A stretch of 64,000 nucleotides of DNA from Actinomycetales bacterium (lineage in GTDB: Bacteria > Actinomycetota > Actinomycetes > S36-B12 > UBA5976): the NCBI GenBank assembly GCA_027484085.1, contig JAIXQF010000004.1, positions 774,162 to 838,161 of the forward strand, written 5' to 3'. The position numbers were made by a program, and so were the translations under genes. The first letter of the stretch is position 1. Each line of letters begins with the position of its first letter. Positions 1-64,000 of the stretch are shown in pieces. The notes under the pieces are model-generated. The model was given only the letters and a program-made list of their open reading frames with translations. It made no database searches and was not told the DNA's origin.

Positions 1-573
1 GAGCGACCTGTAATCGTTTGCGTTTCAAGAATCATGGCTCGCAAGGGACAAGATGAGTTAATCCGCGCCTTGCCGAAAGTGCATGAAACAACTCCTAACG
101 CCAGCTTAATTATCGTTGGCGATGGCCCGTATCGAAAAGATCTAGAGCGATTAGTAGCGAGGTCTGGTCTTGAGAATTTCGTTCATTTGACCGGAAAGGT
201 AAGCCAAGAAGATTTATCAAAGTGGTACGCCGCCGGAGATGTTTTTGCAATGCCGTGCCGTACCCGCGTCGGCGGCTGGGATGTTGAAGGGCTTGGCATC
301 GTATTCCTAGAAGGATCAGCTACCGGCTTGCCGGTTATTGTGGGGGATTCTGGCGGCGCAACAGATGCAGTCATCCCTGGCGAAACTGGATTTTTAGTTA
401 ACGGCAAAGATACCGATGAGATCGCTGACCGTGTTTCCTACTTACTGAACTATCCACTGGCCGCTAAAGCGATGGGCGAGGCAGGCCGCAATTGGGTTAC
501 CAGCGAATGGACTTGGGATCAGAACTTCAAGAAACTTGATGGCTTGCTGTCTGGCCTAGATTTTGCCGACTAA
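1..573 (+). CDS. pimB: PimB-type alpha-mannosyltransferase, GT4 (5' partial)
   Basis: The frame is open from base 1, so the N-terminal half lies outside the window; the first internal ATG at 34 is not the start. What remains is the C-terminal Rossmann half of a GT-B enzyme: a VSRIMARKGQDELIRALP strand, VGDGPYR, AMPCRTR, and the nucleotide-sugar acid motif with EGLGIVFLEGSATGLPV. This pattern is typical of actinobacterial PimB', which adds the second mannose to phosphatidylinositol mannoside from GDP-mannose at the inner membrane face. Its 3' end overlaps the convergent GT87 gene by 47 bp. A nearby fadD15-like gene, plsC and GT87 gene match the mycobacterial PIM neighbourhood. Confidence 0.85.
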   Translation, partial: ERPVIVCVSRIMARKGQDELIRALPKVHETTPNASLIIVGDGPYRKDLERLVARSGLENFVHLTGKVSQEDLSKWYAAGDVFAMPCRTRVGGWDVEGLGIVFLEGSATGLPVIVGDSGGATDAVIPGETGFLVNGKDTDEIADRVSYLLNYPLAAKAMGEAGRNWVTSEWTWDQNFKKLDGLLSGLDFAD

Positions 574-1705
574 TTTCCTGCATGTTTTTCCAAGCAATAC
601 CTGTTGCCCAAAGCAGTGTAAATATGCGGATGGTGTGGGCAGCAACCGCTACCGCACCTCCTTGTTGCAAGTGAATGTAGAGCCAAGGGTAAACAAGCTG
701 GCCTAGTCCAGTACTTATCAAAATAAGAATGAAAATCTTTCGGAAGTTTTTCTGCGGGTTAAAAGCACACATTGCTAGTAAGCCAAATACCCAGACCATG
801 TACTGCGGGGACAAAACTCGACTTGTGACGATCGAGACCAAAATTGCCAAGAATGCAATGTCGGCAGGATTAGCTTGACTAAGTTTTCCAAAGATTCGCC
901 AGTAAAAGAGGATCCCCAACAACAAGATGCCAATCAACGTGATGACTAGGGACACAACCTGGGTTCCAGAAGATACAACTTCTATGGCACCAAATTGGAA
1001 TGCTGAAGCAACCGAACTGGGACCAGCATTCCAGAGTTGGTAGGGAAGCGCACCGACAGATTCAATTTGTAGGCCACGAGATTTTTGACCTCCGATAAAT
1101 GAAAAACTGTCTTCCCACCAAAGGCTCAATAACAAACTGCCAACGGCAAAGGTTGCTACAAACCACGTCATCACCCTTAGTGCCATGCCTTTGGGCGTTG
1201 CTATTAAAAGTAGTACTGGCCACACCTTGAGTAATGCGCCGATGGCAATTGCTGATCCGAATTTGCGAGACTGACCAACAAAAAGTAACGCAACTACTGC
1301 CGCTAGTGTCACAAACACATCAAATCGACCCAAGATAATTGGTCCAATTACAAGGGGTGCGATCATCCAGATAGTTGCAGGATTCAGGTTGTTTTGCTCT
1401 CGTCCGCGTTGCAGTATGAGCGTAAAGATAGCCAAGTCCGCAACTGCTGCGAGAAAAACAAACCCCACAGTGTTTCCTGCTATTAAATACCCGAGGAGAA
1501 ACACCACAGCAGCTAGTGGCGGATACTGCCACATTGGATCATTTATCGGAAAGTGCGAATCAGCTATGTTGCCAGCCCACCAGTCATACAAGCGAACATC
1601 ACTAAACAAGAACTCAGATCCGGGATAAGCAATTACACCAAAACCTGATAGCAATACCCAAACTCTTGTAGTTGCCCAACCCAAGGTCAAGGGCATTACT
1701 CGCAT
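527..1705 (-). CDS. GT87/DUF2029 polyprenyl-phosphomannose-type glycosyltransferase
   Basis: A 392-residue polytopic protein with about ten hydrophobic segments. An acidic loop after the first segment (FLFSDVRLYDWWAG) is where GT-C enzymes carry the catalytic Asp, and the next loop reads DPMWQYPPLA. The fold and motifs fit GT87, which includes mycobacterial MptC-like enzymes using polyprenyl-phospho-mannose outside the membrane to branch lipomannan. The convergent pimB and the mptA-like gene at 11.2 kb support an envelope mannan role. Acceptor and linkage cannot be read from sequence. Start is ATG at 1705; an in-frame ATG at 1696 is an alternative. Confidence 0.75.
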   Translation of the reverse strand: MRVMPLTLGWATTRVWVLLSGFGVIAYPGSEFLFSDVRLYDWWAGNIADSHFPINDPMWQYPPLAAVVFLLGYLIAGNTVGFVFLAAVADLAIFTLILQRGREQNNLNPATIWMIAPLVIGPIILGRFDVFVTLAAVVALLFVGQSRKFGSAIAIGALLKVWPVLLLIATPKGMALRVMTWFVATFAVGSLLLSLWWEDSFSFIGGQKSRGLQIESVGALPYQLWNAGPSSVASAFQFGAIEVVSSGTQVVSLVITLIGILLLGILFYWRIFGKLSQANPADIAFLAILVSIVTSRVLSPQYMVWVFGLLAMCAFNPQKNFRKIFILILISTGLGQLVYPWLYIHLQQGGAVAVAAHTIRIFTLLWATGIAWKNMQEISRQNLGQTASHQVS

Positions 1706-1739
1706 AGCTATCCGATCTAGTTAAATAATTGCAGCTTGG

Positions 1740-3536
1740 TTAGGAGTAAAGGCCATCAATTACGTTGGCGAAGTCTTGGACGATCAAATGGCGACGGATA
1801 CTCATCTTTGGAGTCAAGTAACCATTATCGATCGTTAAGTCCTCTGGCAAGATCACGAACTTCTTGATTGCTTCGGAATTTGATACCGCTTCATTTGCGA
1901 CATTGACGGCCTTCTGAACTAACTCTCGCACATCTGCATTGTTGACAAGTTCAGTCATGGATGCAGATTCGATGTTGTTAGCAGCCAAAATCTGTGGCAG
2001 CGCATCTTGATCCAAGGTGACCAATGCTCCGATGAACGGCTTGGCGTCTCCGACCACAACACATTGACTGATGATTGGATTAGCGCGAAGTCGATCTTCC
2101 AGAACTGCAGGTGCAACATTCTTTCCACCGGCAGTAACAATAAGTTCTTTCTTGCGACCAGTGATCCGCAGGAAGCCTTCACCGTCAATTTCTCCGATGT
2201 CACCAGTTCGGAACCAGCCATCTGATGTCATAACTTCGGCAGTTGCCGCTTCATTGTTCCAGTAACCAGAAAATACGTGTGGTCCCTTGAGCAAAATTTC
2301 GCCGTCGGATTCGATCCGAACGCCAGTGCCAGGTAGTGGGCGACCAACGGAACCTATCTTCAATGATGTTGGCAGGTTTAACGTACTACCGGCAGTGGTC
2401 TCAGTAAGTCCATAGCCTTCAAGAATGATCAGGCCAATGCCACGGTAGAAATGGCCTAGCCGAGCGCCTAATGCCGCGCCACCTGAGATTGCATGGGTAA
2501 CTCGTCCGCCCATTGCGTGACGTAGTTTGGAATAAACCAATTTGTCGAACAAGCCATGTTGGATTGTTAGGCCTTTTGAGACATGGCCATGATCAAGTGC
2601 TTCACTGTATGCAATTGCCACTGCTGCTGCTCGATCGAAAATCTTTCCCTTAACTGGGCTGGCTTCATGAGCTTTCGCAGCAGAGCCATTGAATACCTTT
2701 TCAAATACTCTCGGCACAGCCAATAGGAATGAAGGCTTAAAGGACCCTAAGTCCTTAAGGAGCGATGCCGGATTAGGGCAGTGACCGATAGTTACTTCAC
2801 CGCGCAGCATTGCAACTTGAATCAAGCGACCGAATACGTGGGCTAGTGGCAAAAAGATAAGGGTGGATGCTTCCGGAACATCGAAAACTTCTGGCACTGC
2901 CTTAACCAAGGTGTCAACCTCGGCGATGAGGTTGCCGTGCGTAACAATGCAACCCTTTGGTCGTCCAGTTGTGCCGGAGGTGTAGATCAAAGTTGCTGGA
3001 TCATTTGGGCCAGCAGCGGATCTGCGAGCCTCCAAGTCGGAGTCGGAGATAGCTGCGCCCTTGGCAGCAAGGTCAGCCAAAACATCATCACCAAAAACAT
3101 ATGAATGTGTCATGTGTGGAACTTGCGCGGCGATTGGGTGGAATGCGTGCGTGGTGCGTTGGGCCTCGAAGAAGGTGGCAACCACATGGGAGTCGGAGAT
3201 GATCCACTCAACTTGCTCTGGAGATGAAGTTTCATAAATCGGAACCGTGACACAGCCGGCGTACCAAATTGCATAGTCAGCCACAGTCCACTCGTATCGA
3301 GTTCGCGACAAAATTGCGATTCGATCTCCAGGTTGTAGCCCATCGGCGATTAAGCCTTTTGCAACTTTTCGTACCTGATCTCTAAACTCAGCGGCAGTAA
3401 TCGTTGACCACTCATCATCAGTTTGAATTGAGATAGAAGGAAAGCTTGGGTTTCGGGTAAACAGATCTTCGATTTGATCTGTCACATTCCCTGCAGACAC
3501 TGGCGGAATGTTGGCCGGTACAGATAACTCGCGCAA
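1740..3536 (-). CDS. fadD15: Long-chain fatty acid-CoA ligase (FadD15-like)
   Basis: About 598 residues of an ANL-superfamily enzyme that activates fatty acids with ATP and CoA. The AMP-binding signature LIYTSGTTGRPKG, the GYGLTET motif, the hinge GWFRTGDIG and the C-terminal GRKKELIVTAGGKNVAP (with the catalytic Lys region) are all present. I chose the TTG at 3536 over the TTG at 3551: the protein then begins LRELSVPA, like mycobacterial FadD15, and a GAGAGG ribosome site (plus 3544-3549) lies 7 nt upstream. It is divergent from plsC, and together they could supply and use acyl chains for PIM or phospholipid synthesis. Confidence 0.88.
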   Translation of the reverse strand: MRELSVPANIPPVSAGNVTDQIEDLFTRNPSFPSISIQTDDEWSTITAAEFRDQVRKVAKGLIADGLQPGDRIAILSRTRYEWTVADYAIWYAGCVTVPIYETSSPEQVEWIISDSHVVATFFEAQRTTHAFHPIAAQVPHMTHSYVFGDDVLADLAAKGAAISDSDLEARRSAAGPNDPATLIYTSGTTGRPKGCIVTHGNLIAEVDTLVKAVPEVFDVPEASTLIFLPLAHVFGRLIQVAMLRGEVTIGHCPNPASLLKDLGSFKPSFLLAVPRVFEKVFNGSAAKAHEASPVKGKIFDRAAAVAIAYSEALDHGHVSKGLTIQHGLFDKLVYSKLRHAMGGRVTHAISGGAALGARLGHFYRGIGLIILEGYGLTETTAGSTLNLPTSLKIGSVGRPLPGTGVRIESDGEILLKGPHVFSGYWNNEAATAEVMTSDGWFRTGDIGEIDGEGFLRITGRKKELIVTAGGKNVAPAVLEDRLRANPIISQCVVVGDAKPFIGALVTLDQDALPQILAANNIESASMTELVNNADVRELVQKAVNVANEAVSNSEAIKKFVILPEDLTIDNGYLTPKMSIRRHLIVQDFANVIDGLYS

Positions 3537-3543
3537 TTTGGCA

Positions 3544-3570
3544 CCTCTCAATAAAAAGCCTTAAGAGAGG
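3544..3570 (-). promoter_or_regulatory. Inverted repeat that can mask the fadD ribosome site
   Basis: On the minus strand CCTCTC (plus 3565-3570) is followed 15 nt later by GAGAGG (plus 3544-3549), which is the likely Shine-Dalgarno of fadD. Pairing of the two would occlude it. The stem is short and the loop long, so function is uncertain. Confidence 0.3.
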
Positions 3571-3657
3571 GTAACCCAGGAATTCAATTTTCAGCCGCGA
3601 AACCCAGAAAAGTTACCATTTACCAGGTCGGAGATTGCTGATCCGCCCTGCGTTGGT

Positions 3658-3663
3658 TACCGT
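3658..3663 (+). promoter_or_regulatory. Leaderless-type -10 box of plsC
   Basis: TACCGT followed by 7 nt and the GTG at 3671. This spacing would start the transcript at or next to the start codon and supports the internal GTG over the upstream TTG at 3635. Confidence 0.45.
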
Positions 3664-3670
3664 AAGGGTT

Positions 3671-4363
3671 GTGTCTGATCGCGATAACTTTTACAAGTTT
3701 CTCAAGAAGATTGCCATTGGCCCGGCAATTGAGGTTGCGTTCCATCCATGGGTTGAGGGACTTGAGAATATTCCAGATACCGGACCGGCAATTTTGGCAA
3801 GTAACCACCTGTCTTTCTCTGATTCAATTTTTCTACCAATCGCAGTTCCGAGAAAAATCACATTCATGGCCAAGAGCGAGTATTTCGAAGGTAGTGGAAT
3901 CCGCGGTAAGGCCACTGCTGCATTCTTTCGAGGTGCAGGACAGGTTCCCGTGGACCGTACCGGAGGTAATGCGGGGACTGCAGCAATAAGTACTGGAGTT
4001 CGACTTCTTGGGGAAGGCCACCTGTTAGGTATTTATCCCGAAGGTACTCGCTCGTCGGATGGGCGCCTATATCGAGGAAAGACTGGCGTAGCTCGCATGG
4101 CTCTTGAGGCCCGAGTCCCAGTGATTCCAGTGGCCATGATCAATACCGAGATGGTGCAACCAATCGGAAAGACGCGACCTAACTTTGGTGTCGAGGTTGG
4201 CATTCGAATTGGTGAGCCATTAGATTTCTCGCGCTATTACGGAATGGAAGATGATCGGTTTGTTTTGCGTTCACTAACCGATGAAATTATGTATCGAATT
4301 ATGGACTTATCCGGTCAAGAATATGTCGATAAATACGCATCGCGCTCAAAGCGCTCAACATAA
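3671..4363 (+). CDS. plsC: 1-acyl-sn-glycerol-3-phosphate acyltransferase family protein
   Basis: A 230-residue acyltransferase that would move an acyl chain from acyl-CoA or acyl-ACP onto lysophosphatidate or a mannosylated acceptor at the membrane. The four PlsC blocks are visible: NHLSFSDS (H-x4-D catalytic), GQVPVDRTGG, YPEGTRSSDGRLYRGKTG and VIPVAMINT. The frame extends to a TTG at 3635, but the GTG at 3671 gives an N-terminus (MSDRDNFYKFLKKIAIGPA) that aligns with mycobacterial Rv2182c-type proteins. It is divergent from fadD. Acceptor specificity is unknown. Confidence 0.87.
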   Translation: MSDRDNFYKFLKKIAIGPAIEVAFHPWVEGLENIPDTGPAILASNHLSFSDSIFLPIAVPRKITFMAKSEYFEGSGIRGKATAAFFRGAGQVPVDRTGGNAGTAAISTGVRLLGEGHLLGIYPEGTRSSDGRLYRGKTGVARMALEARVPVIPVAMINTEMVQPIGKTRPNFGVEVGIRIGEPLDFSRYYGMEDDRFVLRSLTDEIMYRIMDLSGQEYVDKYASRSKRST

Positions 4364-4371
4364 AGCTTCGG

Positions 4372-5592
4372 TTAATGATTTAGCGGCAAGCCTTTTGGCT
4401 GCTTGATTTCAGCAAGAAGTTCATCAAACCACGGCTGCTCGGTATTGAATGGCTTAGCTCCCGCAACTCGATCAAATTCACAAGCCCGAATTACATTAGT
4501 TTGATCTTCGTCCTGTCCAACTAGGCCACTAACTCCAGTTAGGGCACTTGCCACGGCAACGACGGCACAGGCTTTGATTAGTTCACGATCCTTTGCATTT
4601 GCCGGAGCCGAACGTGAGAAGTAGCCACTCTTTTGCACTAAAACTTTTTCCGCGCCGATCATTGGTGCAAACTGATCTGCAAACCACGCACCAGGGTTAA
4701 TCTTGTCGATCTTTACGTGCCCAAATGGATCAAGTGGAACATCTTCACCGCGTTGCTTCATTTCGGCCACGATGGAATCAACGCCAGCACCTTCGGAAAG
4801 AAAAATATTTACGTTTCCAACTTCATTCATTACGGAAGAAAGTCGACTAGCTTCTTCAGCTAAATCTAACTGCAGTTCGGGGATGTACACCGCATGAACT
4901 TCTCGATTTTGTCGAGCCACTCCAAGGTCGGGCAGCCAGGTGATGTCATCGAGCAATTTGCGATAAGCAACAGCAGTAGCAGCGGTTAACCAGCCACAGT
5001 GCCGTCCCATTACTTCATGAACAATTAGCATTTTTTGGTTTGAACTATGTTCGGAAACTATGTTGCTGAAATGACGTGCGCCTTCATCGGCAGCAGTCCA
5101 AGCTCCAAGGGATTGTGCAATTGGGTAGACATCGTTATCAATTGTTTTGGGTAGGCCAACTACACCAAGACCGTAGTTGTTCGTTGCTAGGAACGCAGCA
5201 AGATCAGCAGCTGCAGTATTAGTGTCATCCCCACCAATGGTGTGCAGAACATCAACACCGTCGGCAATCAATTGATCGGCAGCTACTTGCTGTGGGTCTT
5301 GACCAGGGGAGACTAAACCACGCTTTACGCAATCTTCAACGTTTGTGAGTTTCACTCGAGAGTTGCCAATCGGACTGCCGCCAAACCCTTGTAATAGGTG
5401 GGCTTGGCTGCGAATCGATGGCGTGATAGTGATTGAATCCCCGAGCAATAACCCTCGGTACCCGTTGCGGTAAGCGATTATTTCAACATCGGGTGCAACT
5501 TTTGTGTATTCCTCAATAAGCGCACCAACTGCGGAAGATAAACACGGCGCTAGGCCACCTGCGGTGAGGAGTGCGACTTTTTTGATGGCCAT
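4372..5592 (-). CDS. pfp: PPi-dependent 6-phosphofructokinase
   Basis: A 406-residue group A phosphofructokinase, phosphorylating fructose 6-phosphate in the cytosol. The phosphoryl-donor loop reads GGDDTN (residues 120-125), with Asp where ATP enzymes have Gly, and the catalytic loop is PKTIDND (148-154), with Lys where ATP enzymes usually have Gly. These two changes are the accepted marks of pyrophosphate use, and make the step reversible. HEVMGRHCGW further on is the usual substrate block. No other PFK is visible in this window. The ATG start follows a TAGAAT box by 6 nt. Confidence 0.85.
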   Translation of the reverse strand: MAIKKVALLTAGGLAPCLSSAVGALIEEYTKVAPDVEIIAYRNGYRGLLLGDSITITPSIRSQAHLLQGFGGSPIGNSRVKLTNVEDCVKRGLVSPGQDPQQVAADQLIADGVDVLHTIGGDDTNTAAADLAAFLATNNYGLGVVGLPKTIDNDVYPIAQSLGAWTAADEGARHFSNIVSEHSSNQKMLIVHEVMGRHCGWLTAATAVAYRKLLDDITWLPDLGVARQNREVHAVYIPELQLDLAEEASRLSSVMNEVGNVNIFLSEGAGVDSIVAEMKQRGEDVPLDPFGHVKIDKINPGAWFADQFAPMIGAEKVLVQKSGYFSRSAPANAKDRELIKACAVVAVASALTGVSGLVGQDEDQTNVIRACEFDRVAGAKPFNTEQPWFDELLAEIKQPKGLPLNH

Positions 5593-5598
5593 ATCGCA

Positions 5599-5604
5599 AT
5601 TCTA
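5599..5604 (-). promoter_or_regulatory. Leaderless-type -10 box of the PFK gene
   Basis: TAGAAT on the minus strand, 6 nt before the ATG at 5592. No convincing -35 and no Shine-Dalgarno are seen. Confidence 0.5.
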
Positions 5605-5662
5605 GTCGCGGGTCGCATACCGAATGGGATTTGCAGATTTAGTGAACCACGATATTCGCGAC

Positions 5663-5668
5663 TAATCT
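5663..5668 (+). promoter_or_regulatory. Leaderless-type -10 box of aroG
   Basis: TAATCT, 6 nt before the GTG at 5675. A weak TTAGTG lies 18 bp upstream as a possible -35. Confidence 0.5.
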
Positions 5669-5674
5669 AGGGAT

Positions 5675-7003
5675 GTGAGTGAAATTTCATGGCCTAATCT
5701 GCCAGCAGCCCAGCAACCAGTATGGCCATCGCCTGAAGCCTTAGTTGAAGCCCAAAAAGTATTAGCTGCCTTGCCGCCGCTCGTTTTTGCCGGTGAATGC
5801 GATGAACTCATGTCCAAACTGAGCGATGCAACAAATGGCGATGCATTCGTATTGATGGGTGGCGACTGCGCGGAGACATTTGCTGCCAATACTGCAGATT
5901 CGATTCGCGCCAGACTCAAAACTGTTCTCCAAATGGCGATTGTTTTGTCTTACGGTGCTTCAATGCCTGTAGTAAAGATTGGCCGCATTGCTGGACAGTA
6001 CGGCAAGCCAAGAAGCTCAGCTGAAGAAACGATAGATGGAGTTTCACTGCCGTCCTACCGCGGCGATGCCGTTAACGGACTTGAGTTCACAAAAGAGTCT
6101 CGCCAGCCAGACCCAATGCGATTGGTACAGACTTACCACGCGAGTGCTGCCGCATTGAATCTAGTGCGCGCATTCACTCAAGGCGGATACGCAGATTTAC
6201 GTGAAGTCCATTCCTGGAACCAAGATTTTGTAAGTGAATCAACACCTGGCAAGCGCTACGAAGAAATGGCAGAAGAAATTGATCGCGCCCTTTCATTCAT
6301 GACTGCCTGCGGCGCAGATCCCGAAGAGTTCAAACGTGCTGATTTTTACGCAAGTCATGAAGCGCTCTTACTTGATTACGAAAAAGCTTTAACTCGCGTA
6401 GATTCCAGAACTGGAAATCTTTATGACGTATCGGGTCACTTTGTTTGGGTTGGTGAAAGAACTCGGGAACTTGAAGGTGCCCACATCGACTTTGTTTCAA
6501 AAATCAAGAATCCAATTGGCGTAAAGATTGGTCCAAAGACTTCGGAAGCTGACATCTTGGGGCTTCTTGAAAAGTTGAATCCAGAAAAGATTGCTGGTCG
6601 ACTTATGTTCATTACTCGAATGGGCGCAGGCAACATTAGAGAAGTGTTGCCAAAGTTGGTTGCAGCAGTGCAGGCCACAGACCATCCCGTTCTATGGGTT
6701 TGCGATCCAATGCATGGCAACACCAAGGAAGCGGCTTCCGGCCACAAGACTCGCTTGCTAGATGACGTTATTGATGAAGTGCGCGGATTCTTTGAAGTCC
6801 ACAAGTCACTCGGAACTCACCCAGGTGGAATTCACATTGAATTAACAGGCGATGATGTTACGGAATGTCTTGGTGGCATTGGGGGAGTAAGCGAAACTGA
6901 CTTGCCGTTTCGATACGAAACAGCATGCGACCCTCGGCTTAACCGCATCCAAAGTTTAGATCTGGCATTCCAAGTCGCCGATATGTTGCGAGATCGAAAG
7001 TAG
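5675..7003 (+). CDS. aroG: 3-deoxy-D-arabino-heptulosonate 7-phosphate synthase, class II
   Basis: 442 residues. It condenses phosphoenolpyruvate and erythrose 4-phosphate, the first step of the shikimate pathway. Class II marks are GGDCAE (62-67, with the metal-binding Cys65), KIGRIAGQYGKPRSS (101-115), the SRQPDP/TYHASAA block, WVGERTRELEGAH, and the C-terminal DPMHGNT and ELTGDDVTECLGG. Start is GTG at 5675. It is divergent from the PFK gene and convergent with the PASTA kinase (6-bp gap), the same aroG-pknL pairing seen in mycobacteria. Feedback properties cannot be told from sequence. Confidence 0.95.
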   Translation: MSEISWPNLPAAQQPVWPSPEALVEAQKVLAALPPLVFAGECDELMSKLSDATNGDAFVLMGGDCAETFAANTADSIRARLKTVLQMAIVLSYGASMPVVKIGRIAGQYGKPRSSAEETIDGVSLPSYRGDAVNGLEFTKESRQPDPMRLVQTYHASAAALNLVRAFTQGGYADLREVHSWNQDFVSESTPGKRYEEMAEEIDRALSFMTACGADPEEFKRADFYASHEALLLDYEKALTRVDSRTGNLYDVSGHFVWVGERTRELEGAHIDFVSKIKNPIGVKIGPKTSEADILGLLEKLNPEKIAGRLMFITRMGAGNIREVLPKLVAAVQATDHPVLWVCDPMHGNTKEAASGHKTRLLDDVIDEVRGFFEVHKSLGTHPGGIHIELTGDDVTECLGGIGGVSETDLPFRYETACDPRLNRIQSLDLAFQVADMLRDRK

Positions 7004-7009
7004 TCTTCG

Positions 7010-8905
7010 CTACACAATTTCTATTGTGATTAAGGACCCCTTGGGCGCCTTAGATCCAGCTCCTGGTTTTTGCGAATAGACCTTATTCAAGATCGCGATA
7101 GACAACTTGTTCACTGCCTTGACCTGGAAACCTGCTGCCTCCAAAGTTGAAGTAGCAGTTGATGTACTCATTCCAACCACATTTGGAACATCTACAAGTG
7201 GCGGACCTTTACTTACGATTACGTTGATTACAGTTCCCTTAGGGACAGTGGTTCCGGGTGCTGGATCGGTAGAAAGAATTGTTCCGGCCACACTGTCATC
7301 AAAATCTTCCTGAATCGTCTTGGCAGTAAGTCCAAGCGCAGTCAAAGCTGTAGTTGCATCTGTGATCAAAGTTCCAACAATTGGGGGAACGTCAACAGGA
7401 GCGGGGCCCTTAGAAACCAAGATCGTGACGGGAGTCTCTCGTTTGACTGAGGTGCCAGCTATCGGATCTGTGCCAACGACTTTTCCAACCGGAATCAATT
7501 CGTCGAAAACTTCCTTGTTTCCAGAGATCACCAAAGTTAAATCTTCAAGCAAGGAAGCTGCATCCGCAGGATCTTTTCCAGGCAAGTCGGACGGGATTAA
7601 ATATCTTTCTTGACCTTTTGAAACAATCAAGGTCACGGCATTGCCCTTGCGCGCTTTCTCGCCGCTTGCCGGATCTGTTCTAATGATGGATCCAACTGGA
7701 ATGTCTTCCGAAAACTCTTCAACTACTTCCACACCAAGTTCTAGCGGCGCCAAAATCATGGCGGCTTCATCTACTGTCAAGGCAGCAACAGGTGGCACAA
7801 CTTCGTAACTGCCAGCGAATTGATACCAGGCGCCACCACCGACAACTAGCGCCAGCAGTAAAAGTATCGGAGCTAGTTTTCCTCGTATCCCTTTGCGCAC
7901 ATTTGGGCTTTGGATTTCACTTGCACCAGTGCCCACGTTGCGCTCTTGAGCTCGCCTTGGCTGGTTTACTTCACCCTGAAAAGCAAGAGGTGATGCAGGA
8001 ATGATTTGAGTATTTTGCAGGGAAATGGCAGTAGTCAAAGCTTCGGCTCGCGGAACTGCTGAAATTGCTCGGATCACCGCATCGCGAAATTCGCGGGCGC
8101 TTTGAATCCGGTCGGCTGCCGACTTTCTCGTGGCAGCAAGAACTATGTGATCTACAGCTGGTGGAACATCCGGCTGGATTGAGCTGGGTGCGGACACTTC
8201 ACTATTAACGTGCTGATATGCGACTTCAAGTGGCGAGGATCCAGTAAATGGAACTAGCCCGGTAACCATTTCGTACAACAAAATGCCGCAGGAGTAAACA
8301 TCTGACCTTTGGTCCACTGCAAGTTGTTGGACCTGTTCAGGGGACAGGTAAGCCATAGTGCCGAGTAAGACGGCGCCAGTGGAATCACTTACAGGAGTGG
8401 CACTAATCACGCGAGCTAATCCGAAGTCAGTTACCTTTACGTGGCCATCATTTGTGATAAGAACATTTTCCGGCTTTATGTCGCGATGAACGAATCCAGC
8501 ATCATGAGCAGAACTAAGACCTGCTAACACTGAGCTAATGATTTCTAGGGCATGAGCACTAGTAAAAGGACCAGATTGGGCCATGATTTCGCGGATTGTT
8601 CGGCCCTGAACAAACTCCATGACTAGAAATGGGAAGCCTTCACTAATTCCTTGATCGTGAACGGCCACTACATTCGGATGGGTAAGGGCGGCGGTTGCCC
8701 GCGCTTCTTGGGTAAACCGTTCAACAAAACCTGGATCGTTAGCCAGAACTCCGCCAAGAACCTTTAGGGCAACAGCTCGTCCTAGTCGAAGATCGGTTCC
8801 TCGGTACACAGTGGCCATTCCGCCACGGGCAATTAGCTCATCGACGCTATATCGCTGCTCCAAAACTTTCCCCAATAACGGGTCTTGGTTTGGAAAATCA
8901 TTCAC
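7010..8905 (-). CDS. pknL: Membrane Ser/Thr protein kinase with four PASTA repeats (PknL-like)
   Basis: 631 residues in the order kinase, linker, one membrane segment, four PASTA domains. The kinase has the ATP Lys48 (VALKVL), HRDIKPEN (140-147), DFG (160-162) and a TGAVLLGTMAYLSPE activation segment. The membrane helix is at about 344-360. The outer part has four repeats of about 65 residues, each with DPxxG and IVSKG-like ends, which in this family bind peptidoglycan or muropeptides. Position beside aroG and near mptA points to PknL rather than PknB, and no pbpA/rodA partners are nearby. Targets probably include envelope or division proteins, by family knowledge only. Confidence 0.88.
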   Translation of the reverse strand: MNDFPNQDPLLGKVLEQRYSVDELIARGGMATVYRGTDLRLGRAVALKVLGGVLANDPGFVERFTQEARATAALTHPNVVAVHDQGISEGFPFLVMEFVQGRTIREIMAQSGPFTSAHALEIISSVLAGLSSAHDAGFVHRDIKPENVLITNDGHVKVTDFGLARVISATPVSDSTGAVLLGTMAYLSPEQVQQLAVDQRSDVYSCGILLYEMVTGLVPFTGSSPLEVAYQHVNSEVSAPSSIQPDVPPAVDHIVLAATRKSAADRIQSAREFRDAVIRAISAVPRAEALTTAISLQNTQIIPASPLAFQGEVNQPRRAQERNVGTGASEIQSPNVRKGIRGKLAPILLLLALVVGGGAWYQFAGSYEVVPPVAALTVDEAAMILAPLELGVEVVEEFSEDIPVGSIIRTDPASGEKARKGNAVTLIVSKGQERYLIPSDLPGKDPADAASLLEDLTLVISGNKEVFDELIPVGKVVGTDPIAGTSVKRETPVTILVSKGPAPVDVPPIVGTLITDATTALTALGLTAKTIQEDFDDSVAGTILSTDPAPGTTVPKGTVINVIVSKGPPLVDVPNVVGMSTSTATSTLEAAGFQVKAVNKLSIAILNKVYSQKPGAGSKAPKGSLITIEIV

Positions 8906-8911
8906 TGGTTC

Positions 8912-8917
8912 ATTCTA
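8912..8917 (-). promoter_or_regulatory. Leaderless-type -10 box of pknL
   Basis: TAGAAT on the minus strand, 6 nt before the GTG at 8905. Confidence 0.5.
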
Positions 8918-8956
8918 GATGCCGTCGCGAAAACTCGTCTCTGCGCCACGACAGGG

Positions 8957-8962
8957 TAGATT
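8957..8962 (+). promoter_or_regulatory. Possible -10 box of crtYc-crtYd
   Basis: TAGATT placed so that transcription would begin near 8969, leaving a short leader with the AGGAAGAGG ribosome site. Only the hexamer and its position support it. Confidence 0.3.
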
Positions 8963-8985
8963 TGGTTTCAACAGGAAGAGGCCCA

Positions 8986-9321
8986 ATGTCTAAGTTTGCT
9001 TACGTAAGCGTGCTTTTGGGCTGCATTCTGGGTACCGCATGGCTCGAAGTTTTTTTGCGAACCAAGGTTTATCGCAGGGCCATTCGGTTGGTACTTACGA
9101 TTCTGCCGGTACTCGTAGTTTTTTCAGTTTGGGATGCGTACGCGATTGCTCAGGGGCATTGGACATTTGACGATCGATACATAACAGGGATCACCACGAT
9201 TGCCAACATCCCACTTGATGAGATTCTCTTTTTTATCATCATCCCTATTTGTACGATTTTGTCGTTTGAAGCAGTAAGAAGTGCGCGCAATTGGGAAGCC
9301 GGGGATGAGCAAGCGAGATGA
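8986..9321 (+). CDS. crtYc: Lycopene cyclase subunit CrtYc
   Basis: 111 residues with three membrane helices. This is one half of the heterodimeric lycopene cyclase found in Gram-positive bacteria, which closes the ends of lycopene in the membrane. The VVFSVWDAYAIAQGHWTFDDRYITGI and IPLDEILFFIIIP blocks are the conserved cyclase-domain signatures. The frame runs open upstream to 8890, but the ATG at 8986 has an AGGAAGAGG ribosome site 4 nt away and gives the family length. It overlaps crtYd by ATGA. Whether the rings are beta or epsilon cannot be decided from sequence. Confidence 0.9.
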   Translation: MSKFAYVSVLLGCILGTAWLEVFLRTKVYRRAIRLVLTILPVLVVFSVWDAYAIAQGHWTFDDRYITGITTIANIPLDEILFFIIIPICTILSFEAVRSARNWEAGDEQAR

Positions 9322-9716
9322 CTTATACCGAGCTGACATTAATCGGAGTAGCGATCGTCATTGCACTGGATTTTTTGGTCTTTAAAACAAAGATTTTGAC
9401 GCGAAGAGTGTTCTGGGTTTCATACTCCATAGTGATTTTCTTTCAATTAGTAACCAATGGAATCCTGACTGGATTTGGAATTGTTGAGTACTCAGGCGAC
9501 GCAATCATTGGATCAAGCACTCCGAAGGATGCGCCACCGACATTTCTGGGCGACGGCCGCATAGTGTTTGCCCCAATTGAAGATTTACTTTTTGGGTTTT
9601 GCCTGGTCGTTCTCACGTTGATTATTTGGGTTTGGCTCGGGCGAAACGGGGTTCAACGTGACCCAAAGTCTGGGCCGCCACGAAAGATTGTCGAGCGATT
9701 CCTGGGAATTAAGTAG
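9318..9716 (+). CDS. crtYd: Lycopene cyclase subunit CrtYd
   Basis: 132 residues with three membrane helices, paired with CrtYc and translationally coupled through a 4-bp ATGA overlap. The VSYSIVIFFQLVTNGILTG segment and VFAPIEDLLFGFCLV block are the second-subunit cyclase signatures, with the acidic PIEDLLF motif thought to be catalytic. Together CrtYc and CrtYd would turn CrtI-made lycopene into gamma- or beta-carotene. The gene ends 8 bp inside the convergent crtB. Confidence 0.9.
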   Translation: MTYTELTLIGVAIVIALDFLVFKTKILTRRVFWVSYSIVIFFQLVTNGILTGFGIVEYSGDAIIGSSTPKDAPPTFLGDGRIVFAPIEDLLFGFCLVVLTLIIWVWLGRNGVQRDPKSGPPRKIVERFLGIK

Positions 9717-10665
9717 TTCGTTTCCAGACTTTTCGCGCTTTCAGATATGCAGGTATCGCCACGGCAAGCCGGCGTCGTAACGAGACAGTCGCTCGCTTAG
9801 TGAAAACTTCGAAATCTATTTCTTCAACCGCATCAACAATTCCACAGTAAAGAATTCGCGCCGTCTCAATGCACGGTTGGGCAGCTTCCCCAAGCATGGC
9901 AATTCCGGCTCGGGAAGATTCTTCAAGTTCGCGAACTCTGGAAATTTGAAACTTCAAAGCGGACTTGATTTCTGGGGTAGCAATTCGCCTTTCAAGATCA
10001 GCGCGCGTTACACCAAAATTAGCCAACTCCTGAAGTGGAAGATAGACGCGACCTCGTTCCAAGTCTTCGCCTACATCGCGAATAAAGTTTGCCAGTTGAA
10101 ATGCCACACCCAATTCAGTCGCATGCTTGTAGGCATCAGGGCTGGTTGGCTCCAAAATCGGAACCATTTGAAGGCCAATTACTGCTGCTGAGCCGTAAAC
10201 ATATTCGTAGAGGTCTTCGTACGTTTCATATTGCGTAACAGTTAAGTCCATCGTCATTGAGTGCAGAAATGCCTCAAAGTGCTCGCGTGGAATATTCCAA
10301 CGTCTTACGGTGTCCAGAACTGCCAGACACACGGGATCATTTGTCTGCCCCGATTCAAATTTTGCTAGAAACCCATCTCCCCAAACTTTGAGTTGTTCAG
10401 CCTTTTGAGAATCAGTAAGCGTCGAAGCTAAGTCATCAACAATCTCATCGGCATAACGAGCAAATCCATAAAGTGCGTGTACGTAGGGACGCTTTGCTGG
10501 TGGCAATAAAAGAGTTGCCAGGTAGTAAGTTTTTCCATGTTCGGCATTTAGCTGGCGACATAATTCGTAAGATGCTCGCAATTCAGGGTCAAATATTCCT
10601 GCTGCATCGAGATCATGTTTAGACACAAACGTAACTATATGCAACCCATCGTCGATCTCACTCAT
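9709..10665 (-). CDS. crtB: Phytoene synthase
   Basis: About 318 residues of a squalene/phytoene synthase that joins two geranylgeranyl diphosphates head to head. Both Asp-rich motifs are present: DEIVDD (73-78) and NFIRDVGEDLERGRVYLP. LYGFARYADEIVD and the YVYGSAAVIGLQM block are typical of CrtB rather than HpnC or HpnD. The frame opens with a TTG at 10668 directly before the ATG at 10665; I take the ATG. The 3' end overlaps crtYd by 8 bp. Confidence 0.93.
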   Translation of the reverse strand: MSEIDDGLHIVTFVSKHDLDAAGIFDPELRASYELCRQLNAEHGKTYYLATLLLPPAKRPYVHALYGFARYADEIVDDLASTLTDSQKAEQLKVWGDGFLAKFESGQTNDPVCLAVLDTVRRWNIPREHFEAFLHSMTMDLTVTQYETYEDLYEYVYGSAAVIGLQMVPILEPTSPDAYKHATELGVAFQLANFIRDVGEDLERGRVYLPLQELANFGVTRADLERRIATPEIKSALKFQISRVRELEESSRAGIAMLGEAAQPCIETARILYCGIVDAVEEIDFEVFTKRATVSLRRRLAVAIPAYLKARKVWKRTT

Positions 10666-10757
10666 CAACCCTTGGTTTGCCTAAAATTCGAAAAATCTAC
10701 TCGTGGCGCGTAGGGTTACTTGGGCACATGGCGTGTTAATTGTTGGTTAGGAATAAT

Positions 10758-11201
10758 GTGGCTGCTCCAAACCCTGGCCTTTTGGCTGCAATGCTAAAGA
10801 CTCAGAGATTAAATGGCGTCGTTCGCTGGAAAGTTAACTTCACCGAATCAAGTTTTCGGGGCGAAGCCAACTTAGCCACCTGGAACGGAATGTGGCTAGA
10901 AACTTCGGCAGTTAGATCTATCCAAGATTTTGTAGATGTTGCAGCTAACCAGACTTCTAATTCGCACTTGATTGGAGCCACGATAGCGGAGTTGATTGAG
11001 ACTCTGTTTCCAAACGATATTGCAGAAAACAAAATCTGCATTGCTTGGTCTGGCTGGCAGGATCTTGTTAAGTCTTCACCTGAATCTGCACTTGAGATCG
11101 CCGAAGCATTCGACCAAATTTGCCAGGAGCGTCTGGCAGTTGTTTTAGTTTGTGATTCATCAGGCGCTTTTCCTGGAATATCCGAACTTTCCCAGGGGTA
11201 G
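10758..11201 (+). CDS. Unrecognised 147-residue protein in the carotenoid/mannan cluster
   Basis: I do not recognise this family. The start is probably the GTG at 10758, with a TTAGGA ribosome site about 6 nt upstream; the frame extends to a TTG at 10740. The product is soluble with mixed character: an N-terminal helix (LLAAMLKTQRL), a Trp-containing strand region (VVRWKVNF, ATWNGMWLE), then alternating helices and a buried strand (RLAVVLVCDSSG). No signal peptide, membrane segment or metal motif is visible. It runs against its neighbours crtB and mptA and converges with mptA 7 bp before that gene's stop. Mycobacteria have Rv2175c at the same place and orientation, but I see no clear sequence likeness. 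Confidence 0.6.
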   Translation: MAAPNPGLLAAMLKTQRLNGVVRWKVNFTESSFRGEANLATWNGMWLETSAVRSIQDFVDVAANQTSNSHLIGATIAELIETLFPNDIAENKICIAWSGWQDLVKSSPESALEIAEAFDQICQERLAVVLVCDSSGAFPGISELSQG

Positions 11202-11208
11202 AAAATGC

Positions 11209-12744
11209 TTAGGCTAGCTCGCGTTCCTTGGCTGATTCAATTTCAGTTGGAGTAGTAGGCAGCATGTCTTGCTCGGCGCTGTCACCCAATATCAGGGAGC
11301 GTTCAGCGGTAGAGGCGAGCATTACTAAGCCAAGCGTGATGCCAGCCAAGATCATGGCAATGCCATCACTTAGCTCTAGAAACGTATCTGCAGTTGCACT
11401 GGAGTTTGCAATGCCATGAATAGTGAAAGCTGCTATTACTAAAACCATAATTCGAATCTGTTTATGACTTAGTCCAGTTACGGCCAGCAGCGGGATTGAC
11501 CAAAGTAGGTACCAAGGTTGCACTACAGGTCCGAATGCAACGAGTGCGGCAAAGGATAGGGCAACTCCACGAGTGGCGCTCCTGCCTTGTGGTCGGATTA
11601 CGAGCAACACCAGGACAATCGACAACAGAACCGAACCCAGTAAACGTGTGATGCTAACCGAGGCATCAACAACATTCCCAAAACCAAGTAATCGAATTGG
11701 TTCACCAATCAGCAGCCCAAGTGCCGTTGTAGGTGACAACCAGCTTTTCACTGTGCCTGGGGTAGATAGCGAACCAATCCAACCAAATGGTCCCGTTTGA
11801 GCTACTGCGGATGTTATGAAAAGAGTAGATAGTGCAATGGCTCCAGAAATTGCGCTGTACTTCATGCGCCGCATCAAGCTAGCGCCACTTCCGGCCGCGA
11901 TGAGAGCTAGGAACGGAAGCAACACAATTGCAACTGGCTTTATGCCAAGTGCAAGCGTGGCAACAACTACACCGGAAACAAAATGACCGCGAAGCCCCAA
12001 AGCCATCGAAATACAAACTAAGCCAACCATTAGGGCATCGTTATGCGATCCAGCTACAAAGTGCATAAGTACTAGCGGGTTCATGACGCCAATCCAGGCA
12101 GCGGAAACTGGATTTACTCCATGAGACTTAGCTAGGTATGGAATACTCCAACAAATCAATAAGACTCCAATAACCGAAGTCAATCTAAACAAGTAAGAAC
12201 CTGCGAGGGAAGAATCCTGGCTAATTGCCGCAACTGCCTTCTCGATCAAAAGAAAGACCGGACCATATGGTGTTGGAGAATCGCCCCAGAGCGGATCTAC
12301 ACCACTTTGAAACCAGCCAGGCACAACAGCTACACCGGACTCATAAGGGTTTTTTCCGGCAAGCTGTAATTTTCCTTGCATGAAGTAGGAATAGACGTCG
12401 CGGCTAAACAGCGGTGGCGCAGCCAGCAACGGTAAGGCCCAGGCTAGAAGCGAGAAATATATCGTTTCAATGCGCAAAATTTTTCCGTGCAATGCGTCGA
12501 TTCCAACGATTAGCCAAGCTTGGAGAATTAACGCAGCTCCCACAACAACAAACGAACGAGTTAGGGCGAGCCCAATTGTTTCGGTTTGAACGAAGTTGAT
12601 CAGATTCCACTGCAAAATGTCTGCAGATAGCGGAAACCAGCCAACACCTAGCGCGCCAACTGCAATAAACAAAGAGCCGAGAAAACCTGGTAACGCATAA
12701 AGACCAAACCATCCAGGATCTGGGGATACACGAAGTTTTGGCAC
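11209..12744 (-). CDS. mptA: Alpha-(1->6)-mannopyranosyltransferase, MptA/MptB family (GT-C)
   Basis: 511 residues with about 13 membrane helices. The conserved LFSRDVYSYFMQGKL loop carries the Arg-Asp expected at the GT-C catalytic site, followed by NPYESG and SPTPYGPVFLLIE, all typical of MptA/MptB. These enzymes extend the alpha-1,6-mannan backbone of lipomannan outside the membrane from polyprenyl-phospho-mannose. It lies 18 bp after crtI on the same strand, and the GTG start is preceded by its own TATTCT box. In mycobacteria mptA is next to idsA2 and pknL; here carotenoid genes stand between them. Confidence 0.87.
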   Translation of the reverse strand: MPKLRVSPDPGWFGLYALPGFLGSLFIAVGALGVGWFPLSADILQWNLINFVQTETIGLALTRSFVVVGAALILQAWLIVGIDALHGKILRIETIYFSLLAWALPLLAAPPLFSRDVYSYFMQGKLQLAGKNPYESGVAVVPGWFQSGVDPLWGDSPTPYGPVFLLIEKAVAAISQDSSLAGSYLFRLTSVIGVLLICWSIPYLAKSHGVNPVSAAWIGVMNPLVLMHFVAGSHNDALMVGLVCISMALGLRGHFVSGVVVATLALGIKPVAIVLLPFLALIAAGSGASLMRRMKYSAISGAIALSTLFITSAVAQTGPFGWIGSLSTPGTVKSWLSPTTALGLLIGEPIRLLGFGNVVDASVSITRLLGSVLLSIVLVLLVIRPQGRSATRGVALSFAALVAFGPVVQPWYLLWSIPLLAVTGLSHKQIRIMVLVIAAFTIHGIANSSATADTFLELSDGIAMILAGITLGLVMLASTAERSLILGDSAEQDMLPTTPTEIESAKERELA

Positions 12745-12750
12745 TACTTC

Positions 12751-12756
12751 AGAATA
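12751..12756 (-). promoter_or_regulatory. Leaderless-type -10 box of mptA inside the crtI-mptA gap
   Basis: TATTCT on the minus strand, 6 nt before the GTG at 12744 and a few bases after the crtI stop codon. It could let mptA be expressed apart from crtE-crtI. Confidence 0.4.
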
Positions 12757-12762
12757 CGCGCC

Positions 12763-14295
12763 TTAACGTCGAGCCCGTGATACATAAGACTTGTCTGGTC
12801 CAGTAATGCGCTCAGCCGCAAGACGTCCAGAAACTAGGACCATTGGAACGCCGACACCAGGTTGGGTGCCGGATCCGGTGAATACAACATTTTCACCAAA
12901 CATGTTGCCAGGACGGAACGGCCCAGTTTGCAGAAACGAATGAGCCGCCGCAAACGGTGCGCCTCGTTCCATGCCACGATCTGACCAATCTTGCGGTGTT
13001 GTTATGTGTTCAACTTCAATGGCATCACCAAACCCGGTGTAGCCACGAGCCTGCAGAGTTTCAATTGCGTGATCACGATATGCCGGCGCTTGCTGTTTCC
13101 AGTCAATGTCTGCATCGAGGTTAGGGGTAGGGAATAGGACGTAATAGACCTGCTTTCCGTCAGGAGCTAATCCGGGATCACTAAACGTTGGATTGGTTAC
13201 CAAGACGCTTGGATCAGACATCAATTGCTTTTTGTCAATCAATTCCTCAAAGACGCCGGCCCAACTATGGCCAAAGTGAATGTTGTGATGCGCAATGTGG
13301 TCGTACTTTGCTGATGAGCCAGCAAGTAGCAAGTAGCAAGACGGTGAGTACTTAAGGCGCTTAACACTCCATGGCTCTTTGCCGAGCAAATCGCGGTAAG
13401 CAACTGGTAGATCAGGGTTCAAAACAACAACGTCTGCAGCGTAGAACTCACCGTTGCTGGTTTCTACTCCAGTTGCACGGTTACCATTCATTCGAACTTT
13501 GGATACTTCTGTGTCGTACTTGAACTTCACACCGTGCTTCGCTGCCGCATTTGCCATTGCAACAGGAAGGGCATGCATGCCGCCCTTAGGTGCAAAAACT
13601 CCAGCAACGGAATCCATGTAGGCAATTACGGCATAAATTGCTAAGGCGTCATAAGGAGATAAACCGGCGTACATAGATTGGAATGAAAACACTCGCTGAG
13701 TTCGGTCATCCTTTAGGTACTGTCCAACTTTTGGAGCAAGTTTTCTAAAGCCGCCAAGCTTTATTAGTCGAACCAGGTCCATGGACAAAAGATCCAATGG
13801 AGAGTCGATGTTGCGATCAATAAAATTTTTCATTTCGTACTTGTAGAGATCAGTTACAAAATCTACGTACTTCAAGTAGCCATCAGCTTCGCTGGCGCCA
13901 ATTACCTTCTCAATTTCGGCAGCCATAGCTGCGGTGTCTGAATGCACATCTAAAACACTGCCGTCTTGATAAAACGCTCGGTACAGCGGAGCGACAGGTT
14001 CTAGCGTGAGCCAGTCATTCATGTCTTCGCCAAGGCAATCAAAGGCATCAGCAATCAAATCTGGCATAGTCAAAACGGTTGGACCAGTATCAAATTCAAA
14101 GCCCCGATCGCTGATACGACCAGCCCTTCCGCCAGGGATGCTTTCACGCTCAATAACAGTGACATTGCGTCCTGCGCCAGCGAGGCGCATGGCAGCAGAT
14201 AATCCGGCTAGCCCAGCGCCAACAATTACGACATCATCAGTTTTACCCGTAACGGTTCGGGGAGACCCTGGAATCCATCGCGAAAAGTTGCTCAT
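12763..14295 (-). CDS. crtI: Phytoene desaturase
   Basis: 510 residues of an FAD-dependent CrtI-type desaturase/isomerase that turns phytoene into lycopene at the membrane. The N-terminal dinucleotide fold reads VVIVGAGLAGLSAAMRLAGAG followed by ERESIPGGRAG and DTGPTVLTMP. The C-terminus carries FTGSGTQPGVGVPMVLVSGRL, the CrtI signature. Start is ATG at 14295, just 2 bp after the crtE stop codon, so the two are almost certainly co-transcribed. Length and motifs suit a four-step desaturase, but the number of steps is not readable from sequence. Confidence 0.93.
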   Translation of the reverse strand: MSNFSRWIPGSPRTVTGKTDDVVIVGAGLAGLSAAMRLAGAGRNVTVIERESIPGGRAGRISDRGFEFDTGPTVLTMPDLIADAFDCLGEDMNDWLTLEPVAPLYRAFYQDGSVLDVHSDTAAMAAEIEKVIGASEADGYLKYVDFVTDLYKYEMKNFIDRNIDSPLDLLSMDLVRLIKLGGFRKLAPKVGQYLKDDRTQRVFSFQSMYAGLSPYDALAIYAVIAYMDSVAGVFAPKGGMHALPVAMANAAAKHGVKFKYDTEVSKVRMNGNRATGVETSNGEFYAADVVVLNPDLPVAYRDLLGKEPWSVKRLKYSPSCYLLLAGSSAKYDHIAHHNIHFGHSWAGVFEELIDKKQLMSDPSVLVTNPTFSDPGLAPDGKQVYYVLFPTPNLDADIDWKQQAPAYRDHAIETLQARGYTGFGDAIEVEHITTPQDWSDRGMERGAPFAAAHSFLQTGPFRPGNMFGENVVFTGSGTQPGVGVPMVLVSGRLAAERITGPDKSYVSRARR

Positions 14296-14297
14296 GT

Positions 14298-15365
14298 TTA
14301 TGCCGATCTTTTGGTAGCGAGAATTGCTAGCTCAGTTAACGCAACCTTGGCTTCAGGATTTTCCGAAAGTGCATCGAGTGATGCCAAAGAAGTTTCGAGA
14401 TGGCTTGCTATTTGATTCTCTACGAAATCCTGGGCTCCGCAACTTGTGAGTAAATCTTGAAGTTGGGAAATCAACTGACTGGTTAGTGACGGGTTACCCA
14501 GATTCTCGAGCAGAAAAGTCTTTTCTGCCTCAGTTGCATTCGAAGTTGCAAATGCGATCAGCATAGTTTGCTTGCCCTCGCGTAAATCGTCACCAGCAGG
14601 TTTTCCAGTGATCGAACTGTCGCCAAAAACACCAAGCAAATCATCACGGAGTTGGAATGCTGCGCCAAGAGCTAAGCCGTATTGGCTCAAAACTTCAATA
14701 AGTTCAGTGGAGGCACCTGCAAGTGCAGCGCCCAAGTGCAGCGGGCGCTCAATGGTGTACTTCGCACTCTTGAATCTAATTACCGTTTCAGCCCGCGCGA
14801 TATCTATGTCACCACGAACCTGTTCCAAAAGGTCGAGGTATTGTCCGCACATTAATTCCGTGCGCATAACGTCATAAACTCCTTTGGCACGAAGTAGTTG
14901 GTCGTTCGAAAGCCCACTGGTGAGCAACATTTCATCAGCCCAAGACAAGGCCAAGTCACCAACCAAAATGGCAGCACCTTCTCCAAAAAGTTTTGCAGAG
15001 CCGTTCCAGTTATTAGTTAGGTGAGTTGTCTCGAACTGTTTATGAACGGCGGGCTTACCTCTTCGAGTGTCACTTGCGTCCATGACGTCGTCGTGGATCA
15101 GGGCGCAGGCTTGCAAGAACTCTAAACTCGCACAGGCGCGCATTACGGCATCGGAATCTTCTCCACCTGCTGCTTTAAAACCCCAATACGCAAAGGCTGG
15201 ACGCAACCTCTTGCCTCCTGCCAACAAGCCTTCAAGTGATTCAATTAGAGGCAAGGTATCGGGGGAGGCACTTTGCATTAGTGGCTTGCGGTCAGATACA
15301 AAAGAATCGAGATTGGACTGAATGCTTGCTCTTAGCCCATTTGCGTCTAACGGATTAAATTCCAC
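14298..15365 (-). CDS. crtE: Geranylgeranyl diphosphate synthase (IdsA/CrtE type)
   Basis: 355 residues of a trans-prenyl diphosphate synthase. The first Asp-rich motif is DDVMD (92-96) in ALIHDDVMDASDTRRG, GKRLRP (51-56) binds the diphosphate, and the second motif is QLRDDLLGVFGD. It would extend isopentenyl diphosphate to C20 for CrtB. In mycobacteria the equivalent position beside mptA holds idsA2, so this could be the ancestral IdsA2 that also serves polyprenyl carriers. GTG start, 6 nt after a TAGCCT box; first gene of crtE-crtI-mptA. Confidence 0.9.
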   Translation of the reverse strand: MEFNPLDANGLRASIQSNLDSFVSDRKPLMQSASPDTLPLIESLEGLLAGGKRLRPAFAYWGFKAAGGEDSDAVMRACASLEFLQACALIHDDVMDASDTRRGKPAVHKQFETTHLTNNWNGSAKLFGEGAAILVGDLALSWADEMLLTSGLSNDQLLRAKGVYDVMRTELMCGQYLDLLEQVRGDIDIARAETVIRFKSAKYTIERPLHLGAALAGASTELIEVLSQYGLALGAAFQLRDDLLGVFGDSSITGKPAGDDLREGKQTMLIAFATSNATEAEKTFLLENLGNPSLTSQLISQLQDLLTSCGAQDFVENQIASHLETSLASLDALSENPEAKVALTELAILATKRSA

Positions 15366-15371
15366 TAGTTC

Positions 15372-15377
15372 AGGCTA
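15372..15377 (-). promoter_or_regulatory. Leaderless-type -10 box of crtE-crtI-mptA
   Basis: TAGCCT on the minus strand, 6 nt before the GTG at 15365. Confidence 0.45.
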
Positions 15378-15426
15378 TTGGTTGGGTGCGTATCTTGCAC
15401 TTTTGGTCGGGTAGAACAATAGGGAT

Positions 15427-16068
15427 ATGTCGTTTGAAGAATATCTAGGTCATTGGGCACGACTGCATGGCACGCCACTTCCACAAGGCCTGGTTCGAGT
15501 TTGGCTCCGAATAGCTTTTGTAGTTTCAACGCCATTTACTCGATTAAACCCAAATGCAATAACTGGGTTTGGACTCCTGCTGATGTTGGCAGCAATCTAT
15601 TTTGCGGGATCAGTTAATGGTAATTATTTTGTAGCGAGTGGCTTGGTGCTTTCCGTTGGCATCGTCGATAGCCTCGATGGCATAGTCGCGGTTAGAACTT
15701 CAAAAATCAGTTCATGGGGCGCATTTCTCGATTCTGTAGTGGATCGATTCATCGACGTTGGAGTTGGAATTCTACTTATCGCACTTGGAGCTTCTATTGA
15801 GCTTGCCGTCATCGCATTTGCGATTGCTTTCGTGCATGAATACATGAGAGCAAAGGCAAGTGGAATCGGACTGCGTGAAGTTGGAGTTATCACTCCGGCT
15901 GAAAAGCCGACACGGATTGCAATTGGCGTAATGTTCCTGGTTGCCTGCGGGGTTTTTCCGGAGAAAGCGGCCCAACTGGCAAACATCGCTGTTCTGGTTT
16001 GGGTGACTCTAGGTGTGTTTAGCTTCGCGATCTTGATGCGCACGTTTAGAAAAACTCTAAAGTCCTAG
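15427..16068 (+). CDS. CDP-alcohol phosphatidyltransferase family protein
   Basis: 213 residues with about six membrane helices. These enzymes exchange the CMP of CDP-diacylglycerol for an alcohol. The catalytic motif is present but altered: after the conserved DG comes IVAVR, so Val takes the place of the usual Arg after Ala and Arg moves one step on; the later G-AFLD-SVVD acids are intact. The C-terminal ITPAEKPTRIAIG block resembles archaetidylinositol/PIP-synthase-like members. The substrate cannot be assigned; a PI-related role would suit the PIM genes nearby. It is divergent from crtE and convergent with the crtD-like gene. Confidence 0.75.
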   Translation: MSFEEYLGHWARLHGTPLPQGLVRVWLRIAFVVSTPFTRLNPNAITGFGLLLMLAAIYFAGSVNGNYFVASGLVLSVGIVDSLDGIVAVRTSKISSWGAFLDSVVDRFIDVGVGILLIALGASIELAVIAFAIAFVHEYMRAKASGIGLREVGVITPAEKPTRIAIGVMFLVACGVFPEKAAQLANIAVLVWVTLGVFSFAILMRTFRKTLKS

Positions 16069-16077
16069 AGAGCTTCC

Positions 16078-17574
16078 TTAAGCGCGACCGATGTGGTTTG
16101 CCACGATTTCAGCCGACATTCCCACAAGCGGTAACCCGCCTCCAGGATGTGATGATCCACCAACGAGGTACAAATTCGGGATCTTCGTGACGTTCTCTGG
16201 TCTAAGGAATGCCGAGCGCATGCCATTACTGGAAGTTCCATATATTGAGCCGCCTGGCGCCAAAGTATTTCGCTCTAACTCATCGGGCGTAATGGCGCGC
16301 TGCAATGCGATGCGGCCTTCGGTTTTCAAGCCTAGCTTTTGAAGAGCCGACAGAATTTGCTCGGTATACGAATCTTTAAGTTCAGGGTCTGACCAGTTAA
16401 CGCCGTTATCTGGATCGTGGCGTGGCGCATTGATCAACATGAACCAAGACTCGTTACCTTCCGGCGCCATTTTGGCATCGTTAGGGGAGCAAATGTAGAT
16501 GGTGGGATCTGCAACTGGCGTAACTTTCTTACCGATACCGAAAATCGAATCAAACTCATCGTCGTAGTTTTCTGGAAAAAATACATTGTGATGCTCGAAG
16601 TCTTCAGTCTTACCGGTCATTGCCTGCAAGATTACAAAACCGGATAGTGACGGAGTTGCCTTTGCAAGTGATTTTTTAGCCGACTTTGTACGCTCCTGTG
16701 CAACAGGACTTAGTAGATGTTGATACACATTTGAGGCATCTGAATTGGCCACGACTATATCCGCCGCAATAAATCTTCCGTCTTCTAGAGTTACGCCCGA
16801 AACGTTAGGTTCAGTTGCAATATTCACCACCGTGCACCCAAATTCAAATTGCACTCCAATGGAGTACGCACGTTCATAAAGTGCCCTGCCGAGCTCACGG
16901 AGTCCACCATTGACGTGATACGCACCAAACATTTGCTCAATGTAAGGAACGGTCGCAAGCGCTGCTGGAGCTTGACGCGGATCAGACCCGGTGTAGGTGG
17001 CGTAGCGGTCTACGAGCGTTACTAATCGGGGATCAGAAAGATAGTGACTTGCTAAGTCTCGTAATGATTTAGTTGGCGCAATTGTTCGGATGTCATTTAC
17101 ACGCCAAGACAATGCAAGCAGACTGCGTAAACCATGCAGCTCTGATTCTAAGAAAGGCTTTCGGGTGACAGACCACATTTGCGCCGCGCGACGCATAAAG
17201 TTTCGCCATTGATCGGCACTTGTACCACCTAAAGAATCGCCTATGGCTTCGGCACAACGACCAATGCCGGTTCCTGGCATCTTTAACACTGTGCCATCAG
17301 CAAATTGGTACCTAAACGCAGTCTCCAAGTCGACAATGTCAATTGAATCTTCGAGTGCGGCCCCAGTCTTCAAGAACAAGTCGCGATAGACGGCTGGCAA
17401 AGTCAACAAACTTGGCCCGGTATCAAATTTGTATTCAGCATGTTCGGCGTATCCGAGTTTGCCACCCCAAGTTTCGTTATGTTCCAGAACTCTTACGGCG
17501 TGACCCTTACTTGCAAGTCTGGCGGCGCAGGCCATGCCACCCATGCCAGCGCCGATAACAATAATGTTTGCCAC
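16078..17574 (-). CDS. CrtI-family carotenoid desaturase/oxidase (CrtD-like)
   Basis: 498 residues of an FAD-dependent CrtI relative, distinct from the phytoene desaturase at 12.8 kb. It has IVIGAGMGGMACAARLASKG at the N-terminus, WGGKLG, DTGPSLLTLP, and a C-terminal GGSSHPGGGLPLVGMSAE. It is the last gene of crtA-cruF-cruG-crtD, 4 bp after the glycosyltransferase. Beside a CruF-like hydratase, the best guess is a 3,4-desaturase of the open carotenoid end (CrtD). CrtP-like oxidase activity, as in staphyloxanthin synthesis, is the main alternative. Confidence 0.8.
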   Translation of the reverse strand: MANIIVIGAGMGGMACAARLASKGHAVRVLEHNETWGGKLGYAEHAEYKFDTGPSLLTLPAVYRDLFLKTGAALEDSIDIVDLETAFRYQFADGTVLKMPGTGIGRCAEAIGDSLGGTSADQWRNFMRRAAQMWSVTRKPFLESELHGLRSLLALSWRVNDIRTIAPTKSLRDLASHYLSDPRLVTLVDRYATYTGSDPRQAPAALATVPYIEQMFGAYHVNGGLRELGRALYERAYSIGVQFEFGCTVVNIATEPNVSGVTLEDGRFIAADIVVANSDASNVYQHLLSPVAQERTKSAKKSLAKATPSLSGFVILQAMTGKTEDFEHHNVFFPENYDDEFDSIFGIGKKVTPVADPTIYICSPNDAKMAPEGNESWFMLINAPRHDPDNGVNWSDPELKDSYTEQILSALQKLGLKTEGRIALQRAITPDELERNTLAPGGSIYGTSSNGMRSAFLRPENVTKIPNLYLVGGSSHPGGGLPLVGMSAEIVANHIGRA

Positions 17575-17578
17575 AGCC

Positions 17579-18673
17579 CTACTTTAGGTCCCTTGATTTC
17601 CAAGTGTTGGTCCCGGCTATGTGGCGCCCCCACGAAACTACGTTTAGAAATACAAAGATAAGTATCGAGATTGGATGAAGAAGCGAGTCGGGGAGCAACT
17701 TGCTTTTCGATGACTGCGCAGAAACTAGTCGACTCATTATTCCAAATGCCAGCCCTAAAGTTGCAAGAAGATTTTCTCCGATTGCAAAACCAGCGAGTGG
17801 GTAAACATAAACAAACAAAAAGAACAGATTTACAAACAATGATCCGATCGGTCCGCCAAAAGCGTTCCAAAGACTTTTGGAATATCCAGAAACAAGTGCC
17901 TGATTTGATTCATACATCTGGCAGGTTGCGATGTCGGAGCCATCAATTACACATCCAGAGAATCCATTTCGATAGAAGGCCCTTAACAATGCAATGTCAT
18001 CGAGCACTTCACCCTTGACTGCTTGGTGGCCTCCGCTGATTCGGTATGAATCTGCGCGACACACTAGAAACTGCCCGTTGGCAACCGCAAGGCTTGGTCG
18101 CTTAGTTGATCGAGTTGCGCGTAGTGGCACTGTTGTAAGCCAAGACCATTGCAGTAGCGGCTGAATGAGTCGAGCAAGCCAGATGGGTGCGATCTGCTTG
18201 GGGTAGGGACTAACTAAATGAAGCTGATTCTGGGTAAGCGCTGTAATCGCACTTGCTACTGCGCTCGGCTCGAGAGTCACGTCACTGTCGATAAAGACGT
18301 AGAAGTCGACGTCAACACTTTCGGTCAGTCGATGGCATGCCCAATTCTTTCCCAGCCACCCTTCAGGCAAGTCAGGTTCGCCGTTGATAATCGTAAGTCT
18401 TTGATCGCTGAACTCGAGTAACTTTTGTGCCGTTGCATCTGTCGAAGCATCATTCAAAACAACAACCTCAAAGTTATCTAATTGCACTTGAGCCAGGGCG
18501 CTGCGAACGGCAGTCGTGATTGTGTTTTCTTCGTTGCGTGCCGGAATTAGAATTGCAACTTTTTCTGAAATCTGACCTGGCTTTGCTCGAATCAAAAAGA
18601 GCTGATTGACGATCGTATTTAGCGTCAGCAGCAGTGAGATAACTACCGCAATAGTGATCAACGTCGTTGCCAT
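17579..18673 (-). CDS. GT2 carotenoid glycosyltransferase-like protein (CruG/CrtQ type)
   Basis: About 364 residues: an N-terminal membrane helix, a GT-A domain and two to three C-terminal helices. GT2 marks are VAILIPARNEE, VVLNDASTD, GWLGKNWAC, the metal-binding DSD in FYVFIDSDVTLEPS, and a QXXRW-like region near the end of the domain. GWLGKNWAC occurs in CrtQ, CruG and HpnB-type enzymes. The ATG at 18673 overlaps the cruF-like gene by 16 bp; the frame extends to a TTG at 18688. Lying between cruF- and crtD-like genes, it would plausibly attach a sugar to the hydroxylated carotenoid. Sugar and position are unknown. Confidence 0.78.
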   Translation of the reverse strand: MATTLITIAVVISLLLTLNTIVNQLFLIRAKPGQISEKVAILIPARNEENTITTAVRSALAQVQLDNFEVVVLNDASTDATAQKLLEFSDQRLTIINGEPDLPEGWLGKNWACHRLTESVDVDFYVFIDSDVTLEPSAVASAITALTQNQLHLVSPYPKQIAPIWLARLIQPLLQWSWLTTVPLRATRSTKRPSLAVANGQFLVCRADSYRISGGHQAVKGEVLDDIALLRAFYRNGFSGCVIDGSDIATCQMYESNQALVSGYSKSLWNAFGGPIGSLFVNLFFLFVYVYPLAGFAIGENLLATLGLAFGIMSRLVSAQSSKSKLLPDSLLHPISILIFVFLNVVSWGRHIAGTNTWKSRDLK

Positions 18674-19449
18674 AGCATCCAAGACCAAGGGATTAACACG
18701 ATTCCCATTCCGATAAAGCCAGATACCGCGACTGCCGGCTGATTAAAGAATGGCGACATCGGAACAATGTTTACTAGGAAGCTACCGAGCCAAACCCAAA
18801 ACATGAGCAGGTACGGCGTGAAGTTTGATGCGTGCTTGGATACGGGATTCAAGACGAGAGCCAGTAGAGCGAAGATTGCGGCCGTCGAAATAAACCAACC
18901 AAAGAAATTGGTAAGCGGGATCTCTTTAGTTGCTATTCCATCAATGAACCAAGTCCAATAACCTTCGTTTACCATTTGCGGATCCAAGTAGAGATCCCAT
19001 GTTGACATCAACAAGGCACCGGTCGGGATGGTTAAGAATCTAGATTTGAATAGCGAATTTGAAACTAGCCACGATGGGTAGAGCATCATGAACCAAGCAA
19101 AGGGAATCAGCAGTGGAACCCCTAAGACAGTAAAGCCAAGACGCTCGAGGTCGTATTCATAAGTTCCAAATGGAAAATTGGTGGCAACGCCAATTGCTTC
19201 GATTACGAAGGTTGCCATTAGCGCGACCAATAGAAACTTGATCAAAAAAGTTCTGCCGTAAGCGGCATAAGCATGTGAACCTGATGCCGTTGCAAATGCT
19301 AATACTCCAACGATTGTTGTAGCGTCGCGTAATCCATTAGATGTAAGTGCCCACAAGATTTGCACCAGAATTGTCACCACAGCCGCGACTAACGAAATCT
19401 TCAGCGCTCGACTTGTTGGCAGGTTCAGTTTGTACACAGCAAGGTTCAC
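18658..19449 (-). CDS. cruF: CruF-family carotenoid 1,2-hydratase-like membrane protein
   Basis: 263 residues with about seven membrane helices. EAIGVATNFPFGTYEYDLERLG, VPLLIPFAWFMMLYPSW and the acidic STWDLYLDPQMV block are the conserved DUF422/CruF motifs. Known members add water to the terminal 1,2 double bond of gamma-carotene or of bisanhydrobacterioruberin. No lycopene elongase (UbiA-type, needed for C50 carotenoids) is in the window, so a C40 substrate is favoured. GTG start with a 4-bp GTGA overlap with crtA; overlaps the glycosyltransferase by 16 bp. Confidence 0.83.
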   Translation of the reverse strand: MNLAVYKLNLPTSRALKISLVAAVVTILVQILWALTSNGLRDATTIVGVLAFATASGSHAYAAYGRTFLIKFLLVALMATFVIEAIGVATNFPFGTYEYDLERLGFTVLGVPLLIPFAWFMMLYPSWLVSNSLFKSRFLTIPTGALLMSTWDLYLDPQMVNEGYWTWFIDGIATKEIPLTNFFGWFISTAAIFALLALVLNPVSKHASNFTPYLLMFWVWLGSFLVNIVPMSPFFNQPAVAVSGFIGMGIVLIPWSWMLWQRR

Positions 19450-20141
19450 TTAGTCAATTTCGAGAAATCAATGCCTGCGAAGGTTCCAGATGCTTCAATG
19501 ACTTTGAATCGGGCGAACAATTCTTCGGAATACCATCCCGTCTCATGAGTTCTGGCGATGACATCTGCATGAGGCTTTTGTTTACTTGAAAAAGCGGTGA
19601 TGCTTTCATTTGTTTGCCAGACACTAAATGTGCCTTGCAGCCCGATCGGAGCCTCGCCAATTCCCAGACTCGTGATCAGGCCAGCTGATGCATTCAGATC
19701 TTTTGATACTGGCGGCACACTGCGCCAAAATTCTCGCCACCACCGCGGTTTGATTGCAGCTCGCGTAAGGGCAGCGGTTAGCCCATCCCATTTCTCGGGA
19801 ACTGGATTTCCAAACGGTGTCTTGCCAGCCCAGGTTCCTTTAGCAGAAAGTGGTTCAAGTTCTATGTGGGCCTGCGCCGTTGCGATCTTCTGCCATTGCT
19901 TCGCTGGCTTACTGCTTAGGTAAGCGGTGCAATCTGCCTGAGTTTCCCAAACCGACAAGACGCACCAGTGGCTTGGGTCAGCATCCCGAACCGTGAATGT
20001 CTTGCCAGAACCTGTGCCCATCAATTTATAGAAGGTAAGGCCAGGAGATTTGCGCATTGAACTTCGTTGTCGCGCCATAAGCGTGAACGCAATCGGAATA
20101 TGTCGATTGCTAACTTTGGTTATATCTAGGCGAACAAACAC
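19446..20141 (-). CDS. crtA: Spheroidene monooxygenase-like carotenoid oxygenase (CrtA family)
   Basis: 231 residues of an alpha/beta-barrel, haem-type CrtA relative. Family blocks visible are MARQRSSMRKSPGLTFYKLMGTG, the AD-x-HWCVLSVWE segment, and a second half-repeat with GLQGTFSVWQT. CrtA from purple bacteria puts a keto group at C-2 of acyclic carotenoids; homologues elsewhere act at other end positions. It is the first gene of the four-gene tailoring operon and starts with GTG 7 nt after a TAAAGT box that overlaps the ybaK stop codon. Regiochemistry is unknown. Confidence 0.8.
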   Translation of the reverse strand: MFVRLDITKVSNRHIPIAFTLMARQRSSMRKSPGLTFYKLMGTGSGKTFTVRDADPSHWCVLSVWETQADCTAYLSSKPAKQWQKIATAQAHIELEPLSAKGTWAGKTPFGNPVPEKWDGLTAALTRAAIKPRWWREFWRSVPPVSKDLNASAGLITSLGIGEAPIGLQGTFSVWQTNESITAFSSKQKPHADVIARTHETGWYSEELFARFKVIEASGTFAGIDFSKLTK

Positions 20142-20148
20142 AATTAAG

Positions 20149-20154
20149 ACTTTA
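20149..20154 (-). promoter_or_regulatory. Leaderless-type -10 box of the crtA-cruF-cruG-crtD operon
   Basis: TAAAGT on the minus strand, 7 nt before the crtA GTG. It shares bases with the TAA stop of the upstream ybaK-like gene, so read-through from ybaK is also possible. Confidence 0.4.
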
Positions 20155-20664
20155 GTCTGCTGCGACTGCGAGCGCTGTTCCTGCCGTGATCTTTAGTAGT
20201 GATTCAAAATCAAGACTGCAAACTACATGTGTGTGTCCGCAGGCTCCCCAAATAACTTCATACTCACTTAATGCCGTGTCAACGATAGTTTTCGGTTGAA
20301 AAACTTCACCATCGTGCAGCCAGCCCACAGGGGATACGCCACCGATGGCAAACCCACTCCAAAGCCGCACGAAGTCAGCGTCAGCTCGGCCTAACTTTGG
20401 AACCTGTAAAGCCGAAGCAACTAATTCCGTATCTACCCGGTGTCTTCCGGATGTTACGACCAGCAGGGGACGTTCACCTTGATCCGTCTCAATTTTGAAA
20501 ACAATTGACGACGCAATCTGTCCTACCTCAACTTCAAGAACGTTAGCGGCGTCAACAGCAGTCCGGGCGGTATCGGAAAGATGACGAATCTCAGTTGCAA
20601 TACCGTGATTCTCTAGTTCCGTTCGAACTCGCTTGACTGAAGCATGTTCAGTTTGCTGAGTCAT
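20152..20664 (-). CDS. YbaK/EbsC-type aminoacyl-tRNA deacylase
   Basis: 170 residues of the YbaK/ProX editing fold, which removes wrongly attached amino acids from tRNA in the cytosol. The SSIVFKI strand carries the conserved catalytic-site Lys, and GFAIGGVSPVGW matches the family's Gly-rich loop. The SGRHRVDT segment is also typical. Lying 12 bp after the aminotransferase gene and 10 bp before crtA on the same strand, it may share their transcript. Which tRNA it edits cannot be told; Cys-tRNAPro is the usual YbaK substrate. Confidence 0.82.
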   Translation of the reverse strand: MTQQTEHASVKRVRTELENHGIATEIRHLSDTARTAVDAANVLEVEVGQIASSIVFKIETDQGERPLLVVTSGRHRVDTELVASALQVPKLGRADADFVRLWSGFAIGGVSPVGWLHDGEVFQPKTIVDTALSEYEVIWGACGHTHVVCSLDFESLLKITAGTALAVAAD

Positions 20665-20676
20665 AGCAGGTTTGAC

Positions 20677-22029
20677 CTAGGCAGTAGCTTCTTTGAATTG
20701 CTGCTCAATAATTGTTAGGGCATCTTCAAGTAACTGTTCTGACATAACCATTGGTGGCAAGAAGCGAAGAACGTTTCCATAAGTTCCGGCAGTTAGCACT
20801 AGAACACCATTTGCATGGCACGCCTTAGCAACTTTGTTTGTCATTTCGGCATCTGGCTCCATGGAACCCTTTTTGACAATCTCCACAGCGATCATGGCGC
20901 CACGACCTCGCACGTCGCAGATAACGCCGGTGTCATCAGCAATTTTTTGCAATCTAGGCTTCATGATTTCTTCAATGCGACGAGCCTTTGCGTTTAGATC
21001 TTCGCGTTCCATGACGGCGATTGAACCAAGCGCAGCAGCACAGGCAATTGGGTTACCGGCGTAAGTTCCACCAAGACCACCAGCGGCAACTGAGTCCATG
21101 ATTTCGGCGCGACCAGTAACAGCAGCTAGTGGAAGTCCACCCGCTATGCCCTTGGCGGTGATAATCATGTCGGGAACTATGCCTTCGTGTTCGGAAGCAA
21201 ACCACTGACCAGTTCGACAGAAACCAGTCTGAACTTCGTCAGCAACGAATACGATTCCATTTTCCTTTGCGAACTTAACAAGTTCTGGAAGGAAGCCGGT
21301 AGCAGGAACTACGAATCCACCTTCACCTTGGATTGGTTCGATAACAATTGCAGCGATGTTTCCTGCACCAAGTTCCTTATTCATTTTGCTAATTGCATGA
21401 GCCGCAGCTTCAGCGCCTGCTAATCCATCGTGTGATGGATTGGACATTGGCATACGGTAAATTTCCGGAGCAAATGGGCCAAAGCCTTCCTTGTAAGGAA
21501 TGTTCTTTGCAGTCATGCCCATAGTTAAGTTAGTGCGACCGTGGTAGCCGTGTTCAAAAACCACAACCATTTGGCGCTTGGTGTGTGAGCGGGCAATCTT
21601 GACTGCGTTTTCAACTGCTTCTGCACCAGAGTTGAAAAGTGCTGAACGCTTTTCATGATCACCAGGTGTTAAGCGATTCAAAGCTTCACAAACTTCTACG
21701 TAACCTTCGTAGTGGGTAACGGTGAAGCAAGTGTGGGTGAATTTTGCAACCTGCTCTTGTACGCGGGTAACTACTTCTTCAGCAGCATTTCCCACACCAG
21801 TAACAGCAATACCTGAACCCATGTCAATAAGTGAGTTGCCATCAATATCGACAACGATGCCACCAGCGGCACGTTCAACATAGATAGGTAGGGCTACGCC
21901 AACGCCACCGCTAACCGCACTAGTGCGACGGGCCTGCAAAGCCAAGGACTTGGGACCTGGAACGGCCGTTACGAGGTTTCGCTCTTGAGCGATGCCATTT
22001 ACTGGAGCTGAGGAATTTGAAGCAGTCAT
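20677..22029 (-). CDS. gabT: 4-aminobutyrate (GABA) aminotransferase
   Basis: 450 residues of a class III PLP aminotransferase. NSGAEAVENAVKIAR, HGYHGRTNLTMGMTAK, ADEVQTGFCRTG and ITAKGIAGGLPLAAV (with the PLP Lys) are diagnostic; GGLGGTYAGNPIACAAALG closes the fold. It would turn GABA and 2-oxoglutarate into succinate semialdehyde and glutamate. The frame runs back to 22092, but the ATG at 22029 gives the usual N-terminus and has a TAACAT box 7 nt upstream. The divergent aldehyde dehydrogenase would complete a GABA shunt. Other omega-amino substrates are possible. Confidence 0.88.
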   Translation of the reverse strand: MTASNSSAPVNGIAQERNLVTAVPGPKSLALQARRTSAVSGGVGVALPIYVERAAGGIVVDIDGNSLIDMGSGIAVTGVGNAAEEVVTRVQEQVAKFTHTCFTVTHYEGYVEVCEALNRLTPGDHEKRSALFNSGAEAVENAVKIARSHTKRQMVVVFEHGYHGRTNLTMGMTAKNIPYKEGFGPFAPEIYRMPMSNPSHDGLAGAEAAAHAISKMNKELGAGNIAAIVIEPIQGEGGFVVPATGFLPELVKFAKENGIVFVADEVQTGFCRTGQWFASEHEGIVPDMIITAKGIAGGLPLAAVTGRAEIMDSVAAGGLGGTYAGNPIACAAALGSIAVMEREDLNAKARRIEEIMKPRLQKIADDTGVICDVRGRGAMIAVEIVKKGSMEPDAEMTNKVAKACHANGVLVLTAGTYGNVLRFLPPMVMSEQLLEDALTIIEQQFKEATA

Positions 22030-22036
22030 GAACACA

Positions 22037-22042
22037 ATGTTA
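22037..22042 (-). promoter_or_regulatory. Leaderless-type -10 box of gabT
   Basis: TAACAT on the minus strand, 7 nt before the ATG at 22029. Confidence 0.45.
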
Positions 22043-22119
22043 GACCTGAGGCAGATTCTGACAAATTGAACCCATGGAATCCAAAAATCCACTGACCCGC
22101 AGTTAGTAACGAGGCAGAT

Positions 22120-23583
22120 ATGGGCGTAACGTATTGGGTTATGAGTGCTATTTACCCATTTTGGATTGCCGGAAAGTCAGCCACTAGCGATGTTGTCGCA
22201 GACGTAATTCACCCTGGTGATGGAAAAGTCGTTGGACAGTATTACATTCCTAGCGCTGCCCAGGTTGAAGAAGCTGTAGCTGCTGCTTGGGAATCCCGTC
22301 ATGCCGCGCGCAGAACAACCGCAGCCCAACGTGCGGATGCACTTATGCATATCTCAAAGCGCCTGACTGAGCGTGCCGAAGAGATCGCCCAATTGATTTT
22401 GGATGAGAATGGCAAGCCCTTGTTGTGGGCTCGCGCCGAATCGGGTCGTGCCGGAATGACTTTCCGATGGGCAGCCGAAGAAGTTCGTAGATTCTCGGGA
22501 GAACTACAAAGATTAGACACTGAAGCCTCGACTGCCGGCAGAATGGCGATTATTCGCCGCTTCCCACACGGTCCAGTACTCGGTATTTCACCCTTCAATT
22601 TCCCAATGAATTTAGTTGCCCACAAAGTCGCACCCGCTATCGCTGTTGGCGCACCTATTGTCGTTAAGCCAGCCCCAAGTACCCCGCTAAGCGCATTAGT
22701 GCTCGGTGAGATTCTTGCGGAAACAGACTTGCCGGCAGGATCCTGGTCAGTTCTTCCTGTTGGTAACGAAGCAGCACCTGGGTTGGTTGCTGATGTTCGC
22801 TTACCGGTTGTGTCCTTTACAGGATCGGACAAAGTTGGCTTTGAAATTCAAAAGGCAGTACCAAGTAAGCACATAACTCTTGAGCTTGGCGGAAATGCCG
22901 CAGCCGTAATTCTCGAAGACTGGAATAGCGAGAAAGATATGGCTTGGGCCGCTTCGCGCATTGCCACATTTGCGAACTACCAAGCTGGTCAATCATGCAT
23001 TTCAGTTCAACGAGTATTGATTCACGACTCGATCTTTGAAGAGATGACTAATCGAATTGTCGCTGCAGTCTCCGGGTTGCCAAATGGCGATCCTCGAGAT
23101 GAAAAGACTGTGGTCGGCCCAATGATCAACGAAGCAGCTGCAATCCGAGTTGAGGAATGGGTTAACGAAGCCGTTGCCGGAGGCGCCAGAGTTCTAACTG
23201 GTGGCAAGCGCAAGGGATCTTATTTCGAACCAACTGTTCTGGCTGACGTTGCAATTGATGCAAAGGTTGCCTGTAACGAGGTTTTCGGACCGGTAATGAT
23301 TGTGAATTCAATCAGCTCCACGCAGGAGGGCTTTGACATAGTCAATGACTCACCGTTTGGTTTGCAGGCTGGGGTTTTCACGCATGATGTTCAGACTGCC
23401 TTCCTGGCTCATTCCGAGCTTGAAGTTGGTGGCGTAATCATTGGCGACGTTCCGACATTCCGTTCAGATCAGATGCCTTACGGTGGCGTTAAGGCATCAG
23501 GTGTTGGCAAAGAAGGTTTGCTGCATGCCATGCGCGACCTAACTCATGAGCGCATCTTGGTTCTCAGCGATCTTGCACTCTAG
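22120..23583 (+). CDS. NAD(P)-dependent aldehyde dehydrogenase, probably succinate-semialdehyde type
   Basis: 487 residues of the ALDH superfamily. SPFNFPMNLVAHKVAPA and VKPAPSTPLSAL form the cofactor site, FTGSDKVG the glycine turn, LELGGNAA carries the general-base Glu, and AGQSCISVQR the catalytic Cys. The ATG at 22120 has a GAGG ribosome site 5 nt upstream; the ATG at 22141 also fits. Divergence from gabT suggests succinate semialdehyde as substrate, but the protein is not a close match to classic GabD as far as I can judge, so lactaldehyde- or other ALDH activity is open. Confidence 0.8.
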   Translation: MGVTYWVMSAIYPFWIAGKSATSDVVADVIHPGDGKVVGQYYIPSAAQVEEAVAAAWESRHAARRTTAAQRADALMHISKRLTERAEEIAQLILDENGKPLLWARAESGRAGMTFRWAAEEVRRFSGELQRLDTEASTAGRMAIIRRFPHGPVLGISPFNFPMNLVAHKVAPAIAVGAPIVVKPAPSTPLSALVLGEILAETDLPAGSWSVLPVGNEAAPGLVADVRLPVVSFTGSDKVGFEIQKAVPSKHITLELGGNAAAVILEDWNSEKDMAWAASRIATFANYQAGQSCISVQRVLIHDSIFEEMTNRIVAAVSGLPNGDPRDEKTVVGPMINEAAAIRVEEWVNEAVAGGARVLTGGKRKGSYFEPTVLADVAIDAKVACNEVFGPVMIVNSISSTQEGFDIVNDSPFGLQAGVFTHDVQTAFLAHSELEVGGVIIGDVPTFRSDQMPYGGVKASGVGKEGLLHAMRDLTHERILVLSDLAL

Positions 23584-23622
23584 TAAGTTAGCAAAATGTC
23601 AGATAGTGGAGCGTGAGACTTA

Positions 23623-24825
23623 ATGCGCTCCATTATTGTGCTGGGATCCACGGGAAGTATTGGAACTCAAACGCTTGATGTGATCCGGGCAAGTGCTTCT
23701 GAATTTAAGGTCATAGGTATTTCTGCCGGGGGAAGTAATCCGAGTCTGCTTGCCGAGCAAGCCTTGGAATTCAACGTTGAGTATTTAGCAATCGCCAACG
23801 CCACTGCAGCGCAAGACGTGCAACTAGCGATTTACGCGCAAGCCAAAAAGGCTGGATATTCTGAAGGAAACTTCTCGCTTCCCAAAATGCTGATCGGGCC
23901 ACAAGCAGCAGCTGAGCTGGCGGCAATTAGCGTCGATGTAGTTGTGAATGGGATTACTGGAGCTGTCGGGTTACTTCCAACTGTTGCAGCCTTAAGTGCA
24001 GGTTCCGTTTTGGCGTTGGCAAACAAGGAGTCGCTAGTAATCGGTGGCAGGGCGGTAACCAAACTCGCTAAACCAGGACAAATTGTGCCAGTAGATAGTG
24101 AACACTCAGCAATTGCGCAGTGCCTAAGGTCTGGTCATTCCGGTGAGGTAAAGCGTTTGGTTTTAACAGCTAGTGGCGGCCCGTTTCGATCCATGAAACG
24201 GGAAGAACTGGCAAACGTAACTCCAGAACAAGCCCTCAATCACCCAACGTGGTCAATGGGGCCAGTGGTAACCATCAACTCAGCCACGATGATGAACAAG
24301 GGACTTGAAGTCATTGAAGCGCATCTGCTATTCGATATCGGATTTGAAAACATAGATGTAGTCGTCCATCCGCAGTCGGTAGTTCATTCCATGGTCGAAT
24401 TCATAGACGGCTCAACCATTGCGCAGGCAAGTCCACCAGACATGCGATTACCAATCGCGCTAGGGCTGGCTTGGCCCAACCGAATGGCTGGGGTGGCGAC
24501 TGGGTGTGATTGGACTCAGTCAGCAACCTGGACTTTTGAACCATTAGATACTGAAACTTTTACTGCGGTCGCTCTTGCAAAATCGGCTGGAACTAAAGCT
24601 GGCACGGCACCGGCAGTCCTTAATGGCGCAAACGAAGTAGCCGTTGCTGCTTTCCTTGCTGGCGAGCTTCCGTTCTTAGGAATTGTTGAATTTGTTTCGG
24701 AAGTTTTGCAGAAGCATTTAGAAACTAATTTTGTGTCAGACCAAGACCTGACAATAGAAGAAGTTTTGAAGGCTGCAGATTGGGCACAACACTATGGTCG
24801 TGAATTACTTGATTCCAAGAACTAG
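23623..24825 (+). CDS. dxr: 1-deoxy-D-xylulose 5-phosphate reductoisomerase
   Basis: 400 residues. It converts DXP to 2-C-methyl-D-erythritol 4-phosphate with NADPH, the committed step of the MEP isoprenoid pathway. Visible are the NADPH fold GSTGSIGTQTLDVI, ALANKESLVIGG, the metal site PVDSEHSAIAQCL, the flexible loop ASGGPF and MNKGLEVIEAHLLF. It leads dxr-rip1-ispG, the mycobacterial Rv2870c-Rv2868c order. Its product feeds IspG two genes later and finally the crt genes upstream. Confidence 0.95.
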   Translation: MRSIIVLGSTGSIGTQTLDVIRASASEFKVIGISAGGSNPSLLAEQALEFNVEYLAIANATAAQDVQLAIYAQAKKAGYSEGNFSLPKMLIGPQAAAELAAISVDVVVNGITGAVGLLPTVAALSAGSVLALANKESLVIGGRAVTKLAKPGQIVPVDSEHSAIAQCLRSGHSGEVKRLVLTASGGPFRSMKREELANVTPEQALNHPTWSMGPVVTINSATMMNKGLEVIEAHLLFDIGFENIDVVVHPQSVVHSMVEFIDGSTIAQASPPDMRLPIALGLAWPNRMAGVATGCDWTQSATWTFEPLDTETFTAVALAKSAGTKAGTAPAVLNGANEVAVAAFLAGELPFLGIVEFVSEVLQKHLETNFVSDQDLTIEEVLKAADWAQHYGRELLDSKN

Positions 24826-24834
24826 GACAACTGA

Positions 24835-26145
24835 ATGCTGACCCTGCTCGGAATACTGATATTCGCCATCGGATTACTCGCATCCATCGCTTTGCATGAG
24901 ATTGGCCATTTGGCCCCAGCAAAGAAGTTTGGCGTAAAGGTTCCGCAATACATGGTGGGCTTCGGACCAACACTTTGGTCTCGCAAAAAAGGCGACACTG
25001 AATATGGAATCAAGGCCATTCCGCTGGGTGGCTACATTCGAATGATTGGAATGTTCCCACCTAATCCAAAAGGTGTTCAAGACCGAGAGCAACTAGGCCG
25101 GATTGGGCTAATGATCGAATCAGCTCGTGACGAAGTGCTTTCTGAAATTTCACCTGAAGAAGAGTCGCGAACGTTTTACAAGTTGAGTGTGCCCAAAAAA
25201 TTGACGGTAATGTTTGGTGGGCCATTCATGAATCTGGTCATAGCAACGATTCTTTTCACGATTTCGCTGAGCGTGATTGGTCGACCTGAGGTAACTACCA
25301 CCGTTAGTGAAGTGGTTGCGTGTGTACCTACGAGCGCTAATCCAAATGGCATTGCATCAACTAGTGGAACTTGCGATGGGGGATCACAAACACCGGCTTC
25401 TGAAATTGGATTAGCCGCAGGCGACAAGTTGATTTCGGTAAATGGACTTGAGATCAATTCCTGGGAAGATCTCGGAACCGCCCTTAGTAATCAGGCAGGA
25501 AAAGTCGTTCCAGTTACATACCTAACTGCTGCGGGTGCGTCGGTAACCAAGAACATAACGGTTGCTGGAATTGAATCAGAGGTATTCACGGACACCGGTG
25601 AACCAACAGGGGAGTTTTCGACCCGAGGCTTCCTAGGAGTTTCGCCTAGCTTTGAATTGGTTCAATCTCCAATTGCTGAAGTACCAGGTTTCATGACGTC
25701 CGTGACTGCGAGCAGTGTTAGCGCACTATTTGAGTTCCCAGCTCGAGTTTTTGGACTTGCTGGGGAATTGTTTACTGATTCCCCAAGAGATCCTGAGGGA
25801 CCAGTAAGTGTTGTCGGAATTGGTCGGATCAGTGGTCAGATCACGAGCAGTGAGACTGTTCCAACGATTTACAAAGTCGGCGACTTGATTACGCTTCTGG
25901 CCTCCGTGAACCTTTTCCTTTTTGTTTTCAATATGGTCCCTGTTTTGCCACTAGACGGTGGCCATATAGCGGGCGCTCTCTACGAAGGTGCGCGTAGGCA
26001 AATTGCACGAGTTCGTCGCAAGCCAATCCCAGGACCCGTGGATACCGCGAAAATGCTTCCGATTGCCTATGCAATGTCGCTTGTTCTACTTGTCATGTCG
26101 GCCATAGTTATTCTTGCTGACTTCATTAAACCGATGAGTTTTTAG
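24835..26145 (+). CDS. rip1: Site-2 zinc metalloprotease (RseP/Rip1 type)
   Basis: 436 residues with four membrane helices. HEIGH (21-25) in the first helix and NMVPVLPLDGGH in the third form the zinc site; a PDZ domain around residues 175-240 sits between them. S2P proteases cut anti-sigma factors and other membrane proteins inside the bilayer. The position between dxr and ispG matches Rip1 of mycobacteria. An AGGA ribosome site precedes the ATG; dxr ends 9 bp before. Substrates here are unknown. Confidence 0.92.
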   Translation: MLTLLGILIFAIGLLASIALHEIGHLAPAKKFGVKVPQYMVGFGPTLWSRKKGDTEYGIKAIPLGGYIRMIGMFPPNPKGVQDREQLGRIGLMIESARDEVLSEISPEEESRTFYKLSVPKKLTVMFGGPFMNLVIATILFTISLSVIGRPEVTTTVSEVVACVPTSANPNGIASTSGTCDGGSQTPASEIGLAAGDKLISVNGLEINSWEDLGTALSNQAGKVVPVTYLTAAGASVTKNITVAGIESEVFTDTGEPTGEFSTRGFLGVSPSFELVQSPIAEVPGFMTSVTASSVSALFEFPARVFGLAGELFTDSPRDPEGPVSVVGIGRISGQITSSETVPTIYKVGDLITLLASVNLFLFVFNMVPVLPLDGGHIAGALYEGARRQIARVRRKPIPGPVDTAKMLPIAYAMSLVLLVMSAIVILADFIKPMSF

Positions 26146-26165
26146 CGCTCAGGACTTAGTGTCAC

Positions 26166-26175
26166 CCTGATCAGG
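26166..26175. promoter_or_regulatory. 10-bp palindrome upstream of the ispG promoter
   Basis: CCTGATCAGG is a perfect palindrome centred about 38 bp before the predicted ispG transcription start, where an activator or repressor could bind. No matching site was noticed elsewhere in the window. Confidence 0.25.
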
Positions 26176-26195
26176 CAAATGTCTTGAAAGTGGCG

Positions 26196-26201
26196 GATAA
26201 T
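26196..26201 (+). promoter_or_regulatory. Leaderless-type -10 box of ispG
   Basis: GATAAT, 7 nt before the ATG at 26209. There is no Shine-Dalgarno in the AGAAAAC stretch between them. Confidence 0.5.
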
Positions 26202-26208
26202 AGAAAAC

Positions 26209-27363
26209 ATGACGATTAACCTTGGCCTTCCGGCATTGCCGCCTCCTGTGTTAGCTCCACGTCGAAAGAGCCGTCAGATCACCCTTCGCCACGGCACGCA
26301 TCCGATCCTCGTTGGTGGAGATGCCCCGATCAGCATTCAGTCCATGGCAACAACGCTCACGGCTGACGTGAATAGCACGCTTCAGCAGATTGCCGAATTA
26401 ACAGCATCTGGCTGCCAAGTAGTTCGCGTTGCCGTTCCTAGTCAAGATGATGCAGATGCGTTACCGCAGATCGCTAAAAAATCGAGTATCCCTGTCATCG
26501 CAGACATTCACTTCCAACCGAAATATGTTTTCGCCGCTATTGATGCAGGAGTTGCTGGAGTTCGCGTTAATCCGGGCAACATTAAACAGTTTGATGACAA
26601 AGTAAAAGAAATTGCTAAGGCTGCAGGTGATGCAGGCATTCCAATTCGCATTGGCGTTAATGCTGGCTCGCTAGACAAGCGACTGCTTGAGAAGTACGGC
26701 AAAGCAACTCCAGAGGCTTTGGTCGAATCAGCTCTTTGGGAAGCATCACTATTCGAAGAACATGGATTTGGCGACATCAAGATTTCCGTAAAGCATCATG
26801 ACCCAGTCGTAATGGTTCAGGCGTACCGTCTGCTTGCTGCAAAATCGGATTACCCACTTCACCTTGGTGTTACTGAGGCTGGGCCACTGTTCCAAGGAAC
26901 CATCAAGTCCGCAGTGGCTTTTGGTTCCTTACTTAGCGACGGCATTGGCGACACAATTCGAGTTTCGCTATCAGCGCCTCCCGTTGAGGAAGTAAAGGTT
27001 GCAAATCAAATTTTGGAATCACTCAACCTAAAGCAGCGCGGCCTTGAGATTGTTAGTTGCCCATCTTGTGGTCGAGCTCAAGTTGATGTTTACACACTTG
27101 CCGAGCAAGTAACCGCAGGTTTGCAAGGACTTGAAGTTCCATTGCGCGTTGCCGTTATGGGTTGCGTTGTTAACGGACCTGGCGAGGCAAGAGAAGCCGA
27201 CCTTGGTGTTGCGAGCGGAAATGGTAAGGGACAAATTTTTGTTAAGGGCGAGGTCATCAAGACAGTGCCTGAAGCTCAAATTGTTGAAACGCTAATTGAA
27301 GAAGCGATGAAACTAGCCGAGAGCATGGATTCCGAAGGCGCACCAATCGTTTCTATTTCGTAA
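26209..27363 (+). CDS. ispG: 4-hydroxy-3-methylbut-2-enyl diphosphate synthase
   Basis: 384 residues. It reduces MEcPP to HMBPP in the MEP pathway using a [4Fe-4S] cluster. The TIM-barrel part has [22 protein letters not shown] and GVRVNPGNI; the cluster ligands are Cys in CPSCGR and in [11 protein letters not shown] near the C-terminus. It has its own leaderless-type promoter even though it follows rip1, so it can be controlled apart from dxr. Downstream GNAT gene is 10 bp away. Confidence 0.95.
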
Positions 27364-27373
27364 TTCACTTGGC

Positions 27374-28216
27374 ATGGCACACGAAATCCGGGCAATAGAC
27401 GCAAATTCCATTGAGCAAGTTAAGAATTTAATCGATCAAGATCCAATTCGACATTGTTTTCTGGCGGCTCGGTTAGAACAAAGTAGACAAAGTAGATTTC
27501 GACCAAGCTATCCCGATCTACTTGGCTACTTTGATGATGGAAAACTCAAATCACTTTTAATGACTGGTGCAAACGTGGTGCCAGTTAACACTTCTCTGAT
27601 TGCGCGCCAAGAGTTTGCAACTGCGCTAAACAGATATGGTCGGCGCAGCTCTTCAATAGTCGGTCCGGTCGAAGAAGTTTTAGATCTTTGGTCGAAGGTG
27701 TCAGGAACCTGGGGACCGGCTAGAGATATTCGCGCTAATCAACCTGTCTTAGCCATTCGGTCGAACTCAACCAAAGATTTTGATGAAGAGGTTAGGTATT
27801 CGAATCATTCGGACTTGGATGAACTACTACCTGCCTGTATTGCAATGTTCACCGAAGAGGTCGGCGTGAGTCCAACAGCAAACGGCGGCGGCAATGCATA
27901 TCGAAACCGAATTTCTGAGTTGGTTTCCGCGCGACGTTCGTTCGTAAAGTACGAAGGTTCCCAGCTTGTGTTCAAGGCCGAGGTGGGGACTGTTGGCGCA
28001 GGAGTTGCCCAAATCCAAGGTGTTTGGGTTAGGCCCGAATTCCGAAACCGAGGGATCTCGGTACCCGCAATGGCTGCCGTTGTGAAACTAGTTTTAGCTG
28101 ACTTAGCCCCAGTAGTCTCGCTCTATGTCAATGACTACAACGAAGTAGCACTCAAGACTTATCAAAGTGTCGGATTTGAGCACGTTGATACTTTTGCAAC
28201 TGTCCTCTTTAGTTAA
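27374..28216 (+). CDS. GNAT acetyltransferase with N-terminal DUF4081-type domain
   Basis: 280 residues. The C-terminal half is a GNAT fold: VAQIQGVWVRPEFRNRGISVPAMAAVV carries the acetyl-CoA loop (R-x-x-G variant), and SLYVNDYNEVALKTYQSVGFEHV is the usual last motif. The N-terminal half (about 1-130) matches the DUF4081-like arm of mycobacterial Rv2867c, which sits in the same place after ispG. The substrate is unknown in all members I know of. Confidence 0.78.
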   Translation: MAHEIRAIDANSIEQVKNLIDQDPIRHCFLAARLEQSRQSRFRPSYPDLLGYFDDGKLKSLLMTGANVVPVNTSLIARQEFATALNRYGRRSSSIVGPVEEVLDLWSKVSGTWGPARDIRANQPVLAIRSNSTKDFDEEVRYSNHSDLDELLPACIAMFTEEVGVSPTANGGGNAYRNRISELVSARRSFVKYEGSQLVFKAEVGTVGAGVAQIQGVWVRPEFRNRGISVPAMAAVVKLVLADLAPVVSLYVNDYNEVALKTYQSVGFEHVDTFATVLFS

Positions 28217-28323
28217 GTGACTGCTCGGCCCTGACTCTCGCAAGCAAGAACCAAGGCAACTCAAAATAGACCGGTGGCCTCGGTACGATTGAGGCACTAT
28301 TTACTTAGACCTTAGGAGCGCTA

Positions 28324-30093
28324 GTGCTACGCATGTCAACCCTGTTCTTGCGGACTTTACGCGAGGATCCAGCGGATGCCGAAGTACCTAGCCACCGCCT
28401 TTTGGTCCGTGGCGGATATGTGCGCCGAATCGGTCCAGGTATTTGGTCGTGGTTGCCACTTGGCTATTTGGTTTACCGAAACGTAGAGCGCATAGTTCGC
28501 GAGGAAATGGACAAGGCGGGCTTCCAGGAAGTTCACTTCCCGGCACTATTACCTCGTGAGCCATACGAAAAGACGGGTCGCTGGAATGAATATGGCGACA
28601 ACCTATTTCGACTTCAAGACCGGAAAAAAGCAGATTACTTGCTGGGTCCAACACATGAAGAGATGTTCACGCTCATGGTCAAGGGTGAGTATTCGTCATA
28701 TAAAGATCTACCGCTTTGCATCTATCACATTCAAATCAAGTATCGCGATGAAGCTCGCCCGCGCGCTGGAATTCTAAGGGCAAGGGAATTTGTCATGAAG
28801 GATTCGTATTCCTTCGACATTAATGATGCTGGACTTGATGTTTCGTATCAACGTCATCGCGATTCGTACATCAAAACCTTTGATCGACTTGGAATGAAAT
28901 ACGAAATTGTTTCTGCAATGTCAGGTGCCATGGGTGGCTCGAAGAGTGAAGAATTCCTCGCCACCTGTGAAAGCGGAGAAGACACTTACGTTAAGTGCCC
29001 AAATTGTGGACTGGCTGCAAATGTTGAAGCCATCGTCACTCGAGTACCGGCAGAAATAGATGCCACTGGGGTTCCATCTGCTCACGTAGAGGACACACCA
29101 GACACTCCAACAATTGCATCACTGGTTGATATCTCGAACTCTCGTCCAGAACTGCGTAGATCTGATCGGGATTGGCAGGCTGGCGACACATTAAAGAACG
29201 TTGTGTTGATGCAAGTTGATTTATCTGGAAACCGCACACCACTAGTAATTGGCTTACCAGGGGACAGGGAAGTTGACCTTAAGCGCGTTGAAGCTGCCCT
29301 CCATCCAATTTCAATTGAGGCTTTCGAAGAGGAAGATTTCAAAAAGCACCCAGCGCTAGTAAAGGGATACATCGGACCAGAAGTATTGGGACTAAATTCC
29401 GTTTCGGGCATTCAGTACCTGGTTGATCCTCGGGTAGTTAAAGGGTCACGTTGGATTACCGGTGCCAACCGTCGAGGTAATCACGTCTACGACTTAGTCG
29501 CCGGCAGAGATTTTTCTTGGGATGGCGTGATTGAAGCAGCCGAGGTTCGACAAGGGGATGGTTGCTCTAATTGCGATAGCGAAGTTGGCATAGCTCGTGG
29601 CATCGAAATCGGTCACATATTCCAACTGGGTCGAAAGTATGCCGAGGCATTGGATCTAAAGGTTCTGGACGAGAATGGCGAATTGGTAACGGTAACCATG
29701 GGCTCATATGGAATTGGCGTCTCACGAGCTGTGGCCACGATTGCCGAGCAGTCTCATGACGAAAAGGGATTGATTTGGCCTCGCGAAGTTGCACCAGCTG
29801 ATATCCACATAGTTGCAACGGGTCGAGAAGATGAACCGTTCGATGTGGCACTAAAGATCAGCGAAGAGTTGGAATCTAACGGGGTTAGAGTTTTGTTTGA
29901 TGATCGCAGAGGTGTTTCGCCTGGTGTGAAATTCAATGACTCTGAGTTGTTAGGCATTCCAACAATCGCAATTGTTGGTAAAGGCTTGGCAGATGGCGTG
30001 ATTGAACTTCGAGACCGCAAGTCTGGGGAACAAACTTTAGTTCCAGTCGCAAATTTTGTATCAGACGTAATTGCACTAATCGCTTCTAAGTAG
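28324..30093 (+). CDS. proS: Prolyl-tRNA synthetase (bacterial type, with editing insertion)
   Basis: 589 residues charging tRNAPro. Class II motifs include [28 protein letters not shown], the motif 2 segment FKSSIKYRDE-like [26 protein letters not shown] region and the C-terminal anticodon domain. The 180-residue insertion around 220-400 ([17 protein letters not shown] onward) is the bacterial editing domain. The GTG at 28324 has an AGGAG site 5 nt upstream; the ATG at 28333 is an alternative. In mycobacteria proS likewise sits just before rimP-nusA-infB. Confidence 0.95.
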
Positions 30094-30098
30094 TCGCA

Positions 30099-30815
30099 AT
30101 GACAATCCAAGCTGTGGTGTTCGATTGGGGTGGCACATTAACTCCTTGGCACAATGTTGATTTGCAAGAACTCTGGATGGGTTATGCCGAGATTTACGAT
30201 CCAGCTAATGCAGAACATCTTGCAGAAACGCTTAATCATGGTGAACAAGCTCGTTGGTCTCGTCAGTTTGAAACAAATGGCGAAGTTGGAACTGGTATTC
30301 TTGACGAACTTTTTCATGAAGCTGGTGTTGACACCTCGAGTCCGCTTCACTTCGAGGCTTTAGAGCGATACCTGAGTGGTTGGGATCCTCATACCTACAC
30401 TGATCCAGATGCTGTTGAACTCCTCGAAGGACTTCGGGGAATGGGCATCAAGACAGCAGTGCTTTCAAACACAATGTGGCCGCGTAGGCACCATGAGTCA
30501 GTTTTAGAGCGTGATGGTGTTTTGCATCTATTCGACTACTTGCTGTTTACGAGTGAAACTCCAGCTGGCAAGCCACATAAGTCTGTATTCGCAGATGTTC
30601 TTTACAACTTGGATGTTGATCCCAAAAATGCGGCATTTGTGGGCGATCGACTATTTGATGACATTCACGGCGCTCAATCCATTGGCATGAAGGGTATTTG
30701 GATTCCGCATTCAAATATCCCGGCATCACAATCAACTGACTTGGGCATTACTCCTGATGCAACAATCCAAAGACTTGGTGAAGTCATGGATGTGGTTGCA
30801 GGCTGGAGCGTTTAG
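30099..30815 (+). CDS. HAD-superfamily hydrolase with DWGGT motif I
   Basis: 238 residues of a HAD hydrolase with an alpha-helical C1 cap (about 20-90). Motif I is FDWGGTL: the nucleophile Asp is present but the second Asp found in most phosphatases is Gly. Motif II is AVLSNTMW, motif III the Lys in GKPHKS, and motif IV GDRLFDDIHGA. Lack of the +2 acid suggests either an unusual phosphatase or a different leaving group. It lies 5 bp from both the proS and TSUP genes. Substrate not assignable. Confidence 0.75.
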   Translation: MTIQAVVFDWGGTLTPWHNVDLQELWMGYAEIYDPANAEHLAETLNHGEQARWSRQFETNGEVGTGILDELFHEAGVDTSSPLHFEALERYLSGWDPHTYTDPDAVELLEGLRGMGIKTAVLSNTMWPRRHHESVLERDGVLHLFDYLLFTSETPAGKPHKSVFADVLYNLDVDPKNAAFVGDRLFDDIHGAQSIGMKGIWIPHSNIPASQSTDLGITPDATIQRLGEVMDVVAGWSV

Positions 30816-30820
30816 CGGAA

Positions 30821-31591
30821 ATGCAACTGCAATTAGTCGAGATAACTCTCTGGATGGTTGCACTTTGCGTAGCTGCTGCGTTTCTGGCAGGTTTTGTCGA
30901 TGCCGTTGCCGGTGGTGGCGGACTTATTCAACTACCTGTTCTACTTTGGGCTTTCCCTAGCGCGCCATTAGCTAGCATCTTGGGAACCAATAAGGCGGTA
31001 TCAATAGTTGGTACTAGCGTTGCCGCGAATACGTATCGCCAGCGAATCAAGATCAATTCAAATCAATTAGTGCCTATGCTTGTGGCCGCTTTCCTTGGTT
31101 CACTTTTTGGAGCACTACTTGCGACGAATGTCTCGCGGGCAATTTTTGAACCAGTGATTTTAGTGATTCTGATCGCAGTTGGGATCTTTACGTTGTTGCG
31201 GCCGGACTTTGGAAAAATTCAGTCGGACCGGAACATCTCACCGATTCTGGCACCTTTGGTCGGATTATTTATTGGGTTTTACGACGGGCTAATTGGCCCA
31301 GGCACGGGAATGTTCCTACTGTTTTCATTAGTTAGTTTCCTGGGAACAAGTTTTCTGGGGGCTTCGGCTATCGCAAAGTTTGTAAACGTCGCAACCAACC
31401 TCGCCGCGCTCATCATCTTCATCCCTAATGGACACGTGATTTGGGTATTGGCTGCCGCAATGGCTCCGGCGAATTTAATCGGGGGATACATTGGGGCTCG
31501 AACTGCGCTTGATCGAGGGAACTCTTTCGTTCGATTGATTTTCTTAACAATGCTCACAGCTTTAGTGATTAGGTTGATAGCAACCGTTTAG
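30821..31591 (+). CDS. TauE/SafE (TSUP) family membrane permease
   Basis: 256 residues with seven to eight membrane helices. AGFVDAVAGGGGLIQLPVL and the repeat-related GFYDGLIGPGTGMFLLFSLV are the paired TSUP signatures, and LGTNKAVSIVGTS follows the first. Known members export sulfite or sulfoacetate or take up organosulfur compounds; the ligand here is unknown. It follows the HAD gene by 5 bp, so proS-HAD-TSUP probably form one transcript. Confidence 0.83.
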   Translation: MQLQLVEITLWMVALCVAAAFLAGFVDAVAGGGGLIQLPVLLWAFPSAPLASILGTNKAVSIVGTSVAANTYRQRIKINSNQLVPMLVAAFLGSLFGALLATNVSRAIFEPVILVILIAVGIFTLLRPDFGKIQSDRNISPILAPLVGLFIGFYDGLIGPGTGMFLLFSLVSFLGTSFLGASAIAKFVNVATNLAALIIFIPNGHVIWVLAAAMAPANLIGGYIGARTALDRGNSFVRLIFLTMLTALVIRLIATV

Positions 31592-31696
31592 TGACGTGGC
31601 GCGTTGGTAAAACTGAATCTTAGTTAAGCCAAACTTGGTCAATTTTGCGACTACGATAGGAACATAACTGCTCCACCAAATTGAAAAGGCACGAAA

Positions 31697-32197
31697 ATGA
31701 TTCCAGTCTCTGAACTCACCTTGCTACTGGAGCCTGTGGTTGCCACATTTTCGTTTGATTTAGACGAAGTAGAGATCTCTCGTTCTGGTGGCCAGAGAAT
31801 TCTTGATGTAACTATCGATGGCGATAGTGGCGTAAATCTTGATGAAGTCGCTGCAGTCTCGCGCGCAATTTCAGAATTTCTTGATAACGCAGATGTTATG
31901 GGTGAAGAGCCTTATGTTCTTGAAGTTGGAACAAGAGGCGTATCCAAACCTCTCACAAAACCAGTTCACTGGGCCAGAAATGTTGGGCGCCTAGTTAACG
32001 TTGCGGGTGATGCGATTAACGCAGTGGGCAGAATTGTTGAATTTGACGAGCCGAATGTAACTCTTGACATAAAGGGAAAACTTCGAACCATAAGTATTAA
32101 CGAAGTTTCTCGCGCGAACATCGAAATTGAATTTAAGAAAATGCCTAAAGAAGATGCCGAAGACTTGTCCGATGACTTTGATCTTGAGTCAGAGTAG
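31697..32197 (+). CDS. rimP: Ribosome maturation factor RimP
   Basis: 166 residues; needed for 30S assembly. The N-terminal alpha/beta domain has VEISRSGGQRILDVTIDGDSGVNLDEVAAVSRAISEFLD and the VLEVGTRGVSKPLTKPVHWARNVGRLV block, followed by a small C-terminal SH3-like beta domain. An AAAGG ribosome site precedes the ATG. First gene of the rimP-nusA-infB block; the 105-bp gap before it shows no clear promoter. Confidence 0.92.
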   Translation: MIPVSELTLLLEPVVATFSFDLDEVEISRSGGQRILDVTIDGDSGVNLDEVAAVSRAISEFLDNADVMGEEPYVLEVGTRGVSKPLTKPVHWARNVGRLVNVAGDAINAVGRIVEFDEPNVTLDIKGKLRTISINEVSRANIEIEFKKMPKEDAEDLSDDFDLESE

Positions 32198-32208
32198 GAA
32201 GTTGAATT

Positions 32209-33183
32209 ATGGATATTGACATTTCAGCGCTCAAGGGATTGACGCGTGAGCGCGGCCTCTCCTTGGATTACGTGGTTGATTCAATCGAACAGGCACTTCT
32301 GGTTGCGTATTTGAATTCTTCCGGTGCACATGAAAGTGCCAGAGTAGAGCTGGATCGAGTAACCGGTCACGTTCTTGTCATTGCAGATGAGTTGAATGAC
32401 GAAGGTGAAAAGATTGGCGAGTTTGAGGCCACTCCTGAAGGATTCGGTCGCGTTGCTGCATCTTTGGCACGTGGCGTAATTACTCAAAGACTCAAGGCGG
32501 CAGACGATGACGCAACCGTGGCTGAGTACCAAGCAAAAGAAGGCGACATAGTCTCTGGTGTGATTCAACAGGGCAGTGATCGCCAACTGATCTTCGTTAA
32601 CTTGGGAAAAACTGAAGGAGTGCTGCCTCCAGAAGAAACAGTTCCAGGTGAAGACTATTCGCATGGAACTCGACTTAGGTGTTATGTAGTTGCCGTAAAG
32701 ATGGGACCCAAAGGCCCTGTGATCACATTGTCAAGATCCCATCCAAAGTTAGTAGAAGAGTTGTTTAAGTTTGAAGTGCCAGAAATTGCAGACGGAACGG
32801 TAGTGATTGAAGGCTTGGCACGTGAAGCTGGCCACCGTACCAAGATTGCTGTTTCCACAAAGGCTGCGAGCGTCAATCCAAAGGGAGCTTGTATCGGTCC
32901 GCTTGGAGGCCGAGTGCGGGCTGTCATGAGTGAACTTGGTGGTGAAAAAATCGACATTGTCGACTACAGCGAAGATCTAGCGCTTTACGTCAAGCACGCA
33001 CTTTCTCCAGCAAAAGTTATTTCGGCAACGCTTATCGATGAAGAAAACCGAATTGTCCGAGTCGTCGTTCCCGATTTTCAATTGAGTCTTGCGATTGGTC
33101 GCGAGGGCCAGAATGCCAGATTGGCTGCCCGATTAACCGGTGCAAAAATCGACATCAAATCTGACATGGCTACCGAGGCTTAA
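32209..33183 (+). CDS. nusA: Transcription termination/antitermination factor NusA
   Basis: 324 residues with an RNA-polymerase-binding N-terminal domain (about 1-105), an S1 domain (EGDIVSGVIQQGSDRQLIFVNLG, about 110-180), and two KH domains (GACIGPLGGRVRAVMSELGGEKIDIVDYSED and LAIGREGQNARLAARLTGAKIDIK). It lacks the C-terminal acidic repeats of enterobacterial NusA, as usual in actinobacteria. It follows rimP by 11 bp, with AGGAAG as ribosome site. The gene that normally follows, ylxR, is missing or degraded. Confidence 0.95.
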   Translation: MDIDISALKGLTRERGLSLDYVVDSIEQALLVAYLNSSGAHESARVELDRVTGHVLVIADELNDEGEKIGEFEATPEGFGRVAASLARGVITQRLKAADDDATVAEYQAKEGDIVSGVIQQGSDRQLIFVNLGKTEGVLPPEETVPGEDYSHGTRLRCYVVAVKMGPKGPVITLSRSHPKLVEELFKFEVPEIADGTVVIEGLAREAGHRTKIAVSTKAASVNPKGACIGPLGGRVRAVMSELGGEKIDIVDYSEDLALYVKHALSPAKVISATLIDEENRIVRVVVPDFQLSLAIGREGQNARLAARLTGAKIDIKSDMATEA

Positions 33184-33522
33184 ACAAAGCGCTAAGTAGA
33201 AAACCTCCAAAAAACCCTATGGATAATGGGTATCTACAAATTGGGCTAGAGTAGGGGAAGCAAGTAGCTTGATTTCCGTTCTGTGTGGGTGGAATTTGAG
33301 GATCTCGAGTAATTCTGGATCAACTTGTTATCAGTATCCGTTAACTACCGCTGAAAACGGGAGTGTTTATGTTCAACGCCAGGCTTGCGTTCTAGTTATG
33401 AACGCCAACAGGCAAGATGCTCAGCTAATGAGCATCAATAAGCAGAGTGCTCAGAAATGAGCGCGCAAAAACAAGAGACGGTTCGGATCTATTAATTAGA
33501 CCTCGGACCAGACTGGAGAATC
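33184..33522 (+). other. 339-bp nusA-infB gap with structured RNA and possible ylxR relic
   Basis: No well-supported gene is present. A 63-codon frame (33269-33460, TTG start, no clear ribosome site) ends in GSVYVQRQACV, faintly like the GRGAYVH...C end of YlxR/RnpM. In another frame TGTGTGGGTGG resembles the start of a CVGCR codon run. This suggests a frame-shifted ylxR relic, though it is not proven. The second half holds a run of hairpins, listed separately. An infB ribosome site (GGAGA) closes the gap. Confidence 0.4.
33344..33464 (+). ncRNA. Array of consecutive hairpins upstream of infB
   Basis: Four stem-loops in a row. 33344-33364 has arms ACT.CCG/CGG.AGT with one mismatch. 33387-33405 is GCGTTC/GAACGC with a 7-nt loop. 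33416-33436 is GATGCTCA/TGAGCATC with loop GCTAA. 33447-33464 is GTGCTCA/TGAGCGC with a GAAA tetraloop and one G-U pair. The last three are separated by exactly 10 nt each. No U-tract follows, so this is not a simple terminator; it may be a leader or protein-binding RNA. Confidence 0.4.
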
Positions 33523-36240
33523 GTGTCCAAGGTCCGAGTGTATGAGCTTGCAAAGGCGCTAGGCGTCGAAAGCAAAGACATCATTTCAAAACTTGAAGAA
33601 GTTGGTGAGTACGTTAAGTCGGCATCGTCGACTGTCGAAGCTCCCGTTATTCGTCGGCTGCATGAAAAGTTTCCTGAGTTAAAGGAATCAGCTAGTAAAG
33701 CACCCGCACCCGCAAAGAAGGCACCTGCGAAGAAAGCTGCTGCCCCTGTTGAAACAGCATCCGTCGATTCGAGCGCTTCATCACCAGCACCAGCGACTGA
33801 CGAAGTTGCTGCCGTAAGCACTTCAGATGCGGCACCAACAGATGCAACCGCAGCGCCAACTGCTCCAAGCCCAACTCCAGGTCCAATACCGGGCGCAGTT
33901 CCAGGGCCTCGTCCTGGCGGACCTCGCCCAGGTAACAACCCATTTACTTCGGCGCCGCGTCCTCCGCGTGCCGGCAATAATCCTTTTTCATCGGGTAGCG
34001 CTGGCCCACGTCCAGGTGGCGGTGTAACCGGCGCACCTCGTCCAGCCGGCCCACGTCCCGGTGGACCAGGCCGTCCAGGCGGAGATCGCCCAGGTGGTTT
34101 TGGCGGACCTCGTCCTGGTGGCCCAGGTCGTCCAGGTGGCTTTACTCCTGGCGGAGGCCGTCCAGGTGGAGATCGCCCAGGTGGTTTTGGCGGACCTCGT
34201 CCAGCAGGTGCTGGTGGTGGATTTGCCGGTGCAGGTGCACCAGGTGGCGCACCAGGAGGAGCACCGGGAGGCAGACCAGGTGGTCGTCCAAATTCAACCG
34301 GTGGTCGTGGTAACACAGCAGGTGCTTTTGGTAAATCAGGTGGACGTCCTTCAAAGGGAAGAAAGTCCAAGCGCGCGAAGCGTCAAGAGTTCGACAACAT
34401 GATGGCTCCGGTCACAGGTGGTTCGTCTGTGGCCATGGGTCGCGGCGATGCAATTCGCCTGGCACGCGGCTCGTCATTAAGCGATTTTGCCGACAAGATC
34501 AATGCTGAACCAGCATCCTTAGTTCAAATTCTTTTCAAGATGGGTGAAATGGTAACCGCTACCCAGTCGGTTAACGAGGAAACCTTGCAGTTGCTTGGCG
34601 CGGAGTTGAATTATGAAATTCAAATCATTTCGCCAGAAGACGAAGACCGCGAATTGCTTGAGTCTTACGATCTTGAGTTTGGTGACGAAGGCGACGATGA
34701 AGACTTAGTTATTCGTCCGCCAGTTGTAACTGTCATGGGTCACGTTGACCACGGTAAGACCAGATTGCTTGATGCAATTCGCCAAACAAATGTAATTGAA
34801 CGCGAAGCTGGTGGAATTACCCAGCACATTGGTGCTTACCAGATTCATCACCTTCACGAAGGCGTAGAACGCGCGATCACTTTCATTGACACACCAGGTC
34901 ACGAGGCATTCACTGCTATGCGTGCTCGTGGCGCGCAAGTGACAGATATCGCTGTACTTGTTGTTGCCGCTGACGACGGCGTTAAGCCACAAACAATCGA
35001 AGCACTGAATCATGCGCAAGCTGCAAATGTTCCAATTGTTGTTGCAGTCAACAAGATCGATAAAGAAGGCGCAGATTCAACTAAGGTTCGTGGGCAGCTG
35101 ACCGAATATGGATTAGTTCCAGAAGAGTATGGTGGCGACACAATCTTCGTTGACGTATCGGCGAAGAATAACCTCAACATCAATGACTTGATTGACTCGA
35201 TCTTGTTAACCGCTGATGCTGGTCTAGATCTTCGGGCTAATCCAGTTCAGGATGCTCAAGGTGTGGCAATTGAAGCCAACCTCGACCGAGGTCGTGGCCC
35301 AGTTGCCACCGTTTTGGTCCAGCGCGGAACGCTTCGCCCAGGAGATTCAATCGTTGTCGGTGACGCCTTCGGACGCGTTCGCGCAATGATGGATGAAAAT
35401 GGGGTAGCCGTAAAGGAAGCCGGTCCTGCTCGCGCAGTTCAGGTTCTTGGACTTACCTCAGTTCCTAGTGCTGGCGACAGTTTCTTGGTGGTTGCCGAAG
35501 ATCGAATCGCGCGCCAGATTGCACAATCACGTGGTGCCCGAGAGCGCAACGCTGAACTGGCAGCTCGACGTGGCCGTCACACACTTGAAGACGTTCTTAA
35601 GGCTCTTGAAAAGGGCGAAGTCGTCGAGCTCAAGATCATTATCAAGGGTGACGTATCTGGTTCGGTTGAAGCTCTTGAAGATGCTTTGTTGAACATTGAC
35701 GTTGATGATGAGAACGTGATCTTGCGCGTAATCCACCGTGGTGTTGGTGCCATTACCGAAAACGACGTCTCCTTGGCTGCGGCATCTGATGCCATGATCA
35801 TTGGCTTCAATGTTCGCCCAGAGGGCAAGTCACGTGATTTGGCTGACCGTGAGAATGTTGAAATCCGCTACTACAACGTGATCTACGGCGTAATTGATGA
35901 CATCGAGTCGGCCCTTAAGGGTATGCGAAAGGCTGAATACGAAGAGGCAGAACTTGGTTCGGCTGAAGTTCGTGACGTATTCCGTTCCAGCAAGTTTGGA
36001 AACATTGCAGGTTGCATGGTTCTTAATGGCGAAATCAAGCGCAAGGCTAAGGCCAGATTGGTTCGCGATGGTTCGGTCGTTCAAGCAGATCTATCCATTG
36101 ATACCTTGCGACGATTCAAGGATGACGCAACTGAAGTTCGAGAAGGATTCGAGTGCGGTATCGGACTTGGCTCATTCAACGACATCAAGGTCGGCGACAT
36201 CATCGAAACATTTGAAATGCGTGAAATAGTGCGCAGTTAA
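33523..36240 (+). CDS. infB: Translation initiation factor IF-2
   Basis: 905 residues. It binds fMet-tRNA and GTP at initiation. The N-terminal winged part starts [20 protein letters not shown]. Next comes an Ala/Pro/Lys stretch and a long Gly-Pro-Arg-rich region (about 110-285), then the [13 protein letters not shown] block. The G domain follows with GHVDHGKT (406-413), DTPGHEAF and NKID, then domains II-IV. The GTG at 33523 has GGAGA 4-5 nt upstream. Its stop codon lies in the loop of a strong terminator hairpin. The unusual length comes from the low-complexity region, common in actinobacterial IF-2. Confidence 0.96.
33900..34330 (+). repeat. Gly-Pro-Arg-coding low-complexity repeat region in infB
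   Basis: A run of degenerate CGTCCAGGTGG-type units encodes RPGG and [13 protein letters not shown] repeats. One 35-bp unit occurs twice without change, at 34081-34115 and 34168-34202. Such tracts can change length by slippage. Confidence 0.7.
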
Positions 36241-36256
36241 TACTGCGCACTATTTT
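36224..36256 (+). terminator. Intrinsic terminator/attenuator overlapping the infB stop codon
   Basis: Two perfect 14-nt arms, AAATAGTGCGCAGT (36224-36237) and its complement (36242-36255), are separated by the loop TAAT, which contains the infB stop codon TAA. A run of four T (36253-36256) ends it. It stands 28 bp before rbfA and would separate infB from downstream genes, or stabilise the infB 3' end. Confidence 0.75.
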
Positions 36257-36283
36257 CGTAAATAGAAATCTAGGGAGCTCGAA

Positions 36284-36709
36284 ATGGCAGATGCAGCAAG
36301 AGCGCGGAAACTGGGTGAAAGATTCCAGGAAATTGTCGCCGAAACTTTGGAGCTAAAGGTTAAAGATCCACGTCTCGGATTTGTAACAGTCACAAGTGTT
36401 CGAGTTTCTGCAGACTTGCGAGAGGCCACCGTTTTCTACACAGTCTTTGGTGACGAAGCTGAGGCAACCAGCTCTGCTGCTGCGTTGCAGTCAAGCAAAG
36501 GCTTAGTTCGAAGTGAAATTGGTAAGCGAACTGGAATCAAGTTCACTCCAACCGTTGAATTCATTCGCGATGCACTGCCTGAGAATGTTCGCGTTATCGA
36601 TGATCTGCTACAAGAGGCTGCTATTGCAGATAAAGCAGTGCATGACCAAGCGGCTAAAGCTCGGTACGCCGGGGATTCTGACCCTTACCGCAAATCTGAT
36701 TCCGAGTAG
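36284..36709 (+). CDS. rbfA: Ribosome-binding factor A
   Basis: 141 residues of the KH-like RbfA fold, needed for late 30S maturation. RKLGERFQEIVAETLELKVKDPRLGFVTVTSVRVSADLREATVFYTVFGD and the later GKRTGIKFTPTVEFIRDALPENVRVIDDLL are the family blocks. An AGGGAG ribosome site lies 6 nt before the ATG. It begins after the infB terminator yet no promoter is obvious, so some read-through is likely. Confidence 0.93.
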   Translation: MADAARARKLGERFQEIVAETLELKVKDPRLGFVTVTSVRVSADLREATVFYTVFGDEAEATSSAAALQSSKGLVRSEIGKRTGIKFTPTVEFIRDALPENVRVIDDLLQEAAIADKAVHDQAAKARYAGDSDPYRKSDSE

Positions 36710-36714
36710 GCATT

Positions 36715-37710
36715 TTGTCACCGTTTACATCTGCACCCGAGTGGGAAAAAGCGATTTCTGCAATTGTTAATTCAGAAAGTGTTCTATTGCTTGCTCACGT
36801 GACGCCGGATGCAGATGCTTTAGGCTCGGCTCTGGGCTTAGGCCTTGCATTGCAAGAAATGGGCAAGCAGGTTCAAGTCACAGTCGGCGAGCCAAGTTTC
36901 AGTACGCCAAAGTCCTTAAGTTTCTTACCTGGTACCGACTTGATACACGCACCAGAAGATTTGAAGCCTGCTGACTTAGTTATTTCCTGCGATGTTTCAT
37001 CGGATGCTCGCCTAGGAATTGCAAAGACGATTTTGGAATCGGCACCGTTATCAATCGCAATCGATCATCATCAGTCATTCACTGGATTTGGCAAGATTCA
37101 CTTAGTTGACCCAAAGGCCGCTGCGACTGCTGAGATTGTTCTTGAGTTAATTGATCGTCTTGAGTTACCGATTTCCACAGAAATAGCTGGCGCTATTTAT
37201 TCGGGACTAACCACTGACACAGGTTCGTTTAAGTATCAATCAACCACTTCGCACACACTTCGTATGGCGGCTCGATTACTTGATACCGGCATAGATAGCG
37301 CCAAGCTAGCCCGCCTGCTATTCGATGATGAGCCTTTAGCTGCGCTGGTGATGATGGGGGATGCGGTTAGTAGGGCAAATCTGGTGCGTGAAGTTGCATC
37401 TGGTCAAGGACTTGTCTACACATCAGTTTCAATTGAGCAAAGGCGCGGACTCGATGAGTTAGCCGTCGAGCGCGTAATCGAATCACTTCGCAAAACCACA
37501 GAAGCGGAAGTTGCTGCCGTACTGAAGCAAGCAGACGATGGGCACTGGAAAGTTTCCTTGCGGAGTAAGACCACAATTGACGTTGGTGCCATCGCAAACG
37601 AACTAGGCGGCGGCGGACATAAACACGCATCGGGTTATAGCTCGACTGCAGATCTTGAGGACACAATTTCTAAGTTGATCGAATCACTTGACGCTAAGAG
37701 CAATAGCTAG
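36715..37710 (+). CDS. nrnA: DHH/DHHA1 phosphoesterase (NrnA/CnpB type)
   Basis: 331 residues. Members degrade nanoRNA, pAp or cyclic-di-AMP breakdown products. The DHH part has LLAHVTPDADALGSALGL, ISCDVSSDARLG and IAIDHHQSFTGFG (the DHH motif); the DHHA1 part ends with GGGGHKHASGYS. The TTG start at 36715 is 6 bp after the rbfA stop, with TAGG as ribosome site overlapping that stop. Mycobacterial Rv2837c is in the same place; the MATE gene dinF that follows there is absent. Confidence 0.9.
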   Translation: MSPFTSAPEWEKAISAIVNSESVLLLAHVTPDADALGSALGLGLALQEMGKQVQVTVGEPSFSTPKSLSFLPGTDLIHAPEDLKPADLVISCDVSSDARLGIAKTILESAPLSIAIDHHQSFTGFGKIHLVDPKAAATAEIVLELIDRLELPISTEIAGAIYSGLTTDTGSFKYQSTTSHTLRMAARLLDTGIDSAKLARLLFDDEPLAALVMMGDAVSRANLVREVASGQGLVYTSVSIEQRRGLDELAVERVIESLRKTTEAEVAAVLKQADDGHWKVSLRSKTTIDVGAIANELGGGGHKHASGYSSTADLEDTISKLIESLDAKSNS

Positions 37711-37727
37711 AAACTATCGAGTGCGCC

Positions 37728-38609
37728 ATGAATCAAGAAGGTATTGTGCTGGTTGATAAACCAGCGGGACCAACATCACATGATGTTGTTGCCAAGATGC
37801 GCAAGTTGTTCAATACCCGCAAAGTCGGACATGCGGGCACGTTAGATCCAATGGCTACTGGAATGCTCGTCATTGGAATTGGGCGAGCAACTAGATTGCT
37901 TGGCTACTTCACGGCGCATGACAAAGAATATCTAGGGACGATTCGGCTTGGAATCTCAACAACCACTGATGATGCACAAGGAGAACTTGTAACTCAAACA
38001 TCAGCACTGCACATTACCGAGACTCAGATCCTCGAAACAGTTAGGGATTTTCGTGGACCAATCATGCAGCAACCAAGTGCTATTAGCGCGATCAAGATCG
38101 ACGGAAAACGCGCTTACGCCAGAGTTAGAGACGGTGAAGAGATAAGCATTCCCTCTCGAAGTGTGATGATTCATGACTTAGAAATTGTTTCGATCGAGAG
38201 ATTGGATGAGTTAGAGGTATTCGACGTGAAGGTTCGCGTCGTATGTAGTGCCGGAACCTACATCAGGGCTTTAGCTCGTGACATCGGTGTAAGACTCCAA
38301 GTTGGTGGGCATCTAACCGAATTAAGGCGGACGCGCTCGGGAGTTTTTGATTCGATGATCACTCTTGATGCACTGCAAGAAAAACCAGAAGTGATGGATT
38401 TAGCTACTGCAATGAAGACTGGGTTTCCGCATTTGGTTTTGTCAGAAGTTCAGGCGGGCAAGGCCGTAAACGGAGTGAGACTTGAGGCGCCCTCAGACCT
38501 GCCTGATGGTCATGTAGGTCTAATTTCGCCAGAAGGTCGAGCGATTGGATTGTTTGATAATTCTGACTCGGTGCTACATCCGTTGGTAGTGTTTGCAACT
38601 AATGAATAG
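37728..38609 (+). CDS. truB: tRNA pseudouridine-55 synthase
   Basis: 293 residues modifying U55 of the T loop in tRNA. GIVLVDKPAGPTSHDVV, the catalytic GHAGTLDPMATGMLVIGIGRATR block (Asp of the GTLDP motif), and VVCSAGTYIRALARDIG are diagnostic. A short PUA-like tail follows. It lies 17 bp after nrnA and overlaps ribF by 8 bp, so the two are coupled. Confidence 0.95.
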   Translation: MNQEGIVLVDKPAGPTSHDVVAKMRKLFNTRKVGHAGTLDPMATGMLVIGIGRATRLLGYFTAHDKEYLGTIRLGISTTTDDAQGELVTQTSALHITETQILETVRDFRGPIMQQPSAISAIKIDGKRAYARVRDGEEISIPSRSVMIHDLEIVSIERLDELEVFDVKVRVVCSAGTYIRALARDIGVRLQVGGHLTELRRTRSGVFDSMITLDALQEKPEVMDLATAMKTGFPHLVLSEVQAGKAVNGVRLEAPSDLPDGHVGLISPEGRAIGLFDNSDSVLHPLVVFATNE

Positions 38610-39513
38610 TTCTACCGCTCCAGTTGTCGTCACCATAGGTGTGTTCGACGGAGTTCATGCTGGACATCGCCAAGTATTGGGAATCGCAAAAAGTATTGCA
38701 TCAAGCATCAATGGAACTTTGACGGCCGCCACATTCGATCCACCACCAAAAGCTTTCCTTCGTTCCGAGTCATTCGCAGGATTGCTCACTTTGCCGGAGC
38801 GCCGCGCAGGTTTACTGATGGAAAATGGCGTGGATCACGTTGAGACTTTGAAATTTGACGATGCTATGGCACACATGTCCAGCGATGAGTTTGTCGAAGA
38901 AATTCTGATGGGTGCCCTAAATGCACAAGTAGTTATCGTGGGTCGCAACTTTAGATTTGGTCACGGGGCGAGTGGAACTGTTGAGACCTTGCAAGAACTG
39001 GCGAAGAAGTTCGGCTTCGAAGTTCGCATCGTTGATCTTGTGGGGGATGCAAATGCTTGGTCATCAACTCGAATTCGCAATGCAATTTTGAAGGGTCACA
39101 TTGAAGGCGCTAACGGATTGCTAGGCAGAGCCCATCGAATTTCGGGTGAGGTTGTACATGGTGATCATCGTGGCCGAGAAATTGGCTACCCAACTGCAAA
39201 CATCGATGTCCGAGGTGGATTGCTAATCCCAGCTGATGGGGTCTATTCCGGACTACTTTGGATTGATGGTAAATCGCACATGTCTGCGATCAGCATTGGA
39301 ACTAATCCCACATTTAATGACGTGACCAACCGCAGGGTTGAGGCCTATGTAATTGGCGAGTCCGGGCTAGATCTATACGGAAAAATCGTCGATTTGGATT
39401 TTGTCTCACATATTCGAGATATGGAGAGTTTTTCTGGGATTCCAGAATTACTCGAAGCCATGGATCGAGACGTAGCAAAAGCCCAGGCAGATCTCGAAAA
39501 GTACCTGAGTTAA
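38602..39513 (+). CDS. ribF: Bifunctional riboflavin kinase / FAD synthetase
   Basis: 303 residues making FMN and FAD from riboflavin. The N-terminal adenylyltransferase half has GVFDGVHAGHRQVLG and the WSSTRIRNAILKGHIEGANGLLGR signature; the C-terminal kinase half has GREIGYPTANID and SIGTNPTFNDVTNRRVEAYVI. I use the ATG at 38602 rather than the TTG at 38593; it gives a normal N-terminus and overlaps truB by 8 bp. FAD made here is needed by CrtI and the CrtD-like enzyme. Confidence 0.94.
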   Translation: MNSSTAPVVVTIGVFDGVHAGHRQVLGIAKSIASSINGTLTAATFDPPPKAFLRSESFAGLLTLPERRAGLLMENGVDHVETLKFDDAMAHMSSDEFVEEILMGALNAQVVIVGRNFRFGHGASGTVETLQELAKKFGFEVRIVDLVGDANAWSSTRIRNAILKGHIEGANGLLGRAHRISGEVVHGDHRGREIGYPTANIDVRGGLLIPADGVYSGLLWIDGKSHMSAISIGTNPTFNDVTNRRVEAYVIGESGLDLYGKIVDLDFVSHIRDMESFSGIPELLEAMDRDVAKAQADLEKYLS

Positions 39514-39522
39514 GGGTTATTT

Positions 39523-39618
39523 CACGCTCAATCTGACGATTTCGCGGTACTCATCACGCTCAATCTCACGATTTCGCAGTGCTTATCAGGCTCAATCTCA
39601 CGATTTCGCGGTACCCAC
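39523..39618 (+). repeat. Three 32-bp tandem repeats between ribF and rpsO
   Basis: Units at 39523-39554, 39555-39586 and 39587-39618 share GCTCAATCTSACGATTTCGC followed by RGTRC, with only a few substitutions and an exact 32-bp period (about three helical turns). A fourth partial copy (CACCCTCAA) follows from 39616. They do not code and lie just before the rpsO leader. Confidence 0.85.
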
Positions 39619-39648
39619 CCTCAACTGTTAGCCTTACAACACAGACGA

Positions 39649-39670
39649 ATGCGGGGCGGGCGCCCCACAT
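39649..39670 (+). promoter_or_regulatory. GC-rich hairpin in the rpsO leader
   Basis: Arms ATGCGGGGC and GCCCCACAT pair with one C-A mismatch around the loop GGGC. No U-tract follows. With the next hairpin it may form the S15-binding leader that many bacteria use for autoregulation of rpsO. Confidence 0.45.
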
Positions 39671-39686
39671 CTCGTGTCACATCTAA

Positions 39687-39700
39687 AGATCTTCGGATCT
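39687..39700 (+). promoter_or_regulatory. UUCG tetraloop hairpin before the rpsO ribosome site
   Basis: AGATC-TTCG-GATCT, a 5-bp stem with a very stable tetraloop, 10 nt before the GAGAGG ribosome site. It fits a translational control element. Confidence 0.45.
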
Positions 39701-39724
39701 GTTCGCGCCCGAGAGGAAAAATCT

Positions 39725-39994
39725 ATGCCATTGGAATCTGCAGTAAAGCAGGCCATCATCGCAGAACACGGCACTAAGCCTGGCGATACCGGAAGCCCAG
39801 AAGTCCAGATCGCTTTGATGACACAGCGCATCAATGATCTAACCGGACACCTAAAAACTCATAAGCACGATCACCACAGCCGTCGCGGTTTGCTACTGCT
39901 TGTTGGTCAGCGTCGTCGTCTACTTGATTACTTAACCAAGACAGACATCAACCGATACCGCGCGATTATCGAAAAACTCGGAATCCGCAGATAA
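39725..39994 (+). CDS. rpsO: 30S ribosomal protein S15
   Basis: 89 residues, the standard S15 length, binding 16S rRNA helices 20-22. [51 protein letters not shown] is the family core. The open frame begins at a GTG at 39674, but the ATG at 39725 has a GAGAGG site and gives the right size. pnp follows after a structured 244-bp gap, the usual rpsO-pnp pairing. Confidence 0.97.
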
Positions 39995-40020
39995 CTTTTC
40001 GTGCGCTTCTATGGAAGTGA

Positions 40021-40047
40021 GCTGTGCCGGTTTTCAATCGGCACAGC
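40021..40047 (+). terminator. 9-bp hairpin after rpsO (processing site or terminator)
   Basis: GCTGTGCCG and CGGCACAGC pair perfectly around a 9-nt loop, 26 bp after the rpsO stop. The downstream sequence is A-rich, not U-rich, so RNase processing or 3'-end protection is likelier than classic termination. Confidence 0.5.
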
Positions 40048-40133
40048 AAGCACAAAATCAAGACTCGCATTTCGCGAAAACCGCGGATAGCACGCACATT
40101 CGAGCAGTTTGGTCGGTCCTCGGTAGTGAAGTT

Positions 40134-40169
40134 CGGCTCAATGAGCCGCGCTTCTCGATCGAAGATCGA
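40134..40169 (+). promoter_or_regulatory. Two adjacent hairpins in the pnp leader
   Basis: CGGCT-CAATG-AGCCG at 40134-40148, then TCGATC-GAA-GATCGA at 40155-40169. They lie 70-100 nt before the pnp start and could be cleavage sites for autoregulation. Confidence 0.4.
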
Positions 40170-40231
40170 CATGTGATTTGAATGCATTTCACGAGTTTGA
40201 AGTGCAGTGTTATCCCTTTATAAAGAGGGAG

Positions 40232-40250
40232 GTTACCCATGGAGGGTAAC
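40232..40250 (+). promoter_or_regulatory. Hairpin with the pnp start codon in its loop
   Basis: GTTACCC (40232-40238) and GGGTAAC (40244-40250) pair perfectly; the 5-nt loop ATGGA holds the start codon at 40239. The AGGGAGG ribosome site lies just upstream and partly in the stem base. It could restrict initiation on pnp mRNA. Confidence 0.55.
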
Positions 40251-42455
40251 GAAGTACAGACCAGCGTTGCTGTGATTGACAATGGGTCATTCGGAAAACG
40301 CACCGTAAAGTTCGAAACCGGACGTCTTGCACGTCAGGCTAATGGCACCGCAGTTGTCTACTTAGATGACGACACTATGTTGCTGTCTGCAACAACAGCA
40401 GGAAAGTCACCAAAAGATCAGTTCGACTTCTTCCCGTTAACGGTGGATGTCGAAGAGCGCATGTATGCAGCTGGTCGAATTCCAGGATCATTCTTCCGTC
40501 GCGAAGGCCGTCCAACTGAAGACGCAATTCTTACTTGCCGACTAATTGACCGTCCGTTGCGTCCGTCATTCGTTAAGGGACTTCGTAATGAAGTTCAGGT
40601 TGTTGTCACCGTAATGGCATTGAATCCAGACGTGCTTTACGACGTAATTGCAATTAATGCTGCATCTATGTCAACGCAGCTTGCAGGATTGCCATTCTCC
40701 GGACCAATTGGTGGTGTGCGTGTTGCACTAATCAGTGGTCAGTGGGTTGCATTCCCAACTCACAGCCAACTTGAAGAAGCTGTATTCGACATGGTGGTTG
40801 CTGGTCGCGTTGTTGGTAATGACGTTGCCATCATGATGGTTGAAGCTGAAGCCACTGAAAACACAATTGCCCTGATCAAGGGTGGCGCTAAGGCACCTTC
40901 CGAAGAAGTTGTATCTGAAGGCCTTGAAGCTGCAAAGCCATTCATCGCTGAACTTTGCCGCGCACAGTCTGCACTTGCAGATGTTGCAGGCAAGGAAACT
41001 GCCGACTTCCCAGTGTTCTTGGACTACGAAGCCGATGTATTTGCTGCAGTTGAATCAGCAGTTTCTGACGAACTAGCCAAAGCACTTACTATCGCTGGCA
41101 AGCAAGAGCGTGAAACTGAACTAGATCGCGTTAAGGAACTAACTATCGAAAAGGTAGCTGGCAACTTTGAAGGTCGCGAAAAGGAAGTTAGCGCTGCACT
41201 TCGTTCACTAACCAAGAAGCTAGTTCGCAAGCGCGTAATCAAGGACAAGATTCGTATTGATGGCCGCGGACTTCGCGACATTCGTTCCTTGAGTGCTGAA
41301 GTAGATGTAATTCCTAGAGTTCACGGTTCCGCATTGTTTGAACGTGGCGAGACTCAGATTCTCGGTGTTACCACCCTGAACATGATGAAGATGGAACAGC
41401 AACTGGACACTTTGTCGCCAGTTACTCGTAAGCATTACATGCACAATTACAACTTCCCGCCTTACTCAACCGGTGAAACCGGCCGGGTAGGTAGCCCGAA
41501 GCGTCGCGAAATTGGTCACGGCGCATTGGCGGAACGTGCACTTGTGCCAGTTCTGCCTTCGAAGCAGGACTTCCCATATGCAATCCGTCAGGTTTCTGAA
41601 GCGTTGGGATCCAACGGTTCTACTTCAATGGGTTCCGTGTGTGCATCAACCCTTTCGCTACTAAATGCTGGTGTGCCACTTCAGGCTCCAGTTGCCGGTA
41701 TTGCAATGGGACTTATCTCCGATGAAATCGATGGCAAGACTGAGTATGTTGCACTAACTGACATCCTTGGAGCCGAAGATGCATTTGGTGACATGGACTT
41801 CAAGGTTGCAGGTACGAAGGAATTTGTTACCGCATTGCAGCTGGATACCAAACTTGATGGCATCCCAGCTTCCGTTTTGGCTGGTGCTTTAACGCAGGCT
41901 CGCGAAGCACGTCTAGCAATTCTGGATGTAATGCTAGAAGCAATCGATGCGCCAGATGAAATGTCGCAATACGCACCGCGTATCATCACGGTAATGATTC
42001 CAATCGACAAGATTGGTGAAGTTATTGGTCCAAAGGGCAAGATCATTAACCAGATTCAAGAAGAGACTGGTGCTGAAATTTCCATTGGCGATGACGGCAC
42101 GGTCTACATTGGCGCAACTAACGGCGAAGCAGCAGATGCTGCTCGAGCCCAAGTTAATGCGATTGCAAACCCAACTATGCCTGAAGTGGGCGAGCGCTAC
42201 ATGGGAACAGTTGTTAAGACAACTAACTTCGGTGCCTTCGTGTCACTTTCACCAGGTAAGGACGGCTTGCTTCACATCAGTCAGCTTCGCAAACTTTCCG
42301 GTGGTAAGCGCGTAGAGAATGTTGAAGATGTACTAAAGGTTGGCGACAAGGTTCACGTTGAGATCGCAGAAATCGATCCACGTGGAAAGCTTTCACTCGT
42401 ACCAGTCGTTGAAGGTTCAGACGACAGCGCAGATGACGCTGGAGACGAAGACTAA
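40239..42455 (+). CDS. pnp: Polyribonucleotide nucleotidyltransferase (PNPase)
   Basis: 738 residues of a trimeric 3'-5' phosphorolytic exoribonuclease. Two RNase PH domains ([25 protein letters not shown] in the first, [10 protein letters not shown] and [33 protein letters not shown] in the second), a KH domain ([25 protein letters not shown]) and an S1 domain ([33 protein letters not shown]) are in the usual order. The product begins [19 protein letters not shown], close to mycobacterial GPSI. It is followed after 3 bp by the M16 peptidase gene. Confidence 0.97.
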
Positions 42456-42458
42456 AAC

Positions 42459-44832
<2,374 letters not shown>

Positions 44833-44836
<4 letters not shown>

Positions 44837-45537
44837 GATAGCCGCCTACTTGTAACCCAACCGACTACCACCGAAACAATCGCAGCGGCTAGCACTGGTA
44901 CACCTGGTGGGACCATTGGAGTCAAAGCCAGCGCAATTAATGCGCCTCCGAACGCTACCGATAAGTCGATTCGAGATTTGATTTGAGGCCAAACCAAAGC
45001 AAACAGCCCAGCCGCAATAGCTGCATCTAAACCGAATGACTTCGGATCTCCGATCGCCGAAACACTTACGGCACCGATAAAAGTGGCCAGATTCCAAAGC
45101 AAGTAAACCGAAAGCCCAGTTGCCCAAAAGGCCAGGCGAGAAGATCGACCTTCAAATGCGGTTTCATCTTGCGCTAGTCCCATCGCCGTGGACTCATCAA
45201 TCGTTAGTTGTACTGCAACTAATCGACCTGGGCCTGATGTCTTCAAAATTGGAGTCATTCGCATTGAATAGGCAGCGTTTCGGGTACCCATTAACCAGGA
45301 AGCAACGACTGCAGTTAACGCAGTGCCACCTGAGGCTAATGTGCTAACTAATGTGAATTGGCTCGCGCCAGTAAACATCAATAGCGATAGGGCCATGGTT
45401 TGGGGGATGGTGAGTCCAGTAGTTGTACCTAGCGCGCCAAATGAAACTCCATACATTGCAACGGCAATTCCGATACTGGCAGCGTTGCCAACTATTTGGC
45501 GTCGCGTAACCGCCCACTCATTGCCCTCGGAATTCAT
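44833..45537 (-). CDS. azlC: AzlC-family branched-chain amino acid permease
   Basis: 234 residues with about seven membrane helices. GVSFGALGTTTGLTIPQTMALSLLMFTGASQFTLV and the SWLMGTRNAAYSMRM block are AzlC signatures; DESTAMGLAQDE follows. Together with AzlD it would form a two-subunit exporter. ATG start at 45537, divergent from the EamA gene. Confidence 0.87.
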
Positions 45538-45558
45538 AATCCGTTAAACCTATCGCAC

Positions 45559-45564
45559 TACTCT
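45559..45564 (+). promoter_or_regulatory. Leaderless-type -10 box of the EamA gene
   Basis: TACTCT, 6 nt before the ATG at 45571. A GAGGG lies directly before the ATG, too close to act well as a ribosome site. Confidence 0.4.
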
Positions 45565-45570
45565 GAGGGC

Positions 45571-46467
45571 ATGCCAAAGAACATTCGGGGAATCGGCTTT
45601 GCCTTTCTCGGCGTATTAATTTTTTCATTCACTTTGCCGATGGTAAAGCTTGCCCTCCCTGGCTTTTCTCCATGGACCTTAACGTTTGGCAGAGCAACCC
45701 TCGCCGGGCTGTTGGCACTTGTGTTTCTGAAGTTTTCTGGCGCTAAGTTCCCAGAGCGAAAGTTAATTGGCCCACTTTTGTTTACGGCAGGCGGAATTGT
45801 CATAGGTTGGCCGATTCTTACAACTTTGGCATTGCAAGAAACCACCAGCGCACATGCAGCAGTGATTACAGCAGGACTTCCGCTTGCGACAGCAGTATTA
45901 GCAGTATTCAGGCTTCACGAAAGAGTTCCAAGGATTTTTTGGGTCGCTGCACTAATTGGAACGTTTACGTTAGTGATTTACGCTTGGCTCAACGGAGGTC
46001 AAGAAGGCAGCTCCTTAAAAGCGGATCTGTTCTTGGTGGGTGCAGTAATTGCAGCGGCGATTGGATACGCGGAAGGCGCGATACTAAGCAAAGTTATGCC
46101 GGGCTGGCAGGTGGTCTCATGGTGTGTGGTTTTGACATTGCCATTAACTCTGCCTTACTTCGCAATATCGCTTTGGCTTGGTCGCGAACAACACACAGTA
46201 ACCGTCGTTTCATTTCTTGCGTTCTTATTCACTGCATTTGGTTCAATGTATTTTGGATTCTTTGCTTGGTATCGAGGATTATCTGAGCTTGGTGTTGCGC
46301 GTGGTTCCCAAATCCAACTTGTGCAATCACTGCTTACTTTGCTTTGGTCGGCATTGCTGCTCAGTGAATTAGTTACAGGTAAGACTTTGATAGCCGCTAG
46401 CGTCGTTGTGGTGTGTGTCGCAATCACCCAAAAAGTCAGAGTCGCTAGTTTGCAGGGTAAAAGTTAA
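45571..46467 (+). CDS. EamA-family (DMT) transporter
   Basis: 298 residues with ten membrane helices made of two EamA repeats (about 5-135 and 150-290). Repeat features are FSFTLPMVKLALPGFSPWTLTFGRATLAG and, in the second half, FTAFGSMYFGFFAWYRGLSELGVARGSQIQLVQSL. Members export amino acids, nucleosides or drugs; the ligand here is unknown. The frame extends upstream to 45496 but the ATG at 45571 starts right before the first helix. Its 3' end overlaps fbpC by 23 bp. Confidence 0.82.
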   Translation: MPKNIRGIGFAFLGVLIFSFTLPMVKLALPGFSPWTLTFGRATLAGLLALVFLKFSGAKFPERKLIGPLLFTAGGIVIGWPILTTLALQETTSAHAAVITAGLPLATAVLAVFRLHERVPRIFWVAALIGTFTLVIYAWLNGGQEGSSLKADLFLVGAVIAAAIGYAEGAILSKVMPGWQVVSWCVVLTLPLTLPYFAISLWLGREQHTVTVVSFLAFLFTAFGSMYFGFFAWYRGLSELGVARGSQIQLVQSLLTLLWSALLLSELVTGKTLIAASVVVVCVAITQKVRVASLQGKS

Positions 46468-47476
46468 CCGAGCCTCTAACCCAAACCGTGACTGGCATAC
46501 CAACTTCAGGCGAGATTGGTCCAGATGTCCGGGCTTTCACGGTTCCAGCTGCGGTACGTACCTCGACTAGAGCATCGTGACCGAAGAACTGTCTACCAGT
46601 TACGATCGCTAATCCTTTCGGATCTGGTTGCAGATATAGGTTTTCGGGTCGAATTGCTACGTGACCAGATGCACCTTCAGGATGTGTGGCGTTAGGAATC
46701 AAGTCGCCAAGCTGAGTAGCCACTTTGCCTGAGTGAACGACTCCTGGAATAACGACGGCATCTCCAAGAAACTTTGCAAGCTCGACATCAATGGGCTGAG
46801 AGTAGATAGATCGCGGGCTTCCTACTTGCGCCACAACGCCATCTCGCAAAATTGCAACTTGATCAGCGATCGAAAGCGCTTCTTCTTGATCGTGGGTAAC
46901 CAGGATTGCGGTGGCGTTTGCTGCCCGGAGTATTGCCCGAACATCCTCGCGAAGCTTTGAGCGCAGTTGTGCATCTAGTGCTGCAAATGGTTCATCAAGC
47001 AAAACTACATCTGGATTAGGCGCCAGGGCACGAGCTATCGCGACTCGTTGGCGTTGCCCACCCGACAAAGTTTCTGGCAAGGAGTTTCGGTGGTCACCCA
47101 TTCCAATTAGTTCTAGAAGTTCACTGACTTTGGAATCCTGTGCGGTTGAGTTCAAGTGGGAGAGCCCATAGGAAATGTTTTTTGCAACAGAAAGATGGGG
47201 GAAAAGTGCCGACTCTTGGGGCACAAATCCAACATTTCGTTTCTCCGGCGGCAAGGACATTGACTCGGAGGAGACTTCGCGGCCATTCATGACGATCGAA
47301 CCAGAATCAACAGTGTCAAAACCTGCGATTAGGCGAAGCAGCGTGGTCTTACCGCCGCCGGATGTGCCAAGAATTGTCAGCAGGGTTCCATCTGTGACCG
47401 AGAACGAGACATCTTGGAGAACTGAAGTTGTTCCGAATGACTTTGAGACACCTGTGAGCCTAAGTTTTTCTGACAC
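46445..47476 (-). CDS. fbpC: Iron(III) ABC transporter ATP-binding protein
   Basis: 343 residues. Walker A is GTSGGGKTT, Q-loop FVPQESALFPHLSV, signature LSGGQRQRVAIARAL, Walker B VVLLDEPFAALD, switch LVTHDQEEALSIAD. A C-terminal TOBE-like regulatory domain (about 240-343) follows, as in FbpC/FutC proteins. It is the last gene of fbpA-fbpB-fbpC and abuts fbpB with no gap. Confidence 0.88.
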   Translation of the reverse strand: MSEKLRLTGVSKSFGTTSVLQDVSFSVTDGTLLTILGTSGGGKTTLLRLIAGFDTVDSGSIVMNGREVSSESMSLPPEKRNVGFVPQESALFPHLSVAKNISYGLSHLNSTAQDSKVSELLELIGMGDHRNSLPETLSGGQRQRVAIARALAPNPDVVLLDEPFAALDAQLRSKLREDVRAILRAANATAILVTHDQEEALSIADQVAILRDGVVAQVGSPRSIYSQPIDVELAKFLGDAVVIPGVVHSGKVATQLGDLIPNATHPEGASGHVAIRPENLYLQPDPKGLAIVTGRQFFGHDALVEVRTAAGTVKARTSGPISPEVGMPVTVWVRGSVNFYPAN

Positions 47477-49024
47477 TTACTTCACCTCACTTGGCTCTGG
47501 TTTAGAAACGGATGCCGGTACCTCTAGGCTACTTTGATTTTGCACATTTCGGATCTCGCGATTTACCAGCAAGGCTGGAAGCCCAGCTATCACGATTAAC
47601 AACAACGCATAAGGTGCAGCTGCACTAAAAGCATTAACCGAAGTTGCCGACCATAAACGAGTTGCCAGGGTTTCAATTCCAGTTGGTCGCAGTATTAAAG
47701 TCGCCGGTAGTTCTTTGATTACAGTAAGTGATACAAAAGCAATGGCACTCAGGATCCCGGGACCGGCGGCAGGAATCACAATTCGACGAAGTGTTTGTGT
47801 GGGATTGCTGCCAAGTGTCCTAGCAACTTCTTCAATTCCAATTGGTACTTGCGCAATAGGTACTTTGAGGACTGTGACGGCATTGGGTAAAAAGAGCGCT
47901 AAATAAGCCAGGAGTACCAAAGCACTCGTTTGGTAGAAGATCGGAACCGATTGATTAACCAGAAAGACGAACGAGAGTGCAACTACAACGCCGGGGAGTG
48001 CGTGAGTGATCAAAATGGTTTGCTCAATGCGCCTGGAATTACTTCCAGGGTAACGAACTACCAAAATTGCAATCGCGAGCCCAAAGAATGCAACTAGCAC
48101 TCCACCAGCCATTCCGTAGCTAATGGTGTTTATAAAAGCGCGAGAGATTTCGCCAAGGTTGGCCTTCGACTGGCCAATAACAGCCCAAAAGATAATGCTT
48201 ACGACAGGTATTGCCACACCAAGAATGAACCAAATCGTCAAACCTAGTTGTGCCATGAGTTTCCATGAGCCTAGTTTTGTTTTGAGCACCCGGAATTGGT
48301 CGATAGTTGTTCTAGGTTGAATCGTCCTGGTCCGATTTTCTAGATAGATCAAGAAAAGGGTGAGTGCAATAAGTATCAACGCCAGGGCAGCAGCAGAATT
48401 GCGATCAAAGCTAGCCCGGTATGCGTTGTAAATAGCTCTAGTAAAAGTATCAAATCTCATTAGTGATACGGCGCCGAAGTCACTAAGTGTGTATAGCGCC
48501 ACAAGTAGCCCAGACCCAAGTGCCGCAGATCTAATTGCTGGCCAAGTGATTGACTTGGCCACATTGAATTGGCTTCTTCCTAAAGTTCGCGCGACTTCTT
48601 CGCTGGCACTGTTATGGCGCCGCAACGCAGCAGTGACAGCCAAAAAGACATATGGAGTTGTGCTGATGCTTAGCACCAGCCAAGAACCAACAAAGCCATT
48701 GACTTTGGAAGATACCGATAGCCAGGCGTAGGCCAAAACGTATGAAGGTAGCGCAAGTGGCAAGATCGCAACTAACCTAAAAAACTTTTGAAACGAAATG
48801 TCCGTGCGGTAAACCAGCCAAGCTTGGGCAGTACCGATAGTCATGGCAGTCAGACAAACTGCTGTAGATAGCGACAGTGAGTTAGCTACGAGCTCGAGTG
48901 TTCTTGCTCGCAACACAGTGTCGGTTAGTTCGGTTATACCCATTTGAGTCGTTCGAATCATCAAATAGAGCAGTGGGAGTAACGAAACTAAAACACCAAA
49001 TGCCACCACTGCCTGAATCTGCAA
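47477..49024 (-). CDS. fbpB: Iron(III) ABC transporter permease (fused two-domain)
   Basis: 515 residues with about twelve membrane helices: two BPD-type permease halves. The EAA loops are visible in each half: EEVARTLGRSQFNVAKSITWPAIRSA and EEVARTLGSNPTQTLRRIVIPAAGPGI. This is the FbpB layout for ferric iron uptake. The TTG at 49024 is the first standard start, but the frame is open upstream through TKRLNQRPPLQ to a CTG at 49054 that overlaps the fbpA stop, giving a more normal positively charged N-terminus. Confidence 0.87.
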   Translation of the reverse strand: MQIQAVVAFGVLVSLLPLLYLMIRTTQMGITELTDTVLRARTLELVANSLSLSTAVCLTAMTIGTAQAWLVYRTDISFQKFFRLVAILPLALPSYVLAYAWLSVSSKVNGFVGSWLVLSISTTPYVFLAVTAALRRHNSASEEVARTLGRSQFNVAKSITWPAIRSAALGSGLLVALYTLSDFGAVSLMRFDTFTRAIYNAYRASFDRNSAAALALILIALTLFLIYLENRTRTIQPRTTIDQFRVLKTKLGSWKLMAQLGLTIWFILGVAIPVVSIIFWAVIGQSKANLGEISRAFINTISYGMAGGVLVAFFGLAIAILVVRYPGSNSRRIEQTILITHALPGVVVALSFVFLVNQSVPIFYQTSALVLLAYLALFLPNAVTVLKVPIAQVPIGIEEVARTLGSNPTQTLRRIVIPAAGPGILSAIAFVSLTVIKELPATLILRPTGIETLATRLWSATSVNAFSAAAPYALLLIVIAGLPALLVNREIRNVQNQSSLEVPASVSKPEPSEVK

Positions 49025-49050
49025 TGGTGGCCTTTGGTTTAGGCGCTTTG

Positions 49051-50067
49051 TCAGATCAAGCCTGCTTCGGTCAAGAGCTGGAGAGTTTGATCCAAGGTAG
49101 AAAGCTCTGACAAATCGATCTCAGGACTCCTGATCTCACTTAACTTCGGCAAACTAGCATCTGGCGAAATGTCTGAGGTTAGTGAGTATTCGTACGTGGT
49201 TTCAAGAAAGTATGTCTGTGCAGTTTCGCCCAAAAGCCACTTCGCAAAAACTAGCGCGCTTGGGTTTTCTGAGAGTAACGAAACTCCAGCCACGTTAACC
49301 AAGTTTCCTGAATCACCGTCAGTAAACCAAGACATTTTTGATTTCATTGCATCGGCGCCAATTTCGGCAGCCTTTTCAAACCAGTAGTAGTGGTTCAATA
49401 ATCCAGCGGCTACCTCACCGCTTTCAACTGCATCTAGAATCTGACCATTCTTTTCGTAAAGAACGGCATTCTCTTTCATAGCTGACAAAAATTCTGCAGT
49501 CTTTTCGTCACCTTCGGAAACTCGCATTCCTGTTATGAACGACTGGAATGAAGCATTGGTTGGAGCAATCGCAATCCGACCCTTCCAGCCTGGATCTGTT
49601 AGATCAAAGACAGACTGCGGCAAATCCGTAACCATTTCAGGGTTATAAGTTAGGACTCGGGCTCGTCCTGAAACTCCAACCCAAGATCCGTCTTGGGCCC
49701 GGTACTGATCTGGAACTAAATCCAAGACATCAGATGGAAGCGGGTAAGTCGTTGCTTCTTGACTAACGGCACCTAAAGCACCAGCGTCTTGCGACAAGAA
49801 GACGTCAGCCTTGGTGTTTGATCCTTCTTCCAAAATAGTGGCAGCCATTTCGGAAGATTCTCCATATCTAACGCTTACTTGAATGCCAGTCTCTTGGGTA
49901 AAAATTTCGATTAGCGGAGCTATCAAGGCTTCTGACCGCCCGGAATAGAGAACAATCGATTGATCGCTGTTCGAGGCATCAGGGCTGCTGGCAGTCTCAC
50001 TGGCGCAGCCCGTAAGTCCAAGTGATAACGCAACGATTGCAGCGGCATAAATCTTTGGCGTGGTCAT
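49051..50067 (-). CDS. fbpA: Iron(III)-binding lipoprotein of ABC transporter
   Basis: 338 residues. A lipoprotein signal peptide ends in the lipobox LTGC (Cys about 21), anchoring it outside the membrane. The mature part has IVLYSGRSEALIAPLIEIFTQETGIQVSVRYG, ADVFLSQDAGALGAV, and NHYYWFEKAAE with a Tyr pair where FbpA/FutA proteins bind iron. A GAGG ribosome site precedes the ATG. The perfect inverted repeat upstream (50087-50114) is a likely operator. Confidence 0.88.
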   Translation of the reverse strand: MTTPKIYAAAIVALSLGLTGCASETASSPDASNSDQSIVLYSGRSEALIAPLIEIFTQETGIQVSVRYGESSEMAATILEEGSNTKADVFLSQDAGALGAVSQEATTYPLPSDVLDLVPDQYRAQDGSWVGVSGRARVLTYNPEMVTDLPQSVFDLTDPGWKGRIAIAPTNASFQSFITGMRVSEGDEKTAEFLSAMKENAVLYEKNGQILDAVESGEVAAGLLNHYYWFEKAAEIGADAMKSKMSWFTDGDSGNLVNVAGVSLLSENPSALVFAKWLLGETAQTYFLETTYEYSLTSDISPDASLPKLSEIRSPEIDLSELSTLDQTLQLLTEAGLI

Positions 50068-50086
50068 TCAAATCCTCAGAGTAAGC

Positions 50087-50114
50087 ATTTATGCAACCAC
50101 AAGGTTGCATAAAT
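50087..50114. promoter_or_regulatory. 12-bp perfect inverted repeat between fbpA and thyX
   Basis: ATTTATGCAACC (50087-50098) and GGTTGCATAAAT (50103-50114) flank the spacer ACAA. It lies 20 bp before the fbpA start. The symmetry and place suggest a repressor operator, perhaps metal-responsive. It does not match the IdeR/DtxR consensus as I know it. Confidence 0.6.
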
Positions 50115-50201
50115 AAATAAGTAACTAAAAGGTAGCGAAAATCATGGGGTGGGTCAAATGGAAAATCTGATGGCAAAGTCAGGTTGGCATTACCTTCCAG
50201 A

Positions 50202-50207
50202 TACCCT
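50202..50207 (+). promoter_or_regulatory. Leaderless-type -10 box of thyX
   Basis: TACCCT, 7 nt before the ATG at 50215. It supports this start over the upstream GTG at 50149. Confidence 0.4.
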
Positions 50208-50214
50208 AATCAGC

Positions 50215-50934
50215 ATGGCACAAGAGATTTCCTTTAGAAGCGATGTGACTGTCGAGCTAGTTAAGCATTCGGCAGGTGATGCAGACGTTCTTTGGGCTGC
50301 TCGAGTTTCAACTAAAGGTGACCAGTCGGCGGTCGATGTTAATGCCGATTCTGCGGCATCTGCTGGACTGATTAATTACCTAATGCGCGATCGTCACGGT
50401 AGCCCATTTGAACATTCCGTCTTTACATTTTTTGTGCAAGCACCGATCTTTATGTGGCGCGAACATTTTCGTCACCGTATGGCCAGTTACAACGAAGAGT
50501 CTGGCCGCTACAAAGTTTTAGAACCAGTTTTTTATACACCGGGACCTGAGCGAAAGCTCATTCAAGTTGGTAAAGCTGGCGCCTACGAGTTTGTTGATGG
50601 CACTCCAGAGCAATTGGAAATCGTTACCTCGGAAACTAAAAAAGCTTGTGAAGTTGCTTATGCATCGTATGAGGCGATGCTCGAAGCAGGAGTTGCTCGC
50701 GAAGTGGCGAGAATCGTTTTGCCGGTAACAATTTACAGTTCGGCATACGTGACAATGAATGCACGAGCACTAATGAACTTCTTAAGCCTGCGGCGTAAAG
50801 CTGAAGGTTCGCACTTCCCGTCCTTCCCGCAGCGTGAAATTGAAATGGTTGCAGAGAAGTATGAGTTGGAATTTGAACGAATCATGCCACTTACTCACGC
50901 ATCGTTTGTGGCCAATGGTCGAGTTGCTCCATAG
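50215..50934 (+). CDS. thyX: Flavin-dependent thymidylate synthase
   Basis: 239 residues from the preferred ATG. It makes dTMP from dUMP with FAD and methylene-tetrahydrofolate. The ThyX motif RHRxxSxNxxSxR is at 86-98 (RHRMASYNEESGR); ALMNFLSLR and PSFPQREIEMVAEKYELEF are further family blocks. The open frame reaches to a GTG at 50149, but homologues begin near SFRSDVTVELVKH. The thyX-dapA-rnj order matches actinobacteria. Confidence 0.95.
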   Translation: MAQEISFRSDVTVELVKHSAGDADVLWAARVSTKGDQSAVDVNADSAASAGLINYLMRDRHGSPFEHSVFTFFVQAPIFMWREHFRHRMASYNEESGRYKVLEPVFYTPGPERKLIQVGKAGAYEFVDGTPEQLEIVTSETKKACEVAYASYEAMLEAGVAREVARIVLPVTIYSSAYVTMNARALMNFLSLRRKAEGSHFPSFPQREIEMVAEKYELEFERIMPLTHASFVANGRVAP

Positions 50935-50955
50935 TGAAAATGAATAGGTGAGATT

Positions 50956-51852
50956 GTGAACGCTGAAGCTTCATTCGGAACGGTACTGACTGCAATGGTC
51001 ACTCCGTTTACTGCTGATGGATCCAAAATCGATTACGATGCGGCAGCGGCGTTGGCCAACGATTTAGTAGATCTTGGCAACAACGGCTTAGTTGTTAATG
51101 GAACTACTGGCGAGTCACCAACTACGGACGAACACGAAAAACTGGAACTGCTGAAAGTTGTTATTAATGCAGTAGGGAATCGGGCCAAGATTGTTGCTGG
51201 CGCTGGTTCTAACGACACAGCACATTCAATTCTGTTGGCCAAAGACGCCCAAAAAGCTGGGGCGCACGGCTTGCTAGTTGTGACGCCTTATTACAACAAA
51301 CCTCCGCAGGCTGGAATTTATTCACACATGGTTGCAGTTGCAGATGCAACCGATCTACCAGTGATGGTTTACGACATCCCAGGTCGGGCTGGTGTTGCAA
51401 TCACCAATGAGACCATGCTGCAGCTTTCCCAGCACTCGAAAATTATTGCCAACAAGGACGCCAAGGGCGATCTTTGGGCTGCATCCCAAATCATGGCCCA
51501 ATCGGATCTTGCTTACTATTCGGGTGATGATCCGTTAAATCTTGCTTTACTTGCCGTTGGTGCCGTTGGTGTAGTCAGCGTCACGGGTCACATAGTTGCT
51601 GACCGTCACAAGTTAATGGTTGAAGCAATGCAAAACAACGATGTGAACACTGCGCGCGAAATTAATCGAACCCTAGTTCCGGTCACTGAAGGCATTATGA
51701 CCAGAGCTGGTGGCGCCATTATGGTTAAGGCCGCCCTTGACCAGCTCGGCAGAGTTGGCGGTGGATCGCTTCGATTGCCATTGATTCCAGCAACGGATGA
51801 GCAGCGTCGAGTTCTGCGGGACGATTTGATTAAGGGTGGCTTCAGTCTGTGA
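50956..51852 (+). CDS. dapA: 4-hydroxy-tetrahydrodipicolinate synthase
   Basis: 298 residues of a TIM-barrel aldolase joining pyruvate and aspartate semialdehyde, first step to lysine and diaminopimelate. VNGTTGESPTTDEHEKL and MVYDIPGRAGV (catalytic Tyr) precede the Schiff-base Lys167 in IIANKDAKGD. GTG start with AGGTGAG upstream; it overlaps rnj by 4 bp (GTGA). DapB is 6 kb away across the accessory transporter block. Confidence 0.95.
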   Translation: MNAEASFGTVLTAMVTPFTADGSKIDYDAAAALANDLVDLGNNGLVVNGTTGESPTTDEHEKLELLKVVINAVGNRAKIVAGAGSNDTAHSILLAKDAQKAGAHGLLVVTPYYNKPPQAGIYSHMVAVADATDLPVMVYDIPGRAGVAITNETMLQLSQHSKIIANKDAKGDLWAASQIMAQSDLAYYSGDDPLNLALLAVGAVGVVSVTGHIVADRHKLMVEAMQNNDVNTAREINRTLVPVTEGIMTRAGGAIMVKAALDQLGRVGGGSLRLPLIPATDEQRRVLRDDLIKGGFSL

Positions 51853-53534
51853 CATTTTCACAAATTGACCTACCAACTCCGCCGCCATTGGGCGATGACA
51901 CATTTCGGGTAGTTGCGCTAGGTGGCCTTGGCGACATTGGTCGCAACATGACGGTGCTGGAGTACCGAGGAAAACTCTTAGTTGTCGACTGTGGTGTTCT
52001 GTTTCCGGAAGAAACTCAGCCTGGCGTTGATTTAATCCTTCCCGACTTTGCCTACATTCAGGAACGCCTAGATAATGTAGCCGCGATTATTTTGACGCAC
52101 GGTCACGAAGACCATATCGGCGCAGTCCCATACTTATTGCGACACAAGCAAGATATTCCAATCGTTGGGTCTCAACTCACACTAGCTTTCGTTGAAAGCA
52201 AATTAAGAGAGCATCGAATTTCTGCATACACCCATGCCGTCAAAGAAGGCATGACTGAAAAGTTCGGTGACTTCACTGTTGAGTTCATCGCCGTGAATCA
52301 CTCAATCCCAGACGCATTAGCAGTTGCCATAACCACGGATGCTGGAACCATTTTGATAACTGGAGATTTCAAAATGGATCAGTTGCCGCTCGATGGCAGG
52401 GTTACAGACTTGAATGCCTTCGCACGTTTGGGCGACAAAGGCGTTGATCTCTTTTTGGTGGATTCAACCAATGCGGAAGTTCCTGGCTTTGTCACCAGCG
52501 AGAAAGACATCATCCCTACCTTGCAACAAGTTATAGGTGGCGCATCGGGTCGCGTGATCGTGGCGTCGTTCGCATCACATGTCCATAGAGTCCAGCAGAT
52601 TATCGATGTTGCAGTTAGAAACAATCGCAAGATTGCATTTGTTGGAAGGTCCATGGTTCGCAACATGGCCCTGGCCAGCGATCTTGGATATTTAACAATT
52701 CCAGGTGGTGCGCTCATTTCAAGCGATGAAATGACGGACCTTCCTGACAATCAGGCAGTTTTGATTTGCACAGGATCTCAGGGCGAACCTATGGCGGCGC
52801 TAGCACGCATCGCCAATCAAGACCATGCCATTTCAGTTGGGACTGGTGACACGGTCATTCTCGCATCTTCACTAATTCCTGGGAATGAGAATGCCGTATA
52901 CCGAATCATTAATGACTTAACTCGCCTTGGTGCCCACGTAGTTCACAAAGGAAACGCACTAGTTCACGTTTCTGGTCATGCGGCCGCAGGTGAGCTCCTG
53001 TACTGCTACAACATTGTTAAGCCAAAGAACGTGATGCCGATTCATGGCGAATGGCGTCACCTCCGAGCTAATGCTGATTTGGCTATCAAGACTGGAGTTC
53101 CGGAATCTCGTGTGATGCTGGCCGGAGATGGCATAGTCGTCGACTTGGTCAACGGAAAAGCCAACATAGTCGGGGCAGTGCCATGTGGTTATGTTTACGT
53201 TGAAGGTTCAACTGTTGGCGAGGTGTCGGAATCTTTACTCAAAGATCGCCGAGTTCTTGGCGAAGACGGATTCCTATCGATTGTTGCGGCGATTGATTTC
53301 GAGCAGCGAAAAGTTATAGCTGGCCCACAAATTCACGCGCGAGGCTTTAGTAAGGAAGAAAGCGTTTTCGAGGAGATCTTGCCAAAGATCAAATCCACCC
53401 TCGAAGTTGCCCTCGCGGAAGGCGTCACTGACACGCACCAACTTGGCCAAATGGTCCGCAGGGTAGCGGGCAAGTGGGTGGGCGAGAAGCATCGCCGACG
53501 TCCCATGATCGTCCCGCTGATAATTTCCAGTTAA
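51849..53534 (+). CDS. rnj: Ribonuclease J
   Basis: 561 residues of a metallo-beta-lactamase/beta-CASP nuclease acting in mRNA decay and rRNA maturation. LTHGHEDHIGAVPYLL (84-89 zinc site), ILITGDFKMD, the beta-CASP part with VASFASHVHRVQQI and CTGSQGEPMAALARIA, VSGHAAAGEL, and the C-terminal domain are present. GTG start coupled to dapA. It is one of two RNA-decay enzymes encoded here, with PNPase. Confidence 0.95.
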   Translation: MTFSQIDLPTPPPLGDDTFRVVALGGLGDIGRNMTVLEYRGKLLVVDCGVLFPEETQPGVDLILPDFAYIQERLDNVAAIILTHGHEDHIGAVPYLLRHKQDIPIVGSQLTLAFVESKLREHRISAYTHAVKEGMTEKFGDFTVEFIAVNHSIPDALAVAITTDAGTILITGDFKMDQLPLDGRVTDLNAFARLGDKGVDLFLVDSTNAEVPGFVTSEKDIIPTLQQVIGGASGRVIVASFASHVHRVQQIIDVAVRNNRKIAFVGRSMVRNMALASDLGYLTIPGGALISSDEMTDLPDNQAVLICTGSQGEPMAALARIANQDHAISVGTGDTVILASSLIPGNENAVYRIINDLTRLGAHVVHKGNALVHVSGHAAAGELLYCYNIVKPKNVMPIHGEWRHLRANADLAIKTGVPESRVMLAGDGIVVDLVNGKANIVGAVPCGYVYVEGSTVGEVSESLLKDRRVLGEDGFLSIVAAIDFEQRKVIAGPQIHARGFSKEESVFEEILPKIKSTLEVALAEGVTDTHQLGQMVRRVAGKWVGEKHRRRPMIVPLIISS

Positions 53535-53605
53535 TTCAGCAATCCGGTCAATTTAATTCCGACACGCCGCGCCTCTTGGTGCCAGTGTTACTGGAGTGTT
53601 TCGCA

Positions 53606-53611
53606 TATATT
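53606..53611 (+). promoter_or_regulatory. Leaderless-type -10 box of ftsK
   Basis: TATATT, 6 nt before the ATG at 53618, with no ribosome site between. Confidence 0.5.
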
Positions 53612-53617
53612 TGTTAT

Positions 53618-56266
53618 ATGGCTTCCCCGTCGTCGGCAAAGACTCGTCCGCGTACCTCAGCAACATCCCGTCCACAGGGAAGAAATTCATCTTCTGGGCG
53701 CGCGCCAGTTAAAGCACGCAAGAATTCAAAGCCTTCAGCCTTAACCACTGCTTTGCATGGCCTACAGAAATTCGTAACGGCAGTCTGGCTAGGAATCGCC
53801 AATGTCATTGGAGCTATCGCGCGCGGAATCGGCAAGAGTGCCCGTGACCTCGATCCAGCTCATCGACGCGACGGACTAGGCCTCATTTATCTTTCGCTAG
53901 CAATAATTGTTTCGTCTGTGATTTGGTTTGATGTCACAGGATTTGTTTCGGGTGTAGTTACGAGTGTTGTAACCGGAGCAATTGGAATCTTTGACGTGCT
54001 AGCCCCAGTTGCACTTCTTGCAATTGCAGTTCAAATTTTGCGCCATCCAGATACACCTTCTCAAAAGAAGGGTCGGTTAACTATTGGTTGGACATTGCTT
54101 TCGTTGAGCCTTATGGGCATCGTGCACATCAACCGTGGCAACCCAATTCCATCTTCCGGCGCAACGGCAATGCGCGAAGCATCTGGCTGGATTGGCTGGG
54201 CAATTACCGCGCCATTTGTTAGTGCCGTCGGAACCATCGTCACTGTCCTACTGCTACTTGTTATCGCTTTCTTCTCTGTCTTGATCATTACCGCAACCCC
54301 TATTAACGCGATTCCAGTTCGAGTTCGTGCGATCACTGCAAAGTTCAATCGTGCGCCAATCGCAAATGAGTCAAATGAATCAGAAATGACTCACCCAAAT
54401 GTTGATGCGATTACCGCAGCCCAGGCTCAGTTAGCTCTCGATCTTTCAGTTGCTCCGAATCGCACTTTGTTTAGTAGATTGCGGCGGAAGAGCTCAACGA
54501 CTGCTGAAATTGATCCGGCTTTGGCCATTGGTCAACTTGCTGGGGATACCCCGTTTGCAACTCCAGTAGTTAGTAATGCTGTAGCTGAGGAAGCAATTGA
54601 GCCGGTTGCGCAGGTTCAAGATATCACTCAAATGAACACCATCGCTGTTGATGTTATGGCTCCAGTTGTATCGAATGACACGCAAGCAGTTTCGGTAGAG
54701 GTTGGAACGCTAAAGGCCGCTGCTAATGTCGCTCCATCGCAACCAGCTTCAATGCTGGATGTTAAGCCAGCAAAACCAGAGCAGTTACAGTTTGTTTCCG
54801 CTTCAAACTACAAGTTGCCTAGCGAATCCCTACTTAAGCCAGGTGCAAAACCAAAGGCTCGAACTGCCGCAAACGATGCAGTGATTGAAGCGTTAACTCA
54901 AGTTCTCGAACAGTTCGACATTGATGCCAAAGTTACTGGCTTCCAGCGTGGACCAACTGTAACCCGGTACGAAGTGGAACTTGGGCCAAAGGTAAAGGTT
55001 GAACGCGTTACTGCGCTTAGCAAAAACATTGCCTATGCAGTTGCGAGCGCGGATGTTCGGATTCTTTCACCAATTCCTGGCAAGAGTGCAATCGGAATTG
55101 AAATTCCTAACACTGATCGTGAAGTAGTTTCTTTGGGCGACGTTATGCGCAGTGGAGAAGCCGCCGGTGATGAACATCCGATGCTCGTTGGCTTGGGCAA
55201 AGATGTCGAAGGTGGTTTTACTGTCGCAAACCTTGCAAAGATGCCGCACTTGTTGGTTGCTGGTGCGACTGGTGCCGGTAAGTCAGGTTGCATGAATGCA
55301 TTGATCACTTCGATCTTGATGCGGGCAACCCCTGACGAGGTGCGCATGATTTTGATTGACCCTAAGCGCGTTGAGCTAACAGCCTACGAAGGTATCCCGC
55401 ATTTGATTAGCCCGATCATTACTAACCCGAAGAAGGCTGCTGAGGCTCTTGCTTGGGTCGTTAAGGAAATGGAAGCTCGTTATGACGATTTAGCCGCATA
55501 TGGCTTCCGTCATGTTGATGATTTCAATAAGGCAGTTAGAGGCGGAAAGGTATCCCCACCGCCAGGATCTGAACGGGTTTTGCGTCCATATCCATACTTA
55601 CTTGTCGTAGTTGACGAATTGGCTGACCTAATGATGGTTGCACCTCGAGATGTAGAAGATTCGGTAGTTCGCATTACCCAGTTGGCAAGAGCGGCAGGCA
55701 TCCACTTGGTACTTGCGACCCAGCGTCCGTCGGTAGATGTGGTCACAGGTTTGATTAAGGCAAACGTACCTAGCCGCCTTGCTTTCTCTACTTCAAGTTT
55801 GGCTGACAGTCGCGTGATTTTGGATCAACCAGGTGCTGAGAAGCTAGTTGGCCAAGGCGATGGACTGTTCTTGCCAATGGGAACATCTAAGCCAATTCGC
55901 ATCCAGTGTTCATGGGTGACTGAGGCCGAAATTCGTGCCGTGGTAGCTCATGCCAAGGGTCAGATGGCTCCCCAATATCGCGAAGATATAGTCGCTCCGA
56001 TTACTGCTTCAAGAGAAGTTGATGGGGATATTGGCAATGATCTTGATGACTTACTCGCAGCTGTTGAATTAGTTGTCTCAACGCAATTTGGATCAACTTC
56101 CATGCTGCAACGTAAGCTCCGCATTGGATTTGCCAAAGCAGGACGCCTGATGGATCTTATGGAATCTCGAAACATCGTTGGTCCATCCGAAGGCTCCAAG
56201 GCCCGTGAAGTATTAGTAACTGCGGAAGATCTTGCGGGAACAATTGCTTTGATTCGCGGCGAGTAG
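53618..56266 (+). CDS. ftsK: DNA translocase FtsK
   Basis: 882 residues. A basic Ser/Pro-rich N-terminus is followed by four membrane helices (about 85-230), an acidic Ala/Val-rich linker (about 240-400), and the motor. Walker A is GATGAGKSG (549-557), Walker [13 protein letters not shown], and [24 protein letters not shown] follows. A gamma winged-helix domain closes the protein ([40 protein letters not shown]). It would move chromosomes through the septum and activate XerD, encoded at 59.5 kb. The open frame extends into rnj; the ATG at 53618 has a promoter-like box. Confidence 0.95.
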
Positions 56267-56276
56267 GCTTCACAGC

Positions 56277-57659
56277 GTGACCGCTAATCCTCGTGTATCC
56301 ATTGTTTCGCTTGGTTGCTCGCGCAACGATGTTGATTCGGAAGAACTAGCTGGCAGACTTTCGGCAGACGGTTGGAATTTAGTCGGTGACGGCGAAGCAA
56401 CTGACTTAGTTCTCGTCAACACTTGCGGATTCATTGAACAGGCGAAAAAGGACTCGATAGATACCATTCTGGAAGCCAGCGAGCTTCTGGCCGGAAATGG
56501 AAAAGTCGTCGCCGTTGGTTGCCTAGCGCAAAGGTATGGCAAAGAACTTGCGGCTGAACTGCCTGAGGCAGATGCGGTATTGAGTTTTGATGACTACGCA
56601 GAAATCGGTACCACGCTCAGAAAAGTTTTAGCGGGTGAAACGATCGCCGCGCACACTCCAGGCGATCGCCGAAAACTCCTTCCGATTTCCCCAGTTGATC
56701 GTCAGTCTGTGTCATCTGAAGTTTCAACGCCTGGCATGGGTCCGCACGTCTATCGCAAACGCCTGGAGTCCACACCTTGGGCTCCGCTAAAGATTGCTTC
56801 CGGTTGTGATCGCAGATGTACGTTCTGTGCGATTCCGGCTTTTCGTGGATCTTTTGTTTCTCGAGATCCTGGTGAGATTTTTGAGGAAGCGGCCTGGCTT
56901 GGTGAAAACGGTGTTCGCGAACTGCTTTTAGTTAGCGAAAACTCAACTTCCTACGGTAAGGACTTAGGGGATTTAAGGCTCCTTGAAAAGTTGCTGCCGT
57001 TACTGGTTCAACCTGAAGGCATTGAATGGGTGCGAGTTTCATATTTACAGCCAGCCGAAATGCGTCCCGATCTGATTAGCGTCATCGCAAATACTCCAGG
57101 AATCGTTCCATACTTTGACCTTTCGTTTCAGCATGCCAGTAACTCTGTGTTGAGGCGTATGAAGCGATTTGGTGGAACCGACAGTTTCTTAGATCTGTTA
57201 AGTGCAATCAGACTGCATAACCCTATTGCGGGGGCCAGGACAAACTTTATTGTTGGATTCCCTGGAGAGACCGAAGCCGATGTTGCTGAGTTAATAAGTT
57301 TCATTGAGGGCGCCCAACTAGATGCTGTCGGCGTTTTTGGTTATTCCGACGAAGATGGCACTGCTGCGGTAAAGCTAGATAATCACTTACCTGAACATGA
57401 AGTGCAGGCAAGGCTTGAAGCGGTTAGCAAAGTCGCACTGCGAATTAGTGAAGACGTTGCGCGAAGTCGAATCGGCCAGGAGGTTTCGGTTTTGATTGAA
57501 GAGACTGGCAATCATGGTCGCAGCGCACATCAAGGTCCTGAAGTTGATGGAGCAACAACGGTGGCTTCGGATGAAAACTTGGCAGTCGGTGAAATTGTTA
57601 AGGCAATTGTTGTTGACTCAGATGGTGTGGACTTAGTTGCAAAGTTGATTTCTGCATGA
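56277..57659 (+). CDS. rimO: Ribosomal protein S12 methylthiotransferase
   Basis: 460 residues of a radical-SAM methylthiotransferase. The N-terminal cluster domain begins [16 protein letters not shown] (Cys14), the form seen in RimO rather than MiaB. The radical-SAM cluster is CDRRCTFC (Cys177, 181, 184), and a TRAM domain ends the protein. It modifies an Asp of S12. GTG start, 10 bp after ftsK; overlaps pgsA by 4 bp. Confidence 0.93.
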
Positions 57660-58246
57660 CACAGATGCCAATGCCAGATCATTTAGGCGACCCAAGTAAT
57701 GAAGTGCCGGTTCTAAACATTCCAAACCTACTTACTGTTGCCAGGTTGCTTATGGTTCCAGTTTTTGGCTATTTAGTCCTGACCGTAGATCAAACAATAA
57801 ATGTGCAGTGGGCGAGTGCGACGGTTTTCTTAATCGCTGCCGTTACTGATCTTGTTGATGGAGTTTGGGCTAGGCGATATGGCCTGGTGACAAATTTTGG
57901 AAAGATTGCAGATCCGATCGCAGACAAAGCACTTATTGGAACTGCACTAGTTGCACTTTCAATCCAAGCGGAAATTTCTTGGTGGGTCACCGGCATCATT
58001 ATCTTTAGAGAAGTTGCAATTACGTTTTTGAGATTCTGGGTAATCAAGCACGGAGTAATTCCTGCAAGCCGCGGCGGAAAAGTAAAGACAGTAAGCCAGA
58101 TAGTGGCGATTGTCGCTTTCTTGATTCCAATTCACGGCTGGGTGGACATGGTGGCTCAAATGTCACTTGGCGTTGCCTTGGCGTTAACAATTACCACGGG
58201 CATTGATTATGTATTGAAAGCACGCATTCGCCCGCAGGCTAGTTAG
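57656..58246 (+). CDS. pgsA: CDP-diacylglycerol-glycerol-3-phosphate phosphatidyltransferase
   Basis: 196 residues with about five membrane helices. It makes phosphatidylglycerol phosphate from CDP-diacylglycerol. The catalytic motif is canonical: DLVDGVWAR, then [30 protein letters not shown] at the N-terminus is typical of PgsA. ATGA overlap with rimO. It contrasts with the altered motif of the related enzyme at 15.4 kb. Confidence 0.92.
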
Positions 58247-58284
58247 TACTCTTGTCACATGGTTTCAACACAGAGAGTTAATGC

Positions 58285-58794
58285 ATGAAAACGGACATCG
58301 ATTCGTTAGCGATATCAGTTGCCATCGCATTACAAGGGCGAACGCTAGCAACAGCTGAATCAGTTACTGGTGGACAGCTTGGCGCAACCATCACGGCTAT
58401 CCCTGGGGCTTCAAAGATATTTCGTGGCGGGGTAATTGCTTATGCAACAGATTTGAAATCTACTTTGCTCGGAGTCTCAGAATCTGTCCTTGCAGATGGT
58501 GGAGCGGTTCAAGCTCAAGTAGCTTTAGAAATGGCGACTGGGGTGGCATCTAAACTCGATGCTGACTTCGGACTGGCCGTAACTGGTGTAGCTGGTCCGG
58601 CATCTCAAGATGGACATTTACCAGGCACAGTTTTCGTGGCATGTGTAATGCGTGACGAACAGGGATCCGTAATCGATTCGGTTGTGGATGAGTTGCACCT
58701 GATTCCCGATGGTGACGATGCTCGTGAAGAAAGAGACCAGGTTCGCGAAGAAACGGTAGCGGCTGCTCTCGAGTTGTTGCTTACGATGCTCTAG
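58285..58794 (+). CDS. cinA: CinA C-terminal-type amidohydrolase (PncC)
   Basis: 169 residues holding only the C-terminal CinA domain, which deamidates nicotinamide mononucleotide for NAD salvage. LATAESVTGGQLGATITAIPGASKIFRGGVIAYATDLK and VTGVAGPASQDGHLPGTVFVA are the family blocks. The N-terminal MoaB/COG1058 domain of longer CinA proteins is absent. In actinobacteria this short form also lies between pgsA and clgR. Confidence 0.9.
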   Translation: MKTDIDSLAISVAIALQGRTLATAESVTGGQLGATITAIPGASKIFRGGVIAYATDLKSTLLGVSESVLADGGAVQAQVALEMATGVASKLDADFGLAVTGVAGPASQDGHLPGTVFVACVMRDEQGSVIDSVVDELHLIPDGDDAREERDQVREETVAAALELLLTML

Positions 58795-58881
58795 CAAGAG
58801 CCAAGATTTCAACATTGGGAGCGCTTTCCAGGTTAGAAATGCTGGTGTTAGCGTCGCCCAGTAGATACTTGCAATCAAAGG

Positions 58882-58913
58882 GTTTATTCCCAGACTTTAT
58901 GGGCAACATAAAC
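58882..58913 (+). promoter_or_regulatory. Two-step stem-loop between cinA and clgR
   Basis: Outer arms GTTTAT/ATAAAC and inner arms CCCA/TGGG enclose a 7-nt loop. It lies 28 bp before the clgR -10 box. No U-tract on the plus strand; the role is unknown. Confidence 0.3.
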
Positions 58914-58940
58914 AACAAGACGCAATCAATGGATTATTGA

Positions 58941-58946
58941 TAAACT
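58941..58946 (+). promoter_or_regulatory. Leaderless-type -10 box of clgR
   Basis: TAAACT, 6 nt before the ATG at 58953. The ATG at 58965 competes, as GGAGAG lies 4 nt before it. Confidence 0.35.
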
Positions 58947-58952
58947 TGAGGG

Positions 58953-59375
58953 ATGGAGAGCGAAATGATTAAGGAAACGCTAGTTGCAACCAGATCTGGT
59001 GCAATTCAGAATCCAATGCAACGTTCACTAACCCAGAGTTCACTAACCCACACGGTAAAGATCGCTGACCCAGCGGTATCAGTTCCAACTTCTGGCAAGA
59101 AGATGGTTCTAATGCGCCAGGTCATCGGCGAAGAATTACGCCGTCGACGCAACGAGCAGTCCCGTACTTTGCGAGATGTTTCTCGTGATGCCCAAGTTTC
59201 CCTTGGTTACTTGTCCGAACTCGAACGCGGTCAAAAAGAAGCCTCGTCAGAGCTACTGGCAGCAATTTGCTTCGCCCTGGATACGCCGCTTTCTAGTTTG
59301 CTGGCAGGCGTTAGCAGCGAAGTTGCAAGGCGGGAAGCAATGCTCTCCGATCGCACCCACTTCTCAATCGCTTAG
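58953..59375 (+). CDS. clgR: ClgR-like XRE-family transcription regulator
   Basis: 140 residues. The helix-turn-helix (about 55-115) reads [61 protein letters not shown], very close to mycobacterial and corynebacterial ClgR, which activates clp protease genes. A 50-residue N-terminal extension with a repeated SLT unit is not in those proteins; an internal ATG at 59103 would remove it. The place after pgsA-cinA matches Rv2745c. The C-terminal tail is short. Confidence 0.88.
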
Positions 59376-59391
59376 CTAACGCAAATTTCCG

Positions 59392-59416
59392 CAGGGCGCT
59401 TAAACTCCCTGGTTTT
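59392..59416 (+). terminator. Weak hairpin after clgR
   Basis: CAGGG and CCCTG pair around a 10-nt loop, followed by GTTTT. It lies 16 bp after the clgR stop and could end that transcript. The stem is only five pairs. Confidence 0.3.
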
Positions 59417-59455
59417 GAATTGCCTTAAATGTGAAAGCTCCGTAGTTATGTCAGG

Positions 59456-59461
59456 TAAGTT
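59456..59461 (+). promoter_or_regulatory. Leaderless-type -10 box of xerD
   Basis: TAAGTT, 6 nt before the GTG at 59468. Confidence 0.4.
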
Positions 59462-59467
59462 CAAAGA

Positions 59468-60430
59468 GTGTCAAAACCAAATCAATCTCAACTAGAGCGA
59501 CACATCAATGGCTATCTAGATCATTTGTTGGTTGAGCGCGGTCTGGCAAAAAATTCGATGTCCTCATATCGCAGGGATCTAGCCAGATATCTGGAGTTTC
59601 TCACTAGCAAGGCTTTTCATGACTTTTCGAACGTGAGCGCAAATGACGTATCAGAATTTTTGATTGGCTTGCGGCTTGGAAATGATCTACATCCGGCACT
59701 TGCGCCTTCTTCGGCAGCCCGGACACTGATTGCGGTAAGAGGCCTACACGCGTTTTTAGCTAAAGAAGGCATTACGACCTCAGATTCAGCTAGAGCAGTT
59801 AAGCCACCTAGCGTCTCTAAACGTCTACCTAAGGCTTTGACTTTTGCTGAAATCGAGAAGTTACTTGCTGCAGTGGGGACCGAAAGTGAGTCTGATCTAT
59901 CGATATTGATGATGCGCGATCAAGCCCTTTTGGAGTTGCTGTACGGCACTGGGGCAAGAATCTCGGAGTTAATGGACTTAAATCTGGATGATGTTTCCTC
60001 GCTTACTAAGGATCTTCCAATTCTCAGATTGCGAGGCAAGGGAAACAAAGAGCGACTTGTTCCGGTTGGCTCGCACGCTTTGCGAGCCCTCGATAGATAC
60101 CTAGTTCGCAGTAGACCGGTGCTTTCTGGAAAATCTGCTGCAAACTCGGCACTTTTCTTGAATGCTCGAGGTTCCAAACTTTCCCGCCAAAGCGCTTGGA
60201 TGATTCTCCAGCAGGCAGCTCAACGCGCGGATTTGGCCGGCAAGGTTTCTCCTCACACCATGAGGCACTCATTCGCCACGCATTTATTGGAAAATGGGGC
60301 AGATGTTCGGGTAGTTCAAGAGCTTTTGGGTCATGCTTCGGTGACTACAACTCAGATTTACACCCTGGTAACTGTAGATCAACTGCGTGAGGTCTATGCA
60401 ACTGCACACCCGCGTGCCAGAGCTAGGTAA
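59468..60430 (+). CDS. xerD: Site-specific tyrosine recombinase XerD
   Basis: 320 residues. The N-terminal SAM-like core-binding domain spans about 5-100; the catalytic domain has Arg in YGTGARISE (about 163), Lys in [21 protein letters not shown] (His263, Arg266), [13 protein letters not shown] with His and the nucleophile Tyr (about 297). It resolves chromosome dimers at dif together with FtsK. Being next to parA-scpA-scpB marks it as housekeeping XerD and not a mobile integrase. Confidence 0.93.
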
Positions 60431-60465
60431 CTAGGTTCAAAATCGCTGCAAAGTGACCAGCGACA

Positions 60466-60480
60466 CCGATCCGAAATCGG
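60466..60480 (+). terminator. Small hairpin after xerD
   Basis: CCGAT-CCGAA-ATCGG, 5-bp stem, 36 bp after the xerD stop in the 174-bp gap before parA. No U-tract, so termination is doubtful. The rest of the gap shows only A/T-rich promoter-like sequence near 60513-60525. Confidence 0.25.
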
Positions 60481-60604
60481 CATGGCATCCCAGTGTTTAT
60501 TGAAAAAAGGGCTTAATCTAAAGTAGTCGTAACTTCCTCAGCGACGATTTTTCTGGATTGACGGAATGTTTTCGTTAATCGCGTTCGTGCTGGGAAGGAT
60601 AGTA

Positions 60605-61633
60605 ATGACAGTTCCAATTCCTCAAGAGCAGATTTTGAATGATCCAATTGCTGCCTCAGTCGTTAATTCCGATCCGATAGAGCCACAAGTTTCGGATGCT
60701 TTGCCAGCTAATCATGAAGCCTCAGTGACTCCGATTGCGCCAAGTGGCGAACAAAAAATGCCAGAAACAATCCTTGGGCTAACTGGTCGTCCGCTACCAA
60801 CTTTCAATGCCCCTGGTCCGGTGACTAGTCACGGCCCGGCGTACATCATTGCCATGACAAACCAAAAGGGTGGTGTAGGCAAGACCACGACAACAATTAA
60901 TCTCGGAGCGGCGTTAGCAGAAGCTGGACGCAAAGTTTTGATGGTTGATATGGATCCACAAGGATCGCTTTCAATCGGCCTTGGCGTAAACCCGGATGAC
61001 TTAACTGGCAAACGAACCGTATACGACATGTTGATGGATTCAACGGCTGTGCCTGCATCTGATGTTGTGATGAAGACCTCGGTTGACGGCCTTGATCTAC
61101 TTCCAGCAAATATTCAATTAAGCGCTGCCGAATTACGTTTGGCTGGGGAAGTGGCTCGTGAATACGCACTTGATAGAGCATTTGAGTCGGTGCGTCCGCT
61201 ATACGACTACATCTTGATTGATTGCCAACCATCACTAGGCCTACTTACCGTTAACGCTTTAACCGCTGCCGACGGCGTAGTCATTCCGATGGAGTGTGAA
61301 TTCTTCGCACTACGCGGCGTGGAAATGTTACGAGAAACAATTTCTAAGGTGCAAGAGCGCCTAAACAACCGCCTGACGATTGACGGCGTTCTGCCGACCA
61401 TGGTTGATGCTCGGACTCTGCACACCCGGGAAACGATTCAGGCAGTACTAGATGCATTTGGGGATGCGGTATTCCACACCACAATCAGTCGTACCGTTAA
61501 GTTCCCGGAGACAACTAAAGCGGGTGTTTCAATTATTGAGCAAGCGCCAAATTCTTCAGGTGCACAAAACTACCGCAACCTAGCTTGGGAACTTGTAGCT
61601 CGCCTAGAGACTCAAGGCTCGGTTGCGAAGTAA
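60605..61633 (+). CDS. parA: ParA/Soj-family ATPase
   Basis: 342 residues. An N-terminal tail of about 75 residues rich in Pro and Glu leads to the deviant Walker A KGGVGKTTT (88-96), DMDPQGS and IDCQPSLGLLTVNAL. The ATG at 60605 has AAGGA 6 nt upstream; an earlier ATG at 60566 lacks a site. No ParB partner follows; instead scpA and scpB do, as at mycobacterial Rv1708-Rv1710. A role in nucleoid organisation with condensin is plausible; oriC-type parAB would be elsewhere. Confidence 0.92.
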   Translation: MTVPIPQEQILNDPIAASVVNSDPIEPQVSDALPANHEASVTPIAPSGEQKMPETILGLTGRPLPTFNAPGPVTSHGPAYIIAMTNQKGGVGKTTTTINLGAALAEAGRKVLMVDMDPQGSLSIGLGVNPDDLTGKRTVYDMLMDSTAVPASDVVMKTSVDGLDLLPANIQLSAAELRLAGEVAREYALDRAFESVRPLYDYILIDCQPSLGLLTVNALTAADGVVIPMECEFFALRGVEMLRETISKVQERLNNRLTIDGVLPTMVDARTLHTRETIQAVLDAFGDAVFHTTISRTVKFPETTKAGVSIIEQAPNSSGAQNYRNLAWELVARLETQGSVAK

Positions 61634-62646
61634 TGTTTGCGGCGTCTGCCGAGCCTGACCTTAAGACCGCTGCGCCGGAAGAATCTTCAGACTCATTTGT
61701 AGTTTTACTAGAGGAATTCTCTGGCCCATTTGATGTTCTGCTTTCACTTATTGCAAAGCACCGCCTCGATGTAACTGCGCTGTCGCTTCACCAAGTAACC
61801 GACGATTTCCTCAGTTACATTAAGGCCCGTGGCGATGAGTGGACCTTGGATGAGGCCACAGAATTCTTGGTAATCGCTGCCACGTTGCTCGACTTAAAGG
61901 CAGCCCGCTTGATTCCTGGTGGTGAAGTCGAAGACGAAGAAGACATCGCAATTCTGGAAGCCAGAGACTTGTTGCTTGCTCGATTACTGCAATACCGAGC
62001 CTTCAAGGAAATGTCAGCCGACTTTAAGCATCGATTAGCTACTGCCGGACGTCAACACCCTCGCGCAGCTGGACTTGACGAAAAATTCGCCAAACTATTG
62101 CCTGAAGTTGAACTCGGATTAGGTCCAGACGATTTTGCAAATCTCGCAGCTCGCGCGCTCGAGCCAAAGTTGCCTGATGTTATTTCGGTTGCGCATATCC
62201 ACGCCGCTCGCGTATCAGTTCGCGAACAAGCCGCAATCATTGTTGAACGACTTCGTCGTGTTGGGCAAGCATCATTTCGAACGCTAACCAGAGACTGTGA
62301 CACAACCCTTCTAGTTGTTGCAAGGTTCTTAGCATTACTAGAAATTTATCGTGATGGATTGATTACTTTCGATCAACCAACACCTTTGGGTGAACTATAC
62401 GTTCGGTGGATCGGGGACGATGATGTGAGCGTTGATTCTATGCGAGAGTTTGACGAATTTGATTCGACGCAAGTGCAAGACTTTAGAAACCAGTTGGGTG
62501 ACATAGCAGACGTTCAAGAGTTAGATGTTGAACCGGCAGATGTTGAACCGGCAGATGTTGAACCGGCAGATGTTGAACCGGCAGATGTTGAACCGGCAGA
62601 TTTTGAACAGTTAAACGATGAGACAGGTGAAGAGCCAAATGAGTGA
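61633..62646 (+). CDS. scpA: Segregation and condensation protein A
   Basis: 337 residues of the kleisin subunit that links the SMC heads. The N-terminal FSGPFDVLLSLIAKHRLDVTALSLHQVTDDFL and TEFLVIAATLLDLKAARLIPG blocks bind the SMC neck; the winged helix near 215-265 (VVARFLALLEIYRDGLITFDQ) binds the cap. The ATG at 61633 overlaps the parA stop (TAATG). An acidic tail with five VEPAD repeats (298-322) extends beyond the family core. Confidence 0.92.
   Translation: MFAASAEPDLKTAAPEESSDSFVVLLEEFSGPFDVLLSLIAKHRLDVTALSLHQVTDDFLSYIKARGDEWTLDEATEFLVIAATLLDLKAARLIPGGEVEDEEDIAILEARDLLLARLLQYRAFKEMSADFKHRLATAGRQHPRAAGLDEKFAKLLPEVELGLGPDDFANLAARALEPKLPDVISVAHIHAARVSVREQAAIIVERLRRVGQASFRTLTRDCDTTLLVVARFLALLEIYRDGLITFDQPTPLGELYVRWIGDDDVSVDSMREFDEFDSTQVQDFRNQLGDIADVQELDVEPADVEPADVEPADVEPADVEPADFEQLNDETGEEPNE
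62524..62598 (+). repeat. Five perfect 15-bp tandem repeats in scpA
   Basis: The unit GATGTTGAACCGGCA occurs five times without a change, encoding DVEPA repeats in the acidic tail of ScpA. Identical DNA copies point to recent slippage expansion. Confidence 0.9.
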
Positions 62647-63268
62647 AGATACAGTTGACTTAATCGACGGTGAATCCGCAACAGATGCTGAATTGGACGA
62701 TGGTATTTCTCTAGGCGCACCTTCGCTGCGCGCCGCACTTGAGGCCTTGTTGATGGTGACCGAAGAACCGATGAGCACTTCCACACTCGCGACTTTAACT
62801 AGGACTCCAGAAGAGTCAGTCATAACAACATTGCATGATCTAGCGCAAGAGTATGCAGTCCAGGTGCGCGGCTTTGACCTACGAGAATTAGGTGGCGGCT
62901 GGAGATTTTGGACGCGCGACAATTGTGCGCAAGTAGTTGAGCGCTTTGTCTTGGATGGACAACATGGGCGCCTATCCCAAGCTGGCCTAGAAACACTTGC
63001 GGTAGTGGCTTATCGCCAACCCGTGACTCGCTCGAGAATATCCGCAATCAGAGGTGTAAACGTTGATGGCGTGGTTCGCACCCTAGTCACACGTGGCTTG
63101 ATTGAAGAAACTGGACATGATCACGAGACTGGTGCGCATTTGTATCGAACAACCACATACTTCCTCGAGCGCCTTGGCCTTAAATCGCTGGATGAACTGC
63201 CACCTATCGCAGCACATCTACCTATGCCTGACAATGTCGAAGAAGTTTTAGATTTAGCGAACAACTAG
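62639..63268 (+). CDS. scpB: Segregation and condensation protein B
   Basis: 209 residues with two winged-helix domains. LGAPSLRAALEALLMVTEEPMSTSTLATL, GWRFWTRDNCAQVVERFV, and GLETLAVVAYRQPVTRSRISAIRGVNVDGVVRTLVTRGLIEE are family blocks. It binds the ScpA linker in the SMC complex. The ATG at 62639 overlaps the scpA stop by 8 bp, so production of the two is coupled. Confidence 0.94.
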   Translation: MSEDTVDLIDGESATDAELDDGISLGAPSLRAALEALLMVTEEPMSTSTLATLTRTPEESVITTLHDLAQEYAVQVRGFDLRELGGGWRFWTRDNCAQVVERFVLDGQHGRLSQAGLETLAVVAYRQPVTRSRISAIRGVNVDGVVRTLVTRGLIEETGHDHETGAHLYRTTTYFLERLGLKSLDELPPIAAHLPMPDNVEEVLDLANN

Positions 63269-63274
63269 AACGTC

Positions 63275-64000
63275 ATGGAAGAGAACGAAGTTCGTTTGCA
63301 GAAAGTTCTTGCCAGTGCTGGTTTAGGTTCGCGGCGAAAATGCGAAGAGTTCATCACGGCTGGACGAGTGACTGTTAACGGTGAAGTCGTAGACGAGCTT
63401 GGCTCGAGGGTTAATCCTGATGTCGACATCATCCATGTAGATGGAGTTCGGATTGCCCAAACGAGTGGACACATTGTTGTCGCACTCAATAAGCCGCGGG
63501 GAGTCGTCACAACGATGGCTGATGATCAAGGTCGCGAATGCGTGGGCGATTTGGTTGCTGAGTTCGAACAAAGACTTTTTCACGTTGGTCGGTTAGACGC
63601 CGATACCGAAGGCTTATTGCTCTTGACTAACGATGGTGAGTTAAGCCAGCGGCTAGGGCATCCATCACATGGAATCGTTAAGACTTACTTGGCTAGGGTT
63701 TCTGGTCGGGTTAGCAAGGCCGACATTGAAAGAATCTTGTCCGGGTTTCCAATTGAAGGCGTTCCCGTAGCTGTTACAGATTGCAAGATATTTGAAAGTG
63801 GTAAGAATCAGACTGTCGTTCAAATCTCAATTCATGAAGGCCGTAATCGAATTTTGCGTAAGCTATTTGATGAGTTGGGATATCCCATAGTGGACCTGGT
63901 TCGAACCAAGATTGGTCCGATATCTTTAGGTAGTTTGCGTTCTGGGCATCTGCGGGTGCTTGAGAACAAGGAATTAGGAAAACTCTATAGTTCCGTTGGG
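63275..64000 (+). CDS. rluB: RluB/RsuA-family 23S rRNA pseudouridine synthase (3' partial)
   Basis: The gene begins with an ATG at 63275, 6 bp after scpB, and runs off the window after 242 codons. An S4 RNA-binding domain (VRLQKVLASAGLGSRRKCEEFITAGRVTVNG, about 5-65) precedes the synthase fold with KPRGVVTT, the catalytic Asp in VGRLDADTEGLLLLTNDG, and EGRNRILRKLFDELGYPIVDL. The scpA-scpB-rluB order is widespread in Gram-positive bacteria. RluB, which modifies helix 89 of 23S rRNA, is the likely type. Confidence 0.92.
   Translation, partial: MEENEVRLQKVLASAGLGSRRKCEEFITAGRVTVNGEVVDELGSRVNPDVDIIHVDGVRIAQTSGHIVVALNKPRGVVTTMADDQGRECVGDLVAEFEQRLFHVGRLDADTEGLLLLTNDGELSQRLGHPSHGIVKTYLARVSGRVSKADIERILSGFPIEGVPVAVTDCKIFESGKNQTVVQISIHEGRNRILRKLFDELGYPIVDLVRTKIGPISLGSLRSGHLRVLENKELGKLYSSVG

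Follow-up and report, generated by a model that had tools for sequence, protein, structure and literature searches.

The locus described here raises the question of which carotenoid is finished by a group of four adjacent genes that encode relatives of CrtA, CruF and CrtD together with a GT2 glycosyltransferase. The genes lie in a 64,000-nucleotide stretch of DNA (the window) from an actinobacterial genome of 1.80 Mb with a completeness of 98.4 %. The closest relatives that carry names are MAGs titled Candidatus Nanopelagicales or Actinomycetota, which are presumably freshwater bacteria, judging by isolate names and by what is known of the order.

Gene content of the locus

All four open reading frames are present, and they are arranged co-directionally and compactly on the minus strand in the order crtA, cruF, GT2 gene and crtD (Table 1). 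An overlap of 4 bases joins crtA to cruF; cruF in turn overlaps the GT2 gene by 31 bases from the TTG start (18688) or by 16 from an in-frame ATG (18673), and a gap of 4 bases separates the GT2 gene from crtD. The tight packing described in the original prediction is therefore real, with junctions of 4-31 bases. Candidates for lycopene supply, cyclisation of one ring, 1'-hydroxylation, 3',4'-desaturation, 2'-hydroxylation and glycosylation, as far as their predicted functions go, are all found within 12 kb. For crtYc, the start given is the ATG at 8986, and the listed open reading frame begins at 8890.

Table 1. Predicted genes of the carotenoid locus and its neighbours, with positions in the window
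Feature	Position	Strand	Size and evidence
crtYc lycopene cyclase subunit	8986..9321	+	PF18916 3.6e-10; TIGR03462 2.1e-19
crtYd lycopene cyclase subunit	9318..9716	+	TIGR03462 4e-9
crtB phytoene synthase	9709..10668	-	PF00494
MptA/MptB-like polyprenol-phosphate mannosyltransferase	11209..12744	-	NF038066 192.6 bits (over cut-off); TIGR03459 244 bits (under)
crtI phytoene desaturase	12763..14295	-	TIGR02734 506 bits
idsA/crtE prenyl diphosphate synthase, precursor supply	14298..15365	-	PF00348; NF042416 331 bits
CDP-alcohol phosphatidyltransferase, divergent to crtD	15427..16068	+	PF01066
crtD-like 1-hydroxycarotenoid 3,4-desaturase	16078..17574	-	498 aa; NF045637 352 bits
GT2 carotenoid glycosyltransferase, separate clade, not CruG	17579..18688	-	PF00535; trees
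cruF-like carotenoid 1',2'-hydratase, membrane protein	18658..19449	-	263 aa; PF04240 115 bits
crtA-like carotenoid oxygenase, read as putative psi-end 2-hydroxylase (CrtA-OH)	19446..20141	-	231 aa; NF045923 173.6 bits

The gene for the MptA/MptB-like mannosyltransferase starts 18 bases after crtI, and most relatives belonging to the genus, as well as members of two other families, have it in the same place. The enzyme may use the carotenoid glycoside as a substrate, or it may have nothing to do with it.

Assignment of the hydratase, desaturase and oxygenase

The four proteins match their families with E-values of 3.8e-51 (CrtA, NF045923), 5e-33 (CruF, PF04240), 3.3e-17 (GT2, PF00535) and 3.4e-105 (CrtD, NF045637). 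All of them remain under the NCBIfam equivalog cut-offs, and their names therefore hold at the family level. The CruF-like label given originally agrees with a PF04240 score far above the cut-off of 25 bits. For this protein the family is clear from sequence and the subfamily is not, the best NCBIfam match being the bisanhydrobacterioruberin hydratase model TIGR03460 with 100.5 bits, which is below its cut-off. The acidic residues E84, D152 and D156 are widely shared.

The second CrtI-family protein had been called CrtD-like, which is confirmed by the model scores and the tree. The CrtD model outscores the crtI_fam model (316 bits) for this protein, and the reverse applies to the CrtI of the window. 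In a tree with some long branches, it groups with an annotated purple-bacterial CrtD (Roseinatronobacter) with a support of 100/100, and CrtI is placed on the opposite side, also with 100/100.

The CrtA-like label likewise stands at the family level, since the similarity to NF045923, although below the cut-off, spans the whole length of the protein (residues 17-223 on positions 19-225 of 226). Identities are 35-41 % to CrtA of Nonomuraea and Deinococcus and 32-38 % to purple spheroidene monooxygenases. In the CrtA tree, which includes no Bacteroidota CrtA-OH sequence, the protein branches apart from purple CrtA; comparisons with Bacteroidota CrtA-OH and with function-proven CruG were made by HMM scores. 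CrtA-OH is a known carotenoid 2-hydroxylase (PMC11855829), and judged by its sequence the window protein is best read as a putative psi-end 2-hydroxylase of this type.

An alignment of CrtA from Actinomycetota, Deinococcus and purple bacteria has 29 invariant columns, and these contain one histidine, His190 (numbered without the start Met). A structure model built from 11 sequences, with a pLDDT of 79 and weak around residues 190-205, matched aldoxime dehydratases best (Z 13.0, 218 residues, rmsd 3.7). The next unrelated structures followed at Z 9.6, with ABM-type ferredoxin-like domains lower in the list, and a sequence search of the PDB with CrtA gave no match. Aldoxime dehydratases contain haem that has a histidine as axial ligand. 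Because the modelled fold resembles theirs, it is a reasonable guess that His190 binds haem.

A CrtA homolog annotated as hypothetical was also found on the Deinococcus taeanensis plasmid p_TS293_5 (L074, 7869-8654), with no further annotated carotenoid gene within 8 kb.

Two classes of glycosyltransferase

The GT2 had been named CruG on account of the motif GWLGKNWAC. The motif is indeed present, but its key residues P108, W111 and K114 are common to 27-28 of 28 GT2s from carotenoid clusters, which are of several kinds. It therefore does not identify CruG, and the assignment by this motif was rejected. The CruG model (NF045692) reaches 99 bits over residues 6-292 of the window GT2, compared with 92 bits for HpnB, and for relatives of the window type, within the order as well as from other classes, the scores are 96-118 bits with CruG and 96-138 bits with HpnB.

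In the trees, the window GT2 falls into a clade of its own, apart from the CruG-type GT2s. The latter comprise the GT2 of Nonomuraea and those of five other actinobacterial clusters, which form a separate clade (SH-aLRT 100); full-length matches to the CruG model gave 218-275 bits for the four of them that were scored. Phylogeny, proposed at the outset as a check of the assignments, thus united CrtD with CrtD and did not unite the GT2 with CruG. From the scores and clades of both sets it follows that two GT2 classes serve otherwise equal CrtA/CruF/CrtD sets, which offers a way to find the enzyme that sets the position of the sugar.

A more far-reaching reading would make the window GT2 a distinct actinobacterial class of carotenoid glycosyltransferases that replaces CruG, or is replaced by it, and that transfers another sugar or joins it at another site. 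With the MptA/MptB-like mannosyltransferase lengthening the sugar, an undescribed glycoside of abundant freshwater bacteria would result; this combination is rather unlikely. An acyltransferase was considered as a missing fifth gene, and none is present within the window cluster. Acyltransferase genes do occur near the GT2 in clusters of Deinococcus, Cytobacillus, Gluconobacter and Thermus.

Predicted product and position of the sugar

The four genes probably finish an orange monocyclic C40 carotenoid, with a plectaniaxanthin (deoxymyxol) glycoside of the phleixanthophyll/sioxanthin type as the predicted product. Plectaniaxanthin and deoxymyxol are the same compound. In the proposed pathway, IdsA/CrtE, CrtB, CrtI and CrtYc/Yd would supply monocyclic gamma-carotene, whose open psi end would be hydrated by CruF to carry a 1'-OH. 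CrtD would then add the 3',4' double bond, giving 1'-hydroxytorulene, and the CrtA-type enzyme would hydroxylate C-2' to form plectaniaxanthin (C40H56O2), to which the GT2 would add a sugar last. We infer the order of the steps, every enzymatic step, the sugar with its position, and the role of the pigment.

The ring would be left unmodified by any recognised linked enzyme, so the glycoside of plectaniaxanthin itself is expected. Ring enzymes of the CrtZ type (PF04116) and the CrtW/CrtR type (PF00487) were not found in the genome, and both models matched control genomes. Three P450s are encoded elsewhere in the genome and could modify the ring. The computed masses are 568.428 for the aglycone, 730.481 for a hexoside and 714.486 for a deoxyhexoside. 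A 'secondary carotenoid branch' with genes for a complex carotenoid was reportedly described by Dwulit-Smith in 2018 for acI Actinobacteria of the same freshwater order, and the prediction provides a concrete product of calculable mass for a carotenoid branch in freshwater Nanopelagicales.

The original proposal of a glycosylated, 2-oxygenated, 1-hydroxy-3,4-desaturated monocyclic carotenoid is the best reading in view of the family matches, the CrtD tree and a precedent from Nonlabens. The accompanying statement that no pathway with this set had been described was too strong, since CrtA-OH was already known and CrtY, CruF, CrtD and CrtA-OH of Nonlabens convert lycopene to deoxymyxol in E. coli (PMC11855829). 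The myxol pathway of Nonlabens spongiae and Flavobacterium P99-3 (CrtY, CruF, CrtD, CrtA-OH and CrtZ), with deoxymyxol as an intermediate (PMC11855829), shares the action of CruF, CrtD and CrtA-OH on the psi end of gamma-carotene. However, it includes CrtZ and lists no glycosyltransferase in its cluster, whereas the window has no PF04116 CrtZ, carries a GT2 gene between cruF and crtD and encodes CrtYc/Yd as its cyclase in place of CrtY. Several points count against the preferred reading. The four proteins score below the equivalog cut-offs, CrtYc/Yd can make bicyclic beta-carotene, which weighs against a purely monocyclic output, and the predicted glycosylation depends on an uncharacterised GT2 clade.

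Phleixanthophyll of Mycobacterium phlei carries a 1'-glucosyloxy, 2'-hydroxy, 3',4'-didehydro end group. It has also been reported from Nocardia kirovani (PMC5822342), and sioxanthin, from the actinomycete Salinispora, has a 1'-glucosyl end group with the sugar on C-1' and a free 2'-OH (PMC8469146). Both are C40 compounds with the 1'-glucosyloxy-2'-hydroxy-3',4'-didehydro end predicted for the window; they are likened to its product by structure, and the ring of sioxanthin is an aromatic phi ring, unlike that of the prediction. The cyanobacterial myxoxanthophyll pathway (CruF, CruG) shares a CruF-family hydratase and a GT2 with the locus, but the window GT2 lies outside the CruG clade and the window also has CrtA. 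By analogy with these compounds, attachment of the sugar to C-1', as in sioxanthin, appears slightly more likely than attachment to C-2', as in cyanobacterial myxoxanthophyll.

A possible but less probable product has the same aglycone with the sugar attached to the CrtA-derived C-2' oxygen, an arrangement known from the myxol 2'-glycosides of cyanobacteria. This position had been assumed originally, and the assumption loses its basis because the GT2 does not belong to the CruG orthologs. In its favour, all examined clusters link CrtA with a GT2, which would be expected of an acceptor at the 2'-OH, and CruG is still the top NCBIfam match of the window GT2. Against this stand the placement of the GT2 outside the CruG clade, an HpnB score that is close for the window protein and close or higher for its relatives, and the C-1' sugar of sioxanthin.

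Role of the pigment and the opsin

The likely role of the predicted glycoside would be that of a polar-headed antioxidant or stabiliser of the membrane. The genome also encodes a xanthorhodopsin-type opsin (locus L002, G000:C3:434182-434829), and the pigment could, compatibly with the preferred structure, serve as its light-harvesting antenna, although this seems unlikely. Glycine G147 of the opsin is retained and aligns with G178 of Gloeobacter rhodopsin, which we take to be the carotenoid-side opening, and a related actinorhodopsin binds a host carotenoid (PMC8113403). However, the opsin gene is about 350 kb away from the cluster, and opsin and CrtA each also occur without the other. Among 60 genomes, 23 have both opsin and CrtA, 10 CrtA alone, 12 the opsin alone and 15 neither, and 7 of the 10 CrtA-bearing genomes (33 in total) in which no opsin was detected are at least 95 % complete. 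Pigment and opsin are thus not bound to each other. Membrane protection is taken as the default role, and some species may use the pigment as an antenna.

Neither Blh, whose model matched 6 of 60 relatives, nor RPE65 was found in the genome. Retinal for the opsin must therefore come from outside or from an unrecognised enzyme, and beta-carotene or retinal as the purpose of the cluster was rejected. The 'actinobacterial carotenoid' of Aquiluna, with m/z 591.4946 and absorption at 472/501 nm (PMC8113403), was considered as a match. Deoxymyxol would have a fitting chromophore, but C40H56O2 as a sodium adduct has m/z 591.417. The link was dropped because of this mismatch of 0.08 Da and because a C50 gene is assigned to Aquiluna.

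Less likely products

Should CrtA be a 2-ketolase like its purple-bacterial counterpart, a 2-oxo-1-glycosyl carotenoid would be formed. The protein belongs to the spheroidene monooxygenase family, and NF045923 is its sole NCBIfam match, yet its low identity to purple CrtA, its separate branch, and the better fit of hydroxylated actinomycete end groups to a set that includes a glycosyltransferase make ketolase activity improbable. Equally improbable is an acyclic tetrahydroxy carotenoid diglycoside, formed by action on both ends of lycopene with crtYc/Yd as a separate beta-carotene branch. CruF and CrtD work on psi ends, of which lycopene has two, and the subfamily of the best CruF match, TIGR03460, is active on both ends. 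However, the retinal-forming enzymes searched for were not found in the genome, leaving a separate beta-carotene branch without obvious use, and in the window, as in several relatives, crtYc/Yd adjoins crtB.

A C50 product was rejected because neither the window nor the whole genome contains a lycopene elongase. Their neighbours, MenE and CtaA, identify the two UbiA proteins of the genome as MenA and CtaB, respectively. The absence noted originally for the window thus extends genome-wide, and the argument drawn from it against C50 carotenoids holds as far as a 98 % complete genome can show. The bacterioruberin-type C50 pathway shares the best CruF match with the locus and differs by its elongase.

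Conservation of the four-gene module

CrtA is present in 33 of 60 genomes of the order, and crtA, cruF, the GT2 gene and crtD keep their order and strand in all 19 order-level loci from several families, two of which (L036 and L048) are cut by contig ends. In most of these loci, idsA and crtI come next where the contig extends far enough. In a phylum-wide sample, 27 of 396 genomes have CrtA, and it is accompanied by CruF, GT2 and CrtD in all 20 loci examined, as it is in Nonomuraea gerenzanensis; the 20 loci are mostly better-scoring CrtA matches, the weakest being outside this statement. The module thus recurs in 39/39 CrtA loci inspected across Actinomycetota. The gene order of the window is found in 15 of the 20 phylum-wide loci, and the other five are ordered differently.

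The enzyme types and the type of product are already known, whereas no description of the four genes being linked phylum-wide, or of two GT2 classes, was found in the literature examined. It is less expected that the four genes stay together throughout the phylum and that an enzyme other than CruG adds the sugar. As a linked module, they are candidate genes for phleixanthophyll-type pigments across Actinomycetota.

Clusters from other classes of actinobacteria have a gene for a CrtO-type ketolase (223-264 bits, below the cut-off) inserted between crtA and cruF, as in L118, L119, L123 and L132 and also in L122, L124, L125, L127, L128 and L131. 4-Ketophleixanthophyll occurs in actinomycetes, and the insertion suggests natural 4-keto variants of the predicted carotenoid.

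Of the 19 order-level loci, 16 have a divergent CDP-alcohol phosphatidyltransferase gene beside crtD, as have 11 of the 20 phylum-wide loci; every cluster with this gene has a GT2 of the window type. An additional gene in the interval between the GT2 gene and crtD of L050 and L051 is on the opposite strand and D-Ala-D-Ala dipeptidase-like, and it was set aside. Finally, a MAG titled Bifidobacterium breve (L066, CAMBGF010000030.1) contains a Nanopelagicales-type cluster with a CrtA that is 72 % identical; its label looks wrong, as the content does not fit this species.
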